This document shows, piece by piece, positions 1 to 64,000 of a stretch of DNA of 64,000 nucleotides; within the stretch, counting starts at the first letter, position 1; the number at the start of each line of letters is the position of its first letter. The position numbers and the translations under genes are program-made. The stretch spans positions 23,701-87,700 of the forward strand of contig CANGZW010000004.1 of the NCBI GenBank assembly GCA_947458405.1, written 5' to 3'. The notes under the pieces were generated by a model. The model worked only from the letters and a program-made list of their open reading frames with translations. It was not told where the DNA came from and searched no databases. This DNA is from Leptospiraceae bacterium. Its GTDB lineage: Bacteria; Spirochaetota; Leptospiria; Leptospirales; Leptospiraceae.

Positions 1-380
1 ATTTTATCTCTGGTCATGCTACATGGACAATAAATTCTTTGGCTCATGTATTTGGCTCTCAGAGATTTAAAACAGGGGATACAAGTAGAAATAATTTTTG
101 GTTAGCAATTATTACATTTGGTGAAGGATGGCATAACAATCATCATTATTATAGGCACTCTGCAAATCAGGGTTTTTATTGGTGGGAAATTGATTTAACT
201 TTTTATGTCCTAAAACTTTTCAGTTACATAGGGCTTGTTTGGGATTTAAAAACTGTTCCTGATCATGTTTTAGAGGAAGGATTAAAACTAAACGCCATAG
301 CAAAAGGCAAAAAAGAATTCAAAAGTATAGATGGTAGTATAAAATTAATTGAAGCACCTATTACTTCAATAGCGGCATAA
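1..380 (+). CDS. Acyl-CoA/fatty acid delta-9-type desaturase, 5' truncated
   Basis: This is the C-terminal part of a membrane di-iron fatty acid desaturase; the gene starts before the window. The reading frame is open from base 3, so the ORF-track start (a TTG at 39) is not a real start. The visible part has the last conserved histidine box of the stearoyl-CoA desaturase family, GEGWHNNHH near base 125, and the upstream motif SGHATWTINSLAHVFG. By family knowledge it would introduce a cis double bond into a long-chain acyl-CoA at the membrane, using O2 and an electron donor. A second, more distant desaturase lies at 7.4 kb. Confidence 0.9.
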   Translation, partial: FISGHATWTINSLAHVFGSQRFKTGDTSRNNFWLAIITFGEGWHNNHHYYRHSANQGFYWWEIDLTFYVLKLFSYIGLVWDLKTVPDHVLEEGLKLNAIAKGKKEFKSIDGSIKLIEAPITSIAA

Positions 381-395
381 TTATCTATAGATATT

Positions 396-438
396 AAACC
401 AACCATCTTTATAAGAGTAATTATAGGGTGGTTTTTTT
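396..438 (+). terminator. Possible terminator between convergent genes
   Basis: The arm AAACCAACC pairs with GGGTGGTTT (8 of 9 positions, one mismatch), with a 21-base loop. The right arm runs into seven T residues. It lies between the desaturase stop and the end of the convergent metallo-hydrolase gene. The large loop makes it a weak candidate. Confidence 0.35.
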
Positions 439-1318
439 AGTTTCCGAAAGTGATACCACTACCCTGTTCAATGAGAAATATTCGTTCTTTTAACCCACTT
501 GATTCAATAGCAGATTTTACATAAACTATTTCTTTATCGGGATTAGAGTAAAAAGTTCCATGATGAATGGGTATCATTTTTTTAGCTTTTGTATCTCGAA
601 ATATTTGTATAGCACCAATTGGACTAACATGAACTCGATTTCCATTATCATCTCCAAATATTTTTCCCCTGTATGGTCCGACAGGAATAAGTGCTAAATC
701 AATTTTATACTTTTCACCAATTTCTTTAAAATCTTTTGAATTATATCCTGTATCCCCAGCAAAATAAACCTGACTACCTTTATTTGATACTATATATCCA
801 TTATATGGCTCTCCATCCCATAAATTATCGATTGCCCATCTTCCTCCAAAATGCTGTGCAACAACAGCCGTAATTTTAAGATTCTCAGACTCAATAAATT
901 CATCTTTAGATAAATAAGAGATTTTTTTAAAATTATATCCCGAAAAATCAGGAGCACCTTTAGGTAATATTAGATGAGCTTTTTTGGATAATTTTTTTAA
1001 AGTGTATGTATCAAGATGATCCAAATGCACATGAGAAATAATTATATAATCTATGGGAGGAATATTTTCTAAATCTATTCCTGGCTCAACATGCCTTCCT
1101 AATGTATAAAGCAGATTATCATTCCAAATTGGATCAGTTAGAATCCATTTGTCATACATTTTAATTAAAACAGTTGCATGACCTATCCAATATGCCTTTA
1201 AATCTACATTGAGGGTTTCATTAAGAGGATTAATTTTATTATTAACTTTTCTTGTTGAATTAAGTAAATAACAGGAAGAAATAATAGTAAATAACATTAT
1301 ATATTTGATATATTTCAT
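437..1318 (-). CDS. Metallo-beta-lactamase-fold hydrolase, lipoprotein
   Basis: The protein has 293 residues. The N-terminus is a short hydrophobic signal ending in a lipobox-like SSC, so it is probably a membrane-anchored lipoprotein. The metal-binding signature HVHLDHLD and the preceding YWIGHATVLI place it in the MBL superfamily, in the group that includes L-ascorbate-6-phosphate lactonase and NAPE-PLD-like phosphodiesterases. Later metal-ligand regions are visible as FAGDTGYN and IPIHHGTF. The substrate cannot be told from the sequence. It is the last gene of a three-gene minus-strand operon, 17 bp after the DASS transporter. Confidence 0.82.
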   Translation of the reverse strand: MKYIKYIMLFTIISSCYLLNSTRKVNNKINPLNETLNVDLKAYWIGHATVLIKMYDKWILTDPIWNDNLLYTLGRHVEPGIDLENIPPIDYIIISHVHLDHLDTYTLKKLSKKAHLILPKGAPDFSGYNFKKISYLSKDEFIESENLKITAVVAQHFGGRWAIDNLWDGEPYNGYIVSNKGSQVYFAGDTGYNSKDFKEIGEKYKIDLALIPVGPYRGKIFGDDNGNRVHVSPIGAIQIFRDTKAKKMIPIHHGTFYSNPDKEIVYVKSAIESSGLKERIFLIEQGSGITFGN

Positions 1319-1335
1319 GGAATATCAATCTCACT

Positions 1336-2787
1336 TTATTTTATATTTAACGCTGGAATACCTATAAAAAGAATTATAATAGTAATTACAAATATAAAGA
1401 TTATATTTAGCATAAAACCTGCTTTGGTCATATCAGAAATTTTAACCAAACCTGATGCATAAACAATAGCATTTGGAGGTGTTGCTACCGGTAACATAAA
1501 CGCACAACTTGCTGAAATAGTAGCAGGTATTACAAATAAGAGGGGGTTTTCTCCTAAATTTATAGCTATTGAAGAGAGAATAGGAAGAAATACAGCAGTA
1601 GTAGCGATATTACTTGTTAATTCGGTAAGGAATATAATTAAAGTTACAATGAGAAGAATCTGAAAATAAAGAGGTAATACACCTATAAATCCTAATTCTT
1701 TTCCCATCCATTCCGCCAACTTAGTTTTTTCAATAGAGGATGCGATACTCAAGCCTCCTCCAAATAAAAGAATAGCATCCCAGGGAATTTTATTGATTGA
1801 TTTTTTTTCTAAAATAAAAATCCCTTTTTGCCAATCAACAGGAATAATAAATAATAGCATTGCACATACCATAGCAATTACTCCATCGCTTAGATTCTTG
1901 ATAAATTTAGAGATAAAGGGTTGGAATATCCACATAAAAACAGCAAGTAAAAAAACTATAAGAACGATATATTCCTCCTTCTTCCAGAATCCAAGGTTTT
2001 TATATTCATCTTTAAAATAATCTCGACTATCAAAATCCTTATCACTTGTAATAGGAAATAATAGTTTATTTAGAACTATGTAAATAAGTGTATTACTTAT
2101 TATTAGCAATGGAATACCAATATATAACCAATCTATAAAATGAATTTGTAATCCTAAGGTTGTATTTATAAATCCTGCCATAAAAATATTAGGGGCTGTT
2201 CCTATTAATGTCGTAATACCTCCAACACTAGCCCCATAGGCAATTGATAATAATATACTTACTGAAAAGTTACTTATATTATGATTATCAACTAATAATT
2301 TACTATCCTTTAATACATTAATTACTGATAATGCTATAGGTAGCATCATCATTGCTGTTGAAGTATTATTGACAAAACTGCTAATAAATGATGTTGTCAA
2401 TAAAAATCCCAGTATTAGAGAATTTGGACTTTTCCCTAATATTTGCAATGTTTTTAAGGCAAATCTTTTATGAAGACCTGTATTCTCCAAACCCACCGCT
2501 AGAAAAAATCCACCTAAAAATAAAAATATAATTTGATTAGAAAATGGTGTTGCCGCCTCTTGAAAACTAACTATTTCAAAAAGTGGGGAAATAACCAAAG
2601 GTAATAAGGCAGTTGCATAGATTGGAATGGGTTCAAATATCCAAAATATTGACATAAGTACTCCCAAGCCTGCAGTTCTCCATGCAGATATTTCCATTCC
2701 TTCTGGATGCGGAATAAGTAATATAATAATAAAAAATATTATTCCAGAAATTAATGAGATTTTCTTTAAATTAGAATATGAATTCAT
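1336..2787 (-). CDS. DASS-family (SLC13/CitT-like) carboxylate transporter
   Basis: This 483-residue polytopic membrane protein carries the two hallmark motifs of the divalent anion:Na+ symporter family: NNTST in the first half and SNIATT in the second, the pair that forms the substrate and sodium sites. The C-terminal motif PVATPPNAIVYASG is also typical. Length and hydrophobicity fit a full transporter. Likely substrates are dicarboxylates or citrate, but the exact one is not readable. The start overlaps the stop of the upstream lipoprotein gene by 4 bp (ATGA), so the two are probably translationally coupled. Confidence 0.9.
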   Translation of the reverse strand: MNSYSNLKKISLISGIIFFIIILLIPHPEGMEISAWRTAGLGVLMSIFWIFEPIPIYATALLPLVISPLFEIVSFQEAATPFSNQIIFLFLGGFFLAVGLENTGLHKRFALKTLQILGKSPNSLILGFLLTTSFISSFVNNTSTAMMMLPIALSVINVLKDSKLLVDNHNISNFSVSILLSIAYGASVGGITTLIGTAPNIFMAGFINTTLGLQIHFIDWLYIGIPLLIISNTLIYIVLNKLLFPITSDKDFDSRDYFKDEYKNLGFWKKEEYIVLIVFLLAVFMWIFQPFISKFIKNLSDGVIAMVCAMLLFIIPVDWQKGIFILEKKSINKIPWDAILLFGGGLSIASSIEKTKLAEWMGKELGFIGVLPLYFQILLIVTLIIFLTELTSNIATTAVFLPILSSIAINLGENPLLFVIPATISASCAFMLPVATPPNAIVYASGLVKISDMTKAGFMLNIIFIFVITIIILFIGIPALNIK

Positions 2788-3959
2788 TTTAAATCTTCTA
2801 AAATAGATTTTTCAAACTCAAGAGTAAATGAAGAAGCACTCTTTTCTCTTATTGGTGAACTTCCAAAAATTCTAAATGGCTTTCGATAAGCCTCGGATTG
2901 ATTAATTACTACCATATCAACTTTGTTTTGTGATACTAATGAAGTTATTTCTATAAAACTTCCCTGTCCGGATGAACCTTTAAAAAGCATATCAAAATAA
3001 CCTTTAAAGTAATCATTCATATTTCCAGGAATAAATACATCTATAAGACCCGGTGGAAGTATATGCCATAACCTTCCGGATATTAATATTTTAGGATATA
3101 TATTATAATTTCCTTTTAAGGAAATTAAATTTTGTTTTTTTTCAATAAAAAATCTATAACCTATATCTATTAAATTAATTTTCAATCCGTAATAATCCAA
3201 ATTAATTGAAGTTAAAATTTGAAAATTTCCAAATTTATCAGATGTTTTTAATTTAGGTACTTCAATAATAAAATTATCTTTTGTATTACTTAAAGAGAAA
3301 ATTATATCTCCAGATGGAGAGTTTATTTTTAGATCAATCTTGGTTAACTCTAGGAATTTCTTCATTCTGTTGTATTGTGAAGAATCTGCATCCCTCAATT
3401 TATTATTTGGTGAGAATAAAAATATTAAGTTTGTATCAGAGCTATTTAAACTACATGTATAATATCTACAAAAAGTGTTATATGTACTACTTTTTTTTAA
3501 TATTTCATCATTAGAATTATTCATAAAAAAGTAGTACCAATCGATAAAATCAATCACTGAATATTCTTTTCCTGAAAAATGGGAAGTTCTTCTAATTAAG
3601 TAAGTTTCTTTTGTATTAATCTGTTTGAGGGTATATTTAGTGTGTATATGCAATATATCATCCTTTGTAGGATAGATATCTGTTTCTGTATTTTTAAAGT
3701 ATTTATCTCCTTTTTTTGATATAGATGTTGTTAAATATAAATCACCATCTGTGTTCTTTTTCATAATAGCTTCTTTTTCAGGATTTAATCCACCGAATAA
3801 TATTTCATATTCACCTCCCATAAAAGAAGAATTTCTAATCTCATTGTGTGCTGAAAAATACTGTTCCCAATATTCATAATGATTTGAATTTTTATTATTA
3901 CAATTTGTTGTAATCATAATTAATATTATGTAAATTAAAGTATGAAAAAATTTAATCAC
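2784..3959 (-). CDS. Lipoprotein of unknown function
   Basis: I do not recognise the family. The 391-residue product begins with a hydrophobic helix followed by TTNC and an N/K-rich linker, a good lipobox, so it should be an exported lipoprotein. The rest is mixed alpha/beta with no membrane segment and few cysteines. The start is GTG, preceded by GGAAAG at close spacing. It is first in an operon with a carboxylate transporter and an MBL-fold lipoprotein, which might suggest a role in binding or processing the transported compound; that is only inference from position. Confidence 0.75.
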   Translation of the reverse strand: MIKFFHTLIYIILIMITTNCNNKNSNHYEYWEQYFSAHNEIRNSSFMGGEYEILFGGLNPEKEAIMKKNTDGDLYLTTSISKKGDKYFKNTETDIYPTKDDILHIHTKYTLKQINTKETYLIRRTSHFSGKEYSVIDFIDWYYFFMNNSNDEILKKSSTYNTFCRYYTCSLNSSDTNLIFLFSPNNKLRDADSSQYNRMKKFLELTKIDLKINSPSGDIIFSLSNTKDNFIIEVPKLKTSDKFGNFQILTSINLDYYGLKINLIDIGYRFFIEKKQNLISLKGNYNIYPKILISGRLWHILPPGLIDVFIPGNMNDYFKGYFDMLFKGSSGQGSFIEITSLVSQNKVDMVVINQSEAYRKPFRIFGSSPIREKSASSFTLEFEKSILEDLK

Positions 3960-4094
3960 AGGCTTTCCAATCTTTTTCTACTATTTTCCTTTGACATAAA
4001 AATACCAACCATAGCTATATTTAATCCAAGACAGTCTTTGGTAAATAAGAATCCAAATTTATCGAATACCAAATAGCCGTAAATTTAGAAAAAA

Positions 4095-4122
4095 TTAGAT
4101 TTCCAAACTAGCCCACTATAAT
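4095..4122 (+). promoter_or_regulatory. Candidate promoter for hrpB
   Basis: A perfect -10 TATAAT lies 16 bases after a weak -35 (TTAGAT), about 48 bases before the hrpB start. It sits in the 210-bp region between hrpB and the divergent lipoprotein gene. No clear Shine-Dalgarno precedes the hrpB ATG. Confidence 0.35.
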
Positions 4123-4169
4123 CTATTGTTAATCTGAATTTATTTATTCCAATTAATATTTCCTAATAA

Positions 4170-6629
4170 ATGCAAAAAATTTTACCTATATATGAGATTC
4201 TTGATCAAATTAAAAATGGATTAACAAATAATAGTACTGTAATACTTTCTTCTCCACCTGGTTCTGGAAAAACTACAATAATTCCTATGGAGTTACTCCG
4301 AGAAGATTGGTTACATAAAAAGATTTTAGTTTTAGAACCAAGAAGATTAGCGGCTCGAAATTCTGCAATTCGAGCCTCAGAGTTATTAGGGGAAAATGTA
4401 GGGAGTCAAATTGGTTATCGTATAAGATTTGAATCCAAAATTTCTTCAATTACTAGGATCGAATACATAACAGAAGGGATATTTTTAAAAAAAATTCAAA
4501 ATGATCCCAACTTAAGTGATACAGATTTAGTTATTTTTGATGAATTTCACGAAAGAAGTCTAGATACAGATTTAGCATTGAGTCTCCTGGAATTTTCAAG
4601 AAGTATTTTTAAAAATAATATTAAAATTTTAATTATGTCTGGAACTCTAAATCAATCCGAACTGATGGAATTTTATCCATCTGCTGTATTTTTAAATTCA
4701 AATGGGTCAAATTTTCATGTTGATATTAATTATCTCAAAGAAGAGAAAAAGTTTAGTCCCGATTTAGTAAATAATATTATAAAAAATTTAGATGAAAAAC
4801 AGGGTGATATTTTAGTTTTTTTACCAGGTAAATATGAAATTGATAAAACGTACAACTTATTAAATTTATCAAATTTTAATAATATAATTTTATTTAAATT
4901 ATATAGTGAACTTCCATTTGATGAACAGAAAAAAGTCTTTTATCCCTTACAAAATAAGAGAAAAATTATATTGTCAACAAATATAGCTGAAACAAGTATT
5001 ACAATTGATGGTATTACTATTATTATTGATTCAGGTTTAAAAAGAAGATTAAAATTTGATATTCGATCAGGAATGAATAGACTTATTACTGAAAGAATTG
5101 GATTAGATTCAGCTGAACAGAGAAAAGGAAGAGCAGGAAGAACAAAAAATGGAGTTTGTTTTAGATTATGGACAAAGTATGAGGAGAAAGATTTTTTAAC
5201 TATAACTCCCCCTGAAATAATATATTCTGATTTATCTAATATTTTATTAAATATAAAGAAATTTGGAACTAATTTCAACGAATTAAAATGGATAACACAA
5301 CCTCCTCTTCAGGCTATGAGTAAAGCAGAGGAACTACTCATTGATTTAGGAGCGATAGATAAATCTGGAAATATAACACTACTAGGGGAAAGAATGGCTG
5401 ATTTACCTATTGAAGCTAGACTTTCAGCAATGATACTTAAATCTTCTGAATATGGGTTTAATTCAATTGCTATTCAACTTGGCGTGCTACTATCTGATAA
5501 AATTTTTAGTAAAACAGAAATTAGTAGTACAGATTTATCTTATAAAATAGATTATATTAATTCCCACCTTTTCAAGAATCATCCTTCATTTGTTAAATTT
5601 AATAATTTATATAAAGACTTATCATTATTTATGAAAAAATCTTCATTAAAAAATGATTTATCTGTTGGTGTTATATTAGCCTTTGCATTTCCAGATAGAA
5701 TTGCTAAAAATAGAGAAATTGGAAAGGAAAAATTCAAGCTAAGTTCAGGAAAAGGAGCATTCCTATCAAAAGAAGATCCTCTCTGCAACACTGAATTTAT
5801 TGTAATAGCTGAATTAGATGGTGATCTGCAAAATTCTAAAATTTATCAATGTGTTTGTATAACAAAAAATGATATAATTAAGTATTTTTCAGAATATATT
5901 GATAAAAAAGAAATATTTTCATTTGAGGGAAATAAGATTAAATATGTACTACAATTTTATCTTAAAGAACTTTTAATAGAAGAGAAAGTACTAAATCCCT
6001 CTAAAGATATGGACTATTCGAAAGCAATACTTCATTACTTAAAAAATAATAAATGTAAAGATTTAAATTGGAGTGATGATTTAATTAATTTTATCAATAG
6101 AGTTAATTTAATTTCTAAATATTCTGCTAAATTTACTCCTATACAAATTGATGACTTTAAAGAAAATCCTGAAAAATGGCTAAGTAGTTTTATAATAAAT
6201 TTCAATAGTATTTCCCAACTAAATTCCTTAAATTTACTTACTATATTTAAATCATTTTATACCTATCAACAAATTATTGAATTAGACAAAGAAATTCCTG
6301 AGTACTTTTTATCTCCTGCAGGAAATAAAATTAAGATTGATTATACAGATAATGAGGTTATTATTCAAATTAAATTACAGGAACTTTTTGGACTTTTGAG
6401 AGCAAAAACATATGCTTATGGTAATATTTTGCCCACTTTTCATCTACTTTCTCCAGCGGGAAGACCGATTCAAGTTACAAAAGATTTGGAAAGTTTTTGG
6501 AAAAATACTTATCCAGAGGTAAAAAAAGAATTAAAGGGTAAATATCCTAAGCACCCTTGGCCCGAAGATCCTTATTCAGCAGTACCTACCGCCAGAACAA
6601 TAAAAGGTCATCTGAGAAACTCATTGTAG
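4170..6629 (+). CDS. hrpB: HrpB-type ATP-dependent DEAH-box RNA helicase
   Basis: The 819-residue protein has the full DEAH helicase set: Walker A PPGSGKTT near residue 30, DEFHERSLDTDLAL (motif II), SGTLN (motif III), NIAETSITI (motif V) and QRKGRAGR (motif VI). The C-terminal block ending in KHPWPEDPYSAVPT is characteristic of HrpB rather than HrpA or eukaryotic DEAH helicases. Length fits the family (about 800-840). The exact cellular role of HrpB is poorly known. The 3' end overlaps the convergent TetR gene by 9 bp. Confidence 0.95.
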   Translation: MQKILPIYEILDQIKNGLTNNSTVILSSPPGSGKTTIIPMELLREDWLHKKILVLEPRRLAARNSAIRASELLGENVGSQIGYRIRFESKISSITRIEYITEGIFLKKIQNDPNLSDTDLVIFDEFHERSLDTDLALSLLEFSRSIFKNNIKILIMSGTLNQSELMEFYPSAVFLNSNGSNFHVDINYLKEEKKFSPDLVNNIIKNLDEKQGDILVFLPGKYEIDKTYNLLNLSNFNNIILFKLYSELPFDEQKKVFYPLQNKRKIILSTNIAETSITIDGITIIIDSGLKRRLKFDIRSGMNRLITERIGLDSAEQRKGRAGRTKNGVCFRLWTKYEEKDFLTITPPEIIYSDLSNILLNIKKFGTNFNELKWITQPPLQAMSKAEELLIDLGAIDKSGNITLLGERMADLPIEARLSAMILKSSEYGFNSIAIQLGVLLSDKIFSKTEISSTDLSYKIDYINSHLFKNHPSFVKFNNLYKDLSLFMKKSSLKNDLSVGVILAFAFPDRIAKNREIGKEKFKLSSGKGAFLSKEDPLCNTEFIVIAELDGDLQNSKIYQCVCITKNDIIKYFSEYIDKKEIFSFEGNKIKYVLQFYLKELLIEEKVLNPSKDMDYSKAILHYLKNNKCKDLNWSDDLINFINRVNLISKYSAKFTPIQIDDFKENPEKWLSSFIINFNSISQLNSLNLLTIFKSFYTYQQIIELDKEIPEYFLSPAGNKIKIDYTDNEVIIQIKLQELFGLLRAKTYAYGNILPTFHLLSPAGRPIQVTKDLESFWKNTYPEVKKELKGKYPKHPWPEDPYSAVPTARTIKGHLRNSL

Positions 6630-7277
6630 TACATTTTTATTTTTCCTTGTAATTTTAATAGAATCTTTACTACGCCATCCCGATCTAAGTAGTTCAGAAA
6701 AAATTGCAATACCTTCTTCTAAAGGATCAGAATTACTTTTTCCTGTCCGTAAAACTCCAGTTAAATCCAGAACCATCAATCCGTATATCCATGACCACAT
6801 CGTTCTAGCTACGGAAGGATAGAAATGTCTATCAAAATGAAAATCTCCTCTTTTTAATCCTTTTTTAATCATAGATAAGAAAACTCTATAACTTATTGGC
6901 ATAACATTAAGTACTTTTCTATGTATTAGTCCATCTCCCGAATGAAACATTAGCTTATGTAGTTCTTTATTTTCTTGAGCAAATCTCCAATATGATCTTG
7001 CAATCGCCCCTAATTCTTCATAGGAGTCCTTACTGGAATTTACAGCTTCTTTTAACATTCCGGTAAGGATAACTTCTCCTCTCATAATTAAACTTTTAAT
7101 TATTTCCTCTAAGTTTTCAAAATGAGCGTAGGGACTTGCAACACTGCAGGAAAGTTTGTCTGCTATATTTCGCATTGAAAGTCGGGCAATGCCTTCTTGT
7201 CTTACGATCTGCTCAGCCGCATCTAAAATTTCATCTCGGCTTAAACTATTTCTCATTCTTCTAATTTTTCCGGGCAT
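6621..7277 (-). CDS. TetR-family transcriptional regulator
   Basis: An N-terminal TetR helix-turn-helix is visible (ILDAAEQIVRQEG then MRNIADKLSCSVASPYAHFENLEEI), followed by an all-helical ligand-binding half. The ORF track starts at 7298, but I place the start at the internal ATG at 7277: it is preceded by AGGAAGGA at ideal spacing, while the upstream ATG has no ribosome site. The product is then 218 residues. The gene lies downstream of, and in the same direction as, a fatty acid desaturase with a terminator between them. Regulation of that desaturase is a reasonable guess, unproven. Confidence 0.88.
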   Translation of the reverse strand: MPGKIRRMRNSLSRDEILDAAEQIVRQEGIARLSMRNIADKLSCSVASPYAHFENLEEIIKSLIMRGEVILTGMLKEAVNSSKDSYEELGAIARSYWRFAQENKELHKLMFHSGDGLIHRKVLNVMPISYRVFLSMIKKGLKRGDFHFDRHFYPSVARTMWSWIYGLMVLDLTGVLRTGKSNSDPLEEGIAIFSELLRSGWRSKDSIKITRKNKNVLQ

Positions 7278-7336
7278 TATTCCTTCCTGTTTTAACATTT
7301 AATTGAATAGGATTTTTTTTGCAAGCAGTGGAATGA

Positions 7337-7392
7337 ATAGAAAAAAGAAAAAATATTCGAGCTGCAACTTAATTCCGGAAGTTAGCTCGAAT
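7337..7392 (-). terminator. Intrinsic terminator of the desaturase gene
   Basis: On the minus strand, 26 bases after the desaturase stop, a strong hairpin forms: ATTCGAGCT pairs perfectly with AGCTCGAAT. A further 5-bp stem (AACTT/AAGTT) follows across a 2-base bulge, with an 8-base loop. Read on the minus strand it runs into a U-rich tail (two runs of six U). This is the most canonical terminator in the window and separates the desaturase from tetR. Confidence 0.85.
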
Positions 7393-7417
7393 TTATTAAG
7401 ATTTTAAATAATTTATT

Positions 7418-8497
7418 TTAAATATCACCAAATTTTTTATATTTATTATTAACTTCATCCCAGATATGACAACTGTTTACCTGATTTAGATAATATTTTA
7501 TGCTAAATTTATTCTCTAAAATATCATCCTTATAAACAGAGTTTTTTAATTGCTTATATGCATTTCTCAAATAATAAGAAGGAATAGCTGTAGATAAGTG
7601 ATGAGGAGTATGTATGTCGATATTAAAATGAAGAAAAGAAAGCCATCTTGGAAATAAAGAATTATAGGTTGAACTAATTTGAGCTTTATATGGATTCCAA
7701 TCATCTTCTTTGTAAAATTTCATATCCTCAGATGTATGATGTTGATATGTATAGATTGACATCCAAAATTGAAAGAATAAAGCAGGAATTATATAAAAAT
7801 GAAAAAAAGCATATATAGAATCATAATATATACTAATTAAAAATATACTTACTATAGAAATAGCTAACATAATTTGAGATAATATAACTTTTTTTCTTTG
7901 CGATTCATTAAATTTAGAAGGAACAAAATGTGTAATTATATTATGAAAAAAAGAACCAATTGGTGGAAAATATCTTGATAATTTATATAAAAATGCAAAA
8001 AATGAATTATTCTTTTTTAACTCTTTATATCTATCAATTGTCAGAGGAATCCATGCATTATCATAATAAATATCATTTGAATTAACTACTAATTTGTTAG
8101 TATATTTATGATGTGCATTATGAGAAAACTTCCATCCATAATATGGATACATCGGTGTAATAAAAAATAAATGTCCTAATATATCATTTAATTTATTATT
8201 TTTGAAGAATGATTGATGTCCACAATCATGTCCTAAAACAAATAAAGAAGTGACAGCGGTGCCAGCTAAGAAATATGCAAATGGCCATGCCCAATATAAA
8301 TTATTTATATAAGTATATGCTAATATTAATATTGAAAATAAATAAAAAGCCATCCCTGAAAAAGTATAAAATAAAGCTAATCCTGAGTTAGGTTTAAAAT
8401 ATTCTTTAGAAATTACTTTACGAATTCCTTCTAGTGTAGATTTATCTAATTTATTATTTTCAATCTCATTGAAATTTTTTTCGAGTGTGATACTCAT
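7418..8497 (-). CDS. Membrane fatty acid desaturase
   Basis: The three histidine boxes of the type 1 membrane desaturase family are present: HDCGH, HNAHH and HTPHH, spaced among about four hydrophobic helices. The overall type resembles acyl-lipid (delta-12/omega-3-like) desaturases more than the delta-9 acyl-CoA type at the window start. The ORF-track start is a TTG at 8512. I prefer the ATG at 8497, which has AGAGG at good spacing, giving 359 residues. It probably modifies membrane lipid acyl chains. The gene is monocistronic or co-read with tetR, with a clear terminator just after it. Confidence 0.92.
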   Translation of the reverse strand: MSITLEKNFNEIENNKLDKSTLEGIRKVISKEYFKPNSGLALFYTFSGMAFYLFSILILAYTYINNLYWAWPFAYFLAGTAVTSLFVLGHDCGHQSFFKNNKLNDILGHLFFITPMYPYYGWKFSHNAHHKYTNKLVVNSNDIYYDNAWIPLTIDRYKELKKNNSFFAFLYKLSRYFPPIGSFFHNIITHFVPSKFNESQRKKVILSQIMLAISIVSIFLISIYYDSIYAFFHFYIIPALFFQFWMSIYTYQHHTSEDMKFYKEDDWNPYKAQISSTYNSLFPRWLSFLHFNIDIHTPHHLSTAIPSYYLRNAYKQLKNSVYKDDILENKFSIKYYLNQVNSCHIWDEVNNKYKKFGDI

Positions 8498-8552
8498 AAC
8501 AACCTCTGCCAATTTAAAGAAAAATTTGACCCTATAAGTCTAAACCTCCATC

Positions 8553-8573
8553 AAATCTAACGATGTTAAATTT
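8553..8573. promoter_or_regulatory. Inverted repeat upstream of desaturase, candidate operator
   Basis: AAATCTAAC and GTTAAATTT form an 8-of-9 inverted repeat around a GAT centre, 56 bases before the desaturase ATG. The size and symmetry fit a TetR-family operator, and a TetR gene lies next door. No promoter elements were firmly identified around it. Confidence 0.28.
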
Positions 8574-8609
8574 GCAACTCTGATTTGTATTTTGGAAGGA
8601 AAGGAATTT

Positions 8610-8792
8610 TTAAACTTTATCCTGTCTAAAAAACTCCCTAATTTTATAGTCTCTAGAGGATTCTGCCAAAAGTGTAAGCTCAAAAATCGACTCTAACCAG
8701 AGAAGTCTTTCATGAATACTAAGAAAAGAGTATTTTCTTAGATCATCTTCTTCTAACTCATAAAAGAAATTTGCCTGCATTTTTTTATTCAT
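8610..8792 (-). CDS. Small partner protein of the nucleotidyltransferase
   Basis: This 60-residue acidic, helical protein (core LSIHERLLWLESIFELTLLAE) overlaps the end of the upstream nucleotidyltransferase gene by 8 bp. Small proteins with an ERLxWLE-like helix are often encoded beside minimal nucleotidyltransferases, in MNT/HEPN-like or AbiEii-like pairs. I recognise the arrangement, not a named family. A second ATG four codons in is also possible. It is the last gene of the long minus-strand operon. Confidence 0.6.
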   Translation of the reverse strand: MNKKMQANFFYELEEDDLRKYSFLSIHERLLWLESIFELTLLAESSRDYKIREFFRQDKV

Positions 8793-9276
8793 TAAATTCT
8801 TTTGCTTTATTTAAAAATTCAATATCTTTCATATCTTTTGGTCTTGCAGATACTCTTTTCATTGTAATTAAATCTTCAATACAGGCTAAATAGAGTTCAA
8901 AATCTTCAATGGGTTTTATTAGTTTTCTTTTAAATGCCTCTTGAAAATCCAAAGGATGTTTTATTATTATATCCACTACTTGATGAGAATGTTTTTCATT
9001 ATAAAAACTAAATGCAATTAAATTCTTCTCTTTAATCCAATATTCTACTTTTTTCGGATCAGCCAAATGAATTGGATCTTCGGGAAGGGAAGGAATATAA
9101 TTTCCTTCGCCCAATACTTTTAAGAGTGAAAGAATATTTGATTTATCAGTAGAAATTACAAGATCAAAATCAAATGTAGCACGTGGAACCCCGTGTAAAT
9201 TGACCGCTACACCACCAACTATTAAATATTCAATTTTATTTTCATAAAGTGACTTTAATAAATCTATATAAAACAT
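8785..9276 (-). CDS. Minimal nucleotidyltransferase-fold protein (AbiEii/MNT-like)
   Basis: The 163-residue protein has the nucleotidyltransferase signature GGVAVNLHG followed by R-T-FDFD, the glycine-rich turn plus the D-x-D metal site. A C-terminal segment reads DLITMKRVSARPKDMKDIEFL, the helix seen in AbiEii-like and related NTase proteins. Some family members are toxins that modify tRNA or partner proteins; others have unknown roles. With the overlapping 60-residue gene it looks like a two-gene toxin-antitoxin-like module, but the activity is not proven by sequence. It starts 3 bp after the preceding gene. Confidence 0.78.
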   Translation of the reverse strand: MFYIDLLKSLYENKIEYLIVGGVAVNLHGVPRATFDFDLVISTDKSNILSLLKVLGEGNYIPSLPEDPIHLADPKKVEYWIKEKNLIAFSFYNEKHSHQVVDIIIKHPLDFQEAFKRKLIKPIEDFELYLACIEDLITMKRVSARPKDMKDIEFLNKAKEFNE

Positions 9277-9279
9277 AAG

Positions 9280-10107
9280 CTACTTTACACACCTTACGTA
9301 TGCTTTAACATCAGCATTTTCAAAATTTAAAATTTCACCAGTATATAGTGATACTACCAAAACTTTTTCCGGAGGAGTTGTGGATACTGATGAAGTCCAA
9401 AACCATCCAAAGTCTTTTAATTCTTTCCAAGAAGTTGTAAGCTCTTTACTTGTAGGGAGTCTCTTTTTTAATCCTTTGCAATACAAATCTGCCTCTTCCT
9501 TTGATAAAGATAATTTATTTGAATTACCATCCCAACTTAATCCAGCTATCAGCACATCCCCTAATTTTTTTTCTGGAATTAAAATATATTTATTATCTTT
9601 TTTTATTGGAAGTTTTGAAGTTTCTATACTTTCCTTTTTTACTATTTCCTTGGTTTCTTGTAACTTTTCTGTTGATTTTAACGGATTTTCTTTTAACAGC
9701 GATTCTATTTTTTCATCAACACTTTCTAATACAATATCTTCTTTGGCAGAATTTACTTTTTTCTTATTTCCTTCTATTTTTATTAATTCCTTATCCAATT
9801 TACTTAATACCTGATCATCATACTCTAAAATGATTTCTTCGTTAAAAATTTGATTATTCTCAATATATATATTTATCTTTTTATCTACATAACCTTTTTT
9901 ACTAATTATTATTGAGTAAATACCTCCCTCTAGATAGAATTCCGTAGGAGTTGTTGCCTTAAAAACTTCCGAAGAATGTGAATATATTTTGACCATAGCA
10001 CCAATTGGATTTGATTTTAAAAATATATTGTTGGTTAAATTATTTTCTTTTGAAAATATAGAAAAACTTAAAAATATAAGTAAGATTAAAATATTATTTA
10101 ATAACAT
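9280..10107 (-). CDS. Exported PEGA-domain protein with DUF1566-like C-terminus
   Basis: The 275-residue protein starts with a hydrophobic signal sequence. Residues about 30-90 form a PEGA domain (SNPIGAMVKIY, TPTEFYLEGGIYSIIISKKGY), a beta fold found in surface proteins. A Lys/Glu-rich low-complexity linker follows (about 95-165). The C-terminal 90 residues resemble the DUF1566 (Lcl-type) domain, with RLPTSKEL, WFWTSS and YVRCVK. It is probably periplasmic or surface exposed. It follows the FliG/MotA-like genes by 21 bp in the same operon. The two antisense ORFs in the track here are shadows of the low-complexity linker. Confidence 0.75.
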   Translation of the reverse strand: MLLNNILILLIFLSFSIFSKENNLTNNIFLKSNPIGAMVKIYSHSSEVFKATTPTEFYLEGGIYSIIISKKGYVDKKINIYIENNQIFNEEIILEYDDQVLSKLDKELIKIEGNKKKVNSAKEDIVLESVDEKIESLLKENPLKSTEKLQETKEIVKKESIETSKLPIKKDNKYILIPEKKLGDVLIAGLSWDGNSNKLSLSKEEADLYCKGLKKRLPTSKELTTSWKELKDFGWFWTSSVSTTPPEKVLVVSLYTGEILNFENADVKAYVRCVK

Positions 10108-10128
10108 AACTTAATATCCATATATTTA

Positions 10129-11301
10129 TTAATATAGAACATTTGTTGCTTCATTAATATATTTTTCAATATCAACTCTATTTTCTTCCCCGATAGTTTG
10201 AATAAATTTCTCAAATATAATATGCTCAGAAATATTTAATGCTAATGAGTGGCACCCATCAATAATCAATAATCTTTTTAAAAAATCAACTCCCTTATAA
10301 TCACCCGATAAGATTTGATTTTCTAAAATATATCGAATTGTCATTGGGTGCCAGCCTTCTAGTACATAGGTCAGTCCCATTTTTAAGTAAAAGAAATCTT
10401 CTGAATTTAGCATGCCTAAAATCTCTAGAGAATCTTTAAATCCAACTTCTCTTATTTTCCCTGAAATACCCAAGAAAATTAAAATTACTTCTTTAATTTG
10501 AGCTTTTTGTTTATAGTTTGAATTCAATCGATATGTAAACTCATTCCCCTTATACAATCTACTATAATAATATGATTCCCTCCTTAATTCAAATGAATTT
10601 TGTTCAGTACCATTTAATCTAGCATTGATAAAATCTATAAATTCATTACCTAACATAGAAGTACATTCTTCCGAATTTGCATTTAAATTAATAAGATCCA
10701 AATTAAAATCTGTAAAACAAGATGTAATTTTATTTTTATATTCTTCTGGTAGTACTTTTAGTCCTGCAACAATAAAGAGGGGATTTAAATCGAATAATAA
10801 ATATTCTAGTTGTTTCTGGGATAGGCTTATTATATTTTTTATTTCATCAGTTTTTTCAGATATTTTATTGGTTTTTAAATTTATATTTATATATTTTTGC
10901 TTAAAATATGTTTCTTTATTTTTTATTAAGCTATTAAAAAAAATATATTCTTCCCCTAAATATGAAATTAATTTATGATAGATTTGATAAGGATGTTCAT
11001 TTAATAATATAGATAAAAATGTTTCAACTGCTAATAAGTATTCTAAAAATTTATATCCTCTATAATCAGAGCTTAATAAGTGATACCTCAAAGATTTTTC
11101 AATTATCATGAAAGTTCCGTTTGAATTTTTAATATTTTGTGCTAAATCAAAGATAGGATGAAAACCTTTAGGAAAATCCCCATTCCTATATAAATAAATA
11201 TTATCTATAATTTTATTTATAAATTCAATACATTTATCTTTATCTCCATTAGATAATTGTAATTTTTTAGAAAGCTCAGTGCCCAAATAAAATCGAACCA
11301 T
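10129..11301 (-). CDS. Soluble MotA-like / FliG_C-like / MotA-like three-module protein
   Basis: The ORF track starts at a GTG; I prefer the next codon, ATG at 11301, with AAAGGAGG six bases upstream (390 residues). Residues 3-122 and 248-370 are two copies of a module that starts with FY/LY-x-G-x-E and contains LSxDYxGxxFL. The second copy (REVGF...FFYLKMGLTYVLEGWHPMTIRYILENQI) aligns well with the cytoplasmic segment before the third membrane helix of MotA. Residues about 155-235 resemble a worn FliG C-terminal domain (QLEYLLFDLNPLFIVAGLKVLPEEYK). There are no membrane helices. The function is unknown. Confidence 0.7.
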   Translation of the reverse strand: MVRFYLGTELSKKLQLSNGDKDKCIEFINKIIDNIYLYRNGDFPKGFHPIFDLAQNIKNSNGTFMIIEKSLRYHLLSSDYRGYKFLEYLLAVETFLSILLNEHPYQIYHKLISYLGEEYIFFNSLIKNKETYFKQKYININLKTNKISEKTDEIKNIISLSQKQLEYLLFDLNPLFIVAGLKVLPEEYKNKITSCFTDFNLDLINLNANSEECTSMLGNEFIDFINARLNGTEQNSFELRRESYYYSRLYKGNEFTYRLNSNYKQKAQIKEVILIFLGISGKIREVGFKDSLEILGMLNSEDFFYLKMGLTYVLEGWHPMTIRYILENQILSGDYKGVDFLKRLLIIDGCHSLALNISEHIIFEKFIQTIGEENRVDIEKYINEATNVLY

Positions 11302-11749
11302 CACTTTCCTCCTTTGATTTTTCGAATATCAAATAATCCCTACGAAACTTTTCTCCACATAAAGAAAGTATTTTTTCCTTAAATATATTTAAATTATTTT
11401 CTTTTTCTATTCCTTTAAAAAATTCAATAATTATAATTTTTTTTAGAAAAACTAATCCACGATAATTTCCAGATAAAACATAAAATTTAAATATCTTATT
11501 TAATATATAAAATTGTAATGCACTATCATTATCATTTACAAATATTCGATTTGTAATTAATAAATTAAATCCTATTTTCAGTAAGTAGGACTGGTCTATT
11601 ATTTGTGAAACTAGAATATCTTTTTTATTCTTTAAATATTTATTATAAAGCTCTAAAATAGAATAAATATGATCATTTAGCTCAATTTTTTCTTTTTCTG
11701 ATAATTTTGATCTACTATTGAATTCTATCGAATTATAAAAATAATCCAT
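11276..11749 (-). CDS. Single-module MotA-like soluble protein
   Basis: This 157-residue protein is one copy of the module found in its two neighbours. It begins FYNSIEFNSRS (compare FYEGNEF and LYKGNEF) and carries VLSGNYRGLVFLKKIIII near residues 92-110, the same position as LSGDYxGxxFL in the paralogues. The MotA-like helix is weaker here (LLKIGFNLLITNRIF). It overlaps the upstream gene by 17 bp and the downstream gene by 26 bp, so the three are probably translated together. GAAGG lies at workable spacing before the ATG. Confidence 0.65.
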   Translation of the reverse strand: MDYFYNSIEFNSRSKLSEKEKIELNDHIYSILELYNKYLKNKKDILVSQIIDQSYLLKIGFNLLITNRIFVNDNDSALQFYILNKIFKFYVLSGNYRGLVFLKKIIIIEFFKGIEKENNLNIFKEKILSLCGEKFRRDYLIFEKSKEESDGSILFGH

Positions 11750-12533
11750 AATCAGAGCCTTCTATTATAACTTCTCCGGATTGAATTAATTTATTTAATA
11801 TAAATAAGATTCTACTTCGGGCTTCTAATTCTTCTTCTGGAGTATAAGCTAATTCCATCTCTTTTTTAAATAAGATTTTTGCCGCTCTCTCTCCTATGCT
11901 ATCATAAAATATTTTTTTGAATCCTGGTTCCAAACTGTTAATTGCCCTAACTATAAAAATATTATCTACTTCTCTGGCAATTTTTTGAATTGACTTTGTA
12001 TCACATTTTAATATTTTTCTAAATTCTTTAGGATTAATAGATAAATTTTCAAAATCTGGTTGCTTTGCTTTTTTTAATGATAGTATATATTTAGTAAATT
12101 TTAATATAAATTCTACTAAGTTCTGAGAATAGTTTTCCTCTTTATTATCTACTATATAGTCCTCTCCAAAAAGGGAGAGTAAAATTTCAATCACAATATA
12201 TGGTGAATACTTATATTGAATAGCCGATATTCCTTCTAATATAATCATTTTTTGTAAAAAATCTTTTCCATGATAATCACCAGATAAAATATGTCTAGAT
12301 AAAATGGAATGAACCTCATTCGGATCAGTTTCTTCAATTACTAATTCTAAACCAAGTTTAAAAAAAGGATCCTCAATATATTTCAATTCTTCAGCTAAGA
12401 AGTCAGCACCTTCATCGCCATATATAATTGAATATTTTAAAACTCTCTCGACAAGGTCTATACTTTCCTCTTTTTCCCGGCTCCTACACCTAATTCTATC
12501 AGTAAACTCATTTCCTTCATAAAACTCTTCCAT
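11733..12533 (-). CDS. MotA-cytoplasmic-like module fused to a FliG_C domain
   Basis: The protein has 266 residues. Residues 172-258 match the FliG C-terminal (rotor torque) domain: DTKSIQKIAREVDN, GERAAKIL and LIQSGEVII align with the family's RSIQxxLREVDN, SKRAAxxL and LEExGxIVI. Residues 35-125 resemble the MotA cytoplasmic region on both sides of TM3-TM4 (EDPFFKLGLELVIEETDP; ILEGISAIQ...IVIEILLSLF). In place of the two membrane helices there is only LSGDYHGKDFLQ. Of the charged FliG torque residues only the Arg of GERAA is clearly kept. It is soluble, and its role is probably not an ordinary motor part. Confidence 0.75.
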   Translation of the reverse strand: MEEFYEGNEFTDRIRCRSREKEESIDLVERVLKYSIIYGDEGADFLAEELKYIEDPFFKLGLELVIEETDPNEVHSILSRHILSGDYHGKDFLQKMIILEGISAIQYKYSPYIVIEILLSLFGEDYIVDNKEENYSQNLVEFILKFTKYILSLKKAKQPDFENLSINPKEFRKILKCDTKSIQKIAREVDNIFIVRAINSLEPGFKKIFYDSIGERAAKILFKKEMELAYTPEEELEARSRILFILNKLIQSGEVIIEGSDYGLFL

Positions 12534-12558
12534 GTATCACGCACCGTTATGTATTATT

Positions 12559-12873
12559 TTATAATTTTGTGGCTAAGATAATTCTACCACATTTTTTAGG
12601 CTTTCCTGTGGTAAAAATTGCTTCCAAGTTATTCAAATTAGATTTATCTGCGCAGATATAACATTTTTCTTCTCCAGAAGCATTAAAAGGTGGTATCCAA
12701 AAAAATATTTTTTCACAATTCAATGCTGGTGAAATTCTCGCAGAATCTATCTTAAATTCTAATGTAGATACACTACAATACTGATTTAAATTTGCTGTAG
12801 TACAAAATCCATCTGCTCTTAATGAAATTGTAAATATTACACTTAAATAAAAGAATAACTTTCCAAAGAACAT
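12559..12873 (-). CDS. Small exported cysteine-rich protein
   Basis: This 104-residue protein has a clear signal peptide (MFFGKLFFYLSVIFTISLRADG) and six cysteines in the mature part (FC, YC, NC, CYIC, KKC), an even number that suits disulfides in the periplasm. No family is recognised. It lies 9 bp after the SDR gene and 25 bp before the FliG/MotA-like genes. No good ribosome site is visible directly before its ATG, so coupling to the upstream gene is likely. Confidence 0.6.
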   Translation of the reverse strand: MFFGKLFFYLSVIFTISLRADGFCTTANLNQYCSVSTLEFKIDSARISPALNCEKIFFWIPPFNASGEEKCYICADKSNLNNLEAIFTTGKPKKCGRIILATKL

Positions 12874-12882
12874 TATAAAATA

Positions 12883-13668
12883 TTAATCCTTTCCTCCACC
12901 ATTCAAAAAGGCTGAAATCTTTCTTACTAAGAATCTTGGAGAAAATCTCGTTCCTTCAACTAATAAGAAATTCATAATACCAGCAATTTTAACAACTCTA
13001 CCATTTTTCATCGCATTGAATCCGATCTTGGCTACTTCTTTTCCTGTCATAACTAAAGGACTTTTAAATAATGCTGTTTCTTCCATTTTTGCTCTTAATT
13101 GAAAAGAAGTAATAGTTGGTCCAGGACACAAAGCAGTTGCAGTAACTCCTGTTCCAATTAGTTCCTCTGCCAGTCCCTCTGAATAATGTAATACAAAGGC
13201 TTTTGATGCATAATATCCACTCATATATGGACCAGGTTGAAAGGAAGCTGATGATGCTACATTTAAAATTTTACCTTTTTTATTAGACAACATTGCAGGA
13301 AGGTATCTTTTTGTTAACTCAACAAGTGATGAAATATTTACCTGTATCATTTCGAGTTCTTCATTTAATGGAATCTTAGAAATATGACCCTTAATTCCAA
13401 AACCTGCATTGTTAATTAATGTTTCTACAAATAATTTATTGGTTTCGGTAAACTCAAATAATTTTAATGGAGCAGAGACTTGAGAAAGGTCAAGGGGAAA
13501 GATGTATATCGTAATACCATACTTATCTTTTAGCTCTTTGGATACTTCTTCTAATTTATCTTTTCCCCTTGCGACAAGAATTAAATCTCTTTTCTCTTGT
13601 GCAAATAAATGGGCTAATTCATACCCAATTCCTGTAGATGCCCCAGTTATTAAAACATATTCACTCAT
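12883..13668 (-). CDS. Short-chain dehydrogenase/reductase
   Basis: Classical SDR features are present: the cofactor motif TGASTGIG near the N-terminus, NNAGFG, the catalytic serine in VASSASF and YYASK with the catalytic Tyr and Lys. The type resembles the YqjQ/DltE-like SDRs that act on hydrophobic or acyl substrates, but the substrate is unknown. The track starts at a TTG at 13680; the ATG at 13668 with TTGAGGAAA just upstream is the better start (261 residues). It is the first gene of the operon that continues to 8610. Confidence 0.9.
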   Translation of the reverse strand: MSEYVLITGASTGIGYELAHLFAQEKRDLILVARGKDKLEEVSKELKDKYGITIYIFPLDLSQVSAPLKLFEFTETNKLFVETLINNAGFGIKGHISKIPLNEELEMIQVNISSLVELTKRYLPAMLSNKKGKILNVASSASFQPGPYMSGYYASKAFVLHYSEGLAEELIGTGVTATALCPGPTITSFQLRAKMEETALFKSPLVMTGKEVAKIGFNAMKNGRVVKIAGIMNFLLVEGTRFSPRFLVRKISAFLNGGGKD

Positions 13669-13925
13669 TGCTTTCCTCAATTAATCTTTTAATTATCTTA
13701 AATTTATCATAAGTTGATACTGTCTTTATTATTGAACATTTTATTTTTCAGAAAAATAATAAGAATTCAGAGCTATTTTCTTTTCCATTAGAAACTATCA
13801 AATACCACAATTGACTTATTAAATTGTCAGTTATTGATTTCTACTACTATTTCACCATTTATATTTATCTTTTTTTAGTTTACAATTATAGTTCATGTCG
13901 AATATTTACATAAGAGAGGTGTTCT
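13669..13925. other. Divergent intergenic region, SDR / patatin
   Basis: These 257 bases separate the SDR operon from the patatin gene and must hold promoters for both. No strong -35/-10 pair was found. An AT-only inverted repeat, TTATTTTT-CAG-AAAAATAA, lies at 13741-13759. The patatin gene has a good ribosome site (AGAGAGGTG). Confidence 0.4.
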
Positions 13926-14867
13926 ATGGTTCCTTTTGGTAGAAATTGGATGCAACTACCCGGTAGCTACGAAGTTTCCCTAGCAATTGCCGGTGGTGGG
14001 TGCAAAGCTTTTTATGGTTTGGGAGTTGGCTATCAGCTCAGAAAATTTGGTATAAAATTTAAGGGAATATCGGGAGTTAGCGCGGGAGCCGCGATGATTC
14101 TCGGGATAGTATCAGAATCAGAGGAGCTAGGTTTAAATTATATGGCAAATCTAGCTCAAAGAAATACAAGCAATTTTAAACTTTCTAGGATATTAAAAGG
14201 TCAAACCCCTTTTCCTCACGAAAATATCTATAGAAGAACTATAAGGTACTCCATAGATATAGATAAAATTCGTAATACAAATATTAAAATTTATATACAA
14301 ACAATTGCCGCTATTCCGAAAATAGATAAATTCACTGATATGATAAATAAAACTAAAATTATTCCTCAAACTGCCAGTGCATTTATCTTAGATGAGGCTG
14401 ATAAGCTAAAAGGTATTCCCTGTGATCGTGTAGAAAAAATAAAGGAGAAGTGGAATTTTAGAGAAATTATTTATACAAATGATGACTTACAGGATTCACA
14501 AATTGTGGAACAGATCATCTTAAATTCATCATCAGTTCCTCCTGTAATATCTTTACAAAACAAAGATTCCACATATTTTTTTGATGGTGGACTCGTAAAT
14601 AATCTTCCTCTAGAAGTTTTTTCTACAAAGGAAAAGAAAATAGGAGTATACTATGAGGATTCAACTATTTTCGGAAAAGACCCAGATATACTAAAAAATA
14701 CTTTCTTAATTAGACCTTCAAGAGATTTAAAAGTTAGTTCCTTTGATTATACAAATCCAACTGGTATAATTGATGCATTTGAATTAGGAAAAATGGATGC
14801 TCTTGCAATAAAGGATCAAGTATTAGATTTTTGTAAAGTACATTTCTTTGATTCCTTAGTAGCATAA
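13926..14867 (+). CDS. Patatin-like phospholipase
   Basis: The 313-residue protein shows the patatin Ser-Asp dyad layout: the oxyanion stretch [15 protein letters not shown], the nucleophile elbow GVSAG near residue 47, and the catalytic Asp in [12 protein letters not shown]. It lacks a signal peptide, so it probably acts as a cytosolic or membrane-associated acyl hydrolase. The ribosome site AGAGAGGTG supports the start. Its stop overlaps the pdxJ start by one base (TAATG), making a coupled pair with no obvious shared function. Confidence 0.9.
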
Positions 14868-15616
14868 TGATTAAACTTAGCGTAAATATTAATAAGATAG
14901 CTACATTAAGAAATTCTAGGGGTGGAAATATCCCTGATTTAATTGAACACGTAAAAATCATACTTTCTGCAGGAGCTCATGGTATCACGGTTCATCCAAG
15001 AAGTGACGAAAGACATATCACAAAAAAAGATGTAATCTTAGTTTCTGAATTTATAAAAAATTACAATTTAAAAAATAATAAAGATATAGAATATAATATT
15101 GAAGGAGAGCTGTCTGACAGATTTCTTTCAATTGTCCTAGAAGCAAATCCAACCCAGGCTACTCTGGTGCCTGTATCTCCTGGAGAAATTACATCCGACC
15201 ATGGTTTCGATTTGAAAAAAGATAAATCCGAACTACATAAGTATCTAGCCAAAATTAAAGACAAAGGCATTCGTACTGCAATTTTCGTAGAAACTGAAAT
15301 AGAAAATCTTAAAAATCTTTCACAAATTCCAACGGATAGAGTGGAATTTTATACAGGCCCATTCGCAGATGAATTTGAAAAAGGGAATGGAATATCTTCT
15401 TTTGAGAAGTATAAAAAAGCATCTGAAATTGTGTTATCCAATAATATTGAAATCAATGCAGGGCATGATTTAGATCATTTGAATTTAAAATTATTTAATA
15501 AACTCCCCGGATTACAAGAGGTTTCTATAGGTCATAGACTTATCTCTTATTCTCTTCAAGTTGGATTACAAACTACTATTCAGCTCTATCTCAAAACTCT
15601 TGGAGAAGTTGTCTAG
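14867..15616 (+). CDS. pdxJ: Pyridoxine 5'-phosphate synthase PdxJ
   Basis: The 249-residue protein matches PdxJ throughout: [17 protein letters not shown] at the N-terminus, [23 protein letters not shown], the GPFADEFEK segment and [10 protein letters not shown] near the C-terminus. PdxJ condenses 1-deoxyxylulose 5-phosphate with 3-amino-2-oxopropyl phosphate to make pyridoxine 5'-phosphate in the DXP-dependent vitamin B6 pathway. The 3' end overlaps a convergent lipoprotein gene by 26 bp. Confidence 0.97.
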
Positions 15617-16574
15617 CACTCGAAAAAAAATCATCCTGTTCAATCAATAAATAGGCGGCTTTTTCTATAGATAGTAATTTTTTCTTTTCTGTCTTTTGAT
15701 AAGGATGATTTCTTAATTCTCCTAAAAACAATTTAAGATAAGATTTTGCTTTTTCTAAATCTGCTAATTTTACATTTTTTCTAACTAATTTCCAGTTTAA
15801 AGTGAGAGAATTATTGATTGTTTCTTCATCTTCAAGATGCTTCTTTTTAATATAATAAGAGACATCCCACAATCCAGAAAATGGATCTGACTTAGCTTTT
15901 TCTTGATAATAAATATCTTTATAATTATATTTTACGGGCAGACTATGTGTAATTATTTCCTCTTTCATTTGAGGCGTAATACATTCTGATAGTCCACCTA
16001 TATTTAACATGGATGCATTTAATATTCCCTGTTTTAGGAGTGAAACCATAATTTCCTTAGACTTTTCTTCATCTTTTGAGCAAAGTAATTCTAATCTTGT
16101 AAGGGTTCCCAGTAGTTTTGTTTCTTCTTTTTCTTCCAAGATTTCTGGCTTGCCCAATTGAAGAGCCATAGTTCTCAACATACTTTGATATAGGGGATCG
16201 GAACCTGCAATACTAACTGATTTTCTAATAGCAGAAAAACTCTCATCCATTTGCTTTTGGTTATAAAGTAAGACAGCTAAATTATAACAAGCATGTGCAT
16301 CTTTTAATGTTGTATCATAACATCTAACTTTTAGAGTTTCTAAAGAGCGAGTTCTATCATTTTCATCCCCATAAAAATCTAGAATAATCTTTTCACTCAA
16401 TCCTAAATATTCTGGGTTAATTCCAGGTTTTGCTAATAACCTAATGATTCCAGAATCTTCATTAATTGATGAACAACTACCTACTATACCGAGACATAAT
16501 ACAGATATTAGAATAATCATAAGAAGAATTATTTTTTTAGATTTTATATAATTAAAAAGTGATACAAGAATCAT
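15591..16574 (-). CDS. TPR-containing lipoprotein
   Basis: The 327-residue product has a long hydrophobic N-terminus ending in VGSCSS, a lipobox, so it is an exported lipoprotein. Residues about 105-165 look like tetratricopeptide helices ([44 protein letters not shown]). The rest is mostly helical. No named family is recognised; TPR lipoproteins usually act as scaffolds in envelope complexes. It is convergent with and overlaps pdxJ. A weak GGA lies before the ATG. Confidence 0.75.
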
Positions 16575-17043
16575 TTATTTTATCCATTATGTCTATAAAT
16601 ATTTTCTAAATCTCAATTCTTTAGTTATTTACACTAAATTCCACTTACTCACATTCAAATAAAAATTCATTTTATAGTATATAAAATAAACAAATTCGTT
16701 ATTTTTAAAAAAATTAATAAATACAGAGAATTCTTTTATTATATCTATCTATTTATTACTAAGAATACTGAATATATATTCTCCATTTTCTATAATATTT
16801 TCAAAAATATCCTTCTTTCAAAATAAAAATAAATTCCATTTCTATTATACAGAAAAAAATAGATAATCAATGGAAAAAAAATCTTTTATGACTTGCAAAA
16901 AATTTTCAAATATTAGAGCGTCAATTTTATGGGTTTTTTACTGCCCTATTAGCCTGTAAACTGTCTTTACTGAAGACTTTTCATTGGCATAATCACAAAA
17001 TTAAATTTATTAAATAGGTTGTAATAGCCGGAGGAAATGACAC
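16575..17043. other. 469-bp AT-rich intergenic region before acpP
   Basis: This lies between the divergent TPR lipoprotein and acpP. No ORF, tRNA or recognisable riboswitch is visible. It contains a 12-base palindrome GAATATATATTC at 16770-16781 and a likely acpP promoter near its right end. The first 300 bases are almost pure A/T. Confidence 0.5.
16966..16993 (+). promoter_or_regulatory. Candidate acpP promoter
   Basis: TTTACT (-35, 4 of 6 consensus) and CATAAT (-10, 5 of 6) are 16 bases apart. The predicted start is about 40 bases upstream of the acpP ATG, leaving room for the strong GGAGG ribosome site. Confidence 0.45.
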
Positions 17044-17277
17044 ATGGCAGACATGGAAAAAATTAAAGCGATTATCGTTGAACAACTCGGAGTTGACGAG
17101 TCTGAAGTTACTCCTGAAGCACACTTCATCGATGACTTAGGTGCTGACTCTTTGGATACTGTAGAACTAGTAATGGCTCTAGAGGAAGAATTTGGTATCG
17201 AAATCTCTGATGAAGATGCTGAAAAAATTCAGACTGTTGGTGACGTCGCAAAATTTATCGACAAACTGAAGTCTTAA
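17044..17277 (+). CDS. acpP: Acyl carrier protein
   Basis: The 77-residue acidic protein has the phosphopantetheine attachment motif [18 protein letters not shown], with Ser 39 as the carrier residue. AcpP carries growing acyl chains in type II fatty acid synthesis. GGAGG sits nine bases before the ATG. Base composition and codon choice are richer in G+C than the surroundings, as expected for a very highly expressed gene. rnc follows, the order seen in many bacteria, though fabF is missing between them. Confidence 0.98.
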
Positions 17278-17283
17278 TTAAAT

Positions 17284-17322
17284 TTTTAAGATGGGTTTTA
17301 TTTATTAAAGCCCATCTTAAAA
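17284..17322 (+). repeat. 3' hairpin after acpP, no U-tract
   Basis: A perfect 12-bp inverted repeat (TTTTAAGATGGG with CCCATCTTAAAA) surrounds a 15-base loop directly after acpP. The T and A runs are the outer part of the stem, so no U-tract follows. It may end or stabilise the abundant acpP transcript. Similar hairpins follow tpx and etfA. Confidence 0.65.
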
Positions 17323-17398
17323 TATTACTCATTCAATAACTACGAAACCTTTATTTAACCCACTAAACTCAGACAGAAAAATTGAACTATCTAACTTT

Positions 17399-18082
17399 TT
17401 GAATAAGCTAGAGGTTCCTTATTCAAATTTAAACTTATTTCAAACCTGTTTTACTCATAAATCTTATTGTAACGAAAATTTTGATTTTCCATATGATAAT
17501 GAGAGACTTGAAATATTAGGAGATTCCGTATTGTCTCTAATTACAGTTGATTTTATATTTAACACCTATCCTGATTTTCCTGAAGGGAAAATTGCAAAGA
17601 TCAAATCTCATGTTGTATCTGAAACAATACTGGCTGAAATAGCAAGTTACTTAGGTCTATCTAATTGTTTGATAATGGGAAAAGGTGAGATTGAAACAGG
17701 CGGTGCTTTTAAATCAGGAAATCTTGCAAATCTCATGGAAGCCTTTTTGGGTGCATTTTATCTGGATTCAGGATTAGAAGTAGTAAGAATATGGTTTACA
17801 CAATACATAGAAAAATACGTTATAGATACAAGAAAATCTGTTGGCCAAAGAGACACCAAAACACGACTCCAAGAGTTTTCTCAAAAGAAATACAAGTCCT
17901 TGCCGGAATACATTTTAATATCCGAAACTGGACCTGATCATGATAAAATATTTACAGTTTCTGTAAAAATTGCTAACTTTAAAGCAATCGGAATGGGAAA
18001 GAGCAAAAGAATAGCCGAAAAAGATGCGGCTTTAAAGCTTTGGAATATATTTAACCCTGATAAAAATCGCAATGGTAATTAA
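17399..18082 (+). CDS. rnc: Ribonuclease III
   Basis: The protein has the RNase III catalytic signature ERLEILGDSVLS, further acidic residues in NLMEAFLGAFYLDSG, and a C-terminal double-stranded RNA-binding domain (TRLQEFSQKKYKSLPEYI...AEKDAALKLW). It cleaves double-stranded RNA in rRNA and mRNA processing. The track start is a TTG with no ribosome site. The frame stays open upstream to 17321, and residues just before the TTG (ELSNF) still fit the family alignment, yet no ATG, GTG, TTG or CTG occurs there. The true start is therefore uncertain. Confidence 0.95.
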   Translation: MNKLEVPYSNLNLFQTCFTHKSYCNENFDFPYDNERLEILGDSVLSLITVDFIFNTYPDFPEGKIAKIKSHVVSETILAEIASYLGLSNCLIMGKGEIETGGAFKSGNLANLMEAFLGAFYLDSGLEVVRIWFTQYIEKYVIDTRKSVGQRDTKTRLQEFSQKKYKSLPEYILISETGPDHDKIFTVSVKIANFKAIGMGKSKRIAEKDAALKLWNIFNPDKNRNGN

Positions 18083-18550
18083 ATGGTAAATTTCCTTTAC
18101 AAATATAAAAAACTGAGAGTGAGAGTCGCAGGATTAATAGAAGATGATGACGGTAGAATTTTATTTGTAAGACAAAGAAAGAAAAAAAAGGATTATTGGT
18201 TATTACCCGGTGGTGGTGTTGAATTTGGAGAGACCGCTATTGAAGCTCTAGAAAGAGAGATTAAAGAAGAATTAAATGTTTCAATAGTAAATCCTGAATT
18301 CAAACTATTAAATGAAAATATTGATCCCAAGGGAGGAAAACATTTAATTCAACTTATTTTCTCGGCAAAAATAAGTAATACAGAACCAGAGATATCTAAA
18401 AAAGAAAATAAAATTGTTTTAGAGTATAGATATTTTTCATTAGAAGAGCTTAAGGATTTAGAAATTAGACCAGATATTAAGTCTTACTTACAAAGCGATG
18501 AAAGACATAATAAATCTATTTATATTAAAAGTGATTGGATTCAAGAATGA
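18083..18550 (+). CDS. Nudix hydrolase
   Basis: The 155-residue protein contains the Nudix box GGVEFGE-x7-REIKEELNV, with the usual glycine near its end replaced by asparagine. Such enzymes hydrolyse nucleoside diphosphates linked to another moiety; the substrate here is unknown. The ATG directly follows the rnc stop and the stop overlaps the aroB start by 4 bp, placing it in an rnc-nudix-aroB operon. Confidence 0.9.
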   Translation: MVNFLYKYKKLRVRVAGLIEDDDGRILFVRQRKKKKDYWLLPGGGVEFGETAIEALEREIKEELNVSIVNPEFKLLNENIDPKGGKHLIQLIFSAKISNTEPEISKKENKIVLEYRYFSLEELKDLEIRPDIKSYLQSDERHNKSIYIKSDWIQE

Positions 18551-19638
18551 GAATTATCAGAGAAAATTCAGTCAATTTAGAAAATCATAATTATAAAGTA
18601 GTTTTATCTGAATCATTTAGTGGAATAAATGAATATTTAAAAGATATTCAAAATATTTCTTCCTTTCAAATCATTACCGAAAAAAATATTTATGATTTAT
18701 ATAATGCAGAATTATCTAGTCAGCTATCGTCATTAACTATCCCATTTCACTTTATAATTATCAAGGGAAAAGAATCAAATAAGCATATATCTAAAGTGGG
18801 AAATGTCTATAATCAATTAATAAAAAATAGTGCAGATAGAAAGTCTGTGATACTAGCTTTAGGTGGTGGAGTGGTTGGAGATTTTTCAGGATTTATAGCT
18901 TCTACATTTCTAAGAGGGATTCGATTTGTTCAGATCCCTACTACACTACTAGCCTGTGTAGATTCTTCTGTGGGTGGAAAAGTAGCTGTCAATGCAGATC
19001 TTGGCAAAAATATGATAGGATCTTTCCATCAACCCGAGTTAGTTTTTGCTCCTCTAAATACATTAATTAACTCACTCCCTTTAAAAGAATGGAAATGTGG
19101 AATTTCTGAAGTCATAAAGCATTCACTCTTAGATGGAGGTGAATTCTTTGAGAAAATTCAAACTATCAGTAAAAAAGATCTTAAATCTGTAGATAATATT
19201 TCTTTTTATATAACCGAGTCAGTGAAATATAAATCAAAAATTGTGGGAATGGATCCAAAAGAAAATGGTATTCGTGCTGTTCTAAATTTAGGTCATACCA
19301 CAGGACATGCCATAGAATCATTTTTGAATTATAAAAAAATCTCCCATGGAGAAGCGGTTGGAATAGGAATAATTACAGCCTTACTTTTATCTCAACATAA
19401 ATTGGGATTATCAGAAAAAGTAATAAATAATACTATTAAAATCATGAAAAGATTAAGTATTCCTTATAAAACAAATTTAAATCCTACCATTCTAATCGAT
19501 CACATGAAACATGACAAAAAAAATTCCAAAGGTAAAATTTATTTTGTTTTACTATCTTCTCCTGGAGAACCTAAGTTTGGGATTGAAACTGGTGAGTCTG
19601 AAATATCTGATGCAATACACATTCAAAATAAACTATAA
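18547..19638 (+). CDS. aroB: 3-dehydroquinate synthase
   Basis: AroB motifs are clear: LALGGGVVGDFSGFIAS (NAD-binding), QIPTTLLACVDSSVGGKVAVN, KNMIGSFHQP and the zinc-ligand region NLGHTTGHAIES with HGEAVGIG. It converts DAHP to 3-dehydroquinate, the second step of the shikimate pathway. The track starts at an upstream TTG; the ATG at 18547 overlaps the Nudix stop (ATGA) and gives 363 residues, the usual length. Confidence 0.97.
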   Translation: MRIIRENSVNLENHNYKVVLSESFSGINEYLKDIQNISSFQIITEKNIYDLYNAELSSQLSSLTIPFHFIIIKGKESNKHISKVGNVYNQLIKNSADRKSVILALGGGVVGDFSGFIASTFLRGIRFVQIPTTLLACVDSSVGGKVAVNADLGKNMIGSFHQPELVFAPLNTLINSLPLKEWKCGISEVIKHSLLDGGEFFEKIQTISKKDLKSVDNISFYITESVKYKSKIVGMDPKENGIRAVLNLGHTTGHAIESFLNYKKISHGEAVGIGIITALLLSQHKLGLSEKVINNTIKIMKRLSIPYKTNLNPTILIDHMKHDKKNSKGKIYFVLLSSPGEPKFGIETGESEISDAIHIQNKL

Positions 19639-19646
19639 TTAAACAA

Positions 19647-20543
19647 TTGGATCTATTTAATCCTTACTTACTATTAAAACAAGAAAATAGAGATCTACTA
19701 CAAGATCTATTACTTTATTTTTATATAGTATTAATAATAATCTTGTTGTACAATATTATCAATAATTTAATAAATAAAATATATCCATCTAAAGAAACCT
19801 CAGTTATTTATAATAGAAGTAGAGCTATAAGATATGTATTTTCATTTTTAGGAATAATTTGCGTAATACCAGTTTTCTATAATCGAATTGTATATCTTCC
19901 AACAATATTAGCTTTTACTGGTGCAGGATTAGTAATCTCACTCAAAGATATTACTTTAAATTTTATTGGCTGGTTTTTAATACACAATCATAATGGCTTT
20001 TCACTAGGAGATAGAATAGAAATTGATGGAGTGAAAGGTGATGTTGTTAATATAGGAATAATGAAGTTTACTCTCCTAGAAGTGAATAAAGATGATTTCT
20101 CTGATCAATCAACAAATAGATTAGTTCATATCCCAAACCATTTTACAATTATCAAAAAAATTCTCGTGTCATCGGAAAAAATGGAATTTATTTGGGATGA
20201 AGTAAATATACTTCTAACATTTGATTCTGATTTTGAACTTGCTGAAACTATTTGTAATAATATATTAAAAGATATAATTGGAATTAACGATCATAAGAAA
20301 GAAATTGAAGATAAATTTAGAGGTTTATCTGAAAATTATTGGCTAAAAATAGGTATTACAACACCCATTGTGTATACAAATATTCAAAAAGATGGAATTT
20401 TATTATCCCTTCGTTTTTTGACTAGAGTAATTGAAAAGAGAGATTTACGTTCTAAAATATCTAAACGAATCCTAAAAGAATTTAAAATCACTCCGGGAAT
20501 TGAAATTTTATATAAAAAACATTCCATAATTGTTGACCACTAA
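19647..20543 (+). CDS. Small-conductance mechanosensitive channel (MscS family)
   Basis: The 298-residue protein has two N-terminal membrane helices, then the pore-lining helix (YLPTILAFTGAGLVISLKDITLNFIGWFLI) and the MscS beta domain start FSLGDRIEIDGVKGDVVNIGIMKFTLLEV. It would release solutes on hypo-osmotic shock. The start must be TTG 19647, since the frame has a stop at 19629 and no ATG or GTG in between. It begins 8 bp after aroB, so it is probably the last gene of that operon. Confidence 0.88.
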   Translation: MDLFNPYLLLKQENRDLLQDLLLYFYIVLIIILLYNIINNLINKIYPSKETSVIYNRSRAIRYVFSFLGIICVIPVFYNRIVYLPTILAFTGAGLVISLKDITLNFIGWFLIHNHNGFSLGDRIEIDGVKGDVVNIGIMKFTLLEVNKDDFSDQSTNRLVHIPNHFTIIKKILVSSEKMEFIWDEVNILLTFDSDFELAETICNNILKDIIGINDHKKEIEDKFRGLSENYWLKIGITTPIVYTNIQKDGILLSLRFLTRVIEKRDLRSKISKRILKEFKITPGIEILYKKHSIIVDH

Positions 20544-20559
20544 ATAGAATCATTCTATT
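20543..20559. promoter_or_regulatory. Perfect 8-1-8 palindrome, PerR/Fur-type box candidate
   Basis: AATAGAAT-C-ATTCTATT is a perfect 17-base palindrome with the 7-1-7 core architecture used by the Fur/PerR family (PerR consensus TTATAAT-N-ATTATAA). It lies just upstream of the tpx -35 element. Peroxide control of a thiol peroxidase by such a repressor makes biological sense; the assignment is inference from symmetry and position. Confidence 0.45.
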
Positions 20560-20572
20560 CTGTAATTGTAAC

Positions 20573-20601
20573 TTGCTTGAAAAATTCCTAGCAAGTATAA
20601 T
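20573..20601 (+). promoter_or_regulatory. tpx promoter
   Basis: TTGCTT (-35) and a perfect TATAAT (-10) are separated by 17 bases, about 38 bases before the tpx ATG. A 7-bp inverted repeat, ACTTGCT...AGCAAGT (20571-20596), spans the -35 and spacer and touches the -10, so it could also bind a regulator. Confidence 0.7.
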
Positions 20602-20638
20602 CTCATTCATTAAAAATTAATTTCTATAAGGATAAAAA

Positions 20639-21139
20639 ATGGCAACTGTAACACTAAAAGGAAACACAATTCATACTTCTGGCGATCTCCCCGGAGTTGG
20701 TTCAAAAGCACCATCATTTAAGTTAACCAAAGCAGATCTTTCTGATCTAAAATTAGACGAACTTAATGGGAAAAAAGTTATTTTAAATATCTTTCCAAGT
20801 ATTGACACAGCAGTTTGTGCTTCCTCTGTAAGGAAATTTAATGAGAAAGCAAGCTCGCTATCTAACACAAGTGTACTATGTATTTCAAGAGACTTACCAT
20901 TCGCTCAAGCTAGATTTTGCGGTGCTGAAGGTTTAAAAAATGTAATTACACTCAGTGAAATGAAAGATAAATCTTTTGGGGAAAGTTATGGAGTAACAAT
21001 TAAGGATGGTCCTTTGGAAGGATTATTAGCTAGATCAGTAGTTATTTTAGATGAGAAAGGAAATGTTATTTACACTGAGTTAGTTCCAGAGATTACTCAA
21101 GAACCAAACTATGAAAAAGCATTATCAGCTTTAGCATAA
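20639..21139 (+). CDS. tpx: Thiol peroxidase (atypical 2-Cys peroxiredoxin)
   Basis: The 166-residue protein has the Tpx signature: N-terminal [24 protein letters not shown], peroxidatic Cys60 in [10 protein letters not shown] and resolving Cys94 in [10 protein letters not shown], matching the E. coli pair at 61 and 95. It reduces lipid and hydrogen peroxides using thioredoxin. It is monocistronic, with its own strong promoter and a 3' hairpin; the upstream palindrome suggests peroxide or metal-responsive control. Confidence 0.96.
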
Positions 21140-21147
21140 ATCTTATT

Positions 21148-21176
21148 TTTGGGGTTTGTATTACATAAACCCCAAA
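21148..21176 (+). repeat. 3' hairpin between tpx and the convergent pgsA-like gene
   Basis: A perfect 9-bp stem (TTGGGGTTT with AAACCCCAA) with a 9-base loop lies 9 bases after tpx and ends at the stop of the convergent gene. Being symmetrical it could act on both strands, but neither side is followed by a U-tract. Confidence 0.6.
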
Positions 21177-21752
21177 TCATTCAAATGTATCATGCCTGCC
21201 AGAATAAATTTCTATAAACCTAGGAATATACGTTGAAAGTATATATATTTCGATCAAACCAGAAACAATATATAAAAAATTTAAAATATAATCAAAAAAA
21301 GGAAATATTTTGATTTCCTTAATAAATATTGTACTACATATCAATAGTAATATTAAGAAATTTAATGCAGTTCCAAACTTTGGAATTAATTTAGGCTGAA
21401 CTTTAAACTTAATTTTTTTCCACATAATAAGGATTGGGACCGATAATAATTGAGAAATATCCCTTGTAAGTATTATTAAAAAATATAAATAATCAACTTT
21501 ATTTACTATCAAGAGATATGAAAAAAAAGAAAGTACTACAATTTTATCTACAATTGGATCTAGAATAGAGCCAATGTTAGTAATTAAATTAAATTTTCTG
21601 GCAATTATACCATCCAAGAAATCACTAATAATAATTATAATAATCAAAATTAAAGAGTTTTTATATAAACTTTGATCTAAATAATATAAGGCAGGAAGGA
21701 TTAATATTAACCTCAGTAAAGTTAATAAGTTGGGAACATATAAAAGTTCCAT
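21177..21752 (-). CDS. pgsA: CDP-alcohol phosphatidyltransferase (PgsA-like)
   Basis: The family motif D-x2-D-G-x2-A-R-x8-G-x3-D-x3-D is complete (DFLDGIIAR...GSILDPIVD). The 191-residue length and several membrane helices fit phosphatidylglycerophosphate synthase, which transfers the phosphatidyl group from CDP-diacylglycerol to glycerol 3-phosphate. A related CDP-alcohol transferase with another acceptor cannot be excluded. It starts 6 bp after the upstream exported protein gene. Confidence 0.82.
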   Translation of the reverse strand: MELLYVPNLLTLLRLILILPALYYLDQSLYKNSLILIIIIIISDFLDGIIARKFNLITNIGSILDPIVDKIVVLSFFSYLLIVNKVDYLYFLIILTRDISQLLSVPILIMWKKIKFKVQPKLIPKFGTALNFLILLLICSTIFIKEIKIFPFFDYILNFLYIVSGLIEIYILSTYIPRFIEIYSGRHDTFE

Positions 21753-21758
21753 AAAGAT

Positions 21759-22376
21759 TTAGGGTTCTTTCACCTCAACAAAGTATTCACGGCGAATTTT
21801 AGCTCCTGTCTTACTTTCTAGAACAAGATCGTAAAAACCTAAATCTAGAGTTGATGAATTAATCGAGATCTCAACCGACTTTGCCTGTAAATTATAAATC
21901 TGTTGATCAATTCCTTTATCCTGACTTTCTAATTGAACTTTTTTTATTGCCTGAAAGTTTTCCCCTTGAAGTCTAATAAGATACGACTTGGAATCTTTTA
22001 AAATTTGATAGTAAGTATTTGTTGTAATAATTGGCTCAGTATTATTGAGATTAGACTTAGTATCAACCAGATTCTTTTGAGTATTAGTTGGAAGATTTAT
22101 GATCTCACTTTTAAATTGATTTGAACTCTGTTTTTCGGTAGCTGGTTTAGTTTGATTTCCGTAACGTAATTTTAAAATTACTTTTTTCTGTATACGTAAT
22201 ACTTCTCCAGAGGTTATTTCTATAAATACTTCTATCGGCGTTTGACCGATTATTTTTCCTTCAATTATTGAACCTTCTTTGTAGATAACTGAATCTGCCA
22301 AAAAAGAGGAGTGGAAAGGGAGAAAAATTAAAATAGAGAGAATTATACTTAATTTACCTATATAAAAGGTTTTCAT
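21759..22376 (-). CDS. Exported protein with C-terminal beta-sandwich-like domain, unknown
   Basis: The 205-residue product has a signal peptide (IILSILIFLPFHSSFLA). A short beta unit follows (DSVIYKEGSIIEGKIIGQTP...GEVLRIQKKVILKLRYGN), a repeat-like pattern also found in other spirochaete envelope proteins. Then comes a polar low-complexity linker and a C-terminal stretch that may be an Ig/TIG-like fold. No function is recognised. It is cotranscribed with the pgsA-like gene. Confidence 0.65.
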   Translation of the reverse strand: MKTFYIGKLSIILSILIFLPFHSSFLADSVIYKEGSIIEGKIIGQTPIEVFIEITSGEVLRIQKKVILKLRYGNQTKPATEKQSSNQFKSEIINLPTNTQKNLVDTKSNLNNTEPIITTNTYYQILKDSKSYLIRLQGENFQAIKKVQLESQDKGIDQQIYNLQAKSVEISINSSTLDLGFYDLVLESKTGAKIRREYFVEVKEP

Positions 22377-22677
22377 AATGATATTATGATGAGAAAAAGA
22401 AAAAAGTCAATATTTTTTCTTTTGGTAAAAAGTAAGGAATTTCACTTAAAATTATTTCATTCGTTTTATTTACTTTAGAGTTCATGGAAAGTTGTCCTGT
22501 AGTCCCCTTTTTATTCATTATTAATAAATTTAATATTATTCAGCAAAAATATGAGTATATATATTCATAAGGAATTTTAAAATAATTTAGTACTTTTTTT
22601 CTTTATTTAAAAAAAAATAGCTTATTTTTAATTATTTCCTTCTTGCTCTTTTCTCTATTTTCATTCATTTTGATTGC
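22377..22677. other. 301-bp AT-rich intergenic region before murA
   Basis: This region lies between the exported-protein operon and murA. I see no ORF, RNA gene or strong hairpin. No clear promoter or Shine-Dalgarno precedes the murA ATG. Confidence 0.4.
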
Positions 22678-23976
22678 ATGAGCGTATCCTATTTTAAAAT
22701 TCAGGGAAAAAATGCCCTCTCGGGAACGATAACTCCTCAAGGAAATAAAAATGAAGCACTTCCTTTGTTAGGGGCTGTTTGTATGATAAGAGGAAAATCG
22801 ATAATTGAAAATATGCCCGACATTAAAGATGTTACAATGTTAATGGATGTACTACAATCTTTAGGCTTTGAAATTAAAGAACTTGCAAAAGGTAAATTTG
22901 AATTTATTAACCCAGAAAGTATTTCTTCAGATCTTCCTGTTGAATTGTGTAATAAAATAAGAGGAGCGGTAACATTAGCTGGACCCATATTAGCAAGAAA
23001 TGGAAGGGTATTTCTGCCTAGACCCGGTGGAGATAAGATAGGTAGAAGAAGGCTGGATACCCATATGCTTGCATTACAAGCATTGGGAGCTCATATAGAA
23101 ATTTTTCCTGATGGTTATGAAATAAAAGCAAGTAAATTAATTGGAACTGATATCCTATTAGATGAGGCTTCTGTTACAGGTACTGAAAATGCAATAATGG
23201 CGGCTTGTTTTGCAGAAGGTACTACAATAATTAGAAATGCTGCTAGTGAACCTCATGTTCAAGGGCTCTGTAGATTTTTAAATCATGCAGGAGCAAAAAT
23301 TACTGGGATTGGATCTAATATTATAACTATCGAAGGTGTTACATCCTTAGAATTTCCTGAAGACCATATCCATAAAATAGGTTCTGATTATTTAGAAGTA
23401 GGAAGTTTTATAAGTTTGGCGGCTGTAACAGGTGGTGAACTATTAATACAAGATGTTAATCCAGATGATATAAGAATGATAAGAATGGTATATTCTAGGT
23501 TAGGAATTGAGATTCGTCATACAGAGAAAGGTGTTTTAGTACCTGCTGATCAAAAGTTAGAGGTTGTACCTGATTATCATGGACAAACACTTAAGATAGA
23601 TGATTCTCCCTGGCCTGGATTTCCGGCAGACATGACTTCTGTTGCTCTTGTAACTGCTACACAGTGTAATGGTACAGTCATGATTCATGAAAAAATGTTT
23701 GAATCTAGATTATTCTTTGTAGATAATTTAATTGCTATGGGTGCACAAATAGTTTTATGTGATCCACATAGAGCATTAGTTATAGGAAAATCTAAACTAT
23801 ATGGACAAAAAGTTGTATCACCCGATATACGGGCTGGTATGGCAATGATAATAGCAGCTCTCTGTGCAGAAGGCACTTCCTATATACATAATATAGCTCA
23901 AATTGACAGAGGATTTCAGGAAATAGATAAGAGACTTCAATCAATCGGTGCACACATAGAAAGGTTGCAGGAATAA
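22678..23976 (+). CDS. murA: UDP-N-acetylglucosamine 1-carboxyvinyltransferase, Asp-type
   Basis: The 432-residue protein matches MurA along its length: [13 protein letters not shown] with Lys24, [37 protein letters not shown] and [13 protein letters not shown]. MurA transfers enolpyruvate from PEP to UDP-GlcNAc, the first committed step of peptidoglycan synthesis. The active-site loop reads RPGGDKIG, with Asp119 where most MurA enzymes have the Cys attacked by fosfomycin. Asp at this site is known in Mycobacterium, Chlamydia and Borrelia and gives intrinsic fosfomycin resistance with retained activity. Confidence 0.96.
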
Positions 23977-23983
23977 AATTATA

Positions 23984-24628
23984 ATGTTAGATAGAAAAGA
24001 TTTCTTCAAGAAAGGATTCGTAAATCTTTTTAAAAAAGTAAAAGAAACCCAAGATATGGTTGCTGAAGTACCTTTTCTAATCAAAGAAAGTTTATCTGAA
24101 AAAGTAACACCAGAGGAAGAATCTAATGCATTACGAACTATTCCTGAATTTTCAAAATCAAAAAAGATTAAGAAAAATATTAAGTATCCACCCGGAGCAA
24201 TAAAACCAAAAGAAAAATTTGAATCAAAATGTAACTCCTGTGGAGATTGTATTACGTCTTGTCCATTTGGAACGATTTTCCCTGTTTTTGATTCCAGTCT
24301 AAATCGAAATTTTCCCTTTTTAGACCCAAATTTAATAGCATGTCAACTATGTAAAGATACTCCTTGTATTACTTCTTGTAAAACTGGAGCTTTAAAACCC
24401 TTAAAGAAAAAGGAATCTATTAACTTAGGTCGTGCAAAAATTATTTATACTAATTGTATTAATCATTCATCAGAAGAAGCTAATTGCAAATCCTGTGAAA
24501 ATTCTTGTCCTATCAGTGGAACCATAAATTTCAAAAAAGGGAAACCTATTGTTAGTAAATCATGCACAGGATGTGGTATTTGTGCTCAAGTGTGCCCTAC
24601 TTTTCCAAAAGCTATCATTATTAAATGA
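23984..24628 (+). CDS. NapF/MauM-like polyferredoxin
   Basis: The 214-residue protein has four cysteine clusters of 4Fe-4S type: CNSCGDCITSCP, CQLCKDTPCITSC, CKSCENSC preceded by an earlier Cys, and CTGCGICAQVCP at the C-terminus. There is no signal peptide, so it is probably a cytoplasmic electron carrier or cluster-assembly partner. It begins 7 bp after murA and overlaps the next gene, a flavin amine oxidase, by 4 bp, so an electron-transfer link to that flavoprotein is plausible. Confidence 0.88.
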   Translation: MLDRKDFFKKGFVNLFKKVKETQDMVAEVPFLIKESLSEKVTPEEESNALRTIPEFSKSKKIKKNIKYPPGAIKPKEKFESKCNSCGDCITSCPFGTIFPVFDSSLNRNFPFLDPNLIACQLCKDTPCITSCKTGALKPLKKKESINLGRAKIIYTNCINHSSEEANCKSCENSCPISGTINFKKGKPIVSKSCTGCGICAQVCPTFPKAIIIK

Positions 24629-25995
24629 AGATCAGTAGGAAATTATTTTTAAGGAAATCTTCTCACTTACTTGCCTCTGGAGTTTTTGTATCTCCTTTTT
24701 TTAATTTAGTATCACAAAATAAGAACTCTGATCAAAAAATAATTATTATTGGAGGGGGAATAGCAGGATTGTACTCCGCAAGGCTCTTGAGAGATAATGG
24801 TTTTCAGGTCACAGTTCTAGAAGCTAGCTCTACTCATGGTGGCAGAATCAGACCTCTTTTAACATTTTCAGATTATCCAGTTGAATTAGGTGCTGAAGTT
24901 ATACTTGGAGAAAAATCAGTTTATCATAGAGAAATTCGAGATAAAAATATAAAATTTTTTAATACTTCTATTTCAGAAAATTATTTTGTATGTAATGGAT
25001 TTTTAAAGGACGAATCTGAAGCAGACTCTGATGATAAATTCAATAGAACTCAAAAAATAATTCAAGATATCAAATTTTATAAAGGTCATGATTTGACCGT
25101 AGAAGCCTATTTAACAAATAACAACTTGGATGAAGGTTATAAACATATTGCAGAAGCATTAGTTGGAAATGATCGTGGAACGAATAATAATAAAATAGGA
25201 ATGAGAAGTTTGGCTAAAAGCCTAAATGATTGGAAGGCAGGAAAAAATAACTATCTACTTTTTAATCGTTCTCATTTATCTGCCATAGAAGAAATTACTA
25301 AAATAAAAGATATTAAAATTATTTATGATTTTCCTGTAAATAAGATTGATTATTCAGGAAGAGGAGTAATTTTATTTGATAAAAAAGGAAGATCGGTGGA
25401 AGGTAATAAGGCTATTCTTACTGTTCCGATTAGTATTTTAAAAAATAATGACATCCAGTTTAATCCATCACTTCCCTTAGAAAAACAATCTGCTATTGAT
25501 AAAATTGGGATCGATTCTGGAATGAAGATTATATTAAAATTTAATAAAAGATTTTGGGGAGAATCTAGTGGTTCTATTATATCAGATGGAATTGTTCCAA
25601 CATATACGTCATACGGAAAATCGAGGAGTGTTAATAATAATATTTTAACAGCTTACATCGCTGGAGAAAATGCAAATTATTTAAGTGATTTAGGAAATAA
25701 AGCTACACAAGAAATCCTAAAAGATTTAAATAGAATTTTTGGAAATTCAACTGCATCTAATTTGATAAATGAATCATTTATAATGGATTGGAAGAAAGAG
25801 CAATACATACAGGGATGTTACTCCTATCCTACTTTAAATGAAAATAACTCAAGGGATATCCTAAAGAAATCTATAAAAGAAAAATTATATTTTGCAGGAG
25901 AAGCTACCAACGTGAATGGACATTTTGGGAGTATTCATGGTGCAATGGAGACTGGTAAAGAAGCTGTTAGCGAAATCATTAAAGATTTGTCCTAA
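24625..25995 (+). CDS. FAD-dependent amine oxidase family protein, exported
   Basis: The 456-residue protein has the FAD dinucleotide motif IIIIGGGIAGLYSARLLRDNGFQVTVLEA and GGRIRP, then the C-terminal FAD contact LYFAGEATN...GSIHGAMETG, typical of flavin monoamine oxidases and phytoene-desaturase-like enzymes. The first 35 residues resemble an export signal with a charged start (ISRKLFLRK) but lack a strict twin-arginine pair. The substrate is unknown. It is coupled to the ferredoxin gene by an ATGA overlap. Confidence 0.88.
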   Translation: MKISRKLFLRKSSHLLASGVFVSPFFNLVSQNKNSDQKIIIIGGGIAGLYSARLLRDNGFQVTVLEASSTHGGRIRPLLTFSDYPVELGAEVILGEKSVYHREIRDKNIKFFNTSISENYFVCNGFLKDESEADSDDKFNRTQKIIQDIKFYKGHDLTVEAYLTNNNLDEGYKHIAEALVGNDRGTNNNKIGMRSLAKSLNDWKAGKNNYLLFNRSHLSAIEEITKIKDIKIIYDFPVNKIDYSGRGVILFDKKGRSVEGNKAILTVPISILKNNDIQFNPSLPLEKQSAIDKIGIDSGMKIILKFNKRFWGESSGSIISDGIVPTYTSYGKSRSVNNNILTAYIAGENANYLSDLGNKATQEILKDLNRIFGNSTASNLINESFIMDWKKEQYIQGCYSYPTLNENNSRDILKKSIKEKLYFAGEATNVNGHFGSIHGAMETGKEAVSEIIKDLS

Positions 25996-26231
25996 TTTAA
26001 AAATTCTCTTAACTCTATTGCACTCATGTATAAATTAATATAAGTTGTTAGTTGATTATTTGCATCTAATGATGCCGCTTTGAATAAAATCCCTTTTTGC
26101 ATATTTTCCTTAAATATTAAGATAGGATTTTCTAATTCCATTTCATTTAAATTTTTTTCAAAATCTCTTAACATTTCTAAAGCCTTGTCTCTATCGGTAG
26201 GAATTTTCCAACCATTGCTTAAAGTTTTCAT
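25992..26231 (-). CDS. Small conserved-looking hypothetical protein
   Basis: The 79-residue protein (MKTLSNGWKIPTDRDKALEML...) has no signal or membrane segment. It reads as an alpha/beta soluble protein with good codon use and AGAAG before its ATG. It is convergent with the amine oxidase (4-bp overlap) and divergent from the zinc-ribbon gene, with a perfect inverted repeat in the shared upstream region. No family is recognised. Confidence 0.6.
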   Translation of the reverse strand: MKTLSNGWKIPTDRDKALEMLRDFEKNLNEMELENPILIFKENMQKGILFKAASLDANNQLTTYINLYMSAIELREFLN

Positions 26232-26253
26232 ATCTTCTAATCTTTAAAATAAC

Positions 26254-26290
26254 TACATAAAAATCAATATCTTTTCTTGATTTTTATGTA
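26254..26290. repeat. Perfect 14-bp inverted repeat in a divergent promoter region
   Basis: TACATAAAAATCAA and TTGATTTTTATGTA are perfect inverted copies separated by 9 bases. The element lies 22 bases before the minus-strand gene start and 48 before the plus-strand one. No gene ends here, so a terminator is unlikely. It may be an operator controlling both genes. Confidence 0.7.
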
Positions 26291-26338
26291 TAGTGAATAA
26301 TTGATGAATTAATATATTAGGATATCATTGAGGTCAAA

Positions 26339-26647
26339 ATGAATTTTGTCAGAATTTGGAAAGAATTAAATACAGAAGAGGTTGAAAAACAATTACTTCT
26401 TGTTGAAGATCTCTATGGCACATGTGCAAGTTGTAAAAAACTTGGTTTGAATTATTTAAAAGATAAGATATGTAGTTCATGTGGTACAACTTTTAAATAT
26501 ATAGCCACTACATTAAATAATCCAGCTGATATTCAAAAATTATTAAACAGAATGAAGTCCAATAATATTGATCTAATTATGATAGAAAGAGATGATTATA
26601 AAAAAGCACAAGCTAAAGATGCTCTTAAAGATTTATTTAAATCATAA
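26339..26647 (+). CDS. Zinc-ribbon hypothetical protein
   Basis: The 102-residue protein has two CxxC pairs (CASC and CSSC, 20 residues apart), a zinc-ribbon knuckle arrangement, followed by a helical C-terminus rich in Lys and Asp. GAGGTC precedes the ATG. I recognise no named family; a nucleic-acid or protein-binding role is possible. Confidence 0.7.
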   Translation: MNFVRIWKELNTEEVEKQLLLVEDLYGTCASCKKLGLNYLKDKICSSCGTTFKYIATTLNNPADIQKLLNRMKSNNIDLIMIERDDYKKAQAKDALKDLFKS

Positions 26648-26651
26648 TAAG

Positions 26652-27479
26652 TTGATAAAATTATATTTCATTTTTTTTGTACTTCTTTCTTTTTCTATTT
26701 TATCAGATGAAATAACTGATTCCTATAGTTTTCCGGGTGGAAAATTAATTCGAACTAATGGTATTTGGGAAGAAATAAAAGCAAACTCAACTATTATTTT
26801 AAATGAAAGTGGAAGAGATAGAGATTGGATATTACTGTTTGATAGTAATAAGAAAATTTTATATAACCTACCAAGCAAAGGTGGGCAGGCTTATTGGACT
26901 AATGAATTTGGAAAAAATAAATGGAAGCCCTGGCTATTAGTAAAAAGAGAAATAAATTCAAAAGATGAATCACTCTTAACATTATGTATAAACTCAGAAG
27001 AATCAAAATTAGTGAGATTGATAACTCAATATAGAATTTCATTAAATTTAACACCAATACAACTATCTTCCTCTTTAACTACTCTCGCTAAAACACATCT
27101 TAAAGATTTAGAAGAAAATCCACCTACTATTGAATGCAGTCCTCATAGCTGGTCAAAAAAAGGAAATTGGACTCCATGCTGTTATACAGATAATTTAGTT
27201 AGTAGAGAATGTATGTACTACAAAGCTAAAGAAATCGTCGATTATAAAGAAAATTCTTTTGAAATATTTTACTTTGAACACGAAGATAATGTATCACTTG
27301 CAGATAAATCTTTAAAGTCATGGAAATTAAATAATGAAATTAATTATATGATTACTAACCAATTTTCATGGAAAAATTTGAGTTGGAAATCAATGGGAAT
27401 AGCAATAAGTAAAAGATACAGTATTTTATGGTTAGGGACAGAGAAAGATACTAAGGATATTCCAGGTTTATGTAATTGA
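26652..27479 (+). CDS. Exported CAP/SCP-domain protein
   Basis: The track start (26592) lies inside the upstream zinc-ribbon gene. I prefer TTG 26652, which begins directly with a signal peptide (MIKLYFIFFVLLSFSILSDE); ATG 26619 is an alternative. The second half resembles a CAP (SCP/PR-1) domain: LVRLITQYRISLNLTPIQLSSSL, HSWS and a final SMGIAIS-x5-ILWLG. Several cysteines in the middle suggest disulfides. CAP proteins are secreted and bind lipids or other ligands, and the exact role is unknown. The 3' end overlaps the MFS gene by 4 bp. Confidence 0.75.
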   Translation: MIKLYFIFFVLLSFSILSDEITDSYSFPGGKLIRTNGIWEEIKANSTIILNESGRDRDWILLFDSNKKILYNLPSKGGQAYWTNEFGKNKWKPWLLVKREINSKDESLLTLCINSEESKLVRLITQYRISLNLTPIQLSSSLTTLAKTHLKDLEENPPTIECSPHSWSKKGNWTPCCYTDNLVSRECMYYKAKEIVDYKENSFEIFYFEHEDNVSLADKSLKSWKLNNEINYMITNQFSWKNLSWKSMGIAISKRYSILWLGTEKDTKDIPGLCN

Positions 27480-28678
27480 TACATAAGTTTCTTAGTTTTT
27501 CTCCCAGCAAAGATTATTATACTATATTTTTTGGTTGGATATTGAGTGCAACTAGCATTGGAGTTCTATTACCTTTTATTGCAATTTATTTCACAGAAAA
27601 ATTTTCATTAAGTATTACAGATATAGGTTACTTTTTCTTAATGTCATCAATACTTAGAGCTATCTTTCAAGCATATGGAGGAGAACTATCTGATACCTTA
27701 GGTAGAAAAAATATAATTCTATTTGCTTTGTTTGGAAGAGCCTTTTTTTTAATCCTTTTATTTATTTTTGATTTATTCTTTTTTAATTTAATATATATGC
27801 TTATTTTCTTAGGATTAACATATATGTTTTCAGCAATATTTATGCCCGTAACACAAGCTGCTATTGCAGATTTAGTCCCTGAAAATAAATATCTAGAAGC
27901 ATATTCAATAATTAGAATCGGCGGAAACCTTGGCTGGATTTTTGGTCCTATATTGGGTGGATTGGTATATGAATATTCTAAAAGTTTTTATTTTCTATTC
28001 TCTGCTATTTTTTCTATATTAGGGGGATTTATTTTTTTATTTTCATTCTCAAATTCAAACCAATTAATATTAAGAAATAAAGAAAAATCTTCATACATTA
28101 GTATCTTGAAAAATAGATTATTTATATTTTTTTGTATAATATCATTTTTTATGATGCTAACATCTTCTCAATTATTATCCTCATTACCTTATTTTCTTAA
28201 AAATATAAAACATATTGAAACTTCTTATTTAGGATATATTTTTAGTATGAATGGTATAACAGTTATTCTAGTTCAATATCCAATGCTAAAAATTATTCAA
28301 AAAATTAATCCATTCATTGGAATGTTTTTAGGTTCTTTACTATATGGGTTAAGTTATTCTTTAGTTGGTTTATTAAATAATATTTGGGAATTTTTAATTA
28401 TTATTTTTCTAATTTCAGTTGCAGAAACAATTGTACTTCCTTTAGTTCAATCTGCTATTGTGAATATTTCCTCACGTACTACATATGGTAGATATATGGG
28501 ATTTTTTGGAATCATTTCTGTCACTGGTTGGTCTGTAGGTCCTATGATAGGAACACAAATAATTGGATATATAAAAGATCCTATCTTAGCATGGATTTAT
28601 ATAGCATCCTTTTCCATACTCTCCTCATTCGGTTTTATTTGTTTTTATTATATATTTTCGCATAAAAAAATAAATTGA
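27476..28678 (+). CDS. MFS transporter
   Basis: The 400-residue protein has about 12 predicted membrane helices and the MFS loop motif GGELSDTLGRKNIIL between helices 2 and 3, with NLGWIFGPILGG in helix 5, a drug:H+ antiporter-like pattern. The substrate cannot be named. It starts with TTG inside a TTGA overlap with the CAP-domain gene, so the two are probably coupled. Confidence 0.88.
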   Translation: MIHKFLSFSPSKDYYTIFFGWILSATSIGVLLPFIAIYFTEKFSLSITDIGYFFLMSSILRAIFQAYGGELSDTLGRKNIILFALFGRAFFLILLFIFDLFFFNLIYMLIFLGLTYMFSAIFMPVTQAAIADLVPENKYLEAYSIIRIGGNLGWIFGPILGGLVYEYSKSFYFLFSAIFSILGGFIFLFSFSNSNQLILRNKEKSSYISILKNRLFIFFCIISFFMMLTSSQLLSSLPYFLKNIKHIETSYLGYIFSMNGITVILVQYPMLKIIQKINPFIGMFLGSLLYGLSYSLVGLLNNIWEFLIIIFLISVAETIVLPLVQSAIVNISSRTTYGRYMGFFGIISVTGWSVGPMIGTQIIGYIKDPILAWIYIASFSILSSFGFICFYYIFSHKKIN

Positions 28679-28727
28679 AATAATTCTCTAAACTTGATAC
28701 TCAATAAAATTTATAAAAATATATTCT

Positions 28728-28760
28728 AAAGAAATTGAATCTTCAAAGATTTTCTTTTTT
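28728..28760 (+). terminator. Possible AT-rich terminator after the MFS gene
   Basis: An imperfect stem (AAAGAAAT / ATTTTCTTT, with an inner TTGAA/TTCAA) is followed by a T run. It is weak because it contains almost only A-T pairs. Confidence 0.35.
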
Positions 28761-28826
28761 AATGTAGCATAAAAAAAGGAATATTTTAGTATTGGAATAT
28801 AAATATTTTTACTTGGAGTTATTTTA

Positions 28827-29330
28827 ATGTTAGACTTAGAAGAATTTTACTATTTAGATATTGTTTTGGTCTGTGGTTTACCTGCTTCGGGAAAATCCCA
28901 ATTTGCGAAGTTAAATTTTAAACCTCAAGAATATAAAAGAATAAATCGTAAAGAGATTAGAAGATTACTATTTGAAATGACTACTTTTGAAGACAAATGG
29001 ACAGAAAAAGAATTCGTAAACGTGGACGAAGGTTTGGTCAAGCAAATTGAAAGGAAACTTTTAGAAAACTTTCTTCAAAACAACCAAAAAGTCTTGATAG
29101 ATAATACATCCGTTTCAATTTTATCAAGAAAATCATACATACAGCTTGCAATACAATTGAAAAAATCTATTGGTGTAATATTTATAAATACTCCTGTTCA
29201 AACTTGCATGGAGAGAAATCACAAAAAAACTGATCCTATTCCAGATAGAATCATTTCAAATTTATCAGCAGCAATTGAGTTTCCTGATTCAAGGGAAGGG
29301 TTTAAGGAAGTTGCAATTCTAAAAGAATAA
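28827..29330 (+). CDS. P-loop kinase (polynucleotide kinase-like AAA_33)
   Basis: The 167-residue protein has a Walker A motif GLPASGKS near the N-terminus, LIDNTSVS as the Walker B-like strand, and a lid-like CMERNHKK-x4-IPDRII segment. This order is that of T4 polynucleotide kinase-like or Zeta-like small kinases. The substrate is unknown. GGAG lies 9 bases before the ATG. It stands alone, with possible terminators on both sides. Confidence 0.82.
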   Translation: MLDLEEFYYLDIVLVCGLPASGKSQFAKLNFKPQEYKRINRKEIRRLLFEMTTFEDKWTEKEFVNVDEGLVKQIERKLLENFLQNNQKVLIDNTSVSILSRKSYIQLAIQLKKSIGVIFINTPVQTCMERNHKKTDPIPDRIISNLSAAIEFPDSREGFKEVAILKE

Positions 29331-29343
29331 ATTATTCTTTTGT

Positions 29344-29370
29344 ATTTTCTATTAGAAAATGATATTTTTT
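29344..29370 (+). terminator. Possible terminator after the P-loop kinase gene
   Basis: ATTTTCT and AGAAAAT form a perfect 7-bp stem with a 3-base loop, followed after GAT by six T residues. The stem is AT-rich but the layout is canonical. Confidence 0.45.
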
Positions 29371-29456
29371 CGTACTTTGCAAATTATAACTATCCCATCT
29401 GAATTGGAGTAGAAAAAGGAACGGTTATTTGGAATATGACATAAGGAGAATTAAGC

Positions 29457-30458
29457 ATGAATTCATCATTTTCAATAGAAAGACATACTATATCTAGAAA
29501 CTCATCCCCCTTTCTAGTTGCTGAAATTGGGTTAAATCATAATAATAATGAAGAAATTGGAAAAAAAACAATCCAAGCCGCAAAAAAATCCGGTGTTCAT
29601 GCTGTTAAATTCCAGTCTTACATAACTGAAGAGTTTATAGACCCTAAAAATTCGGAAGCAAAATTTCTCTTTGATATCTTCAAACAATATGAACTCTCGG
29701 AAGCATTACACCGAAAGTTTCAACAAACTGCAAAGGATGAAGGATTAGTTTTTTTCTCCACACCTCTTTGTGAATCCTCTGTAGATCTTCTTGTATCTCT
29801 GAAAGTCCCTGTACTAAAAATTGCATCAGGAGATATTGTTAATTATTCTTTATTAAAAAAATCTGCCGTTTCTGGATTACCTATTTTTCTCTCTAGTGGG
29901 GCGGCTGATTTTTTTGAAGTAAGTAGAGCAATGGATTTTCTAAAAATCAGTGGTGTCAAAAATATCTGTCTTTTGCATTGTGTATCACTTTATCCTACTC
30001 CAATAAATAAATTAAACTTAAATGTTATCACTACATATAAAAATTTATATGATATACCCATAGGATTTTCCGATCATTCTGCTGGTATTACAGCAGGAAT
30101 TGTTTCTATATCACTAGGTGCAACCGTCTTAGAAAAACATTTTACATTAGATAAAAATTTACCGGGTCCTGATCATACTATTTCAGTAAATCCAGAAGAA
30201 ATGAGACATTTATCCGCGGAATTACAGAATGCTTACACAATGCTCGGAGAAAGTAGTAAATTCGCCCAAGCAGAGGAAATAAATGGAAGATTTTATGGTA
30301 GAAGATCAACTTATTCTTCAAATCATAAACTTTTAACACTTAGACCCGCCTTACACGTTAAGGATAATACAATTCTTGATTCATGGGAAATTGAAAGAAT
30401 TTTAGAAAAAAATATTAATTTTTCCGATGGACCTATTCGTCTAAATAGTATACCATAG
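29457..30458 (+). CDS. NeuB-family sialic acid (nonulosonate) synthase
   Basis: The 333-residue protein matches NeuB/PseI-type synthases: FLVAEIGLNHNNN at the start, HAVKFQSY, LKIASGDI, LLHCVSLYPTP, GFSDHSAG and VLEKHFTLDK with GPDHTISVNPEEM. It would condense PEP with an N-acetyl-hexosamine to form a nonulosonic acid. The C-terminal antifreeze-like (SAF) domain seems shortened or divergent (RRSTYSSNHK). AAGGAG supports the start. No other sialic acid genes lie nearby. Confidence 0.9.
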   Translation: MNSSFSIERHTISRNSSPFLVAEIGLNHNNNEEIGKKTIQAAKKSGVHAVKFQSYITEEFIDPKNSEAKFLFDIFKQYELSEALHRKFQQTAKDEGLVFFSTPLCESSVDLLVSLKVPVLKIASGDIVNYSLLKKSAVSGLPIFLSSGAADFFEVSRAMDFLKISGVKNICLLHCVSLYPTPINKLNLNVITTYKNLYDIPIGFSDHSAGITAGIVSISLGATVLEKHFTLDKNLPGPDHTISVNPEEMRHLSAELQNAYTMLGESSKFAQAEEINGRFYGRRSTYSSNHKLLTLRPALHVKDNTILDSWEIERILEKNINFSDGPIRLNSIP

Positions 30459-30460
30459 TT

Positions 30461-32386
30461 ATGAAATTTTTAACATTCTTAATCAGTTTTATTATATTAT
30501 TTTTTAATATAAATACTATAGTTTCAAGTCCATTAATTCATTTAAGTGAAGGAGATTCAATTAATGTAGTTTCAGACATTGAAATTTCAGAAAACTTTGA
30601 AGAAGAAACTGATATAAATAAATTAATAGTAAGTAGTTCAGAATCATGGCACAGAGCTGGTAGAAATGATATGATTCTTTATAAAGAACCTGGGATACAC
30701 CTCTGGACAAGATTTGATTTATTAAATGATACAGAAACTGAAAGGGAAGTTTTCATCAAAATAAAAGAATTTGTTTTAGATCAAGTTAACTGCTATGTTG
30801 TTTATGATAAAAATAATATTGCTCATTTTAAGAGTGGTATAAAAAAACCTTTAAACGAAAAAATTATTAAAACAGTAGATTCCATTTTCCCCATAGAATT
30901 AAAGAAGGGTGAAAAAGTTTCGGTTTATATCGATGTAAAAGCTGATATTTTCACTGCTTTTTATATAAGTATATATACTACGAATGGAATATTTGATCAC
31001 TTAATAAAACACAATTTTTTAATTGGTATATTTTTTGGATGTGTGATCTTTATGGGAGTACTTTGTATCTCAATTTTGTATTACATGAAAGATTATACTT
31101 ATTTGTACTACTTAGGCTTTTTATTTTCTGACTCCATTTTCCAATTTACAAGAGTTCTCCTTGGGATATATTTTTTATATCCAGAAAATCCTCAATGGAA
31201 CATATCTATTTGGTACTCATCACATGTTATCTCATTCATGTTTGCAACTTTATTCTTTAGAAAATTTTTAAATTTGAAACTTTATAATGCCTCTTTGGAT
31301 AAAATAACTCATTATTTGTCATACATTATCTTATTATTTTTACCGCTTCCTTATATCTTCAACGAGAATACTTTTTACATAGCACTTGGGGTGGGTTTTC
31401 TCTATACAATAATGGTATTCATATCAAGTATTTATGTGTATGGGATGGGATTTAAACCTGCTAAATACTTTTTTATGGCATGGGGATTTTTAATTGCTGG
31501 GGTCATTGCTTCCACTATTGCAACTAAAAATAATTTTATCCGTGAATATGCTTCCATGTTTGGATCTATTTTACAAATGATTTTTATTGTTTTTGCAATT
31601 CTCTCCAAAACAAATAGAATTCAAAAAGAAAAAGACCAAATGTCCCTTGAGATTTCAGGGATTAGAAAAGAATTAAATTTAGCTCAAAAAATTCAACTCT
31701 CCCTCTTACCGGAAAGACCTCCCAAATTAAAGGGTTGTGATATAGGATCGTATTACTTACCTATGAAAGAAATCGGTGGTGACTTTTTTGATTTCTATGA
31801 AAAAGATGAAAAGTCTTTCTCATGTATAGTAGCTGACGTTTCCGGACATGGTCCTGCCGCGGCTTTGATTGCTTCTATGCTTAAAGTTTCCTTTTCTTCA
31901 ACCTCAGAACTTTATGACCAACCATTAAAAGCCCTTTTGAAAATGAATCACTCCCTTTTGGGAAATTTAGGGAAAAAGTTTGTTACCGCAGTTTATGCCT
32001 ATGTAGACCTAAAAGAAAAAATATTAAAATATTCTAGTGCGGGACATCCTGCAATCATTGTACAACGAAGAAGCGAACAGAAAATTATTTATATGGAGCC
32101 CAAAGGACAATTTCTCGGCTGGTTTGAAGACATAAAATTAAGAGAATACACGTTTAATATCATGCCTGGAGATAGAATTTTACTCTATACTGATGGATTA
32201 ATAGAGGCCTTCAATGAAAAACATGAAATGTTTGATTATGATCATTTAGAGGAAGCTTTAATTAAGTACACATCACTAAGTGCTGAAGGAATATCTTACT
32301 TCTTGGGATTCCATGTAAAAGAATGGGTAGGATTTACACGAGACTTTGAAGATGATATTACTCTTGTGACAGTAGACATTCAATAA
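30461..32386 (+). CDS. 7TMR-DISM SpoIIE-type PP2C phosphatase
   Basis: The 641-residue protein has a signal peptide, a periplasmic 7TMR-DISM sensor domain (about residues 40-180), seven membrane helices (about 185-390), a short coiled linker and a C-terminal SpoIIE serine phosphatase domain. That domain has the full metal-binding set: IGGDFFDFY, VADVSGHGPAAAL, LLYTDGLIEA and DFEDDITLVTV. It would dephosphorylate an anti-sigma-factor antagonist or similar protein in response to an envelope signal. It begins 2 bp after the neuB-like gene. Confidence 0.92.
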   Translation: MKFLTFLISFIILFFNINTIVSSPLIHLSEGDSINVVSDIEISENFEEETDINKLIVSSSESWHRAGRNDMILYKEPGIHLWTRFDLLNDTETEREVFIKIKEFVLDQVNCYVVYDKNNIAHFKSGIKKPLNEKIIKTVDSIFPIELKKGEKVSVYIDVKADIFTAFYISIYTTNGIFDHLIKHNFLIGIFFGCVIFMGVLCISILYYMKDYTYLYYLGFLFSDSIFQFTRVLLGIYFLYPENPQWNISIWYSSHVISFMFATLFFRKFLNLKLYNASLDKITHYLSYIILLFLPLPYIFNENTFYIALGVGFLYTIMVFISSIYVYGMGFKPAKYFFMAWGFLIAGVIASTIATKNNFIREYASMFGSILQMIFIVFAILSKTNRIQKEKDQMSLEISGIRKELNLAQKIQLSLLPERPPKLKGCDIGSYYLPMKEIGGDFFDFYEKDEKSFSCIVADVSGHGPAAALIASMLKVSFSSTSELYDQPLKALLKMNHSLLGNLGKKFVTAVYAYVDLKEKILKYSSAGHPAIIVQRRSEQKIIYMEPKGQFLGWFEDIKLREYTFNIMPGDRILLYTDGLIEAFNEKHEMFDYDHLEEALIKYTSLSAEGISYFLGFHVKEWVGFTRDFEDDITLVTVDIQ

Positions 32387-33121
32387 TTATAAAGTAAATC
32401 CAGCCTTTTTAGCATCTTCTAGAAATATTTTAACAGTATCCAATGATTGTTGCAGTGGTGTAATACTTCCTATTCCATTTAGTTTATTTAAAACATCCTT
32501 AGGAACAGTGATTATATGACAACCGAGATCGTTTGCTTGATAAATATTATATACTTCTCTGGTAGAAGCCCAAAGTAACTCAGTATTTTGCCTCATTGAT
32601 ACCAAAGCAGAAGATGCTATGATACACGGAACTGGATCTGTTCCAACATCAGCCATTCTTCCTGCAAATACTGATATTACAGCAGGGGTATTTTCTTTCA
32701 GAGCAAGAACCGTATCTCGTGTTTGTTCTTTAGTATAGACAGCCGTTATATTTAATTTTACCCCATCCTTGGATAAGTCTGTAATAACTGGATATGTTGC
32801 ATCTCCTTTTGAATTCATAACTGGAATTTTAACATAAACATTTTTTCCCCAGGAAGTAATTATTTTAGCTTGCTTTCTCATTCCATCAAAGTCATCTGCA
32901 AAAATTTCAAAAGAAATATCTCTATCCTGTATCTCAGATAAAACTTCTTTTGCAAATCCAGAATAATCTGATACACCAGCTTTTTTCATTAGGGATGGAT
33001 TTGTGGTAAAACCACTGACTTTTGGATTTTTATATAAATCTAAAATTTCTTTTTTATCAGCACCATCTGCATATATTTTTATATTCAAAGAATCTAATGT
33101 TCTTGTTTCATTTAATGGCAT
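32387..33121 (-). CDS. tal: Transaldolase family protein
   Basis: The core matches small transaldolases / fructose-6-phosphate aldolases: LNIKIYADGADKKEI, VSGFTTNPSLMKKAG, the Schiff-base lysine in VYVKIPVMN and LNITAVYTKEQ. Transaldolase moves a dihydroxyacetone unit between sugar phosphates in the pentose phosphate pathway. The track starts at a TTG at 33181; the ATG at 33121, seven bases after GGAG and close to the family's usual start, is preferred (244 residues). Its stop abuts that of the convergent phosphatase gene. Confidence 0.9.
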   Translation of the reverse strand: MPLNETRTLDSLNIKIYADGADKKEILDLYKNPKVSGFTTNPSLMKKAGVSDYSGFAKEVLSEIQDRDISFEIFADDFDGMRKQAKIITSWGKNVYVKIPVMNSKGDATYPVITDLSKDGVKLNITAVYTKEQTRDTVLALKENTPAVISVFAGRMADVGTDPVPCIIASSALVSMRQNTELLWASTREVYNIYQANDLGCHIITVPKDVLNKLNGIGSITPLQQSLDTVKIFLEDAKKAGFTL

Positions 33122-33214
33122 ATTCCCACTCCAAACGTATCTGTGTTCATTCGATCTAAATGTATAAAACTTATCTTTCAAGTCACTTAATAATATGCAA
33201 GTATAAAGAGTAAT

Positions 33215-34609
33215 TTAATTCCCCATTCTTCTTTCAAACTCTATAAATCTTTGATTTTCATATTTATTTTTAGGAAACAATGTTGAAAAAAGGAATCCTA
33301 TTAAAAAAATCTGAGGAATTCCATATACACTCCAGTACCATGTATATCCCCCACTTTCTCCAAAATAAACATAACAAAATATTCCCCAAAATAATCCATA
33401 TATTATAGATACTAATACTCCAATCTTACTTGATTTTTTAAAATAGAAAGCTCCCAGTAGTCCGTAAGATAATGCGGCAATTGGAATATTCGCAAGGATT
33501 AATTTATCTAAAATTTTATCTATAAAGTATTCAGACATAAAAAATGAAATAATAATTATAATCAAAGTAATAATGATACTCCTACTTTGAGAATAACTTC
33601 TAGATTCTTTTTTATTTAAAAAATCTGAAACAATCATTGTTGTCATTGAACTCCATACTCCAGCTAAAGTAGTAGTACCTGCTAAAAATATAACTAAATA
33701 ACCAAACCCTCTAAATCCTATAGGAAATTTATTATTAATAATATAAGTTAAACCAACCTCGCCATTAAGTATATTTATATTACTAATTTTTAAATTATAA
33801 ACTGCTAAAATAGGTATAGAGTATAAAACAAAAACAATTATCGATGATACCCCTACAGCGATAAATGCTATATTTTCATTCTCAGCAGAAAATATTTTTT
33901 GCCCATACCATGGTGCTGAAATATAGGTAAACATAGTCAAAATAATTAATGATATTATAAATTTAGGAGGTAAATTATTAATACCATCCGAAAGTTGCAC
34001 TTCACTTATTATTTCATCCGGAATAGAAAAATAGTACAACAATGGAATTAATACTAATGTTGCCAAAAACGACCATACATCCGTTTTTATTATTGATATC
34101 AAGCCTCCTCTCAATGTAATTAATATAGTTAGTATTACTAAAATAATAGAAATCTGCCACCCCATTAAACCGCTTAGGACAGGAGAAAATAATATCTGCA
34201 TAGATTTTAAATAATTTGAGCTGAATCCCAATAATGCGATCAGTAAAAATGAACTGGAAATCTTTCCGAAGGTAGATCCATACCGCAGTGTAAATAATTC
34301 AGCAACACTAGAAGCATTAAATCTTTTCCATTTCTTTGCCACTACAAACGTGTAAAATAACAATCCAAATAAAAAGACAATTGGCAATGTTAATCCCCAT
34401 ACACCTGCTATGTATCCTACAGATGAAAATCCAATCAAGGTTGATGGATTAAATTCAGTCATAACTAAAGTTGCGATTAGAGGAAATAACTTTGTTTTTC
34501 TATCTGCCAATAAATAGCTTGATTCAGTTTTTACTGAAGAAGCATTGACCGATCCTAAAAAAATAGAGCCCAATAAGAATATGCAGAACACCAAAATATC
34601 TAAATTCAT
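33215..34609 (-). CDS. Sodium:solute symporter (SSS family)
   Basis: The 464-residue polytopic protein has an SSS-type layout of about 12-13 helices, with SYLLADRKTKLFPLIATLVMTEFNPSTLIGFSSVGYIAG in the first helices, a pattern typical of the family, and WKRFNASSVAELFTLRYG after helix 3. The substrate is unknown. It lies about 90 bp upstream of the transaldolase gene in the same direction. Confidence 0.85.
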   Translation of the reverse strand: MNLDILVFCIFLLGSIFLGSVNASSVKTESSYLLADRKTKLFPLIATLVMTEFNPSTLIGFSSVGYIAGVWGLTLPIVFLFGLLFYTFVVAKKWKRFNASSVAELFTLRYGSTFGKISSSFLLIALLGFSSNYLKSMQILFSPVLSGLMGWQISIILVILTILITLRGGLISIIKTDVWSFLATLVLIPLLYYFSIPDEIISEVQLSDGINNLPPKFIISLIILTMFTYISAPWYGQKIFSAENENIAFIAVGVSSIIVFVLYSIPILAVYNLKISNINILNGEVGLTYIINNKFPIGFRGFGYLVIFLAGTTTLAGVWSSMTTMIVSDFLNKKESRSYSQSRSIIITLIIIIISFFMSEYFIDKILDKLILANIPIAALSYGLLGAFYFKKSSKIGVLVSIIYGLFWGIFCYVYFGESGGYTWYWSVYGIPQIFLIGFLFSTLFPKNKYENQRFIEFERRMGN

Positions 34610-34663
34610 GTAACCAATAATATTTAATTTCGTCTAAAAAACCTAGTACATATTTTTTTTACA

Positions 34664-34691
34664 TTGAAAAAAAGTATATTGAGCTTATAAG
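34664..34691 (+). promoter_or_regulatory. Candidate promoter for the SDR gene at 34713
   Basis: TTGAAA (-35) and TATAAG (-10) are separated by 16 bases, just before the SDR start, so the leader would be short (about 15 bases). This fits the missing Shine-Dalgarno. Confidence 0.4.
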
Positions 34692-34712
34692 AATTTTTGT
34701 TAAATTGTATAT

Positions 34713-35444
34713 ATGAATAATAAAATGAAAGCACTGATTATTGGTGGAAATGGATCATTAGGAAAAGCTTTTCAATCATCTTTAGAGAAAAGAAACTATG
34801 AAGTTTGTAATACGTATCACTCAAATAAAATTTCCGAAAATAACTCTTACTCTCTTGATTTAGATTCTTCTGAATTAGAAATTGATAAATCCTTAGAGAT
34901 TATTCGAAATAATTTTGGAGTTCCCGATCTTTTAATAATTGCATCAGGCACAGCGTGTTACAATCCTCTAAATAAAACATCAAATGAAGATCTCAATCAT
35001 ACTTACAATGTTGACCTCATTGGTCCCGTTAGAGTTATAAAATATTTTTTACCATATTTTTTAGAGAGAAAATCAGGTATTATTCATGTTGTATCCGCAA
35101 TTGCAGGAGTCATGCCAGCCGTTAAAAATATGAGCATCTATACATCTGCTAAATTTGGTCTGGTTGGTTTTGTTAGGTCTTTAGCCACAGAACTGATAGG
35201 AACCGGAGTCAAAGCCTCTGTAAGCTGTCCAGGAGGTATCAAAACCAATCTCCCTGACAACGCAATTGGAGATAAAGAGTCCCTAATAAAATTCTTCCAG
35301 CAGTACGGTAAATCCTTCCATGAACCTAACGAAATTTCTGAGCTCATCTTGGACAAATTAGATGCAAGAGAAGTTTTAATTTTTCCGACAGAATCAGCAA
35401 AAAAACTATTCGAAGATAACCTAGCCAAACCTTTTTGGACATGA
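34713..35444 (+). CDS. Short-chain dehydrogenase/reductase
   Basis: The 243-residue protein has the SDR nucleotide motif GGNGSLGKAF near the N-terminus, a Ser in VVSAIAG and catalytic YTSAK with VRSLATELIGTGVKASVSCPGG after it. The substrate is unknown. Two close in-frame ATGs exist (34713 and 34725), neither with a ribosome site. Its end overlaps the next small gene by 4 bp. Confidence 0.88.
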   Translation: MNNKMKALIIGGNGSLGKAFQSSLEKRNYEVCNTYHSNKISENNSYSLDLDSSELEIDKSLEIIRNNFGVPDLLIIASGTACYNPLNKTSNEDLNHTYNVDLIGPVRVIKYFLPYFLERKSGIIHVVSAIAGVMPAVKNMSIYTSAKFGLVGFVRSLATELIGTGVKASVSCPGGIKTNLPDNAIGDKESLIKFFQQYGKSFHEPNEISELILDKLDAREVLIFPTESAKKLFEDNLAKPFWT

Positions 35445-35677
35445 AAAACAAAATAGACTGGAAACATTTCGAAGGCTCTCATTGGACCTTCGAAGGAGAA
35501 GGATTACGACATTTCTCAGTCATTTCTTATTCAAAAAAAAATAGGCTGGTCTATTTACGAGCAGAGCTTACTGGAGAGGTTCGCTCTGTTTTTTTTTCTG
35601 AAATACAAAATCCTAAATTATGGTCCAGAAATTGGAAATTAATTATAGATAATGTCTCAAAAGCGATGCAAATATAG
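35441..35677 (+). CDS. Small hypothetical protein coupled to the SDR
   Basis: The ORF-track start is a TTG; the ATG at 35441 overlaps the SDR stop (ATGA) and gives 78 residues. The sequence (HFEGSHWTFEGEGLRHFSVI, RLVYLRAELTGEVRSVFF) is beta-rich and soluble, with several Trp. No family is recognised. Confidence 0.65.
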   Translation: MKNKIDWKHFEGSHWTFEGEGLRHFSVISYSKKNRLVYLRAELTGEVRSVFFSEIQNPKLWSRNWKLIIDNVSKAMQI

Positions 35678-35696
35678 AAAAATTTTAAAGAATTAC

Positions 35697-35724
35697 TTGC
35701 CAATTTTTAATATTTAAGTAAAAT
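35697..35724 (+). promoter_or_regulatory. Promoter for the acyl-CoA synthetase gene
   Basis: TTGCCA (-35) and TAAAAT (-10) are 16 bases apart, ending 29 bases before the ATG. AAGAGGTCC provides the ribosome site. Confidence 0.55.
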
Positions 35725-35753
35725 AACACCTTGCTTATAGCATAAGAGGTCCA

Positions 35754-37640
35754 ATGGTAGAGAGAATTTATCAGCTTATTGAAAACATAGCCCAAAAATA
35801 TCCCCATAAAATATCGTTTAGAAAAAGAAATGGCAAAGCCTTAGATGGAAGAACATTTTCTGAAATCAAGGATTTAATTGATAACACTGTTGCTGGATTT
35901 GAAGCCCTAGGAATTGAACGGGGTAAAAAAATAGCATTTTTTTGCGATGCCAGCCCCAATTGGATCATTGGAGATATGTCAATCCTATCAGCTGGATGTG
36001 TAACGGTTCCTAGGGGAACAGATGTGACTGTAGATGACATAATCTACATAATTAATCATTCAGAAGCGACTATTGCCATTGTTCAAAAAGAAAAAGATAG
36101 AAAAAGATTAGAATCATTACGAGATAAAATTCCTAGCATCACAAAAATATTCATTCTCGAAGATGAAAAATCTGAATTGGCTACAGGTAGTGGAACTTTA
36201 GGAGAGATTATTGAATTAGGGAAAGAATTTCGTTTAAAAAATCCTAATGGCTTAAAAAAGAGAGTTGAATCAGTGAATCCCGAAGAACTGGCAACACTTA
36301 TCTACACAAGTGGTACTACAGGAGCTCCTAAAGGTGTAATACTCAACCAAAAAGGATGGCTTACAGCTATCTCCCATACTGTTGAGAGAATGAATTTAGG
36401 CCCCGAAGATTCTGCAATTTCCCTACTACCTCCCTGGCATGCATTTGAAAGAGCTTTGGAATATGCAACAATATCAATTGGTTTAGATTTTGTTGTAACC
36501 GATGCCAAGGTGTTGAAGGAAGACTTGGCTTTGTTCCATCCTACTGTATTTCCCAGTGTTCCTAGAATATGGGAATCGTTATACAATGGAATCATGGCAA
36601 AAATATCCAAAGAGTCTCCAATAAAACAAACTATTTTTAAAATGGCAATGGAGATTGGATCAGAGTGGGCTAACCAAAAAGCTAAATTTTTTGGATATGA
36701 CTTTCATATTGAAGAAAGATCTGTTCTCTCAGTCATAAGTATTAAAATTGCATCAGGTATTACATTAGTTTTATTATTTCCTTTAAAATTATTGGCAGAT
36801 ATAGTTTTCGCACCTATTCACCAAGCCTTGGGAGGACAACTCAGAATTTCAGTTTCCGCAGGTAGTGCACTACCTTCCGTTGTAGATAAATTTTTAACAT
36901 CAATTGGATTGAGAGTATTAGAAGGCTATGGTATGACAGAAACTTCTGCAGTAGTGTCTGTAAGAAATCCTGAATTTCCTATGCCCGGAACTTTAGGTAC
37001 ACCCATTTCTGGTTATTCCATTAAAATTAAAGATGATAAGGGAGTTGAAATAGCAGAAAATATCGGTAAAAAAGGAACCCTCTGGATAAAGAGCGATCAA
37101 ATTTTAAAAGGATATTATAAGAGACCTGAATTAAACAAAGAAGTATTTGATACAGATGGATACTTCAATACAGGTGATTTGATGATTGTTAACTGGAAAG
37201 GAGAATTAATCTTTTCTGGCAGGAGTAAAGATACACTTGTATTAGCAGGAGGAGAAAACATAGAACCCTTACCAATTGAAGATAAACTTTTGGAATCTCC
37301 TTTAATCGATCAAGTATTAGTGATTGGAAATGAGAAAAAATCTTTAGGAGTTATCATAGTACCTAATTTTGAAAATGTAAAATCATCAATTCCTGGTTTA
37401 ACTGATGATACGAAGTTATGGAATTCAGACCAAAAAGCTAGACAGTTATATAAGAATGAAATTTTAAATTTGATCTCTCAAAAAAATGGATTCAAATCCT
37501 TTGAGCAAATTCCAGGTAATTGTTTTTATATTTCTCATAGAGGCTTTGACCCTGATACTGAAATGACAAGAACTCTAAAAGTAAAAAGAAATATTGTTTG
37601 TGAAAATTTTTCATATGAGATTGATAAAATGTTCAAATGA
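35754..37640 (+). CDS. Long-chain acyl-CoA synthetase (AMP-forming)
   Basis: The 628-residue protein has the adenylation motif LIYTSGTTGAPKGV, the ACS/FadD motif GYGMTETSAVVS, DTDGYFNTGDL and GRSKDTLVLAGGENIEP before the C-terminal lysine region. It activates long-chain fatty acids to acyl-CoA for beta-oxidation or lipid synthesis. A hydrophobic stretch near residues 330-350 may anchor it at the membrane. It has its own promoter, and its stop overlaps a SpoIIE-like phosphatase gene. Confidence 0.93.
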   Translation: MVERIYQLIENIAQKYPHKISFRKRNGKALDGRTFSEIKDLIDNTVAGFEALGIERGKKIAFFCDASPNWIIGDMSILSAGCVTVPRGTDVTVDDIIYIINHSEATIAIVQKEKDRKRLESLRDKIPSITKIFILEDEKSELATGSGTLGEIIELGKEFRLKNPNGLKKRVESVNPEELATLIYTSGTTGAPKGVILNQKGWLTAISHTVERMNLGPEDSAISLLPPWHAFERALEYATISIGLDFVVTDAKVLKEDLALFHPTVFPSVPRIWESLYNGIMAKISKESPIKQTIFKMAMEIGSEWANQKAKFFGYDFHIEERSVLSVISIKIASGITLVLLFPLKLLADIVFAPIHQALGGQLRISVSAGSALPSVVDKFLTSIGLRVLEGYGMTETSAVVSVRNPEFPMPGTLGTPISGYSIKIKDDKGVEIAENIGKKGTLWIKSDQILKGYYKRPELNKEVFDTDGYFNTGDLMIVNWKGELIFSGRSKDTLVLAGGENIEPLPIEDKLLESPLIDQVLVIGNEKKSLGVIIVPNFENVKSSIPGLTDDTKLWNSDQKARQLYKNEILNLISQKNGFKSFEQIPGNCFYISHRGFDPDTEMTRTLKVKRNIVCENFSYEIDKMFK

Positions 37641-39931
37641 TGAATATACCCTTTGCAATAAGAATTGGTTTGGCGATTTTTGGAATTTGTGGTACTTTAA
37701 CTATTTCAGTATCACTAATTATTTATAATCAAATATCTGGAAGTATTTGGAATGGAATGAGTTCTAGACTAAAAGATTTAAATAGATTAGCTCTTTCTCA
37801 AATTAAGCCAGATCAGATCGAGACAATCATTAATTTAAAATCTTTAATTGAAACAAAATATCCTGTACCTCAAGATATAATGAATAACTTGAATTCTGGA
37901 GAAACTCTTTCTTTGCTACCAAAAGAAGACATTGACAAAATTCAAAGACAAGATGATTTTCAAGATATAATTCAATATCTTAGAAGAGTAAAATTTTCTA
38001 CTGCACAAAATGTAGTACCGAAAGAAAATTTAGCCCAGGCGCCTGCAAATAAATTAGATATTCCTTTAGTAAGATATGTATATATTCTAACTGATATTCC
38101 AGGAGTTAAGGATTATAAAAATTTGCGATTCATTGCAGATGGAGATTATGAAACTATCGACATAGATGATAATGGAATGATAGATAATGACGAAATATCA
38201 ACATCCGTAGGACAACTATATAATACTGCAGGACAACCCGGTATAGAAGAGGCATTCAAAGGATCAGTTTCCTCTAATCCTGAGTACACCATGGATCAAT
38301 GGGGAATATGGATTACATCTTATGGACCGATTTTCGATAATAACGGAAAAATTATTGCTATTCTCGGTATAGATATGAATGCAAAAGGTGAGTTTAATTT
38401 ACTTAGAAAACTAAGAATTGTAATTGTAGTGGTAATTATATTATCTATTTTTTTATCATTTTTAGCAGGATATATCATCTCCATATACTTTAATAAACCA
38501 ATTTCAGCCTTAATTAAAGGAGTAGATTCTGTTTCAAAAGAGAATTATGATTATCATGTTGATATTAAATCTAAGGATGAACTCGGATTATTAGCGAATA
38601 CATTTAACTTAATGGTTGATTCTGTCAAAGAGATGAAATCGAGACTTCAAGATTACACTGAATCATTGGAAGAAAAAGTAGAGAAGAGAACTATTGAACT
38701 CAAACAATCATTAGATGAAATAAATACACTAAAAGTCCAACAAGATGGAGACTACTTTTTAACATCGCTATTATTAGAACCTCTAAGTAAAAATACTGTA
38801 AATTCTGAAAACCTAAAGATCGAGTTTTTACTCAAGCAAAAAAAAGAATTCTTTTTCAAGAATAAAACTCTAAATCTCGGTGGAGATATAAACATTGCTC
38901 ATTCTGTTACTATTGAAAATAAAAAGTATATAGTTTTTCTTAATGGGGATGCGATGGGGAAATCTATTCAAGGAGCAGGAGGAGCACTTGTCTTAGGATC
39001 TGTATTTCAATCAATCATTGCTAGATTAAATTTGTCTCCGATTGAACAATCTAAAAGTCCGGAGAGATGGTTAAAAGATGCATTTGTTGAAATGCATAAA
39101 GTATTTGAAGCATTTGATGGCTCTATGCTTATGTCATCAATAATAGGACTTATAAATGATAGAACTGGATCCTTATATTTTATTAATGCAGAACATCCAA
39201 ACTTAATATTATTCAGAGATAATAAAGCTAAATTTATAGAACCAAATACAAACCTTAGAAAACTTGGAACCGAAGGTATAGATGGTCAGGTATCAATAAA
39301 TGTTATTAATTTAGAAAAAAATGATTCTATATTTATTGGCTCAGATGGAAAGGATGATATATTATTACAAAATGAAAATAAGCATAGAATCATTAATGAA
39401 GATGAATCTGTGATACTTAATATTCTTGAAAAAATAAATGGGAATATTGAAATTTTATTAGATGAAATTTATAAAATAGGTGAAATTTATGATGACTTAT
39501 CACTAATAAAATTGACATATAGCGGGGAAAGACCCTCAGTACAATTTTTAGAACTATTAAGGAATAAAGCTCTCAATTATTATTTTGAAAAAAAATATGA
39601 TAATTGTACATCTATTTTATCTCAATTATTTGAGTATGATCCAACTGATAATGAATTATTATACTACGGATCATATGCGGCTAAATTATCAAGGAATTTA
39701 ACATTAGCCGCTGACTGGGGAGAAAGACTTTATTTAAGAAATCCTAAAAATACTAATAATTTAATAAATCTCATAAATGTTCTATTGATTCAAAATAATT
39801 TATCGAGAGCAAATAGATTTTTAGGAAGACTTGATAAGCTAGAACATGATAAAGAAAATTACAATAAATTGAAATTATTATATATTAAAAAATATGAAAA
39901 ACTAAAATTAAATAATTTATTCATCAATTAA
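37637..39931 (+). CDS. Membrane sensor with HAMP and divergent SpoIIE-like phosphatase domain
   Basis: The 764-residue protein has an N-terminal membrane helix, a periplasmic sensor (about 30-255) containing an EF-hand-like DIDDNGMIDNDE loop, a second membrane helix, HAMP (about 280-335), a coiled coil and a SpoIIE-like domain (about 370-630). Key motifs are altered: LGGDINIAH for GGDxxD, and NGDAMGKSIQGAGG for DxxGHG. A helical TPR-like tail follows (about 640-764). The start overlaps the acyl-CoA synthetase stop (ATGA). It is either a variant phosphatase or a non-catalytic signalling protein. Confidence 0.85.
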   Translation: MMNIPFAIRIGLAIFGICGTLTISVSLIIYNQISGSIWNGMSSRLKDLNRLALSQIKPDQIETIINLKSLIETKYPVPQDIMNNLNSGETLSLLPKEDIDKIQRQDDFQDIIQYLRRVKFSTAQNVVPKENLAQAPANKLDIPLVRYVYILTDIPGVKDYKNLRFIADGDYETIDIDDNGMIDNDEISTSVGQLYNTAGQPGIEEAFKGSVSSNPEYTMDQWGIWITSYGPIFDNNGKIIAILGIDMNAKGEFNLLRKLRIVIVVVIILSIFLSFLAGYIISIYFNKPISALIKGVDSVSKENYDYHVDIKSKDELGLLANTFNLMVDSVKEMKSRLQDYTESLEEKVEKRTIELKQSLDEINTLKVQQDGDYFLTSLLLEPLSKNTVNSENLKIEFLLKQKKEFFFKNKTLNLGGDINIAHSVTIENKKYIVFLNGDAMGKSIQGAGGALVLGSVFQSIIARLNLSPIEQSKSPERWLKDAFVEMHKVFEAFDGSMLMSSIIGLINDRTGSLYFINAEHPNLILFRDNKAKFIEPNTNLRKLGTEGIDGQVSINVINLEKNDSIFIGSDGKDDILLQNENKHRIINEDESVILNILEKINGNIEILLDEIYKIGEIYDDLSLIKLTYSGERPSVQFLELLRNKALNYYFEKKYDNCTSILSQLFEYDPTDNELLYYGSYAAKLSRNLTLAADWGERLYLRNPKNTNNLINLINVLLIQNNLSRANRFLGRLDKLEHDKENYNKLKLLYIKKYEKLKLNNLFIN

Positions 39932-40026
39932 TATTTCATTTTAGACTTAATTAAAAAAGGTTAACATAAATAAAACATTTTTCATTGAATTAAATTATAA
40001 GTATTTAAAAATTAGTTATAAAGAAT

Positions 40027-42291
40027 ATGCGAATACTTCCAAAAATAAAATTTCAATTAAAATTATTTTTAAGTAATATATTTTTGACAGCACTAGCCTG
40101 CTTTGCGCTTGGTTTTACAGTTTCAAAAATTTCATCTGAAATCTATTTACAAATGTTTTTAGATGATAAAAAAAATTTGATGTTAAATATAACTGAATTA
40201 ATAGACGGAGATTTACATTCTAAATTTAATTCTCCCAAATCAAGCTCAGATCCGAGATATGAAAAACTTATAAATTATTTTGTAGATTTATCTAGAAGAG
40301 AAAAATTTATAACATGGATTTATAGTTTAAATTATAATAAAAAATCAGAGGATTTTACATATGCGATCGATCCAAGTATCACATATTATGATACAATTTG
40401 GATTGAATCAAATGTATTTGGAATTGAAGTATATAGAAATACAGAAAATAAATTAATTGCAAAATGGAATGATATGGAGTTTGATTCTGACTTTAATATT
40501 ACCTTCCTAGACTTTATCAGTAGTGTGAAAATTGAACAGGGAAATATAAGTAAAATATATATAAATGGACATTTAATTTTAAATGTAATGAGTGATCAAT
40601 CTCTAACAGGAGAAATTAATGGAAATTTAATAGATGAAAATAATGTTAATTTATTATATGAAAAATATATTGAAGAAAGAATTCCATATATAAGGTATAC
40701 ATATTCAAAAAAAGGAGAAGCATCTTCAATTCCTGGTACTCCCTGGGAAGAAACACTAGAATTCAAAAAACTTGCACTAAACGTTGTAAAGACATGCAAT
40801 CATTATTATCCAGAAAAACCAAATCCTATTATATACGGAAATTATTATAATATGATTGCTCCGATAAAAAACTTGGATGGATCTTGCTCGGGTGTAGTTA
40901 TCTTTGCTTTTTCAGATAGAGTATTGAATATTTTTAAATCTTCCTTAAAAGGAGTAATTTTTGAAATTTCATTATTTACCGTAATTATATCTATATTTAT
41001 TTCTTATCTACTCAGTAGATCATTTAGTAAAAATATTAATCAGACACTAGAAGTGGTAAATAAAATTTCTGGGGGAGACTTAAGCATTAGAATTAAATTG
41101 GATACAAATGATGAATTCGGTGACTTAGCAAATAAATTTAATAAAATGGTTGATTCATTACAAAATAGTATGACGACAACAGAAGTATTAAATAAAGAAT
41201 TAAAAGAAGCTATTCAAAAAGAAGAAGAATTATCAGCTAGTTTAGAGAAAAAAGTAATAGAGAGAACTGCCGCCCAAGAACATGCTTATAAAGAATTAAA
41301 GGCTTCACAGAATCAATTAATACAATCAGAAAAGATGGCTGCATTAGGACAATTAATAGCAGGTATCGCACATGAAATAAATACTCCCATTGGAGCAATC
41401 AAAGCTAATGCAGGTAATATCAATAATTCCATTAAAGATATAACCCAAATAACACCAAATTTAATGAAATCATTAGATGATAATGTTATAAATAAAATTA
41501 TTAATTTAATTGATAATACTGGAACCAATAAAGAAATTTTTACTACAAAGGAAGAAAGAAAAATTAAAAAAGAATTGATAGAAAAATTTAATAAAAATGG
41601 AATTGAAAATTCAGATGATATATGTCAATATTTAATAGATATTAAAATAGTAGATCTAAGTATAGAAGATATTATGATCTTTAAGCATCCAAAATCTTCT
41701 GATATTATCAAATATATATATAATATGGGGGGGCTTAAAATTAAAACTAAAAATATTGAGACATCTGTAGATAAAACATCTAAAATTGTATATGCACTTA
41801 AAAGTTATTCTCATAAAGATCATGCCGGAAATAAGCAAAAGGCAAATATAATCAATGGAATTGAAACTGTTCTGATCATTTATCAGAATTATTTAAAACA
41901 GGGAATCGATATAATCAAAGATTATGAGGATATTCCCGAAATTCTATGTTATTTAGATGAACTTAATCAAGTATGGACAAATCTCATTCATAATTCAATT
42001 CATGCAATGAAAAATAAAGGAATCATTTGGATAAATGTCTGTAAAAAATTCATGAATGAAAACGCTTCATCTGAAGGTATTAGTATCACAATAAGGGATA
42101 ATGGTTCAGGAATTCCTGAAGATATATTAGATAAAATTTTCGAACCATTTTTTACAACTAAAAATGCTGGTGAAGGATCTGGTCTTGGACTACATATCTG
42201 TAAACAAATTATTGATAAACATAATGGCATCATATTAGTAAGAACAGGGAAAGATGGAACTGCGATAGAAATTATGATTCCTATTCAATAA
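40027..42291 (+). CDS. Membrane sensor histidine kinase with HAMP domain
   Basis: The 754-residue protein has an N-terminal membrane helix, a large periplasmic sensor (about 35-305), a second helix, HAMP (about 330-385), a coiled coil, then the phospho-acceptor helix [13 protein letters not shown] (His near 449) and an ATPase domain with [15 protein letters not shown] and [12 protein letters not shown]. An unusually long insert of about 100 residues lies between the histidine helix and the ATPase domain. The following CheY-like receiver is a natural partner, by position. Confidence 0.92.
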
Positions 42292-42331
42292 TTTTTCTAA
42301 AAAAATATATAAATTTTTAAAAATAATTTAA

Positions 42332-42360
42332 TTGCAAAAATATTATTTCACTGATATATA
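42332..42360 (+). promoter_or_regulatory. Candidate promoter for the receiver at 42441
   Basis: TTGCAA (-35) and TATATA (-10) are 17 bases apart, about 80 bases before the receiver gene start, which has TAGGTG as its ribosome site. Confidence 0.42.
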
Positions 42361-42440
42361 TTAGTTTAAGGGGAATTCAAAATATTTTAGGAAAAATATT
42401 TTCTTTTTTGAATATATAGACTAAAGTAGGTGATTTTTAA

Positions 42441-42803
42441 ATGAAAAAAATTTTAGTTGCGGATGATCAATTTGCAGTAGCAAAGGGACTAAGTGAGCTA
42501 CTCACAAGTGCAGGTTATGAAGTTTTTTTAGCCTCAGATGGAGAGATGGCAATAGACATTGCTATAAAAGAAACACCAAATTTAATTATAATGGACATTT
42601 TAATGCCCAAAAAATCAGGAATTGAAGCAGTTAAATTAATAAGAGTAAATGAAAATCTAAAAGATGTTCATATTATTTTTATTTCTTCTAAAGGACAGTT
42701 CAATGATGAAAAAAAAGCAATGGAAGCAGGTGGAAATAGCTTTGTTTACAAACCTTTTTCTCCAAAGAAAATGCTCCAAGAGATCAATATTATCTTATGT
42801 TAA
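42441..42803 (+). CDS. CheY-like single-domain response regulator
   Basis: The 120-residue receiver has the acidic pair near the start (VADDQ), the phospho-acceptor Asp in LIIMDILMPKKSG, a conserved Ser (FISSK) and the Lys in VYKPFSP. There is no output domain, so it should act by binding another protein. It follows the HAMP histidine kinase by 149 bp. Confidence 0.95.
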   Translation: MKKILVADDQFAVAKGLSELLTSAGYEVFLASDGEMAIDIAIKETPNLIIMDILMPKKSGIEAVKLIRVNENLKDVHIIFISSKGQFNDEKKAMEAGGNSFVYKPFSPKKMLQEINIILC

Positions 42804-42864
42804 ATTATTTTTATTATAATTCTAAATTTAAAAGATTTCATTCTGTTAGTTAAAGCCAATCCGT

Positions 42865-43077
42865 TTGTATAGAAATTTTTCAAAAATATTCTCAGAATTT
42901 AAGAATTCGGCGAATAAAAAAGAAGTAATACATTACCCACTTGATCTGAAAAAGTGCCTTCACGGGAACCTCACTAACTTGTTTACTGATCAAAAAGATA
43001 GACTTATTTTTACTGAAAAGGAAAGATTTTATAATAAAAAGAATTCATACTTAAGTAGTTTAATCCTACTCGCATAG
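42865..43077 (+). CDS. Doubtful 70-residue ORF in an intergenic region
   Basis: This TTG-started frame without a ribosome site is the only ORF in the 441-bp gap 42804-43244. Its base composition is a little richer in G+C than the flanks and the product (EFKNSANKKEVIHYPLDLKKCLHG...) reads like a normal soluble protein. It could be a real small gene, a remnant or chance. The rest of the gap is AT-rich with no other feature seen. Confidence 0.25.
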   Translation: MYRNFSKIFSEFKNSANKKEVIHYPLDLKKCLHGNLTNLFTDQKDRLIFTEKERFYNKKNSYLSSLILLA

Positions 43078-43244
43078 TGATTCTAATTTTTTAAACATTT
43101 TAGCTGAATAAAAAAATTTAAATAAAATATACTTTTTTATAAAAATAAATTATATTACTTATATTACGTTTAGTTTAACAATAAAATATAATAGATTTAT
43201 TCTACACTAAATTTTATATATGGAATACTCATACTTATAATACC

Positions 43245-45758
43245 ATGTTTAGATTAATATTAATTACTATTTCAATCTTTTTATTTACCTGTAGTAAAAA
43301 AGAAAAAATAACCTTTCCTCTTGTAGAAAAAGGTATAATTGACCTAAGTAAATGGGATTTTGAGAGAGAAGCTAAATTAAATTTAGATGGCGAATGGCTA
43401 TTTTCTTATAATAATCTTGTATTTTATCCTATTGATAATAAAGAGCTTGGCATCTTTAATTTTGTAAATGTTCCCTCCTCCTGGACAAATTATACTTATT
43501 CAAACAATAAACTACCTTCTTTTGGATATGGAACTTACTCAGTAAAGATTATTTTACCTAAAACAAGAAATTCATTAGTACTTAAGATATATGATTTAGG
43601 AACTGCTTATGAAATTTATGAAAATAAAATCTTAATTGGCTCTAAAGGGATAGTAGGAACCACTCCTGATACTTCACAAAGTCTACTTGTCTCTGATTTA
43701 TATGATATTGATATAAATAATGATATACTTTATTTAACATTCCATATTTCAAACTTCTCACACTCAAGAGCTGGAATATGGAGATCATTATCAATTGGAA
43801 AGAGAGATTATTTTTTAAAAGAAAGAGAAATAAAAATAGCTCTAGACTTATTCCTAATTGGATTTTTCTTTTTAATGAGTATTTATAATTTAAGTTTGTA
43901 CTTTTTTAGACCTAAGGATAAGACTCTACTTTATTTTTCCATATTTTCAATTATTCTTTCTGTTAGAATCTTCATAACTGGTGAAAAATTTATCTATTCG
44001 ATATTTCCTGATTTATCATTTAATTTTGTTATAACTTTGGAGTATTTAACTTTCATTACAGCCCCTTTTATCTTTAATTTATTTTTTTACCACCTTTTTC
44101 CAAAAAACACAAATAATAAAATCAACCTCCTTTTTAAGATTAATTTTTTTATATATGGAATTTTGATTATTTTAACCCCTCTTCATATCTACTCATCACT
44201 TGTAATGTATATGCAAATAAGTATAGTTTTATTTATAATTTATATTATAATAGTAACTATTTATGCATTTATGAAGAAAGCTGATGGATCGTTAATTTTT
44301 ATGTTTGGATCTATATTCATTTCTGGAGCAGTTATATTAGATATATTTGTTCTGAGGAATATAATATCTGTTAATCCTTTACCCTCTATTGGTTTTGTCG
44401 TATTTACCTTTTGTATTGCAATAATATTATCTAAAAAATTCTCAATGGGATTTATACTAGCAGAGGAATTAGCAAAAAGTTTAGAAATTTCCAATAAGGA
44501 CCTAAATAATTTAAAGCTCAATTTAGAGAATGAAGTAATAGATAGAACAATTGAGTTAATGCAATTAAATGAATTTTCAAAAAAAATTAATTCAATGGAA
44601 AGCCTATCTGAAATTATTTCAGAAGTAGAGAAATTCCTATGGGATAGATTTGGGATTAATTCTTTCTTTTATATGTTATACGATAATGAAAGTAAGGAGT
44701 TATTTACTTATGATTATCACTTTTCTATAGAGTTAGATGAGTTTTATAAAAATTATATTAAAAATTTAAGAATTACAAATAAGAAAAATCTCTTATTAGA
44801 ACTTAAAAATAATAAAAATCCATTTTTATTTAGCTCTATACCAAAAGAGTTATTTGAAGATGAAATTAACTTTCAATTAATCAATGAAATTGAAAATAAA
44901 ATAGGGACTTTCACAATCTTTCCTCTAGTAATCAATGATACTCTCGTAGGAACACTTAATATTGCATCCAATATTTATTCATCCAAATTACAGGATAGGC
45001 AGTTTCAATCTTTAATTAGATTTATAGATCAGTTTATAGGAGCAATTAGAGTATCAACCTTAACGATTAAAGCATTAACTGTTCAAGAAAAAATGGCAAA
45101 AATTGGGGGGATAGCTTCAGAAATAATTCATGATTTAAAAAACCCTCTATCAGCTATTAAGTTGTATGCTGAACTTTCATTAAGTGATACTGTGAGTCAT
45201 CAAAAAAGAATTGAATATATGAGTACAATATCTTCAGAAATAGATAGATTATCTAATATTACACAAGAAATATTAGATTTTGTAAAAGATAAATTTAACT
45301 TAGAGAAAGAAGAAGTAGATCTAAAACCTTTTTTGGAATCTATTTTAAAGTTTATATCTCCTGACCTCGAACATAAAGATATTAAATTAAATATGGAAAT
45401 AAATTATATTGGTATTTTATATATAGATAGAGATAGAATAAAAAGATGTATTCTAAATCTCATTTATAATTCCATAGATTCTCTAGATGTAATCACTGAT
45501 AACAGAATTAAGTTAATTAACTTTAGAGCTTATAAAAAAGAAAACTCAATTTATTTTGAAATAGAAGATAATGGATGTGGAATACCTGATGATATTCAAA
45601 AGTACATTTTTTTAAATTTTTTCTCCCATGGAAAAAATAGAGGGACTGGAATTGGATTATACTTAACTAAAAATATTATCAAAGACCATAATGGAGAGAT
45701 AGAATTTGAGAGCCTTGTGAATAAAGGATCTATGTTTCGATTTTATCTTCCTTTATAA
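43245..45758 (+). CDS. 7TMR-DISM lipoprotein histidine kinase with GAF domain
   Basis: The 837-residue protein begins with a signal ending in LFTC, a lipobox. A galactose-binding-like sensor follows (GIIDLSKWDFEREAKLNLDGEWLF; about 25-190), then seven membrane helices (about 195-400), a coiled coil, a GAF-like domain (about 440-600), the histidine helix IIHDLKNPLSAIK (His near 627) and an ATPase domain ending in GTGIGLYLTKNIIKDH. It is a paralogue of the two kinases at 45.8-50.2 kb but is the only one with a GAF domain. It faces them convergently. Confidence 0.92.
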   Translation: MFRLILITISIFLFTCSKKEKITFPLVEKGIIDLSKWDFEREAKLNLDGEWLFSYNNLVFYPIDNKELGIFNFVNVPSSWTNYTYSNNKLPSFGYGTYSVKIILPKTRNSLVLKIYDLGTAYEIYENKILIGSKGIVGTTPDTSQSLLVSDLYDIDINNDILYLTFHISNFSHSRAGIWRSLSIGKRDYFLKEREIKIALDLFLIGFFFLMSIYNLSLYFFRPKDKTLLYFSIFSIILSVRIFITGEKFIYSIFPDLSFNFVITLEYLTFITAPFIFNLFFYHLFPKNTNNKINLLFKINFFIYGILIILTPLHIYSSLVMYMQISIVLFIIYIIIVTIYAFMKKADGSLIFMFGSIFISGAVILDIFVLRNIISVNPLPSIGFVVFTFCIAIILSKKFSMGFILAEELAKSLEISNKDLNNLKLNLENEVIDRTIELMQLNEFSKKINSMESLSEIISEVEKFLWDRFGINSFFYMLYDNESKELFTYDYHFSIELDEFYKNYIKNLRITNKKNLLLELKNNKNPFLFSSIPKELFEDEINFQLINEIENKIGTFTIFPLVINDTLVGTLNIASNIYSSKLQDRQFQSLIRFIDQFIGAIRVSTLTIKALTVQEKMAKIGGIASEIIHDLKNPLSAIKLYAELSLSDTVSHQKRIEYMSTISSEIDRLSNITQEILDFVKDKFNLEKEEVDLKPFLESILKFISPDLEHKDIKLNMEINYIGILYIDRDRIKRCILNLIYNSIDSLDVITDNRIKLINFRAYKKENSIYFEIEDNGCGIPDDIQKYIFLNFFSHGKNRGTGIGLYLTKNIIKDHNGEIEFESLVNKGSMFRFYLPL

Positions 45759-45767
45759 TATATAATT

Positions 45768-47777
45768 TTATATGTTATTTAGTTTTATAATAAAATTAGT
45801 TCCTTCATTCAAACTACTTTCTAATATTATTTCTCCTTTATGCATATTTATGACTTTTTGTGAAATGTATAATCCTACCCCAACTCCCTGTATTTCATAT
45901 TGATTTTCCTGATTTAATCTATAAAATTTTTCAAAAACTTTTTGATAATACTCAGAAGAAATACCTATTCCTGTATCTTTAATTGATATAAAGATAGAAT
46001 TATCTTTTTTATAAAAATCAATAATAACTTCTCCATTCTTTTTATTATATAGTATAGAATTTTTTAAAATATTACCAATTGCTTTGTACATTAAAACATT
46101 ATCACAATTTATAATTATTTCTGAATCAACTTTATTGATAATTTGTATATTATTTATTTCAATTATACCATTATAATATTGAATTAAGTTATTAATTAAG
46201 TTATTAAGATTGTTAGGGGTTATATTTAATTTAATCTCACTATCTATCTCCGTAAGTAAAATCAAGTCATTTATGTAATCATTTAATTTACCAATATTTT
46301 GATAAATTTCTATAAAGTATTGTTTATCACGTTCAGATTGAATTGAATCTTTTAGTATCTCTGAATAACCATAAACATAAGAAAGTGGAGTTTTTATTTC
46401 GTGAGATAAATTCGATATAAAAATATCTTTAGTCTTACTCAATTTTTCAACTTCCATTTTAGAATAAATTAGATCAATTTCTTTCCTGGCCAAGAATTTT
46501 CGAGCATCTTCACTATTTCTCAAAGCACTAGTATATCTTACAGATATTAATATAGACTGGGCAAAAATAACTACAAAGAATCCATAGGGAGCCGTATATG
46601 TAGTTTCAATTAAATTTAGGTTATATAAAATATCATTAATAACACATAAAGCAAAAATTACTCCACTAGTTAAAAGATATAATGCATCGTACTCTTTTTT
46701 CTTAATTAAATAGACTAAAAATAATAATGATATTATGACTGTTATAATAGTATATATTTCATAAATAAATAACATCTTCGTTAGATAATAAATATCTCCA
46801 AAAAATACCATATAATTTGAAGGAATATTAAATATAATCGTACCGATTAATACTTTTTTAGAAATATAATTTTTATACGAATAGTATATATATAAAATAA
46901 ATATTGGTAAACCCAAATATATGCTTATGTACTCAATTCTTGTAAGTAATCCATATGATATATTATCAAATAATGTTGAGATAATTAATTCTCCAGAAAA
47001 TAAAATTCTCAAGAACATTAGAGAACAAAATACTCCAAAATAAAAATTTGATTTATCGTCTTGTCTGAGAAAATAAATAAATATATGATAAAAACCCATT
47101 ATTAGCAGACTTCCAGCTAATATTAAATCTAAGGTTGTAAATCTATTTCTATCAGAAACTAAATCATCTATTTTCCCAAATTTTATTGCTCTTCGTAATC
47201 CTCCTTTATTGTGATAAAAGTTTGAAACTTGAAGTACTATATTTAATTCTGAATGAACAGGGATTTCACTAAGTAGAATTTTAGTTTTTGGCTCATAACT
47301 ATCTATTGATTTTCCTATTTTTCCAGAAGAGGCTATTTCAGTATCATTTATAAATAATTTATAGGCTGTTGCTATATATAAATTTCTCAAACCAAGTTTT
47401 GCCTGATTAGGATTTATTATTATTTTTAGTTTATATGTACCGAATGTCCTTCCTTCAATTTTTTCATTCCCTATTACATTATTATTCCATGAATTTGGAA
47501 CTTTTATGTAGCCAAAGTTTTGAGGATTATTAGCTTCTAAAATTTCCTTATTTGATAAAAACTCTTTCCAGTAGAATTCCCATTCGCCTTCAAGATTAAC
47601 GGCTCCATCAACTTCAAAGTCCCAAGCCCTTAAGTCGATCACCCCTAATTTAGCCTTTGGAGGCAATTTTTTATTTTCTCCACAATTACTAAACAGGAAA
47701 AACATAATTCCAAAAACTATGTATATTCTAATTAAATTTGAATAAAATAAATTTAGTTTTTTGTATAAAAAATTCAT
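45768..47777 (-). CDS. 7TMR-DISM lipoprotein histidine kinase
   Basis: The 669-residue protein has a lipobox (FSNC), the sensor motif GVIDLRAWDFEVDGAVNLEGEWEFYW, seven membrane helices (about 210-405), a coiled coil, the histidine helix SNLSHEIKTPLSYVYG and an ATPase domain with GVGVGLYISQKVINMHKGEI. The SHEIKTP box differs from the HDxKNP box of its two paralogues, placing it in a different HisKA subgroup. It lies 20 bp after the receiver gene in a kinase-receiver-kinase operon. Confidence 0.92.
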   Translation of the reverse strand: MNFLYKKLNLFYSNLIRIYIVFGIMFFLFSNCGENKKLPPKAKLGVIDLRAWDFEVDGAVNLEGEWEFYWKEFLSNKEILEANNPQNFGYIKVPNSWNNNVIGNEKIEGRTFGTYKLKIIINPNQAKLGLRNLYIATAYKLFINDTEIASSGKIGKSIDSYEPKTKILLSEIPVHSELNIVLQVSNFYHNKGGLRRAIKFGKIDDLVSDRNRFTTLDLILAGSLLIMGFYHIFIYFLRQDDKSNFYFGVFCSLMFLRILFSGELIISTLFDNISYGLLTRIEYISIYLGLPIFILYIYYSYKNYISKKVLIGTIIFNIPSNYMVFFGDIYYLTKMLFIYEIYTIITVIISLLFLVYLIKKKEYDALYLLTSGVIFALCVINDILYNLNLIETTYTAPYGFFVVIFAQSILISVRYTSALRNSEDARKFLARKEIDLIYSKMEVEKLSKTKDIFISNLSHEIKTPLSYVYGYSEILKDSIQSERDKQYFIEIYQNIGKLNDYINDLILLTEIDSEIKLNITPNNLNNLINNLIQYYNGIIEINNIQIINKVDSEIIINCDNVLMYKAIGNILKNSILYNKKNGEVIIDFYKKDNSIFISIKDTGIGISSEYYQKVFEKFYRLNQENQYEIQGVGVGLYISQKVINMHKGEIILESSLNEGTNFIIKLNNI

Positions 47778-47797
47778 TTGATTTTAATTAAAATATT

Positions 47798-48181
47798 TTA
47801 TCCAGAATTGGTCAATAATTTCTTAACTTCTTCAACAATTTCTCCCGGAGAAAAAGGCTTTGCCATAAAAGAACTTGCCCCTGAATCCATAGCTGATTGA
47901 TAGTCATTCAATCCACCCTTTGCAGTTAATACAATAATTGGAGTTTTTTTAAAATTATCCAACTCCCTCAATTCACGAATTGCATCTATTCCATTTTTTA
48001 CGGGCATCATAATATCCATTATAATTAAATCTGGATTGATTTCTAAGGCTTTTTTAATACCTAACTGACCATTTGCGGCTATACTTATCTGATAATTTTC
48101 TTTTTTTAAAATATCGGATAGAATCTTTACCATTGGTGCTTGGTCATCAACGATTAGAATTTTTTTCATATTTTTATTCAT
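47798..48181 (-). CDS. CheY-like single-domain response regulator
   Basis: The 127-residue receiver has VDDQ, the phospho-acceptor Asp in LIIMDIMMPVKNG, VLTAKGG and AKPFSPGE. It is closely similar to the receiver at 42441. It starts inside the end of the upstream histidine kinase (8-bp overlap) and precedes another kinase, so it probably takes phosphate from one or both. Confidence 0.95.
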   Translation of the reverse strand: MNKNMKKILIVDDQAPMVKILSDILKKENYQISIAANGQLGIKKALEINPDLIIMDIMMPVKNGIDAIRELRELDNFKKTPIIVLTAKGGLNDYQSAMDSGASSFMAKPFSPGEIVEEVKKLLTNSG

Positions 48182-50237
48182 TTATTATAGGTAAATATAG
48201 AAAGAAAGTAGTACCCACTCCAATTTCAGTCTGATACTCAATCTTACCTTTATGAGCATCAATAATTGTTTTACACATATATAGACCCAATCCTGTCCCT
48301 TTTATTTTCCCTTCTGAATAAAATGCTTCGAAAATTTTATTTTTCACTTCTTCCCTCAAACCATTTCCATTATCTATAAATTCAAATACAATATAATTTG
48401 GAGTTTTATATAATTTTATGATAAATAAATAATTTTTTAATCCATCATTCATTTCTTCTCTTGCATTATTTGCAAGATTAATTATTACTCTTCTGATTCT
48501 TTCTTTATCCATGTAGATAATGGTATCTGTTAGAATTTCTAAATTAATACTTATTTGCGAATGATCAAAATCTATTTTGATAAATTGGTAAACTTCTTTC
48601 AAAAGTTCAGCAGGATTTACTAACTCAGGGTAGATCTGAATATTTCCTTTTGAAAAGTCTAATATATCATAAGCTAAATCACTTAAACGATCTATTTCTC
48701 TAGCTATGTACGACAAATATTCTTTCTTTTCAATCTCTGTAATATCATCATTTTTAACTAAGTCAGTAAAAGTTTTTATTGTTGAAATGGGATTTTTAAT
48801 ATCATGTACAATTCCAGATGCCATCTCACCAATCATTGATAATCTTTTTCTTGATTCAGATAATTTTTCAATTTCCATATTTGCATTGATTAGATTGTCT
48901 CTTTCCAAAGAAAGCTCTCTTGTCCTACTTTTAACTTGTCTTTCTAAATTCTCAGTTAAGTCCTCTACTCTCGACATTGCAGAGGATGCTCTTTTAGATA
49001 ATAAATATGCTTGGGTAAATATGAAAAAAAACCATGCTATGGTGCTATAATAACCTGTATTTATTATCTTAAAATTATGTAGAACATCATTAATAACAAA
49101 TAAAATAGATATAAATGTTACTACACTAAAAATATAAGCTCCATCTCTATTATTCTTTAATGCTCTCAATGCAGTAGAGAAAACGTAAAAAGAACTAAAA
49201 ATAGTTATAATTTGTAAAGGTCTCAATAAAATTGTATATATATGGATAGGTGCAATTATCCAACTAAAACAAATTATTGAAGAAGATAATATTATATATT
49301 TATAAATTTTTAAATTAAACTCATCTGGAAAACAAGATCTTATATAGGAAACAAATATAGGAACAGCAAAGAAAAAAGTAAAATATTCCAAATTAGCAAT
49401 CACTATCCAAGGAATTTCTGGAAATAATTTCCTTATGATTATCTCCTCAATTAAAATACTTCGAAGAGACATTAATAAACAAAATATTCCAAATAATATA
49501 TTAGATTTATCTTTTCTTCTAAAATAATAATTTGCTATATGATAAAGCCCAATCATCAAAAGACTCCCACAAAAAAATGTATCTCTCGATAATGCAATTT
49601 CCCTTCGGAGTACAATTTTAGATGTGCCACCAATGATTAATGAATCCCAGATTCCCCCTCCCCTAACTGAAAAGTTAGATACCTGTATAATTAAATCATT
49701 TTCTGTTTCTATATCTTCGATTTCTAAAACACCCGGTATCCAATCAGGTAAATACTTATCTTTTGTTTCCCCTACTTTACCAATATGTAATAAATTTTTA
49801 TCATTAAAATATAAATTAAATGATGATCCAATCGTCTTATATTTCAAAGAAATTTTAACTTTTGGCTGGATTAATACTCTTAATCTATAAGTACCATATC
49901 CCATACCATCAGAATTTTTTAAATTAAGTTGTGTATCACTCCATTTTTTGGGGACTTGAATGTACCCAGTCATTTTAGGTTTATCTAATTTTTTAAAATC
50001 GGAATTATCTAATAATTGTGATTCATAAAATTCCCAATTTCCATCTAATTTTACTATTCCATCCTCATTAAAATTCCATTTTCTTAAATCAATTACTCCA
50101 TCAATTACCTTAGGAGATTCTATTTCTTTTTCTTTTGAGCAAAAAAATGTTGAAGAAGTTAGACCTAAAATTAAAATAATAGATAAAAGTTTATTGAGTA
50201 AATATTTTAAGAGATTTAATTTAGGCGAGATTTTCAT
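48174..50237 (-). CDS. 7TMR-DISM lipoprotein histidine kinase
   Basis: The 687-residue protein starts with a signal and TFFC lipobox, then GVIDLRKWNFNEDGIVKLDGNWEFY (sensor domain), seven membrane helices (about 215-415), a coiled coil, the histidine helix GIVHDIKNPISTIKTF and an ATPase domain with DNGNGLREE and GTGLGLYMCKTIIDAHKG. It shares architecture with the kinase at 43245 minus the GAF domain. It is the first gene of the kinase-receiver-kinase operon. Confidence 0.92.
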   Translation of the reverse strand: MKISPKLNLLKYLLNKLLSIILILGLTSSTFFCSKEKEIESPKVIDGVIDLRKWNFNEDGIVKLDGNWEFYESQLLDNSDFKKLDKPKMTGYIQVPKKWSDTQLNLKNSDGMGYGTYRLRVLIQPKVKISLKYKTIGSSFNLYFNDKNLLHIGKVGETKDKYLPDWIPGVLEIEDIETENDLIIQVSNFSVRGGGIWDSLIIGGTSKIVLRREIALSRDTFFCGSLLMIGLYHIANYYFRRKDKSNILFGIFCLLMSLRSILIEEIIIRKLFPEIPWIVIANLEYFTFFFAVPIFVSYIRSCFPDEFNLKIYKYIILSSSIICFSWIIAPIHIYTILLRPLQIITIFSSFYVFSTALRALKNNRDGAYIFSVVTFISILFVINDVLHNFKIINTGYYSTIAWFFFIFTQAYLLSKRASSAMSRVEDLTENLERQVKSRTRELSLERDNLINANMEIEKLSESRKRLSMIGEMASGIVHDIKNPISTIKTFTDLVKNDDITEIEKKEYLSYIAREIDRLSDLAYDILDFSKGNIQIYPELVNPAELLKEVYQFIKIDFDHSQISINLEILTDTIIYMDKERIRRVIINLANNAREEMNDGLKNYLFIIKLYKTPNYIVFEFIDNGNGLREEVKNKIFEAFYSEGKIKGTGLGLYMCKTIIDAHKGKIEYQTEIGVGTTFFLYLPIINE

Positions 50238-50285
50238 ATCTATATAGAGTTTATTTAATTTACAAGATTTTACTAAAACTTTACT

Positions 50286-53078
50286 TTATTTGACTTCAAT
50301 TATACCTATAGTAAAAGTCTTACAAGAAGATAGTCCACTAAAAATATTTATAATTAAACTACCCTTGCCTTTTTTTAATGCAATAAAAAATAATTTATCC
50401 CCAAGAAAATAATATGGATTTACTAAGAATGAATTATGATCTTTAATTTTTAAATAACTAGAATTTAAAACTCTTAAAAAATTTGGAAATTTAATTTGAA
50501 CCAAAGAATGTTTCTCTAAAGTATTTAGAAAAGATATTGAACCGATTTCACCAATTAAAAATGAAAATTTATCTAATTTAAAGTATTCAGTATAGGATTC
50601 AAACTGATTTTCTATATTTGTATTATTTTTACTAATGTAAAACTTTTCCTCTGTTTTACAAGAATTATTTCTAATCAAAATGAGTTCAAAAAGCCTATAT
50701 AAATTAAAAATTTCAATATTATTTGAAAATAAATTGAATTGTAAATCATCTATTAATTTCTTCCTTATATTCTCTATTTTAATTTTCTTAATTTTTTTAA
50801 TATATGTAATTTTCTCAGATTTCAAGCCTACTATTTCTAAAATCCTATTTAATCCGGCTGATCTCTTGATTCTCTTTGACTCCGAAAAACTTCTTTGAAC
50901 TTCTATACTATCTATATTTTTACTAATTAATACTTTCAGTAGAATTATTTTAACTTCGATTAATGAAAAATCACTATCTATTAAAGTTAATTCATTTCCA
51001 TCAAATTTCAAAATTTTATATAAATTATTATATATATAATCTTCAGTTTTAATTTTATTTTTAAATGAATAATTTTGAAAATAAAGAATCTTCTCCCTAT
51101 AATTTTTTATATAATCTAATAATTTCTGTAAATCGAATATTTTATCTTTTATAATTTCTTCCCAAGACTCTAAAATTGAATAGCCTGCTACTGAATAATG
51201 AATACCTTTTGAATCATACTCCTGAACTTTCTGAAATAAATAATCTATATTCTCTTTTATATAACTCTTATTATTTATTTTATATTTTTTTAATAAATAA
51301 TATATCATTACCATAATATTAAAAATATTATCCCCTGATATATTAAAAAAATTATTTTCTATTTTTTTCAGTAAATTTTCTATTTTAATTGATTGCTCTG
51401 AAGAGTTTGTAATTTTATAAGTATCAAATATTTCAATTTTATTTTCATTTTTAAAAATGTATTTCTTAGAATCTATTTCAATTATCATTTCTTCCGAACA
51501 TTTTATATAATATTCGATTTTACTATTTTTAATTAACTTTTCTCTTGGTTTTAAAATCTTCCATTCTTTATTATAATTTTTAGAACAATATACATTAACT
51601 AAACTTTGCTCTGTTTCGATCTGATTACTATTTTCTGAATATACCTGAACACTTTCATCTAATGGTGAATATAACCTTATAATATATTTCAATGTAGTAT
51701 TTATCTCATATATATCTATATATAATGAATTTATATTTTCTTCATTAATTGTACTTATTTTAAGATCCAAGTCTTCATCTGTTATTGTGTGTATGATTAC
51801 TCTATAATTTTGATTTTTTACTCCAAATAACTTAATTTGATTTTCTGTGTAAGATTTTTCAAAAGGTGAAATTACCCCTTTTTTATTTACATTAAATGCG
51901 ATTTCTAAATCTTGTGAACTTTCGATATTCAATGCTAATTCATCTAGGGTTAGTAATTCACTAGATATTAAAAATAAATATTTTATTCCAAATTTTAGTT
52001 TTTCAGAAATTACAATATCCTCTCTACTTCTTCTAAAACTAAGAGCTTGAATTGACTTTAATTTTAGTTGCGAACTATACTTGGGTTTATAAATGACTTC
52101 ATCAGATTCTGACTTAAAATATATATTATATTTTTCACTATGACCTAAAGCCTTATCAGATTTTACAAAAGAAATACTTATCTTATTATCTCTTATATCA
52201 GCTTTCCCAAAATTTAATGCAAGACCACAATCTTTACAATATACTATATACTTTATTTCAGAAGATATTTTTTTTTCTAATTTAGTGTATATTAAACCTT
52301 CTCCAAATATTTTTTTATTATCTTCTATTAACTTAAAATTTCTTATTATTAAATGTGACTCTGACTCTTTTAGAAAGATCAACTCCCTTTGGGAAATAAC
52401 TTTATCTTCATATATTAGATTAATTTTTATCAATCCTTCAAGTGAATCAATCTTAAATTCTCCATAATAATACCCCCATACATCTAAGTGAATTTTTTGA
52501 TTTAATATCTCTTTTTCTTTATTTTCAAACTGGATTTTAATTTTTTGTCCTGCCAATTTTCTAGATATAATAATTATTCTTACTATTTTATTACATTGCA
52601 ATACATCTTCTAAAACTAAAAAATATAGGTCATCTTTATTTATATTTTTCTTTACACAAACTGGAAAGTTAAAATTTAAAATCATTCCATTATAGGAAAT
52701 TTCTCTAGACTCATATAGTCTCAAGATATCCTGAATTATTATTTGAATTGCTTCTTCTTCAGAAATGTTCTTATCAGAGATAGACTTTAACTTTTTTGAG
52801 TCATAAATAATTAAGATAGGTTTTCGAAATTCAAAATATTTATTATATAAAAACTTAACAATTGAACTAGGAAGTGATTTTAGGAATACTTCCATATCCC
52901 CCTCATAGAGCTCTGAAATCAACAGGGGAGGTGAAAACAGTTCTTTACAGAGATAGTCTAGGATTTTCGTATCAAATAGAAAATCCTCCGACATATCCCT
53001 AAGGATCCACCCTATTTCAGAACTATTCATCCTTCTTAAGATTTTAATTAGATGGGAAATGTTTTCCTGATTTTCCAA
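50286..53078 (-). CDS. Large protein of unknown function (930 residues)
   Basis: I do not recognise this protein. It has no signal peptide or membrane helix, so it is likely cytoplasmic. Residues 1-100 are helical (ISHLIKILRRMNSSEIGWILRDMSEDFL). About 100-560 are beta-rich, with repeated strand-turn patterns and one CKDCG pair. About 560-830 are mainly helical and Lys/Ile/Asn-rich; the last 80 are beta. The plan, beta-sandwiches then a helical domain then a beta tail, loosely recalls alpha-2-macroglobulin-like proteins, but no thioester motif or export signal is seen. It is divergent from etfB by 96 bp. Confidence 0.7.
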   Translation of the reverse strand: MENQENISHLIKILRRMNSSEIGWILRDMSEDFLFDTKILDYLCKELFSPPLLISELYEGDMEVFLKSLPSSIVKFLYNKYFEFRKPILIIYDSKKLKSISDKNISEEEAIQIIIQDILRLYESREISYNGMILNFNFPVCVKKNINKDDLYFLVLEDVLQCNKIVRIIIISRKLAGQKIKIQFENKEKEILNQKIHLDVWGYYYGEFKIDSLEGLIKINLIYEDKVISQRELIFLKESESHLIIRNFKLIEDNKKIFGEGLIYTKLEKKISSEIKYIVYCKDCGLALNFGKADIRDNKISISFVKSDKALGHSEKYNIYFKSESDEVIYKPKYSSQLKLKSIQALSFRRSREDIVISEKLKFGIKYLFLISSELLTLDELALNIESSQDLEIAFNVNKKGVISPFEKSYTENQIKLFGVKNQNYRVIIHTITDEDLDLKISTINEENINSLYIDIYEINTTLKYIIRLYSPLDESVQVYSENSNQIETEQSLVNVYCSKNYNKEWKILKPREKLIKNSKIEYYIKCSEEMIIEIDSKKYIFKNENKIEIFDTYKITNSSEQSIKIENLLKKIENNFFNISGDNIFNIMVMIYYLLKKYKINNKSYIKENIDYLFQKVQEYDSKGIHYSVAGYSILESWEEIIKDKIFDLQKLLDYIKNYREKILYFQNYSFKNKIKTEDYIYNNLYKILKFDGNELTLIDSDFSLIEVKIILLKVLISKNIDSIEVQRSFSESKRIKRSAGLNRILEIVGLKSEKITYIKKIKKIKIENIRKKLIDDLQFNLFSNNIEIFNLYRLFELILIRNNSCKTEEKFYISKNNTNIENQFESYTEYFKLDKFSFLIGEIGSISFLNTLEKHSLVQIKFPNFLRVLNSSYLKIKDHNSFLVNPYYFLGDKLFFIALKKGKGSLIINIFSGLSSCKTFTIGIIEVK

Positions 53079-53174
53079 AATTTCTCTCTATTTAAAAAAT
53101 ACTTTTCCTTCTGCCCTATTATAAAGAAAGGTATAAATTATATAAAATTAGAAAGACTAAGAGGCAACCAACAT

Positions 53175-53936
53175 ATGAAAGTTGTAGTGTTAGTTAAGCA
53201 GGTTCCAGATACGGAAACCAGCATTAAGCTCGGTGACAAGTCCATCAACGAAGCGGGAATTAAATGGATCATCTCCCCTTATGATGAATTCGCCATTGAG
53301 GAAGGAATAAAAATTAGAGAAAAAAACGGTGGAGAAGTCATAGCAGTCACAGTAGGACCTGATAGAACACAGGAAGCTCTTAGAACTGCTTACGCTATGG
53401 GAGTTGATAATGCTGTACATATTAAGGTAGATAATTACAATACCTTTGATACTGCCTTTACCTCTGAGCTTCTTTCAAACTTCATACAGTCAATTTCACC
53501 TGATCTTGTAATCTCCGGAAGACAATCAATTGACACTGATAGTTCACAGGTTGGAGTTCAAGTAGCTGAAAGACTCGGTTGGGGACATGTTTCTCTCGCT
53601 CTCAAGTTAGAATTAAATGGCTCAAACGCTAAAATTACCCGTGAAGTTGAAGGTGGAACAGCAGTTGTTGAAGCGGCTTTGCCTTTGGTTATTACAGCCC
53701 AAAAAGGTCTCAATGAACCTAGATACCCTTCATTAAAGGGAATCATGACAGCTAAGAAAAAACCAATCACTTCCAAAACAATTGCAGATTTAGGCAATCC
53801 AGAATCCAAAGTAGAAATTACTTCCCTCGAGCCACCATCGGCTAGAATCGCAGGAAGAAAATTAGAAGCGGCAGATGCAGATGGTTTTGCACAGGTTCTT
53901 GTAAAAGCACTCAGAGAAGAAGCAAAAGTAATATAG
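53175..53936 (+). CDS. etfB: Electron transfer flavoprotein beta subunit
   Basis: EtfB motifs are clear: MKVVVLVKQVPDTETSIKL at the start, the AMP/FAD-proximal region SGRQSIDTDSSQVGVQVAERLGW and VEGGTAVVEAALPLVITAQKGLNEPRYPSLKGIM. The ORF track extends 41 codons too far upstream; the start is the ATG at 53175, behind AGAGG (253 residues). EtfAB passes electrons from acyl-CoA dehydrogenases to the quinone pool. Base composition is richer in G+C than neighbours, suggesting high expression. Confidence 0.97.
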   Translation: MKVVVLVKQVPDTETSIKLGDKSINEAGIKWIISPYDEFAIEEGIKIREKNGGEVIAVTVGPDRTQEALRTAYAMGVDNAVHIKVDNYNTFDTAFTSELLSNFIQSISPDLVISGRQSIDTDSSQVGVQVAERLGWGHVSLALKLELNGSNAKITREVEGGTAVVEAALPLVITAQKGLNEPRYPSLKGIMTAKKKPITSKTIADLGNPESKVEITSLEPPSARIAGRKLEAADADGFAQVLVKALREEAKVI

Positions 53937-53946
53937 GAGATAAAAT

Positions 53947-54906
53947 ATGGCAAATGTACTTGTAGTTGGAGAAATTAAAGACGGTGCTCTGAAGAAAATC
54001 TCCAAAGAGGTTACTTCTACTGGCAAAAAAATTGCATCTCAATTGGGCGGGCAGGTAGAAGTTCTTTTGATTGGAGAAGGAGCGGATAAATTTGCTTCCG
54101 AACTTTCCGCAGTTGGTGCAGACAAAGTGATTACAGTAAATTTAGCAGACTTCAACCCTGAAGCCTATGCGAATATAATTGCGGGTGTTGCAAAAGAAAA
54201 AGGATCTTCCTTTATAATTTTACCCCATACGGGCCAAGGAAAAGACTATTCTCCCCGGGTTGCTGTTAAATTAGGAGCGGGAATTGTTGCAGATGTGGTT
54301 GAATTAAAAGTAGATGGCGGCAATGTAATCGCCAGAAAACCAATTTATTCTGGAAAAGCCTTTGCAAATATTCAAATTAATACGGGAGTAAAAGTATTTA
54401 CCATCAGACCTAATTCCCAAGAAGTCGGTTCAACAGCAGGAGCTGGTGCAATAGAAGCCTCTTCTCAAACTGCTGGTGATGTTAAAACTAAGATTGCTTC
54501 CACAGAACTCTCTGGTGGCAACAAAGTTCAACTCACAGAAGCATCCATTATCGTATCTGGTGGTAGGGGGCTAAAGGGTCCTGAAAACTTCCCCATGTTA
54601 CAAGAGCTTTGTGACACGATTGGAGCGGCACTGGGAGCTTCCCGGGCGGCAGTTGATGCGGGTTGGATTTCTCACTCTCATCAGGTTGGGCAGACTGGAA
54701 AAACAGTTTCTCCTAATTGCTATATTGCTTGTGGAATCAGTGGAAGTATTCAGCACATGGCAGGTATGGGATCCTCTAAATACATTGTAGCTATTAATAA
54801 AGATGGAGACGCTCCTATTTTTAAAGTTGCTACTTTTGGAGTAGTTGCAGACCTTTTCGAAGTTGTTCCCGCGGTAACCAAAGAATTTAAAAAAGTTTTA
54901 GGATGA
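53947..54906 (+). CDS. etfA: Electron transfer flavoprotein alpha subunit
   Basis: The 319-residue protein has the C-terminal FAD-binding signature VSGGRGLKGPENF, AVDAGW, GQTGKTVSPNCYIACGISGSIQHMAGM and INKDGDAPIF. It pairs with EtfB, 10 bp upstream, to form the heterodimeric electron carrier of fatty acid beta-oxidation, which fits organisms that live on fatty acids. AGGAG precedes the ATG. Confidence 0.98.
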   Translation: MANVLVVGEIKDGALKKISKEVTSTGKKIASQLGGQVEVLLIGEGADKFASELSAVGADKVITVNLADFNPEAYANIIAGVAKEKGSSFIILPHTGQGKDYSPRVAVKLGAGIVADVVELKVDGGNVIARKPIYSGKAFANIQINTGVKVFTIRPNSQEVGSTAGAGAIEASSQTAGDVKTKIASTELSGGNKVQLTEASIIVSGGRGLKGPENFPMLQELCDTIGAALGASRAAVDAGWISHSHQVGQTGKTVSPNCYIACGISGSIQHMAGMGSSKYIVAINKDGDAPIFKVATFGVVADLFEVVPAVTKEFKKVLG

Positions 54907-54956
54907 TCGACTGTATTCCCTTAATTTTTGCAAAATTATCCTCAGTAAAATCAATG

Positions 54957-54986
54957 TTTTTTCACGTCCCTTGGGGCGTGAAAAAA
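54957..54986 (+). repeat. 3' hairpin after etfA, no U-tract
   Basis: A 13-bp stem (six T-A pairs, then CACGTCC with GGGCGTG including one G-T wobble) closes a 4-base loop, 51 bases after etfA. The T run is on the 5' side and the A run on the 3' side, so it is not a standard intrinsic terminator on either strand. Confidence 0.65.
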
Positions 54987-55054
54987 GTTAATTTGGATGG
55001 CCAAAATTTTTTAAATTTTCCTTTTCTTTTAGTTGGAAATAAGTAAGCTAGGTT

Positions 55055-55660
55055 ATGCCAATTCAGTTTCTTCGATTCTTTCTTTTGAAGATTAAAATAT
55101 CTGCTTTTACCTTTTTCCTATTATTTTCGTATTTCCCCTTATCTGCTGAATCTGGAGAGGAATTATTGTCTGCAATACTTTCCAAGATGAGTTCTTTAGA
55201 GAGCATTCGTGCCAATATATCTATCAATGGAACCAGTGGTTTATTGTCCTATAAGTCTCCACATAATTTATATTTAAAATTATCTGACGGTAGAATCATT
55301 TCAGCAAATGGAAGATTCTTATGGTTTTACAATCCTTCTCGAGCAATAGCTGGCAAACAGGATCTTAAAGGCTCAACTGGAGGTTTAAAAGGATTGCTTT
55401 CCGGTTATGAAACCTTGACTGCAAGTGGAAAAACCTTGAGATTGCAATCGGAAAGGAAAAGTTATGAAGAAATACTTGTCTCTGTATCCCCTGACAATAT
55501 TTTAAAAAGTATTCGAATGAAACACAAAGGAGGGAGTGATTTTTATGAAATTTCTCTTTCAGGTGTGCAAACTAATATTGGATTGCCAGCCAGTATATTT
55601 AATTTTCATCCCCCTTCCAGCGCTCAAATTGTGGAAAATCCTTTAAACCAGAGGGAATAG
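55055..55660 (+). CDS. LolA-like outer membrane lipoprotein carrier
   Basis: The 201-residue protein has a signal peptide (FFLLFSYFPLSAES) and a LolA-type beta-barrel pattern: LLSAILSKMSSLESIRANI, SPHNLYLKLSDGRIISANGRFLWFYNPS and later paired strands. LolA shuttles lipoproteins across the periplasm, which suits a cell with so many lipoproteins. It starts a run with an unknown protein and trpS. Confidence 0.78.
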   Translation: MPIQFLRFFLLKIKISAFTFFLLFSYFPLSAESGEELLSAILSKMSSLESIRANISINGTSGLLSYKSPHNLYLKLSDGRIISANGRFLWFYNPSRAIAGKQDLKGSTGGLKGLLSGYETLTASGKTLRLQSERKSYEEILVSVSPDNILKSIRMKHKGGSDFYEISLSGVQTNIGLPASIFNFHPPSSAQIVENPLNQRE

Positions 55661-55662
55661 CC

Positions 55663-57513
55663 TTGAATGAAAATATAAGTCGTACAGAAGCCCATAAAGT
55701 CTTTGCCAATCTTTATAGAAAAACCAGATCTCCCGAACACCAGGCAAAAGTTGATGAAATCATCACACGTTCTAATGATGTATTTATCCGAATTGATCTA
55801 ATTAAAAAGCTCGACGAAGAATTTGATAAATCTTCCCGACAAACAACAGAAAAAAAACCAACTGGGGGCTCTTCCGCAACAGTATCCAATGTGAGTTATT
55901 CATCATCAAGTGAGTCAGAAAAAAAGGCACCCATCATAAAAAAAGATACCCCCAAACCCCAACCATTACAACCTCTGCCAAAAAATGAAGGAGGTCTGAT
56001 AGATCGAATTTTTGGAGCTGGAGGACAGATTGGAAAATTTGCAAAGGAATCCAAATCAATTGATTTAGGATTATTAGGTAGAAAACCAACTGTATCACCA
56101 AATGTTGAAAAAATATTTAAAACTTTAAAAGAAGAAGAAATTATTGCCACGGCTCAAGCTCTAAAATTTTGCGAGCAGGCTGGTTGGCGAATTTGGACTC
56201 CGAATGAATACAATATTGTTGTTAATTTTGGAAGATTTTTTAGTGCATTTATAAGTTTAGATACTTTATTTAAAGATGAAATTTCCCCAGAGGTATTTTT
56301 GGGTAGATCCACCAAAATGCAAATGTACTACGCTAGGATTATTTCAAATACGAATACTAAAGATATTATACTCGATAAAGTCCCCAGTCTCGTTAAATTA
56401 GATACTAAGTTAGCCCCCAAATTAGATTCAATCATGAAGGGTCTTACCTATATTCTAACCTTAGAATCAAGACGACCTACCTTAAAAGATTCTATAATTG
56501 CTTATCATATAGTTTTGAAAAAAAAATATGTATCTTGGGATGAAGTTGAAAAATCCTTAGCAATTGCACCAATTGATGAGACTAGGTTTAATACTACACC
56601 AGAAATAGCTAAACAAATAGATATGGCATCAGCCAAAATTTATAACGATATAACTACCAAACTAAATGGAATGGAAGAAATTCAAACTATCAAAAAAACC
56701 TACTTCACATTTAAAAATGATGGAGAGGTTGACTATGATTTTACAGAAGGTATTCTCAATGATTACATGTCTCATTACATGCCAGAAAGTTCCCAAAATG
56801 ATTCTGTAAAACAAAGCATAGTTCAATCTCCCCCCAGGTTACTGCAGGTACTTTGTCGGGATTTACAATCTATATACATTCCACTAATTGAAGGATTCAT
56901 AAAAGTAGATTACTTAGGAACATCTAAAGATGCTAGCTTGGTTCAAACAGGATTATTTTTTCCTGAAATAGATAAAATTACAGCGACAATTCGATCCTTA
57001 GAAGGATTCAATAAAAAATTTCCAAGTTTTAGTTATACATTTAAAAAATACTCAGATGATCTAAACAAAGGTACTACAGATCAACTCGAAAATCAACTTT
57101 TAAAAATGATTAGCGAGGCTTCTGAATTTTTTGGTAAGTTTGCAAAAAAATTAACAATCATTATTGAGGCTGATAGACTTGCACAGGAACATGAAAGAAG
57201 CGGTATGTTAAATGAGAAAATCCTTGGCACCAAAGAAAAGCCAATAGATGAAATTAAACTTATGCAGAGATTTATCCCCTTCGGAAAAGGAAAATTAATA
57301 AGCCAAAATAGACTTAACGGAAGATTAGTTCAGGATACTTTATTTGAATTAACCTCCTATCTTTATAAATATGCTGTAATGTTTAAGGATCCTATGGCAT
57401 CGGGATATCTTATGAGTTTTGATGAACTTGAGCTAAGTCTTAAAAAAATGTATGGAGAATACGAAAGACTTTCCTGTAAACCTTATATTCCACCCGGTCA
57501 GGATATGGTTTGA
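55663..57513 (+). CDS. Cytoplasmic protein of unknown function (616 residues)
   Basis: No family is recognised. The TTG start has GAGGG upstream and begins 2 bp after the LolA-like gene. Residues 1-55 are helical, about 55-110 are a low-complexity Ser/Lys/Pro linker, and the rest (about 120-616) is a long, mostly helical region without membrane segments. Its stop overlaps the trpS start (TTGA). Fixed position between an envelope gene and trpS may reflect only coupling. Confidence 0.75.
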
Positions 57514-58481
57514 AAAGAATTCTCACCGGATTACAGCCTTCTGGAAAATTACATCTTGGCAATTATTTTGCAGTCATGAAAAAAATGATTTCCTATCAGG
57601 ATCATTTTGATTTATTTTTATTCATTGCCAATCTGCATTCACTCACTACTTTTCAATCAAAAGAACTACAGTTGGATTACACCTATGATGCAGTAGCCGA
57701 TTTTTATGCATTGGGATTAGATGCAGATAAATCTACATTTTGGATTCAATCCGATGTTCCGGGTGTTACCGAATTAACTTGGTATTTAAGCAATTCTATA
57801 ACAGTAAATCAACTTTCCTTAGCCCATTCCTATAAAGATAAAGTATCACGTGGTTTTAATCCTTCAGGGGGACTGTTTTTTTATCCTATCCTGATGGCGG
57901 CTGATATATTAGCATTTGATTCAGATGTAGTACCCGTCGGAAAAGACCAAAAACAACATCTAGAAATTACACGGGATATAGCTCAGAAATTTAATTCGGA
58001 ATTTGGCAATATTTTTAAAATTCCCGAGCCTGAAATCGATGAAGAAACTGCAATTATACCGGGTGTAGATGGTCAAAAAATGTCTAAGTCATACCGTAAT
58101 ACAATAAATATTTTCGATTCTGAGAAGGATTTAAAAAAATCGGTAATGTCAATCGTTTCTGATTCTGCAGGAATTGATGAGGCTAAAGATCCTGACAAAA
58201 GTGTAATTCATTCAATATATTCCTTATTTTTAAATGAATCTGAAAAAAAGATTCTCCGAGAAAGATTTCTTACTCCCGGATTGAGATACGGAGATATAAA
58301 AAAAGAACTTTTTGAATTAATTCTCGAACACTTCTCTCCTTATAGAAAAAAAAGGGATGAATTATTGAAAAATAAAGATTACATAGAGTCTCAATTAAAA
58401 AAAGGAAAAGAAAAAGCAGAAACCGTAATACAACAAAAACTTTCTCAAGTGAGGAAAGTCTTAGGTATTTCTAGAATATAA
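57510..58481 (+). CDS. trpS: Tryptophanyl-tRNA synthetase
   Basis: Class I synthetase motifs are present: [16 protein letters not shown] (HIGH-type, here HLGN) at the N-terminus, [28 protein letters not shown], typical of TrpS, and GQKMSKS (KMSKS). The 323-residue length fits. It charges tRNA-Trp. The start is TTG inside a TTGA overlap with the upstream gene. Its stop lies one base from the stop of the convergent polyprenyl synthase gene. Confidence 0.97.
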
Positions 58482-58482
58482 A

Positions 58483-59439
58483 TTATTTTACTATTCCTTC
58501 AATTCTTTCTATCATTAATTTTTTTATTTTACTATTTGGAAATTGCCCTAAAAATTGAATTAAAAACTCAGTGTCTTTCTCTAGGCCATTGAAAATCTTG
58601 GATTGAATTTTATACTCTTCCATTAAAGACATAATTCTTTGTTCTTCCATTTTTCCTTTTTGGCCCAAGGACAATAATTGAATGATTTCCTTTTGGTGAG
58701 ATTTATTTGAACTTTCCATTAGCAATATTATAGGATGCGTAAACAGACCATTGCTAAAGTCTTTAAATCTTGCTTTTCCCGATTTATCTTGAGATTCAAA
58801 ATAATCGATATAATCATCCTTCTTTTGAAACAAATTACCCATGGTAACCCCAAAGGTATGCAATTCCTTTATTTTTGTATTGGAAATACCTGCAATAATT
58901 CCGGCAGTCTGGGCAACCGCCCCAAAGAGAGAAGATGTTTTTCCATAAATAATTTTATCATAAATTTTAATTGTTATTTTAGGATTTTTTTCCCATTCCA
59001 TTTGTAGTAACTCACCCACAGAAAGATCACGAATCACACTTGTAAATGCACTCATAAGATCGGGATTATTCAAACGATTCAAATGCTCAATTCCACTCGC
59101 CAATAAGTAATCGCCCGCCAAAATTGCGGTCTTGTTTCCATGTAATTTCCCAATAGTAGGCTCTCCCCTGCGGAGTTCTGCTCCATCCACAACATCATCG
59201 TGCAGTAAACTCGCCGAATGTATCAACTCAGCGATTGCCCCAACATCCTGCCATAATTTCCCTTTGTATCCTAAAAGCTGTGACAGAAAAACATGTGTTA
59301 GAGGTCGAATCCTTTTGCCCCCTGACTTAATCACGTGTTTTTTTATGTCTTTTAGGATAGGAAGATCTTCATGAATAATTTCATCCAGTTTAGAATCGAA
59401 TATTTTTATATATCTGCTAACTTCTAGAGAGACGGACAT
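58483..59439 (-). CDS. Polyprenyl diphosphate synthase (octaprenyl-type)
   Basis: The 318-residue protein has the first Asp-rich motif LLHDDVVDGAELRRGEPT, the second KKDDYIDYF, and VIKSGGKRIRPLTHVF at the N-terminus, as in all-trans long-chain prenyl synthases (IspB-like). It would build the side chain of the respiratory quinone by adding isopentenyl units. Chain length cannot be fixed by eye. Confidence 0.92.
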   Translation of the reverse strand: MSVSLEVSRYIKIFDSKLDEIIHEDLPILKDIKKHVIKSGGKRIRPLTHVFLSQLLGYKGKLWQDVGAIAELIHSASLLHDDVVDGAELRRGEPTIGKLHGNKTAILAGDYLLASGIEHLNRLNNPDLMSAFTSVIRDLSVGELLQMEWEKNPKITIKIYDKIIYGKTSSLFGAVAQTAGIIAGISNTKIKELHTFGVTMGNLFQKKDDYIDYFESQDKSGKARFKDFSNGLFTHPIILLMESSNKSHQKEIIQLLSLGQKGKMEEQRIMSLMEEYKIQSKIFNGLEKDTEFLIQFLGQFPNSKIKKLMIERIEGIVK

Positions 59440-59503
59440 ATCCTTTAAAAATGAAGTCCCAAGATAAAATCAATAGATAATTCTAATTTCTATTTTTATT
59501 CTA

Positions 59504-59531
59504 TTGACATTTGTTTAGAATACTATAAAAT
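59504..59531 (+). promoter_or_regulatory. Promoter for the GGDEF/EAL-like gene
   Basis: A perfect -35 TTGACA and a -10 TAAAAT are 16 bases apart, 28 bases before the ATG. It lies between divergent genes. Confidence 0.65.
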
Positions 59532-59559
59532 TCCGAACTATACATATACGGAATGTAGA

Positions 59560-60951
59560 ATGCAGAAAAATCACTCAGAAGACGAAAACTATCCACCAAT
59601 TGGTGTTGAATCATTCTCAAAAAATCCTATGTTAGATTTACAGGATTTAGAAAGTTTCAAAAAAACCTTTATTGATAGTAACAGAGGGAAACCTATCTAT
59701 TTAATAAGATTTGAACATGTTGCTGGAAAAAGTTTAATAGATTTTATCAATCTCCTAAAAAAGGAAATTCGAGCAATTATAGAATGTAAAGATTTAGAAA
59801 TTGGCTTTTATTTTATTGAAAACAAACAAAGTCTTCTTATGGGTGTAGTGCCTCACAATAACCCATTGACTGAGAGCATGCCCAATGTAGATAATTCATT
59901 TGGAAAATTTCATCAAGATTGTATTCGCAAAGGAATATGTAGTTTTGATTTTGGTATTGCGAGAACTCAGAGTAATTATATATCCACTGTTAATGAAATA
60001 TATAATGATCTATATTCGACATCTGAAAAAAATCTAAATGATAATCTTGTAAGATGGAGTTGGACGTATTTCAATCGAGCTAATACCTATATTTCTGGCG
60101 TAACACATGAAGCCATGATTCAACCAACTGTTCTCTACGATCATAAAAAAAGAACCTTTAGTGTAAAAGGTGGAGAGGTTTTCGTAGGGGGTGGTGCATA
60201 TAGGGGATACAAAGATTTAATAGATGACATTCCCGGAGACCAAGATATTAAAAGGATAGAATTATTAATTCTTGAAAAACTAATTATTGCTTGTGATAGA
60301 GCCCCCGGGCTTCTCAAATTTAATATTTCTCCCCAATCATTAATTGATACATTTTCAAATTTTGAAAAAGTAAGCCGATTTAATTTATTAATACGTTCCA
60401 GAGGATTACAACCTCAAAATGTAAGATTCGAATTGATTGAAAAATCTTATGAAGAAGAATCTGATACTCAACTAAAAGATGTATGTCAATGTTTTTGGGA
60501 TTATGGTTTTAGTTTTGCGGCAGATGATTTCGGTGTAAAAAGCTCAAGTCATCAAGTCGTACTAGACTTAGGTATCATGATTCAAGAATTTAAACTCGAT
60601 CCAATCAGTTTTAAATTTAAAGTAAAAGAAGATAAAGTAAAGTTTTTGGATAACTTAGCCTTTATTGATTATTGTAAAAAACTGGCAGATAATAGAGAAG
60701 CTGTAATTACAGCCGAAGCTGTAGAGGATATTGAAACACTAAGATTTCTATTGGCACATCAGATCTGGCAATTCCAAGCATTTATTCTCTTCAGTAAAAT
60801 AAGCATAAATCAATACAAAGATGAATTTGAAGGTCTAAAGGATTTATCCGAAGATGTCGTATTTGAAATACTTTCAGATCCTAAACTTATGAAAGAACAA
60901 AAGAAAATAGGCCATATTTTCAAAGTAGCACAAAAAAATGGACTAATCTAA
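59560..60951 (+). CDS. Degenerate GGDEF-EAL-like protein
   Basis: The 463-residue protein has no membrane segment. The second half follows the EAL fold order: IQPTVLYDHKKRTFSVKGGEVF (where EAL would be), VRFELIEKS, FAADDFG, FKLDPISFKF, ITAEAVED and FQAFILFSK. The EAL motif itself reads EVF, and other active-site positions are partly changed. The first half resembles a GGDEF fold without GGDEF (FDFGIARTQS, STVNEIYNDLYSTSEK). It may bind c-di-GMP or a partner rather than make or degrade it. Confidence 0.78.
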   Translation: MQKNHSEDENYPPIGVESFSKNPMLDLQDLESFKKTFIDSNRGKPIYLIRFEHVAGKSLIDFINLLKKEIRAIIECKDLEIGFYFIENKQSLLMGVVPHNNPLTESMPNVDNSFGKFHQDCIRKGICSFDFGIARTQSNYISTVNEIYNDLYSTSEKNLNDNLVRWSWTYFNRANTYISGVTHEAMIQPTVLYDHKKRTFSVKGGEVFVGGGAYRGYKDLIDDIPGDQDIKRIELLILEKLIIACDRAPGLLKFNISPQSLIDTFSNFEKVSRFNLLIRSRGLQPQNVRFELIEKSYEEESDTQLKDVCQCFWDYGFSFAADDFGVKSSSHQVVLDLGIMIQEFKLDPISFKFKVKEDKVKFLDNLAFIDYCKKLADNREAVITAEAVEDIETLRFLLAHQIWQFQAFILFSKISINQYKDEFEGLKDLSEDVVFEILSDPKLMKEQKKIGHIFKVAQKNGLI

Positions 60952-60964
60952 GAGATAGTATTTT

Positions 60965-62011
60965 TTATTTTAATAGGTTTTGTCTTTCTTCTTTTGAAAG
61001 TGATTTTAATTTCATAACTTCATTTTGAAAGACATTTATATTTTTATTGCTCTTTTGAAAGAGGGCATTAAAAAACTCTTCTCCAGAATTGTATCGTAAG
61101 ACACTTAAAAATGTTTCATTGTTTATCTTTGCATTTTTAAAATTTCTAGTATCAATAATTTTAAATTGATTAGATTTCTCGATAATATCTTTTCTGAAAT
61201 CTTCTATAATAATATTTTTATTTACTAACTTTTCTTCATCGGTCTTACTGGAATCGTACAATTCTTTTAACTTTTCGCCATATAATTTTACGGTTTTAAA
61301 TATTATTTTTCTTTCCTGCTTTGCTTTTATTCGTTTATCTAATATAGATAAAGATTCTTCAGAATTCATAGATTTATAGTACATTTCTGTCCCTAAATCT
61401 TCTACAAAACTTGCGTATGACTCATTAAATTTTGAATCTCCATTAAAATAAATTGTTGCATGTGCCATTTCATGAAATACAAGAGCTATTAATTCATCAT
61501 CTCTTAGTTTTAGTTGGGGAGAAAGTAATGGATCCGAAAACCATCCTAGAGTAGAGTACCCGGCAGTTATTCGCACTCTTGTATCTAAGCCCATCTCAAT
61601 CAAAGATTTTTCTTCTTCTTTTGCTTTCTCTAAATCGAAATATCCCTTATATGGCACACTCCCAACAATTGGAAACCACCAAGTATAAGAATCAAACTTA
61701 AGTGGATATGATGCCGTAACATGCCATCCAACCTCATCCCTATCTAATTTGGTAAAGTATTCATAACCTCCATTGGGATTCAAAGCTAAATTCTCTACCG
61801 CAAATTGCTTAGCCCCGGGAATCAACTCTACTTTCTTTCTTATTAAACTATCTGATTCGGATTTTAATAAATCGGAAATTCTTTGTCTATTTAAAATTAT
61901 TTGTGTTTGACCTAATGCTAAATGTCCCAGATATCCTACACAATTATAGAGCAAAGAGGAAGTAATTATTAATAATAAATATATTATTTTTATTTTATAG
62001 TTAGAAATCAA
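60965..62011 (-). CDS. Predicted zinc aminopeptidase lipoprotein (DUF2265-type)
   Basis: The 348-residue protein begins with a signal and YNC lipobox. It follows the PF10023-type predicted aminopeptidase pattern: GYLGHLALGQ at the mature start, TAGYSTLGWFSDPLLS and the zinc motif FHEMAHATIYF with ESYASFVEDLG about 20 residues on. It is presumably a periplasmic or outer membrane peptidase. It faces the EAL-like gene, with 13 bp between the stops. Confidence 0.85.
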   Translation of the reverse strand: MISNYKIKIIYLLLIITSSLLYNCVGYLGHLALGQTQIILNRQRISDLLKSESDSLIRKKVELIPGAKQFAVENLALNPNGGYEYFTKLDRDEVGWHVTASYPLKFDSYTWWFPIVGSVPYKGYFDLEKAKEEEKSLIEMGLDTRVRITAGYSTLGWFSDPLLSPQLKLRDDELIALVFHEMAHATIYFNGDSKFNESYASFVEDLGTEMYYKSMNSEESLSILDKRIKAKQERKIIFKTVKLYGEKLKELYDSSKTDEEKLVNKNIIIEDFRKDIIEKSNQFKIIDTRNFKNAKINNETFLSVLRYNSGEEFFNALFQKSNKNINVFQNEVMKLKSLSKEERQNLLK

Positions 62012-62110
62012 TGTTTCCTTCTTCGAGAGTTTATCCTAAAGGAAAAACATAAATTAAATGTTAACTATATGTCATTCAATTTTATTAAAAGAGTAATGAT
62101 TAGTATTTAT

Positions 62111-62144
62111 AATTTGAAAAATTTTAATTTTTATTTTTCAAATT
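62111..62144. repeat. Perfect 12-bp inverted repeat upstream of the citrate synthase homologue
   Basis: AATTTGAAAAAT and ATTTTTCAAATT are perfect inverted copies around a 10-base loop, in the divergent region between the peptidase and citrate synthase-like genes. A short T run follows on the plus strand. It could be an operator or a leader hairpin just ahead of the short ORF at 62152. Confidence 0.6.
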
Positions 62145-62151
62145 TTTAGAT

Positions 62152-62232
62152 ATGGATATTGTATTGTTTTTTATTTGTATTTTACTGTCTATTTTACTAG
62201 AATGGCTAAGAGGAGATTTTTCAAATGTCTAA
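62152..62232 (+). CDS. Possible 26-residue hydrophobic leader peptide
   Basis: This short ORF (MDIVLFFICILLSILLEWLR...) is too short for the track. It encodes one predicted membrane helix and its stop overlaps the citrate synthase-like start by 8 bp, so it might couple translation or be a small membrane protein. There is no ribosome site of note. It may be chance in AT-rich DNA. Confidence 0.3.
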   Translation: MDIVLFFICILLSILLEWLRGDFSNV

Positions 62233-63505
62233 CAAAGCAGAACTGATTATCAATGGTAATAAATATGAGCTGGATATTATCCAGGGAAGTGATGGTAAAT
62301 CAGGTATAGATATATCTACTCTCTATGATAAAACAGGAATGGTTACAATTGATCCCGGATTCTTTAATACTGCCATTGGCAAGAGTAGAGTTTCCAGACG
62401 AGATGCTGAAAAAGGCGAGCTAACATACAGGGGTTACTCTGTAAGAGATCTTGCAACTAATTCCACTTTCGTTGAAACTGCCTATCTATTAATTTATGGT
62501 GATTTACCCAACAAAGATCAACTTTCAGATTTTTCCAAAAGACTCTCCAAACATTCCATGATTCATGAAGACATGATCAATCTCTTTGATGGTTTCCCTG
62601 GTGTTGCCCACCCCCTAGCAGTTTTGTCTACTATGGTAATGTCACTTTCTAGCTATTACTCTGCTGATTATGAGGAATCTGTTGACAAAGGTGTCGATCA
62701 CATATCCCGCCTCCTTGCAAAGGTAAGAACCATCGCAGCATTTTCATATAAAAAAATGATAGGAAAACCTTTCGTATATCCTATAGACAAATATCCTTAC
62801 TGTACAAACTTCCTATATATGCTTTTCTCCCTTCCTGCTGAGCCCTATGAAGTTAACCCTTATTATGATAAAATACTGAATCAGTTTTGGATATTATACG
62901 CTGATCATGAGCAAAATGTGGCAGCTACGACTGTTCAATTGGTCGGCTCCACAAAAGCTAATCTTTTTGCTTCTATTAGTGCTGGTATCTCTGCATTATG
63001 GGGATCTAGAGAGGGTGGACAAAGTGTTGCGGCTTTAGAGTTAGTAGAAGAAATTATTCGAAACAAGGGTGACCATAAGGCAGTATTAGAAAAACTTAAA
63101 ATAGAAGATTCTATTTTTCAATCAACTATCTTTGGGCATTCTGCATACAAAACAGTTAGTCCAAGAGCAATAGTTGCTAGAGAAATTTTTCATGAATTTT
63201 GTAGTAAATATGATTCTGAAATATTACAGATTGCTCTTAAAGTTGAAGAATTTGTATTAAATGATAAATTCTTTAAAGATAATAACCTCTATCCTAACTT
63301 AGAGTTTTACAGTGGAATCATTTTTTATAGTATGGGTATTCCTAAAAATATGTTCACACTCATGCAAGCTATAGGAAAATTACCCGGTTGGTTAGCACAT
63401 TGGAGAGAATTAAGAGTGGTAAGTTCAGATCACAAAAAAGCCAGACCACGACAAATTTATTCAGGTGAAATAAATCGTGTCTATACTCCAATTGAAAAAA
63501 GATAG
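62225..63505 (+). CDS. Citrate synthase homologue with altered active site
   Basis: The 426-residue protein aligns with type II citrate synthase from end to end (RGYSVRDLA, DHEQN, ISAGISALWG, SPRAIVARE, FYSGII, GWLAHW, ARPRQIYSG). However, key residues differ from E. coli GltA: His264 (HGGAN) is Glu263 (EGGQS), Asp362 (VDFYSG) is Glu360 (LEFYSG), Arg387 is Lys385, and GHR reads GHS. His305 is kept. AGGAG supports the start. It may have lost or changed its activity; an ordinary gltA would then lie elsewhere. Confidence 0.85.
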   Translation: MSNKAELIINGNKYELDIIQGSDGKSGIDISTLYDKTGMVTIDPGFFNTAIGKSRVSRRDAEKGELTYRGYSVRDLATNSTFVETAYLLIYGDLPNKDQLSDFSKRLSKHSMIHEDMINLFDGFPGVAHPLAVLSTMVMSLSSYYSADYEESVDKGVDHISRLLAKVRTIAAFSYKKMIGKPFVYPIDKYPYCTNFLYMLFSLPAEPYEVNPYYDKILNQFWILYADHEQNVAATTVQLVGSTKANLFASISAGISALWGSREGGQSVAALELVEEIIRNKGDHKAVLEKLKIEDSIFQSTIFGHSAYKTVSPRAIVAREIFHEFCSKYDSEILQIALKVEEFVLNDKFFKDNNLYPNLEFYSGIIFYSMGIPKNMFTLMQAIGKLPGWLAHWRELRVVSSDHKKARPRQIYSGEINRVYTPIEKR

Positions 63506-63527
63506 TCAATAACGTAATACAGTTTAG

Positions 63528-64000
63528 ATGGTTATTAAAAATACACTCTTAATATTAGGATGTATTTTCCCTCTAAACTGGATTATTCTCCGAATATTTG
63601 ACCACTCATCTTTTTTTGATTTTTCAGAAAGATTTTTATTATCAACATTTTGTTTTATAATATACTATCTCATTAAATCGAGTGATTACCCCAAAAAAAA
63701 GAACTACATAACATCCGGTTTAATATTATTATTTATATTAACATATTTTGGTATTTATAAATCTTACCTAAATCATTTTTCAATTGAAAGTGTACTCTTG
63801 AGTTTATTAATATTTATTCTTTCAGCTTTATCAATTACAGAAAAATCACTCTTATTTATTTATTTTATTTTAAACTTTTTAGGTAATTTTATTTCTTCCT
63901 CACTTAGCCTTAAAAATGAGTCTTTTATCCAATTTATAATCTCTTATTTTATTACAAATATTGGCTTTCTTATTATCTTATATAATAATATAAATGAGAA
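63528..64000 (+). CDS. Multi-pass membrane protein, 3' truncated
   Basis: An open frame starts with an ATG 22 bases after the citrate synthase-like gene and runs without a stop to the window end (157 codons). The product is strongly hydrophobic, with about five predicted membrane helices (LLILGCIFPLNWIIL, YITSGLILLFILTYFG, LLSLLIFILSALS and more). It could be the membrane part of a sensor such as a SpoIIE phosphatase or histidine kinase, but the rest is outside the window. It is not in the ORF track because it has no stop. Confidence 0.65.
   Translation, partial: MVIKNTLLILGCIFPLNWIILRIFDHSSFFDFSERFLLSTFCFIIYYLIKSSDYPKKKNYITSGLILLFILTYFGIYKSYLNHFSIESVLLSLLIFILSALSITEKSLLFIYFILNFLGNFISSSLSLKNESFIQFIISYFITNIGFLIILYNNINE

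Follow-up and report, generated by a model that had tools for sequence, protein, structure and literature searches.

A citrate synthase paralogue of the Leptospirales that lacks the catalytic histidine: a possible carboxylate-binding regulator linked to a 7TM sensor pair

Citrate synthase is a textbook enzyme, and the question raised by this locus is what a homologue of it does once residues of the active site have been exchanged. The window, i.e., the whole stretch of 64,000 nucleotides analyzed here from a Leptospiraceae bacterium (contig CANGZW010000004.1, positions 23,701 to 87,700), carries such a homologue close to its end, which we call CSpar (citrate synthase paralogue). A preliminary description had suggested that the protein is missing the catalytic His and Asp and offered three options for its role: a new reaction, a regulatory pseudo-enzyme or a different pair of acyl-CoA and keto acid. 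We compared CSpar with canonical citrate synthases, assessed its distribution and selection in the order Leptospirales, and examined its gene neighborhood.

The reading frame was intact and lay exactly where it had first been placed (Table 1), with the ribosome-binding-like sequence AGAGGAG just 5' of its start codon. CSpar covered positions 1–357 of the 357 in the Pfam Citrate_synt model (PF00285) with 347.4 bits (cut-off 27; E 1e-103), and this whole-domain match above the curated cut-off places it in the citrate synthase superfamily. Its nearest solved relatives were type II (hexameric) citrate synthases. Homology to GltA extended over the whole length, with an identity of 43–44% to the Hymenobacter enzyme and about 40% to that of E. 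coli (fold match). The structure predicted for the monomer (pLDDT 85, pTM 0.87; low confidence at the Glu264 and Arg407 loops) had the GltA fold, with TM values of 0.84–0.88. However, CSpar fell below the NCBIfam equivalog cut-offs for citrate synthase (459 vs 505 for NF004126 and 410.7 vs 485.15 for TIGR01798), by which NCBI names citrate synthases, and far below those for 2-methylcitrate synthase (252.4 vs 421.3 for TIGR01800 and 191 vs 550 for NF009006). No prp genes were found among the neighbors read, and an Rfam scan of the region gave no match.

The window ends where the contig ends (87,700); therefore, the downstream side of CSpar is truncated, and the membrane protein ORF that follows is cut by the contig end. 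On the other side, a predicted lipoprotein is encoded divergently from CSpar. Further upstream lies an EAL-domain (c-di-GMP phosphodiesterase) homologue, whose catalytic motifs appeared degenerate by eye; it is possibly a second non-catalytic signaling protein near CSpar.

Table 1. Location of the features discussed; positions are those of the window, and entries beginning with C lie elsewhere in the same genome.
Feature	Position	Strand	Basis or remark
EAL-domain homologue	59560-60951	+	weak Pfam match, 32.7 bits vs cut-off 31.3
Predicted lipoprotein	60965-62011	-	PF10023 "putative aminopeptidase" family
Citrate synthase paralogue (CSpar)	62225-63505	+	intact 426-aa ORF, ATG start
WILYADHEQN	62888-62917	+	His226 to Tyr; His229 and Asn232 retained (alignment)
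LWGSREGGQSV	62996-63028	+	His264 to Glu, preceded by Arg263 (alignments); Glu in 27/27 full-length orthologues
Glu264 codon	63011-63013	+	residue 263 of the window protein
FGHSAYKTVSPRA	63131-63169	+	His305 and Arg314 retained, Arg306 lost; expected CoA-loop positions poorly conserved (alignment)
YPNLEFYSG	63290-63316	+	Asp362 to Glu (alignment); family 16 Asp, 11 Glu
QAIGKLPGW	63365-63391	+	Phe383 to Gln, Arg387 to Lys (alignment); Lys in 26/27
KARPR	63437-63451	+	Arg407 retained (alignment)
Membrane protein ORF	63528-63998	+	no Pfam match
Canonical gltA	C31:10294-11574		all examined active-site residues intact
DISM pair	C11:28495-30384 and C111:9287-11230

In canonical citrate synthase, His264 and Asp362 enolize acetyl-CoA, His305 acts on the carbonyl of oxaloacetate, and Arg314, Arg387 and Arg407 bind the carboxylates, Arg407 being contributed by the neighboring subunit of the dimer. 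Residues are numbered here as in E. coli GltA, which anchored the multiple alignment; a further alignment was made to solved type II enzymes. Relative to the canonical residues, the window protein carried Tyr226 (His), Glu264 (His), Ser306 (Arg), Glu362 (Asp), Gln383 (Phe) and Lys387 (Arg), with Ser306 lying in FGHSAYK and WGSREGGQS replacing WGPxHGGAN around position 264. His229, Asn232, His305, Arg314 and Arg407 were retained, and three of these (His229, Arg314 and Arg407) are shared by CSpar and GltA in general. The replacements of His264, Asp362 and Arg387 and the changes of GHR to GHS and HGGAN to EGGQS, all of which had been proposed from the single sequence, were seen in both alignments; the exchanges of His226 for Tyr and of Phe383 for Arg or Gln extend that list. 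Misalignment concealing the catalytic His or Asp was ruled out, as the alignments were free of gaps near these sites and no shift brought the residues back. The suggestion that the changes concentrate on the active site also held: among 115 positions invariant in canonical enzymes, CSpar had lost 4 of the 10 in the active site vs 7 of the 105 elsewhere (Fisher p = 0.007, which is indicative only, as general knowledge guided the choice of the ten active-site positions and the sequences share ancestry).

We then considered the 27 full-length members of the CSpar family. Glu264, Tyr226, His229, Asn232, Arg314 and Arg407 were present in all 27, Lys387 and Arg263 in 26, and His305 in 25, the two exceptions carrying Asn (genome G025) and Gln (G002). 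The carboxylate-binding arginines are thus kept at 314 and 407 and exchanged for Lys at 387. Position 383 was Arg in 20 members and Gln in seven. An acid was always present at position 362, where 16 members had Asp and 11 had Glu. The preliminary claim was therefore correct for His264, which is truly replaced throughout, but overstated for Asp362, where Asp and Glu alternate as one acid for another. Positions 299–302, 306 and 309, which we presume to form the CoA site by homology to the pig enzyme, were mostly variable across the family.

A canonical gltA, for which a search of the genome had been proposed, was present in the same genome (Table 1). CSpar occurred in 29 of the 30 Leptospirales genomes sampled (G000–G029), as 27 full-length proteins and two fragments that include Glu264; the bearers include Leptospiraceae bacterium UBA2033 and other Leptospiraceae and Leptospirales MAGs. 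The sole genome of the order without it (G028) is 67% complete and yielded only a canonical fragment. CSpar and canonical GltA coexist in nearly all genomes of the order. Against a family profile, the 27 full-length CSpar sequences scored 685–764 bits and other full-length sequences at most 535 bits across 393 genomes of the phylum; the next-best match, at 535 bits, was checked and proved canonical. CSpar was not found outside Leptospirales in this 393-genome sample, nor was a close analogue elsewhere in the phylum, the best outsiders and the other two-copy genomes opened being canonical and retaining His264. When ten named genomes were searched, CSpar appeared in four, all Leptospirales. As a separate observation, G244 (L175 and L176), a genome that belongs to the phylum but not to Leptospirales, encodes a pair of strongly diverged citrate synthases, which score 360 and 328 bits and each retain His264 and Asp362.

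In a maximum-likelihood tree (quick search), all E264 sequences formed one clade with a support of 100, which grouped on the GltA side of the tree rather than with PrpC, the 2-methylcitrate synthase. A long stem makes its point of attachment to the canonical enzymes less certain. The clade splits into two subclades that correspond to two families of Leptospirales, that of the window (f1) and its sister (f2), as expected for vertical descent; CSpar is vertically inherited. The tree and the distribution ruled out horizontal transfer and a single odd MAG.

The dN/dS values of CSpar pairs were 0.013–0.070 vs 0.004–0.055 for GltA (computable pairs; the values are rough because several dS are near saturation). 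CSpar evolves faster than GltA, with identities of 72% and 85%, respectively, between the window genome and UBA2033, and it is nonetheless under strong purifying selection and clearly not decaying. Fixed loss of a catalytic residue under purifying selection, with a paralogue of the active type retained in the genome, is the pattern of a pseudoenzyme. The view that CSpar is a decaying duplicate or a sequencing artefact, for which only the absence of catalytic residues speaks, is thereby already refuted: 27 intact full-length reading frames share the fixed replacements, dN/dS is well below 1, and the clade is monophyletic. Random decay had been doubted from the outset, and these data bear that out.

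The neighborhood of CSpar in the sister family points in the direction of signaling. Gene order in f2 is rsgA, DISM1, DISM2 and, last, CSpar. The DISM pair was present in 18 f2 genomes: CSpar directly abuts DISM2 in 11 of them, lies within 0.3–7 kb of the pair on the same contig in six, and is on another contig in one (G019). DISM1 resembles 7TMR-DISM sensor histidine kinases in combining 7TMR-DISM and HATPase_c domains (Pfam). DISM2 had no Pfam match and was a whole-length relative of DISM1 by profile comparison (probability 100, E 2e-38). Unlike in such kinases, 17 of the 18 DISM1 sequences have no His at the phospho-acceptor position, although DISM1 retains ATP-binding-type motifs; DISM2 is more degenerate, and the pair is linked to CSpar. 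This order-specific tandem 7TM sensor pair, the second member being a degenerate full-length relative of the first, is found, e.g., at L104:5165-8946, with orthologues such as L154:5345-9182. Each protein has a single orthologue, at 464 bits or more in 26 genomes of the order for DISM1 and 516 bits or more in 25 for DISM2. Other 7TM sensors inside Leptospirales reach at most 303 and 240 bits, respectively, and the best matches outside it 209 and about 170 bits; DISM1 and DISM2 are thus confined to the order. Their restriction to the same order as CSpar is one shared ancestry and does not count as independent events.

In contrast to f2, CSpar stands alone in the family of the window, with the DISM genes elsewhere and no conserved neighbor. 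In four genomes, a polyphosphate kinase recognized by eye lies beside the f1 DISM pair; it was judged unrelated because it is not tied to CSpar. In two genomes (G012 and G025), CSpar was present and the DISM pair was undetected. This, along with the lack of adjacency in f1, speaks against a regulatory reading. In G025 (L164:6985-9480; G025:C267), rsgA adjoins CSpar, the sensor pair is absent, and position 305 of CSpar is Asn; this joint loss of the DISM pair and His305 is one case and only suggestive. The evolutionary rate of CSpar, beyond that of GltA, covaried moderately with that of DISM1 (partial r about 0.5) and weakly with that of DISM2 (0.1–0.2), values drawn from only 15 genomes and given without a significance test.

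We hypothesize that CSpar is an ancient, order-specific type II paralogue that no longer carries out the citrate synthase reaction and has been retained for another role, as a carboxylate-binding regulatory subunit of the DISM system. We assign this reading a probability of about 0.4. Loss of the enolizing His264, a CoA loop that is not conserved and a retained carboxylate side suggest that CSpar binds a Krebs-cycle acid and no longer makes citrate. It would not condense acetyl-CoA, and it would still bind a di- or tricarboxylate such as oxaloacetate or citrate through Arg314, Arg407, His229 and, usually, His305. Linkage to the sensor pair makes a signaling role the best guess, and from the same linkage we infer a physical partnership. 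The cytoplasmic parts of DISM1, with its kinase-like ATP-binding domain, and of the further degenerated DISM2 may read out a ligand-driven movement of CSpar, and the three proteins together would sense the state of the Krebs cycle. A broader version, in which an order-wide signaling system of degenerate enzymes employs the His264-less CSpar as a cytosolic metabolite sensor for two 7TM receptors with degenerate kinase ends and passes Krebs-cycle state to the membrane by shape change instead of catalysis, appears doubtful to us. Of the three options first offered, the regulatory one is favored and a different acyl-CoA pair disfavored because of the 7TM sensor neighborhood in f2 and the poorly conserved CoA positions.

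The invariance of Glu264 would be equally compatible with a new catalytic role for this residue. CSpar would then be an active enzyme in which Glu264 and the acid at 362 form a new acid–base pair acting on a dicarboxylate (e.g., in a retro-aldol reaction, a dehydration or a hydrolysis), using another acyl donor or no CoA at all. The strict conservation of Glu264, the acid at 362, Arg314, Arg407 and His229 is as in a working pocket, and the strong purifying selection agrees with this. However, the surroundings of the CoA loop vary, two members have lost His305, and the conserved neighbors are the sensors and rsgA and include no pathway enzymes; we consider a new reaction rather unlikely. Presence of both copies in nearly all genomes of the order, whole-length retention of the fold and the invariance of Arg407, the residue supplied in trans in canonical dimers, would also fit a regulatory subunit of canonical GltA, which would form mixed dimers or hexamers, donate Arg407 across the interface and tune activity. 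Since a pure donor in trans would not need Arg314 and His229, ligand residues in cis that are just as invariant, and since the linkage to DISM would be left unexplained, we find this arrangement improbable.

That CSpar is still a weak citrate or methylcitrate synthase is very improbable. Its homology extends over the whole length, the acid at 362 is kept, and E. coli PrpC, a member of the same superfamily, likewise has Tyr226. Nevertheless, PrpC retains both His264 and Asp362, and every canonical sequence examined has His264, while CSpar scores below the curated citrate synthase cut-offs. The identity of a methylcitrate synthase was ruled out by the scores together with position 264. From GltA, too, CSpar is set apart by Glu264, Tyr226, Lys387, Arg or Gln at 383, the variable CoA loop and the missed equivalog cut-offs.

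For the preferred reading of CSpar as a regulatory pseudoenzyme, the closest functional precedent, by analogy, is CitA of Caulobacter, which controls the cell cycle (G1–S transition) without its enzymatic activity and occurs beside a second functional synthase (PMC7083601). The citrate synthase fold, a regulatory role independent of catalysis (conjectural for CSpar) and the second functional synthase would be common to both; CitA, however, is still an active enzyme, whereas CSpar is a dedicated paralogue that has lost the catalytic His by evolution. In the literature searched, which left most subscription journals outside its reach, we found no paper that describes a citrate synthase conserved as a dedicated, non-catalytic protein.

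Automatic annotation likely labels CSpar "citrate synthase", which may put a wrong or duplicate step into metabolic models. Growth of Leptospira relatives rests on the oxidation of fatty acids into the Krebs cycle. If the regulatory reading is confirmed, two orphan membrane sensors would gain a testable ligand-binding partner, and a core metabolic enzyme would have been turned into a regulator across a whole order, including Leptospira relatives.
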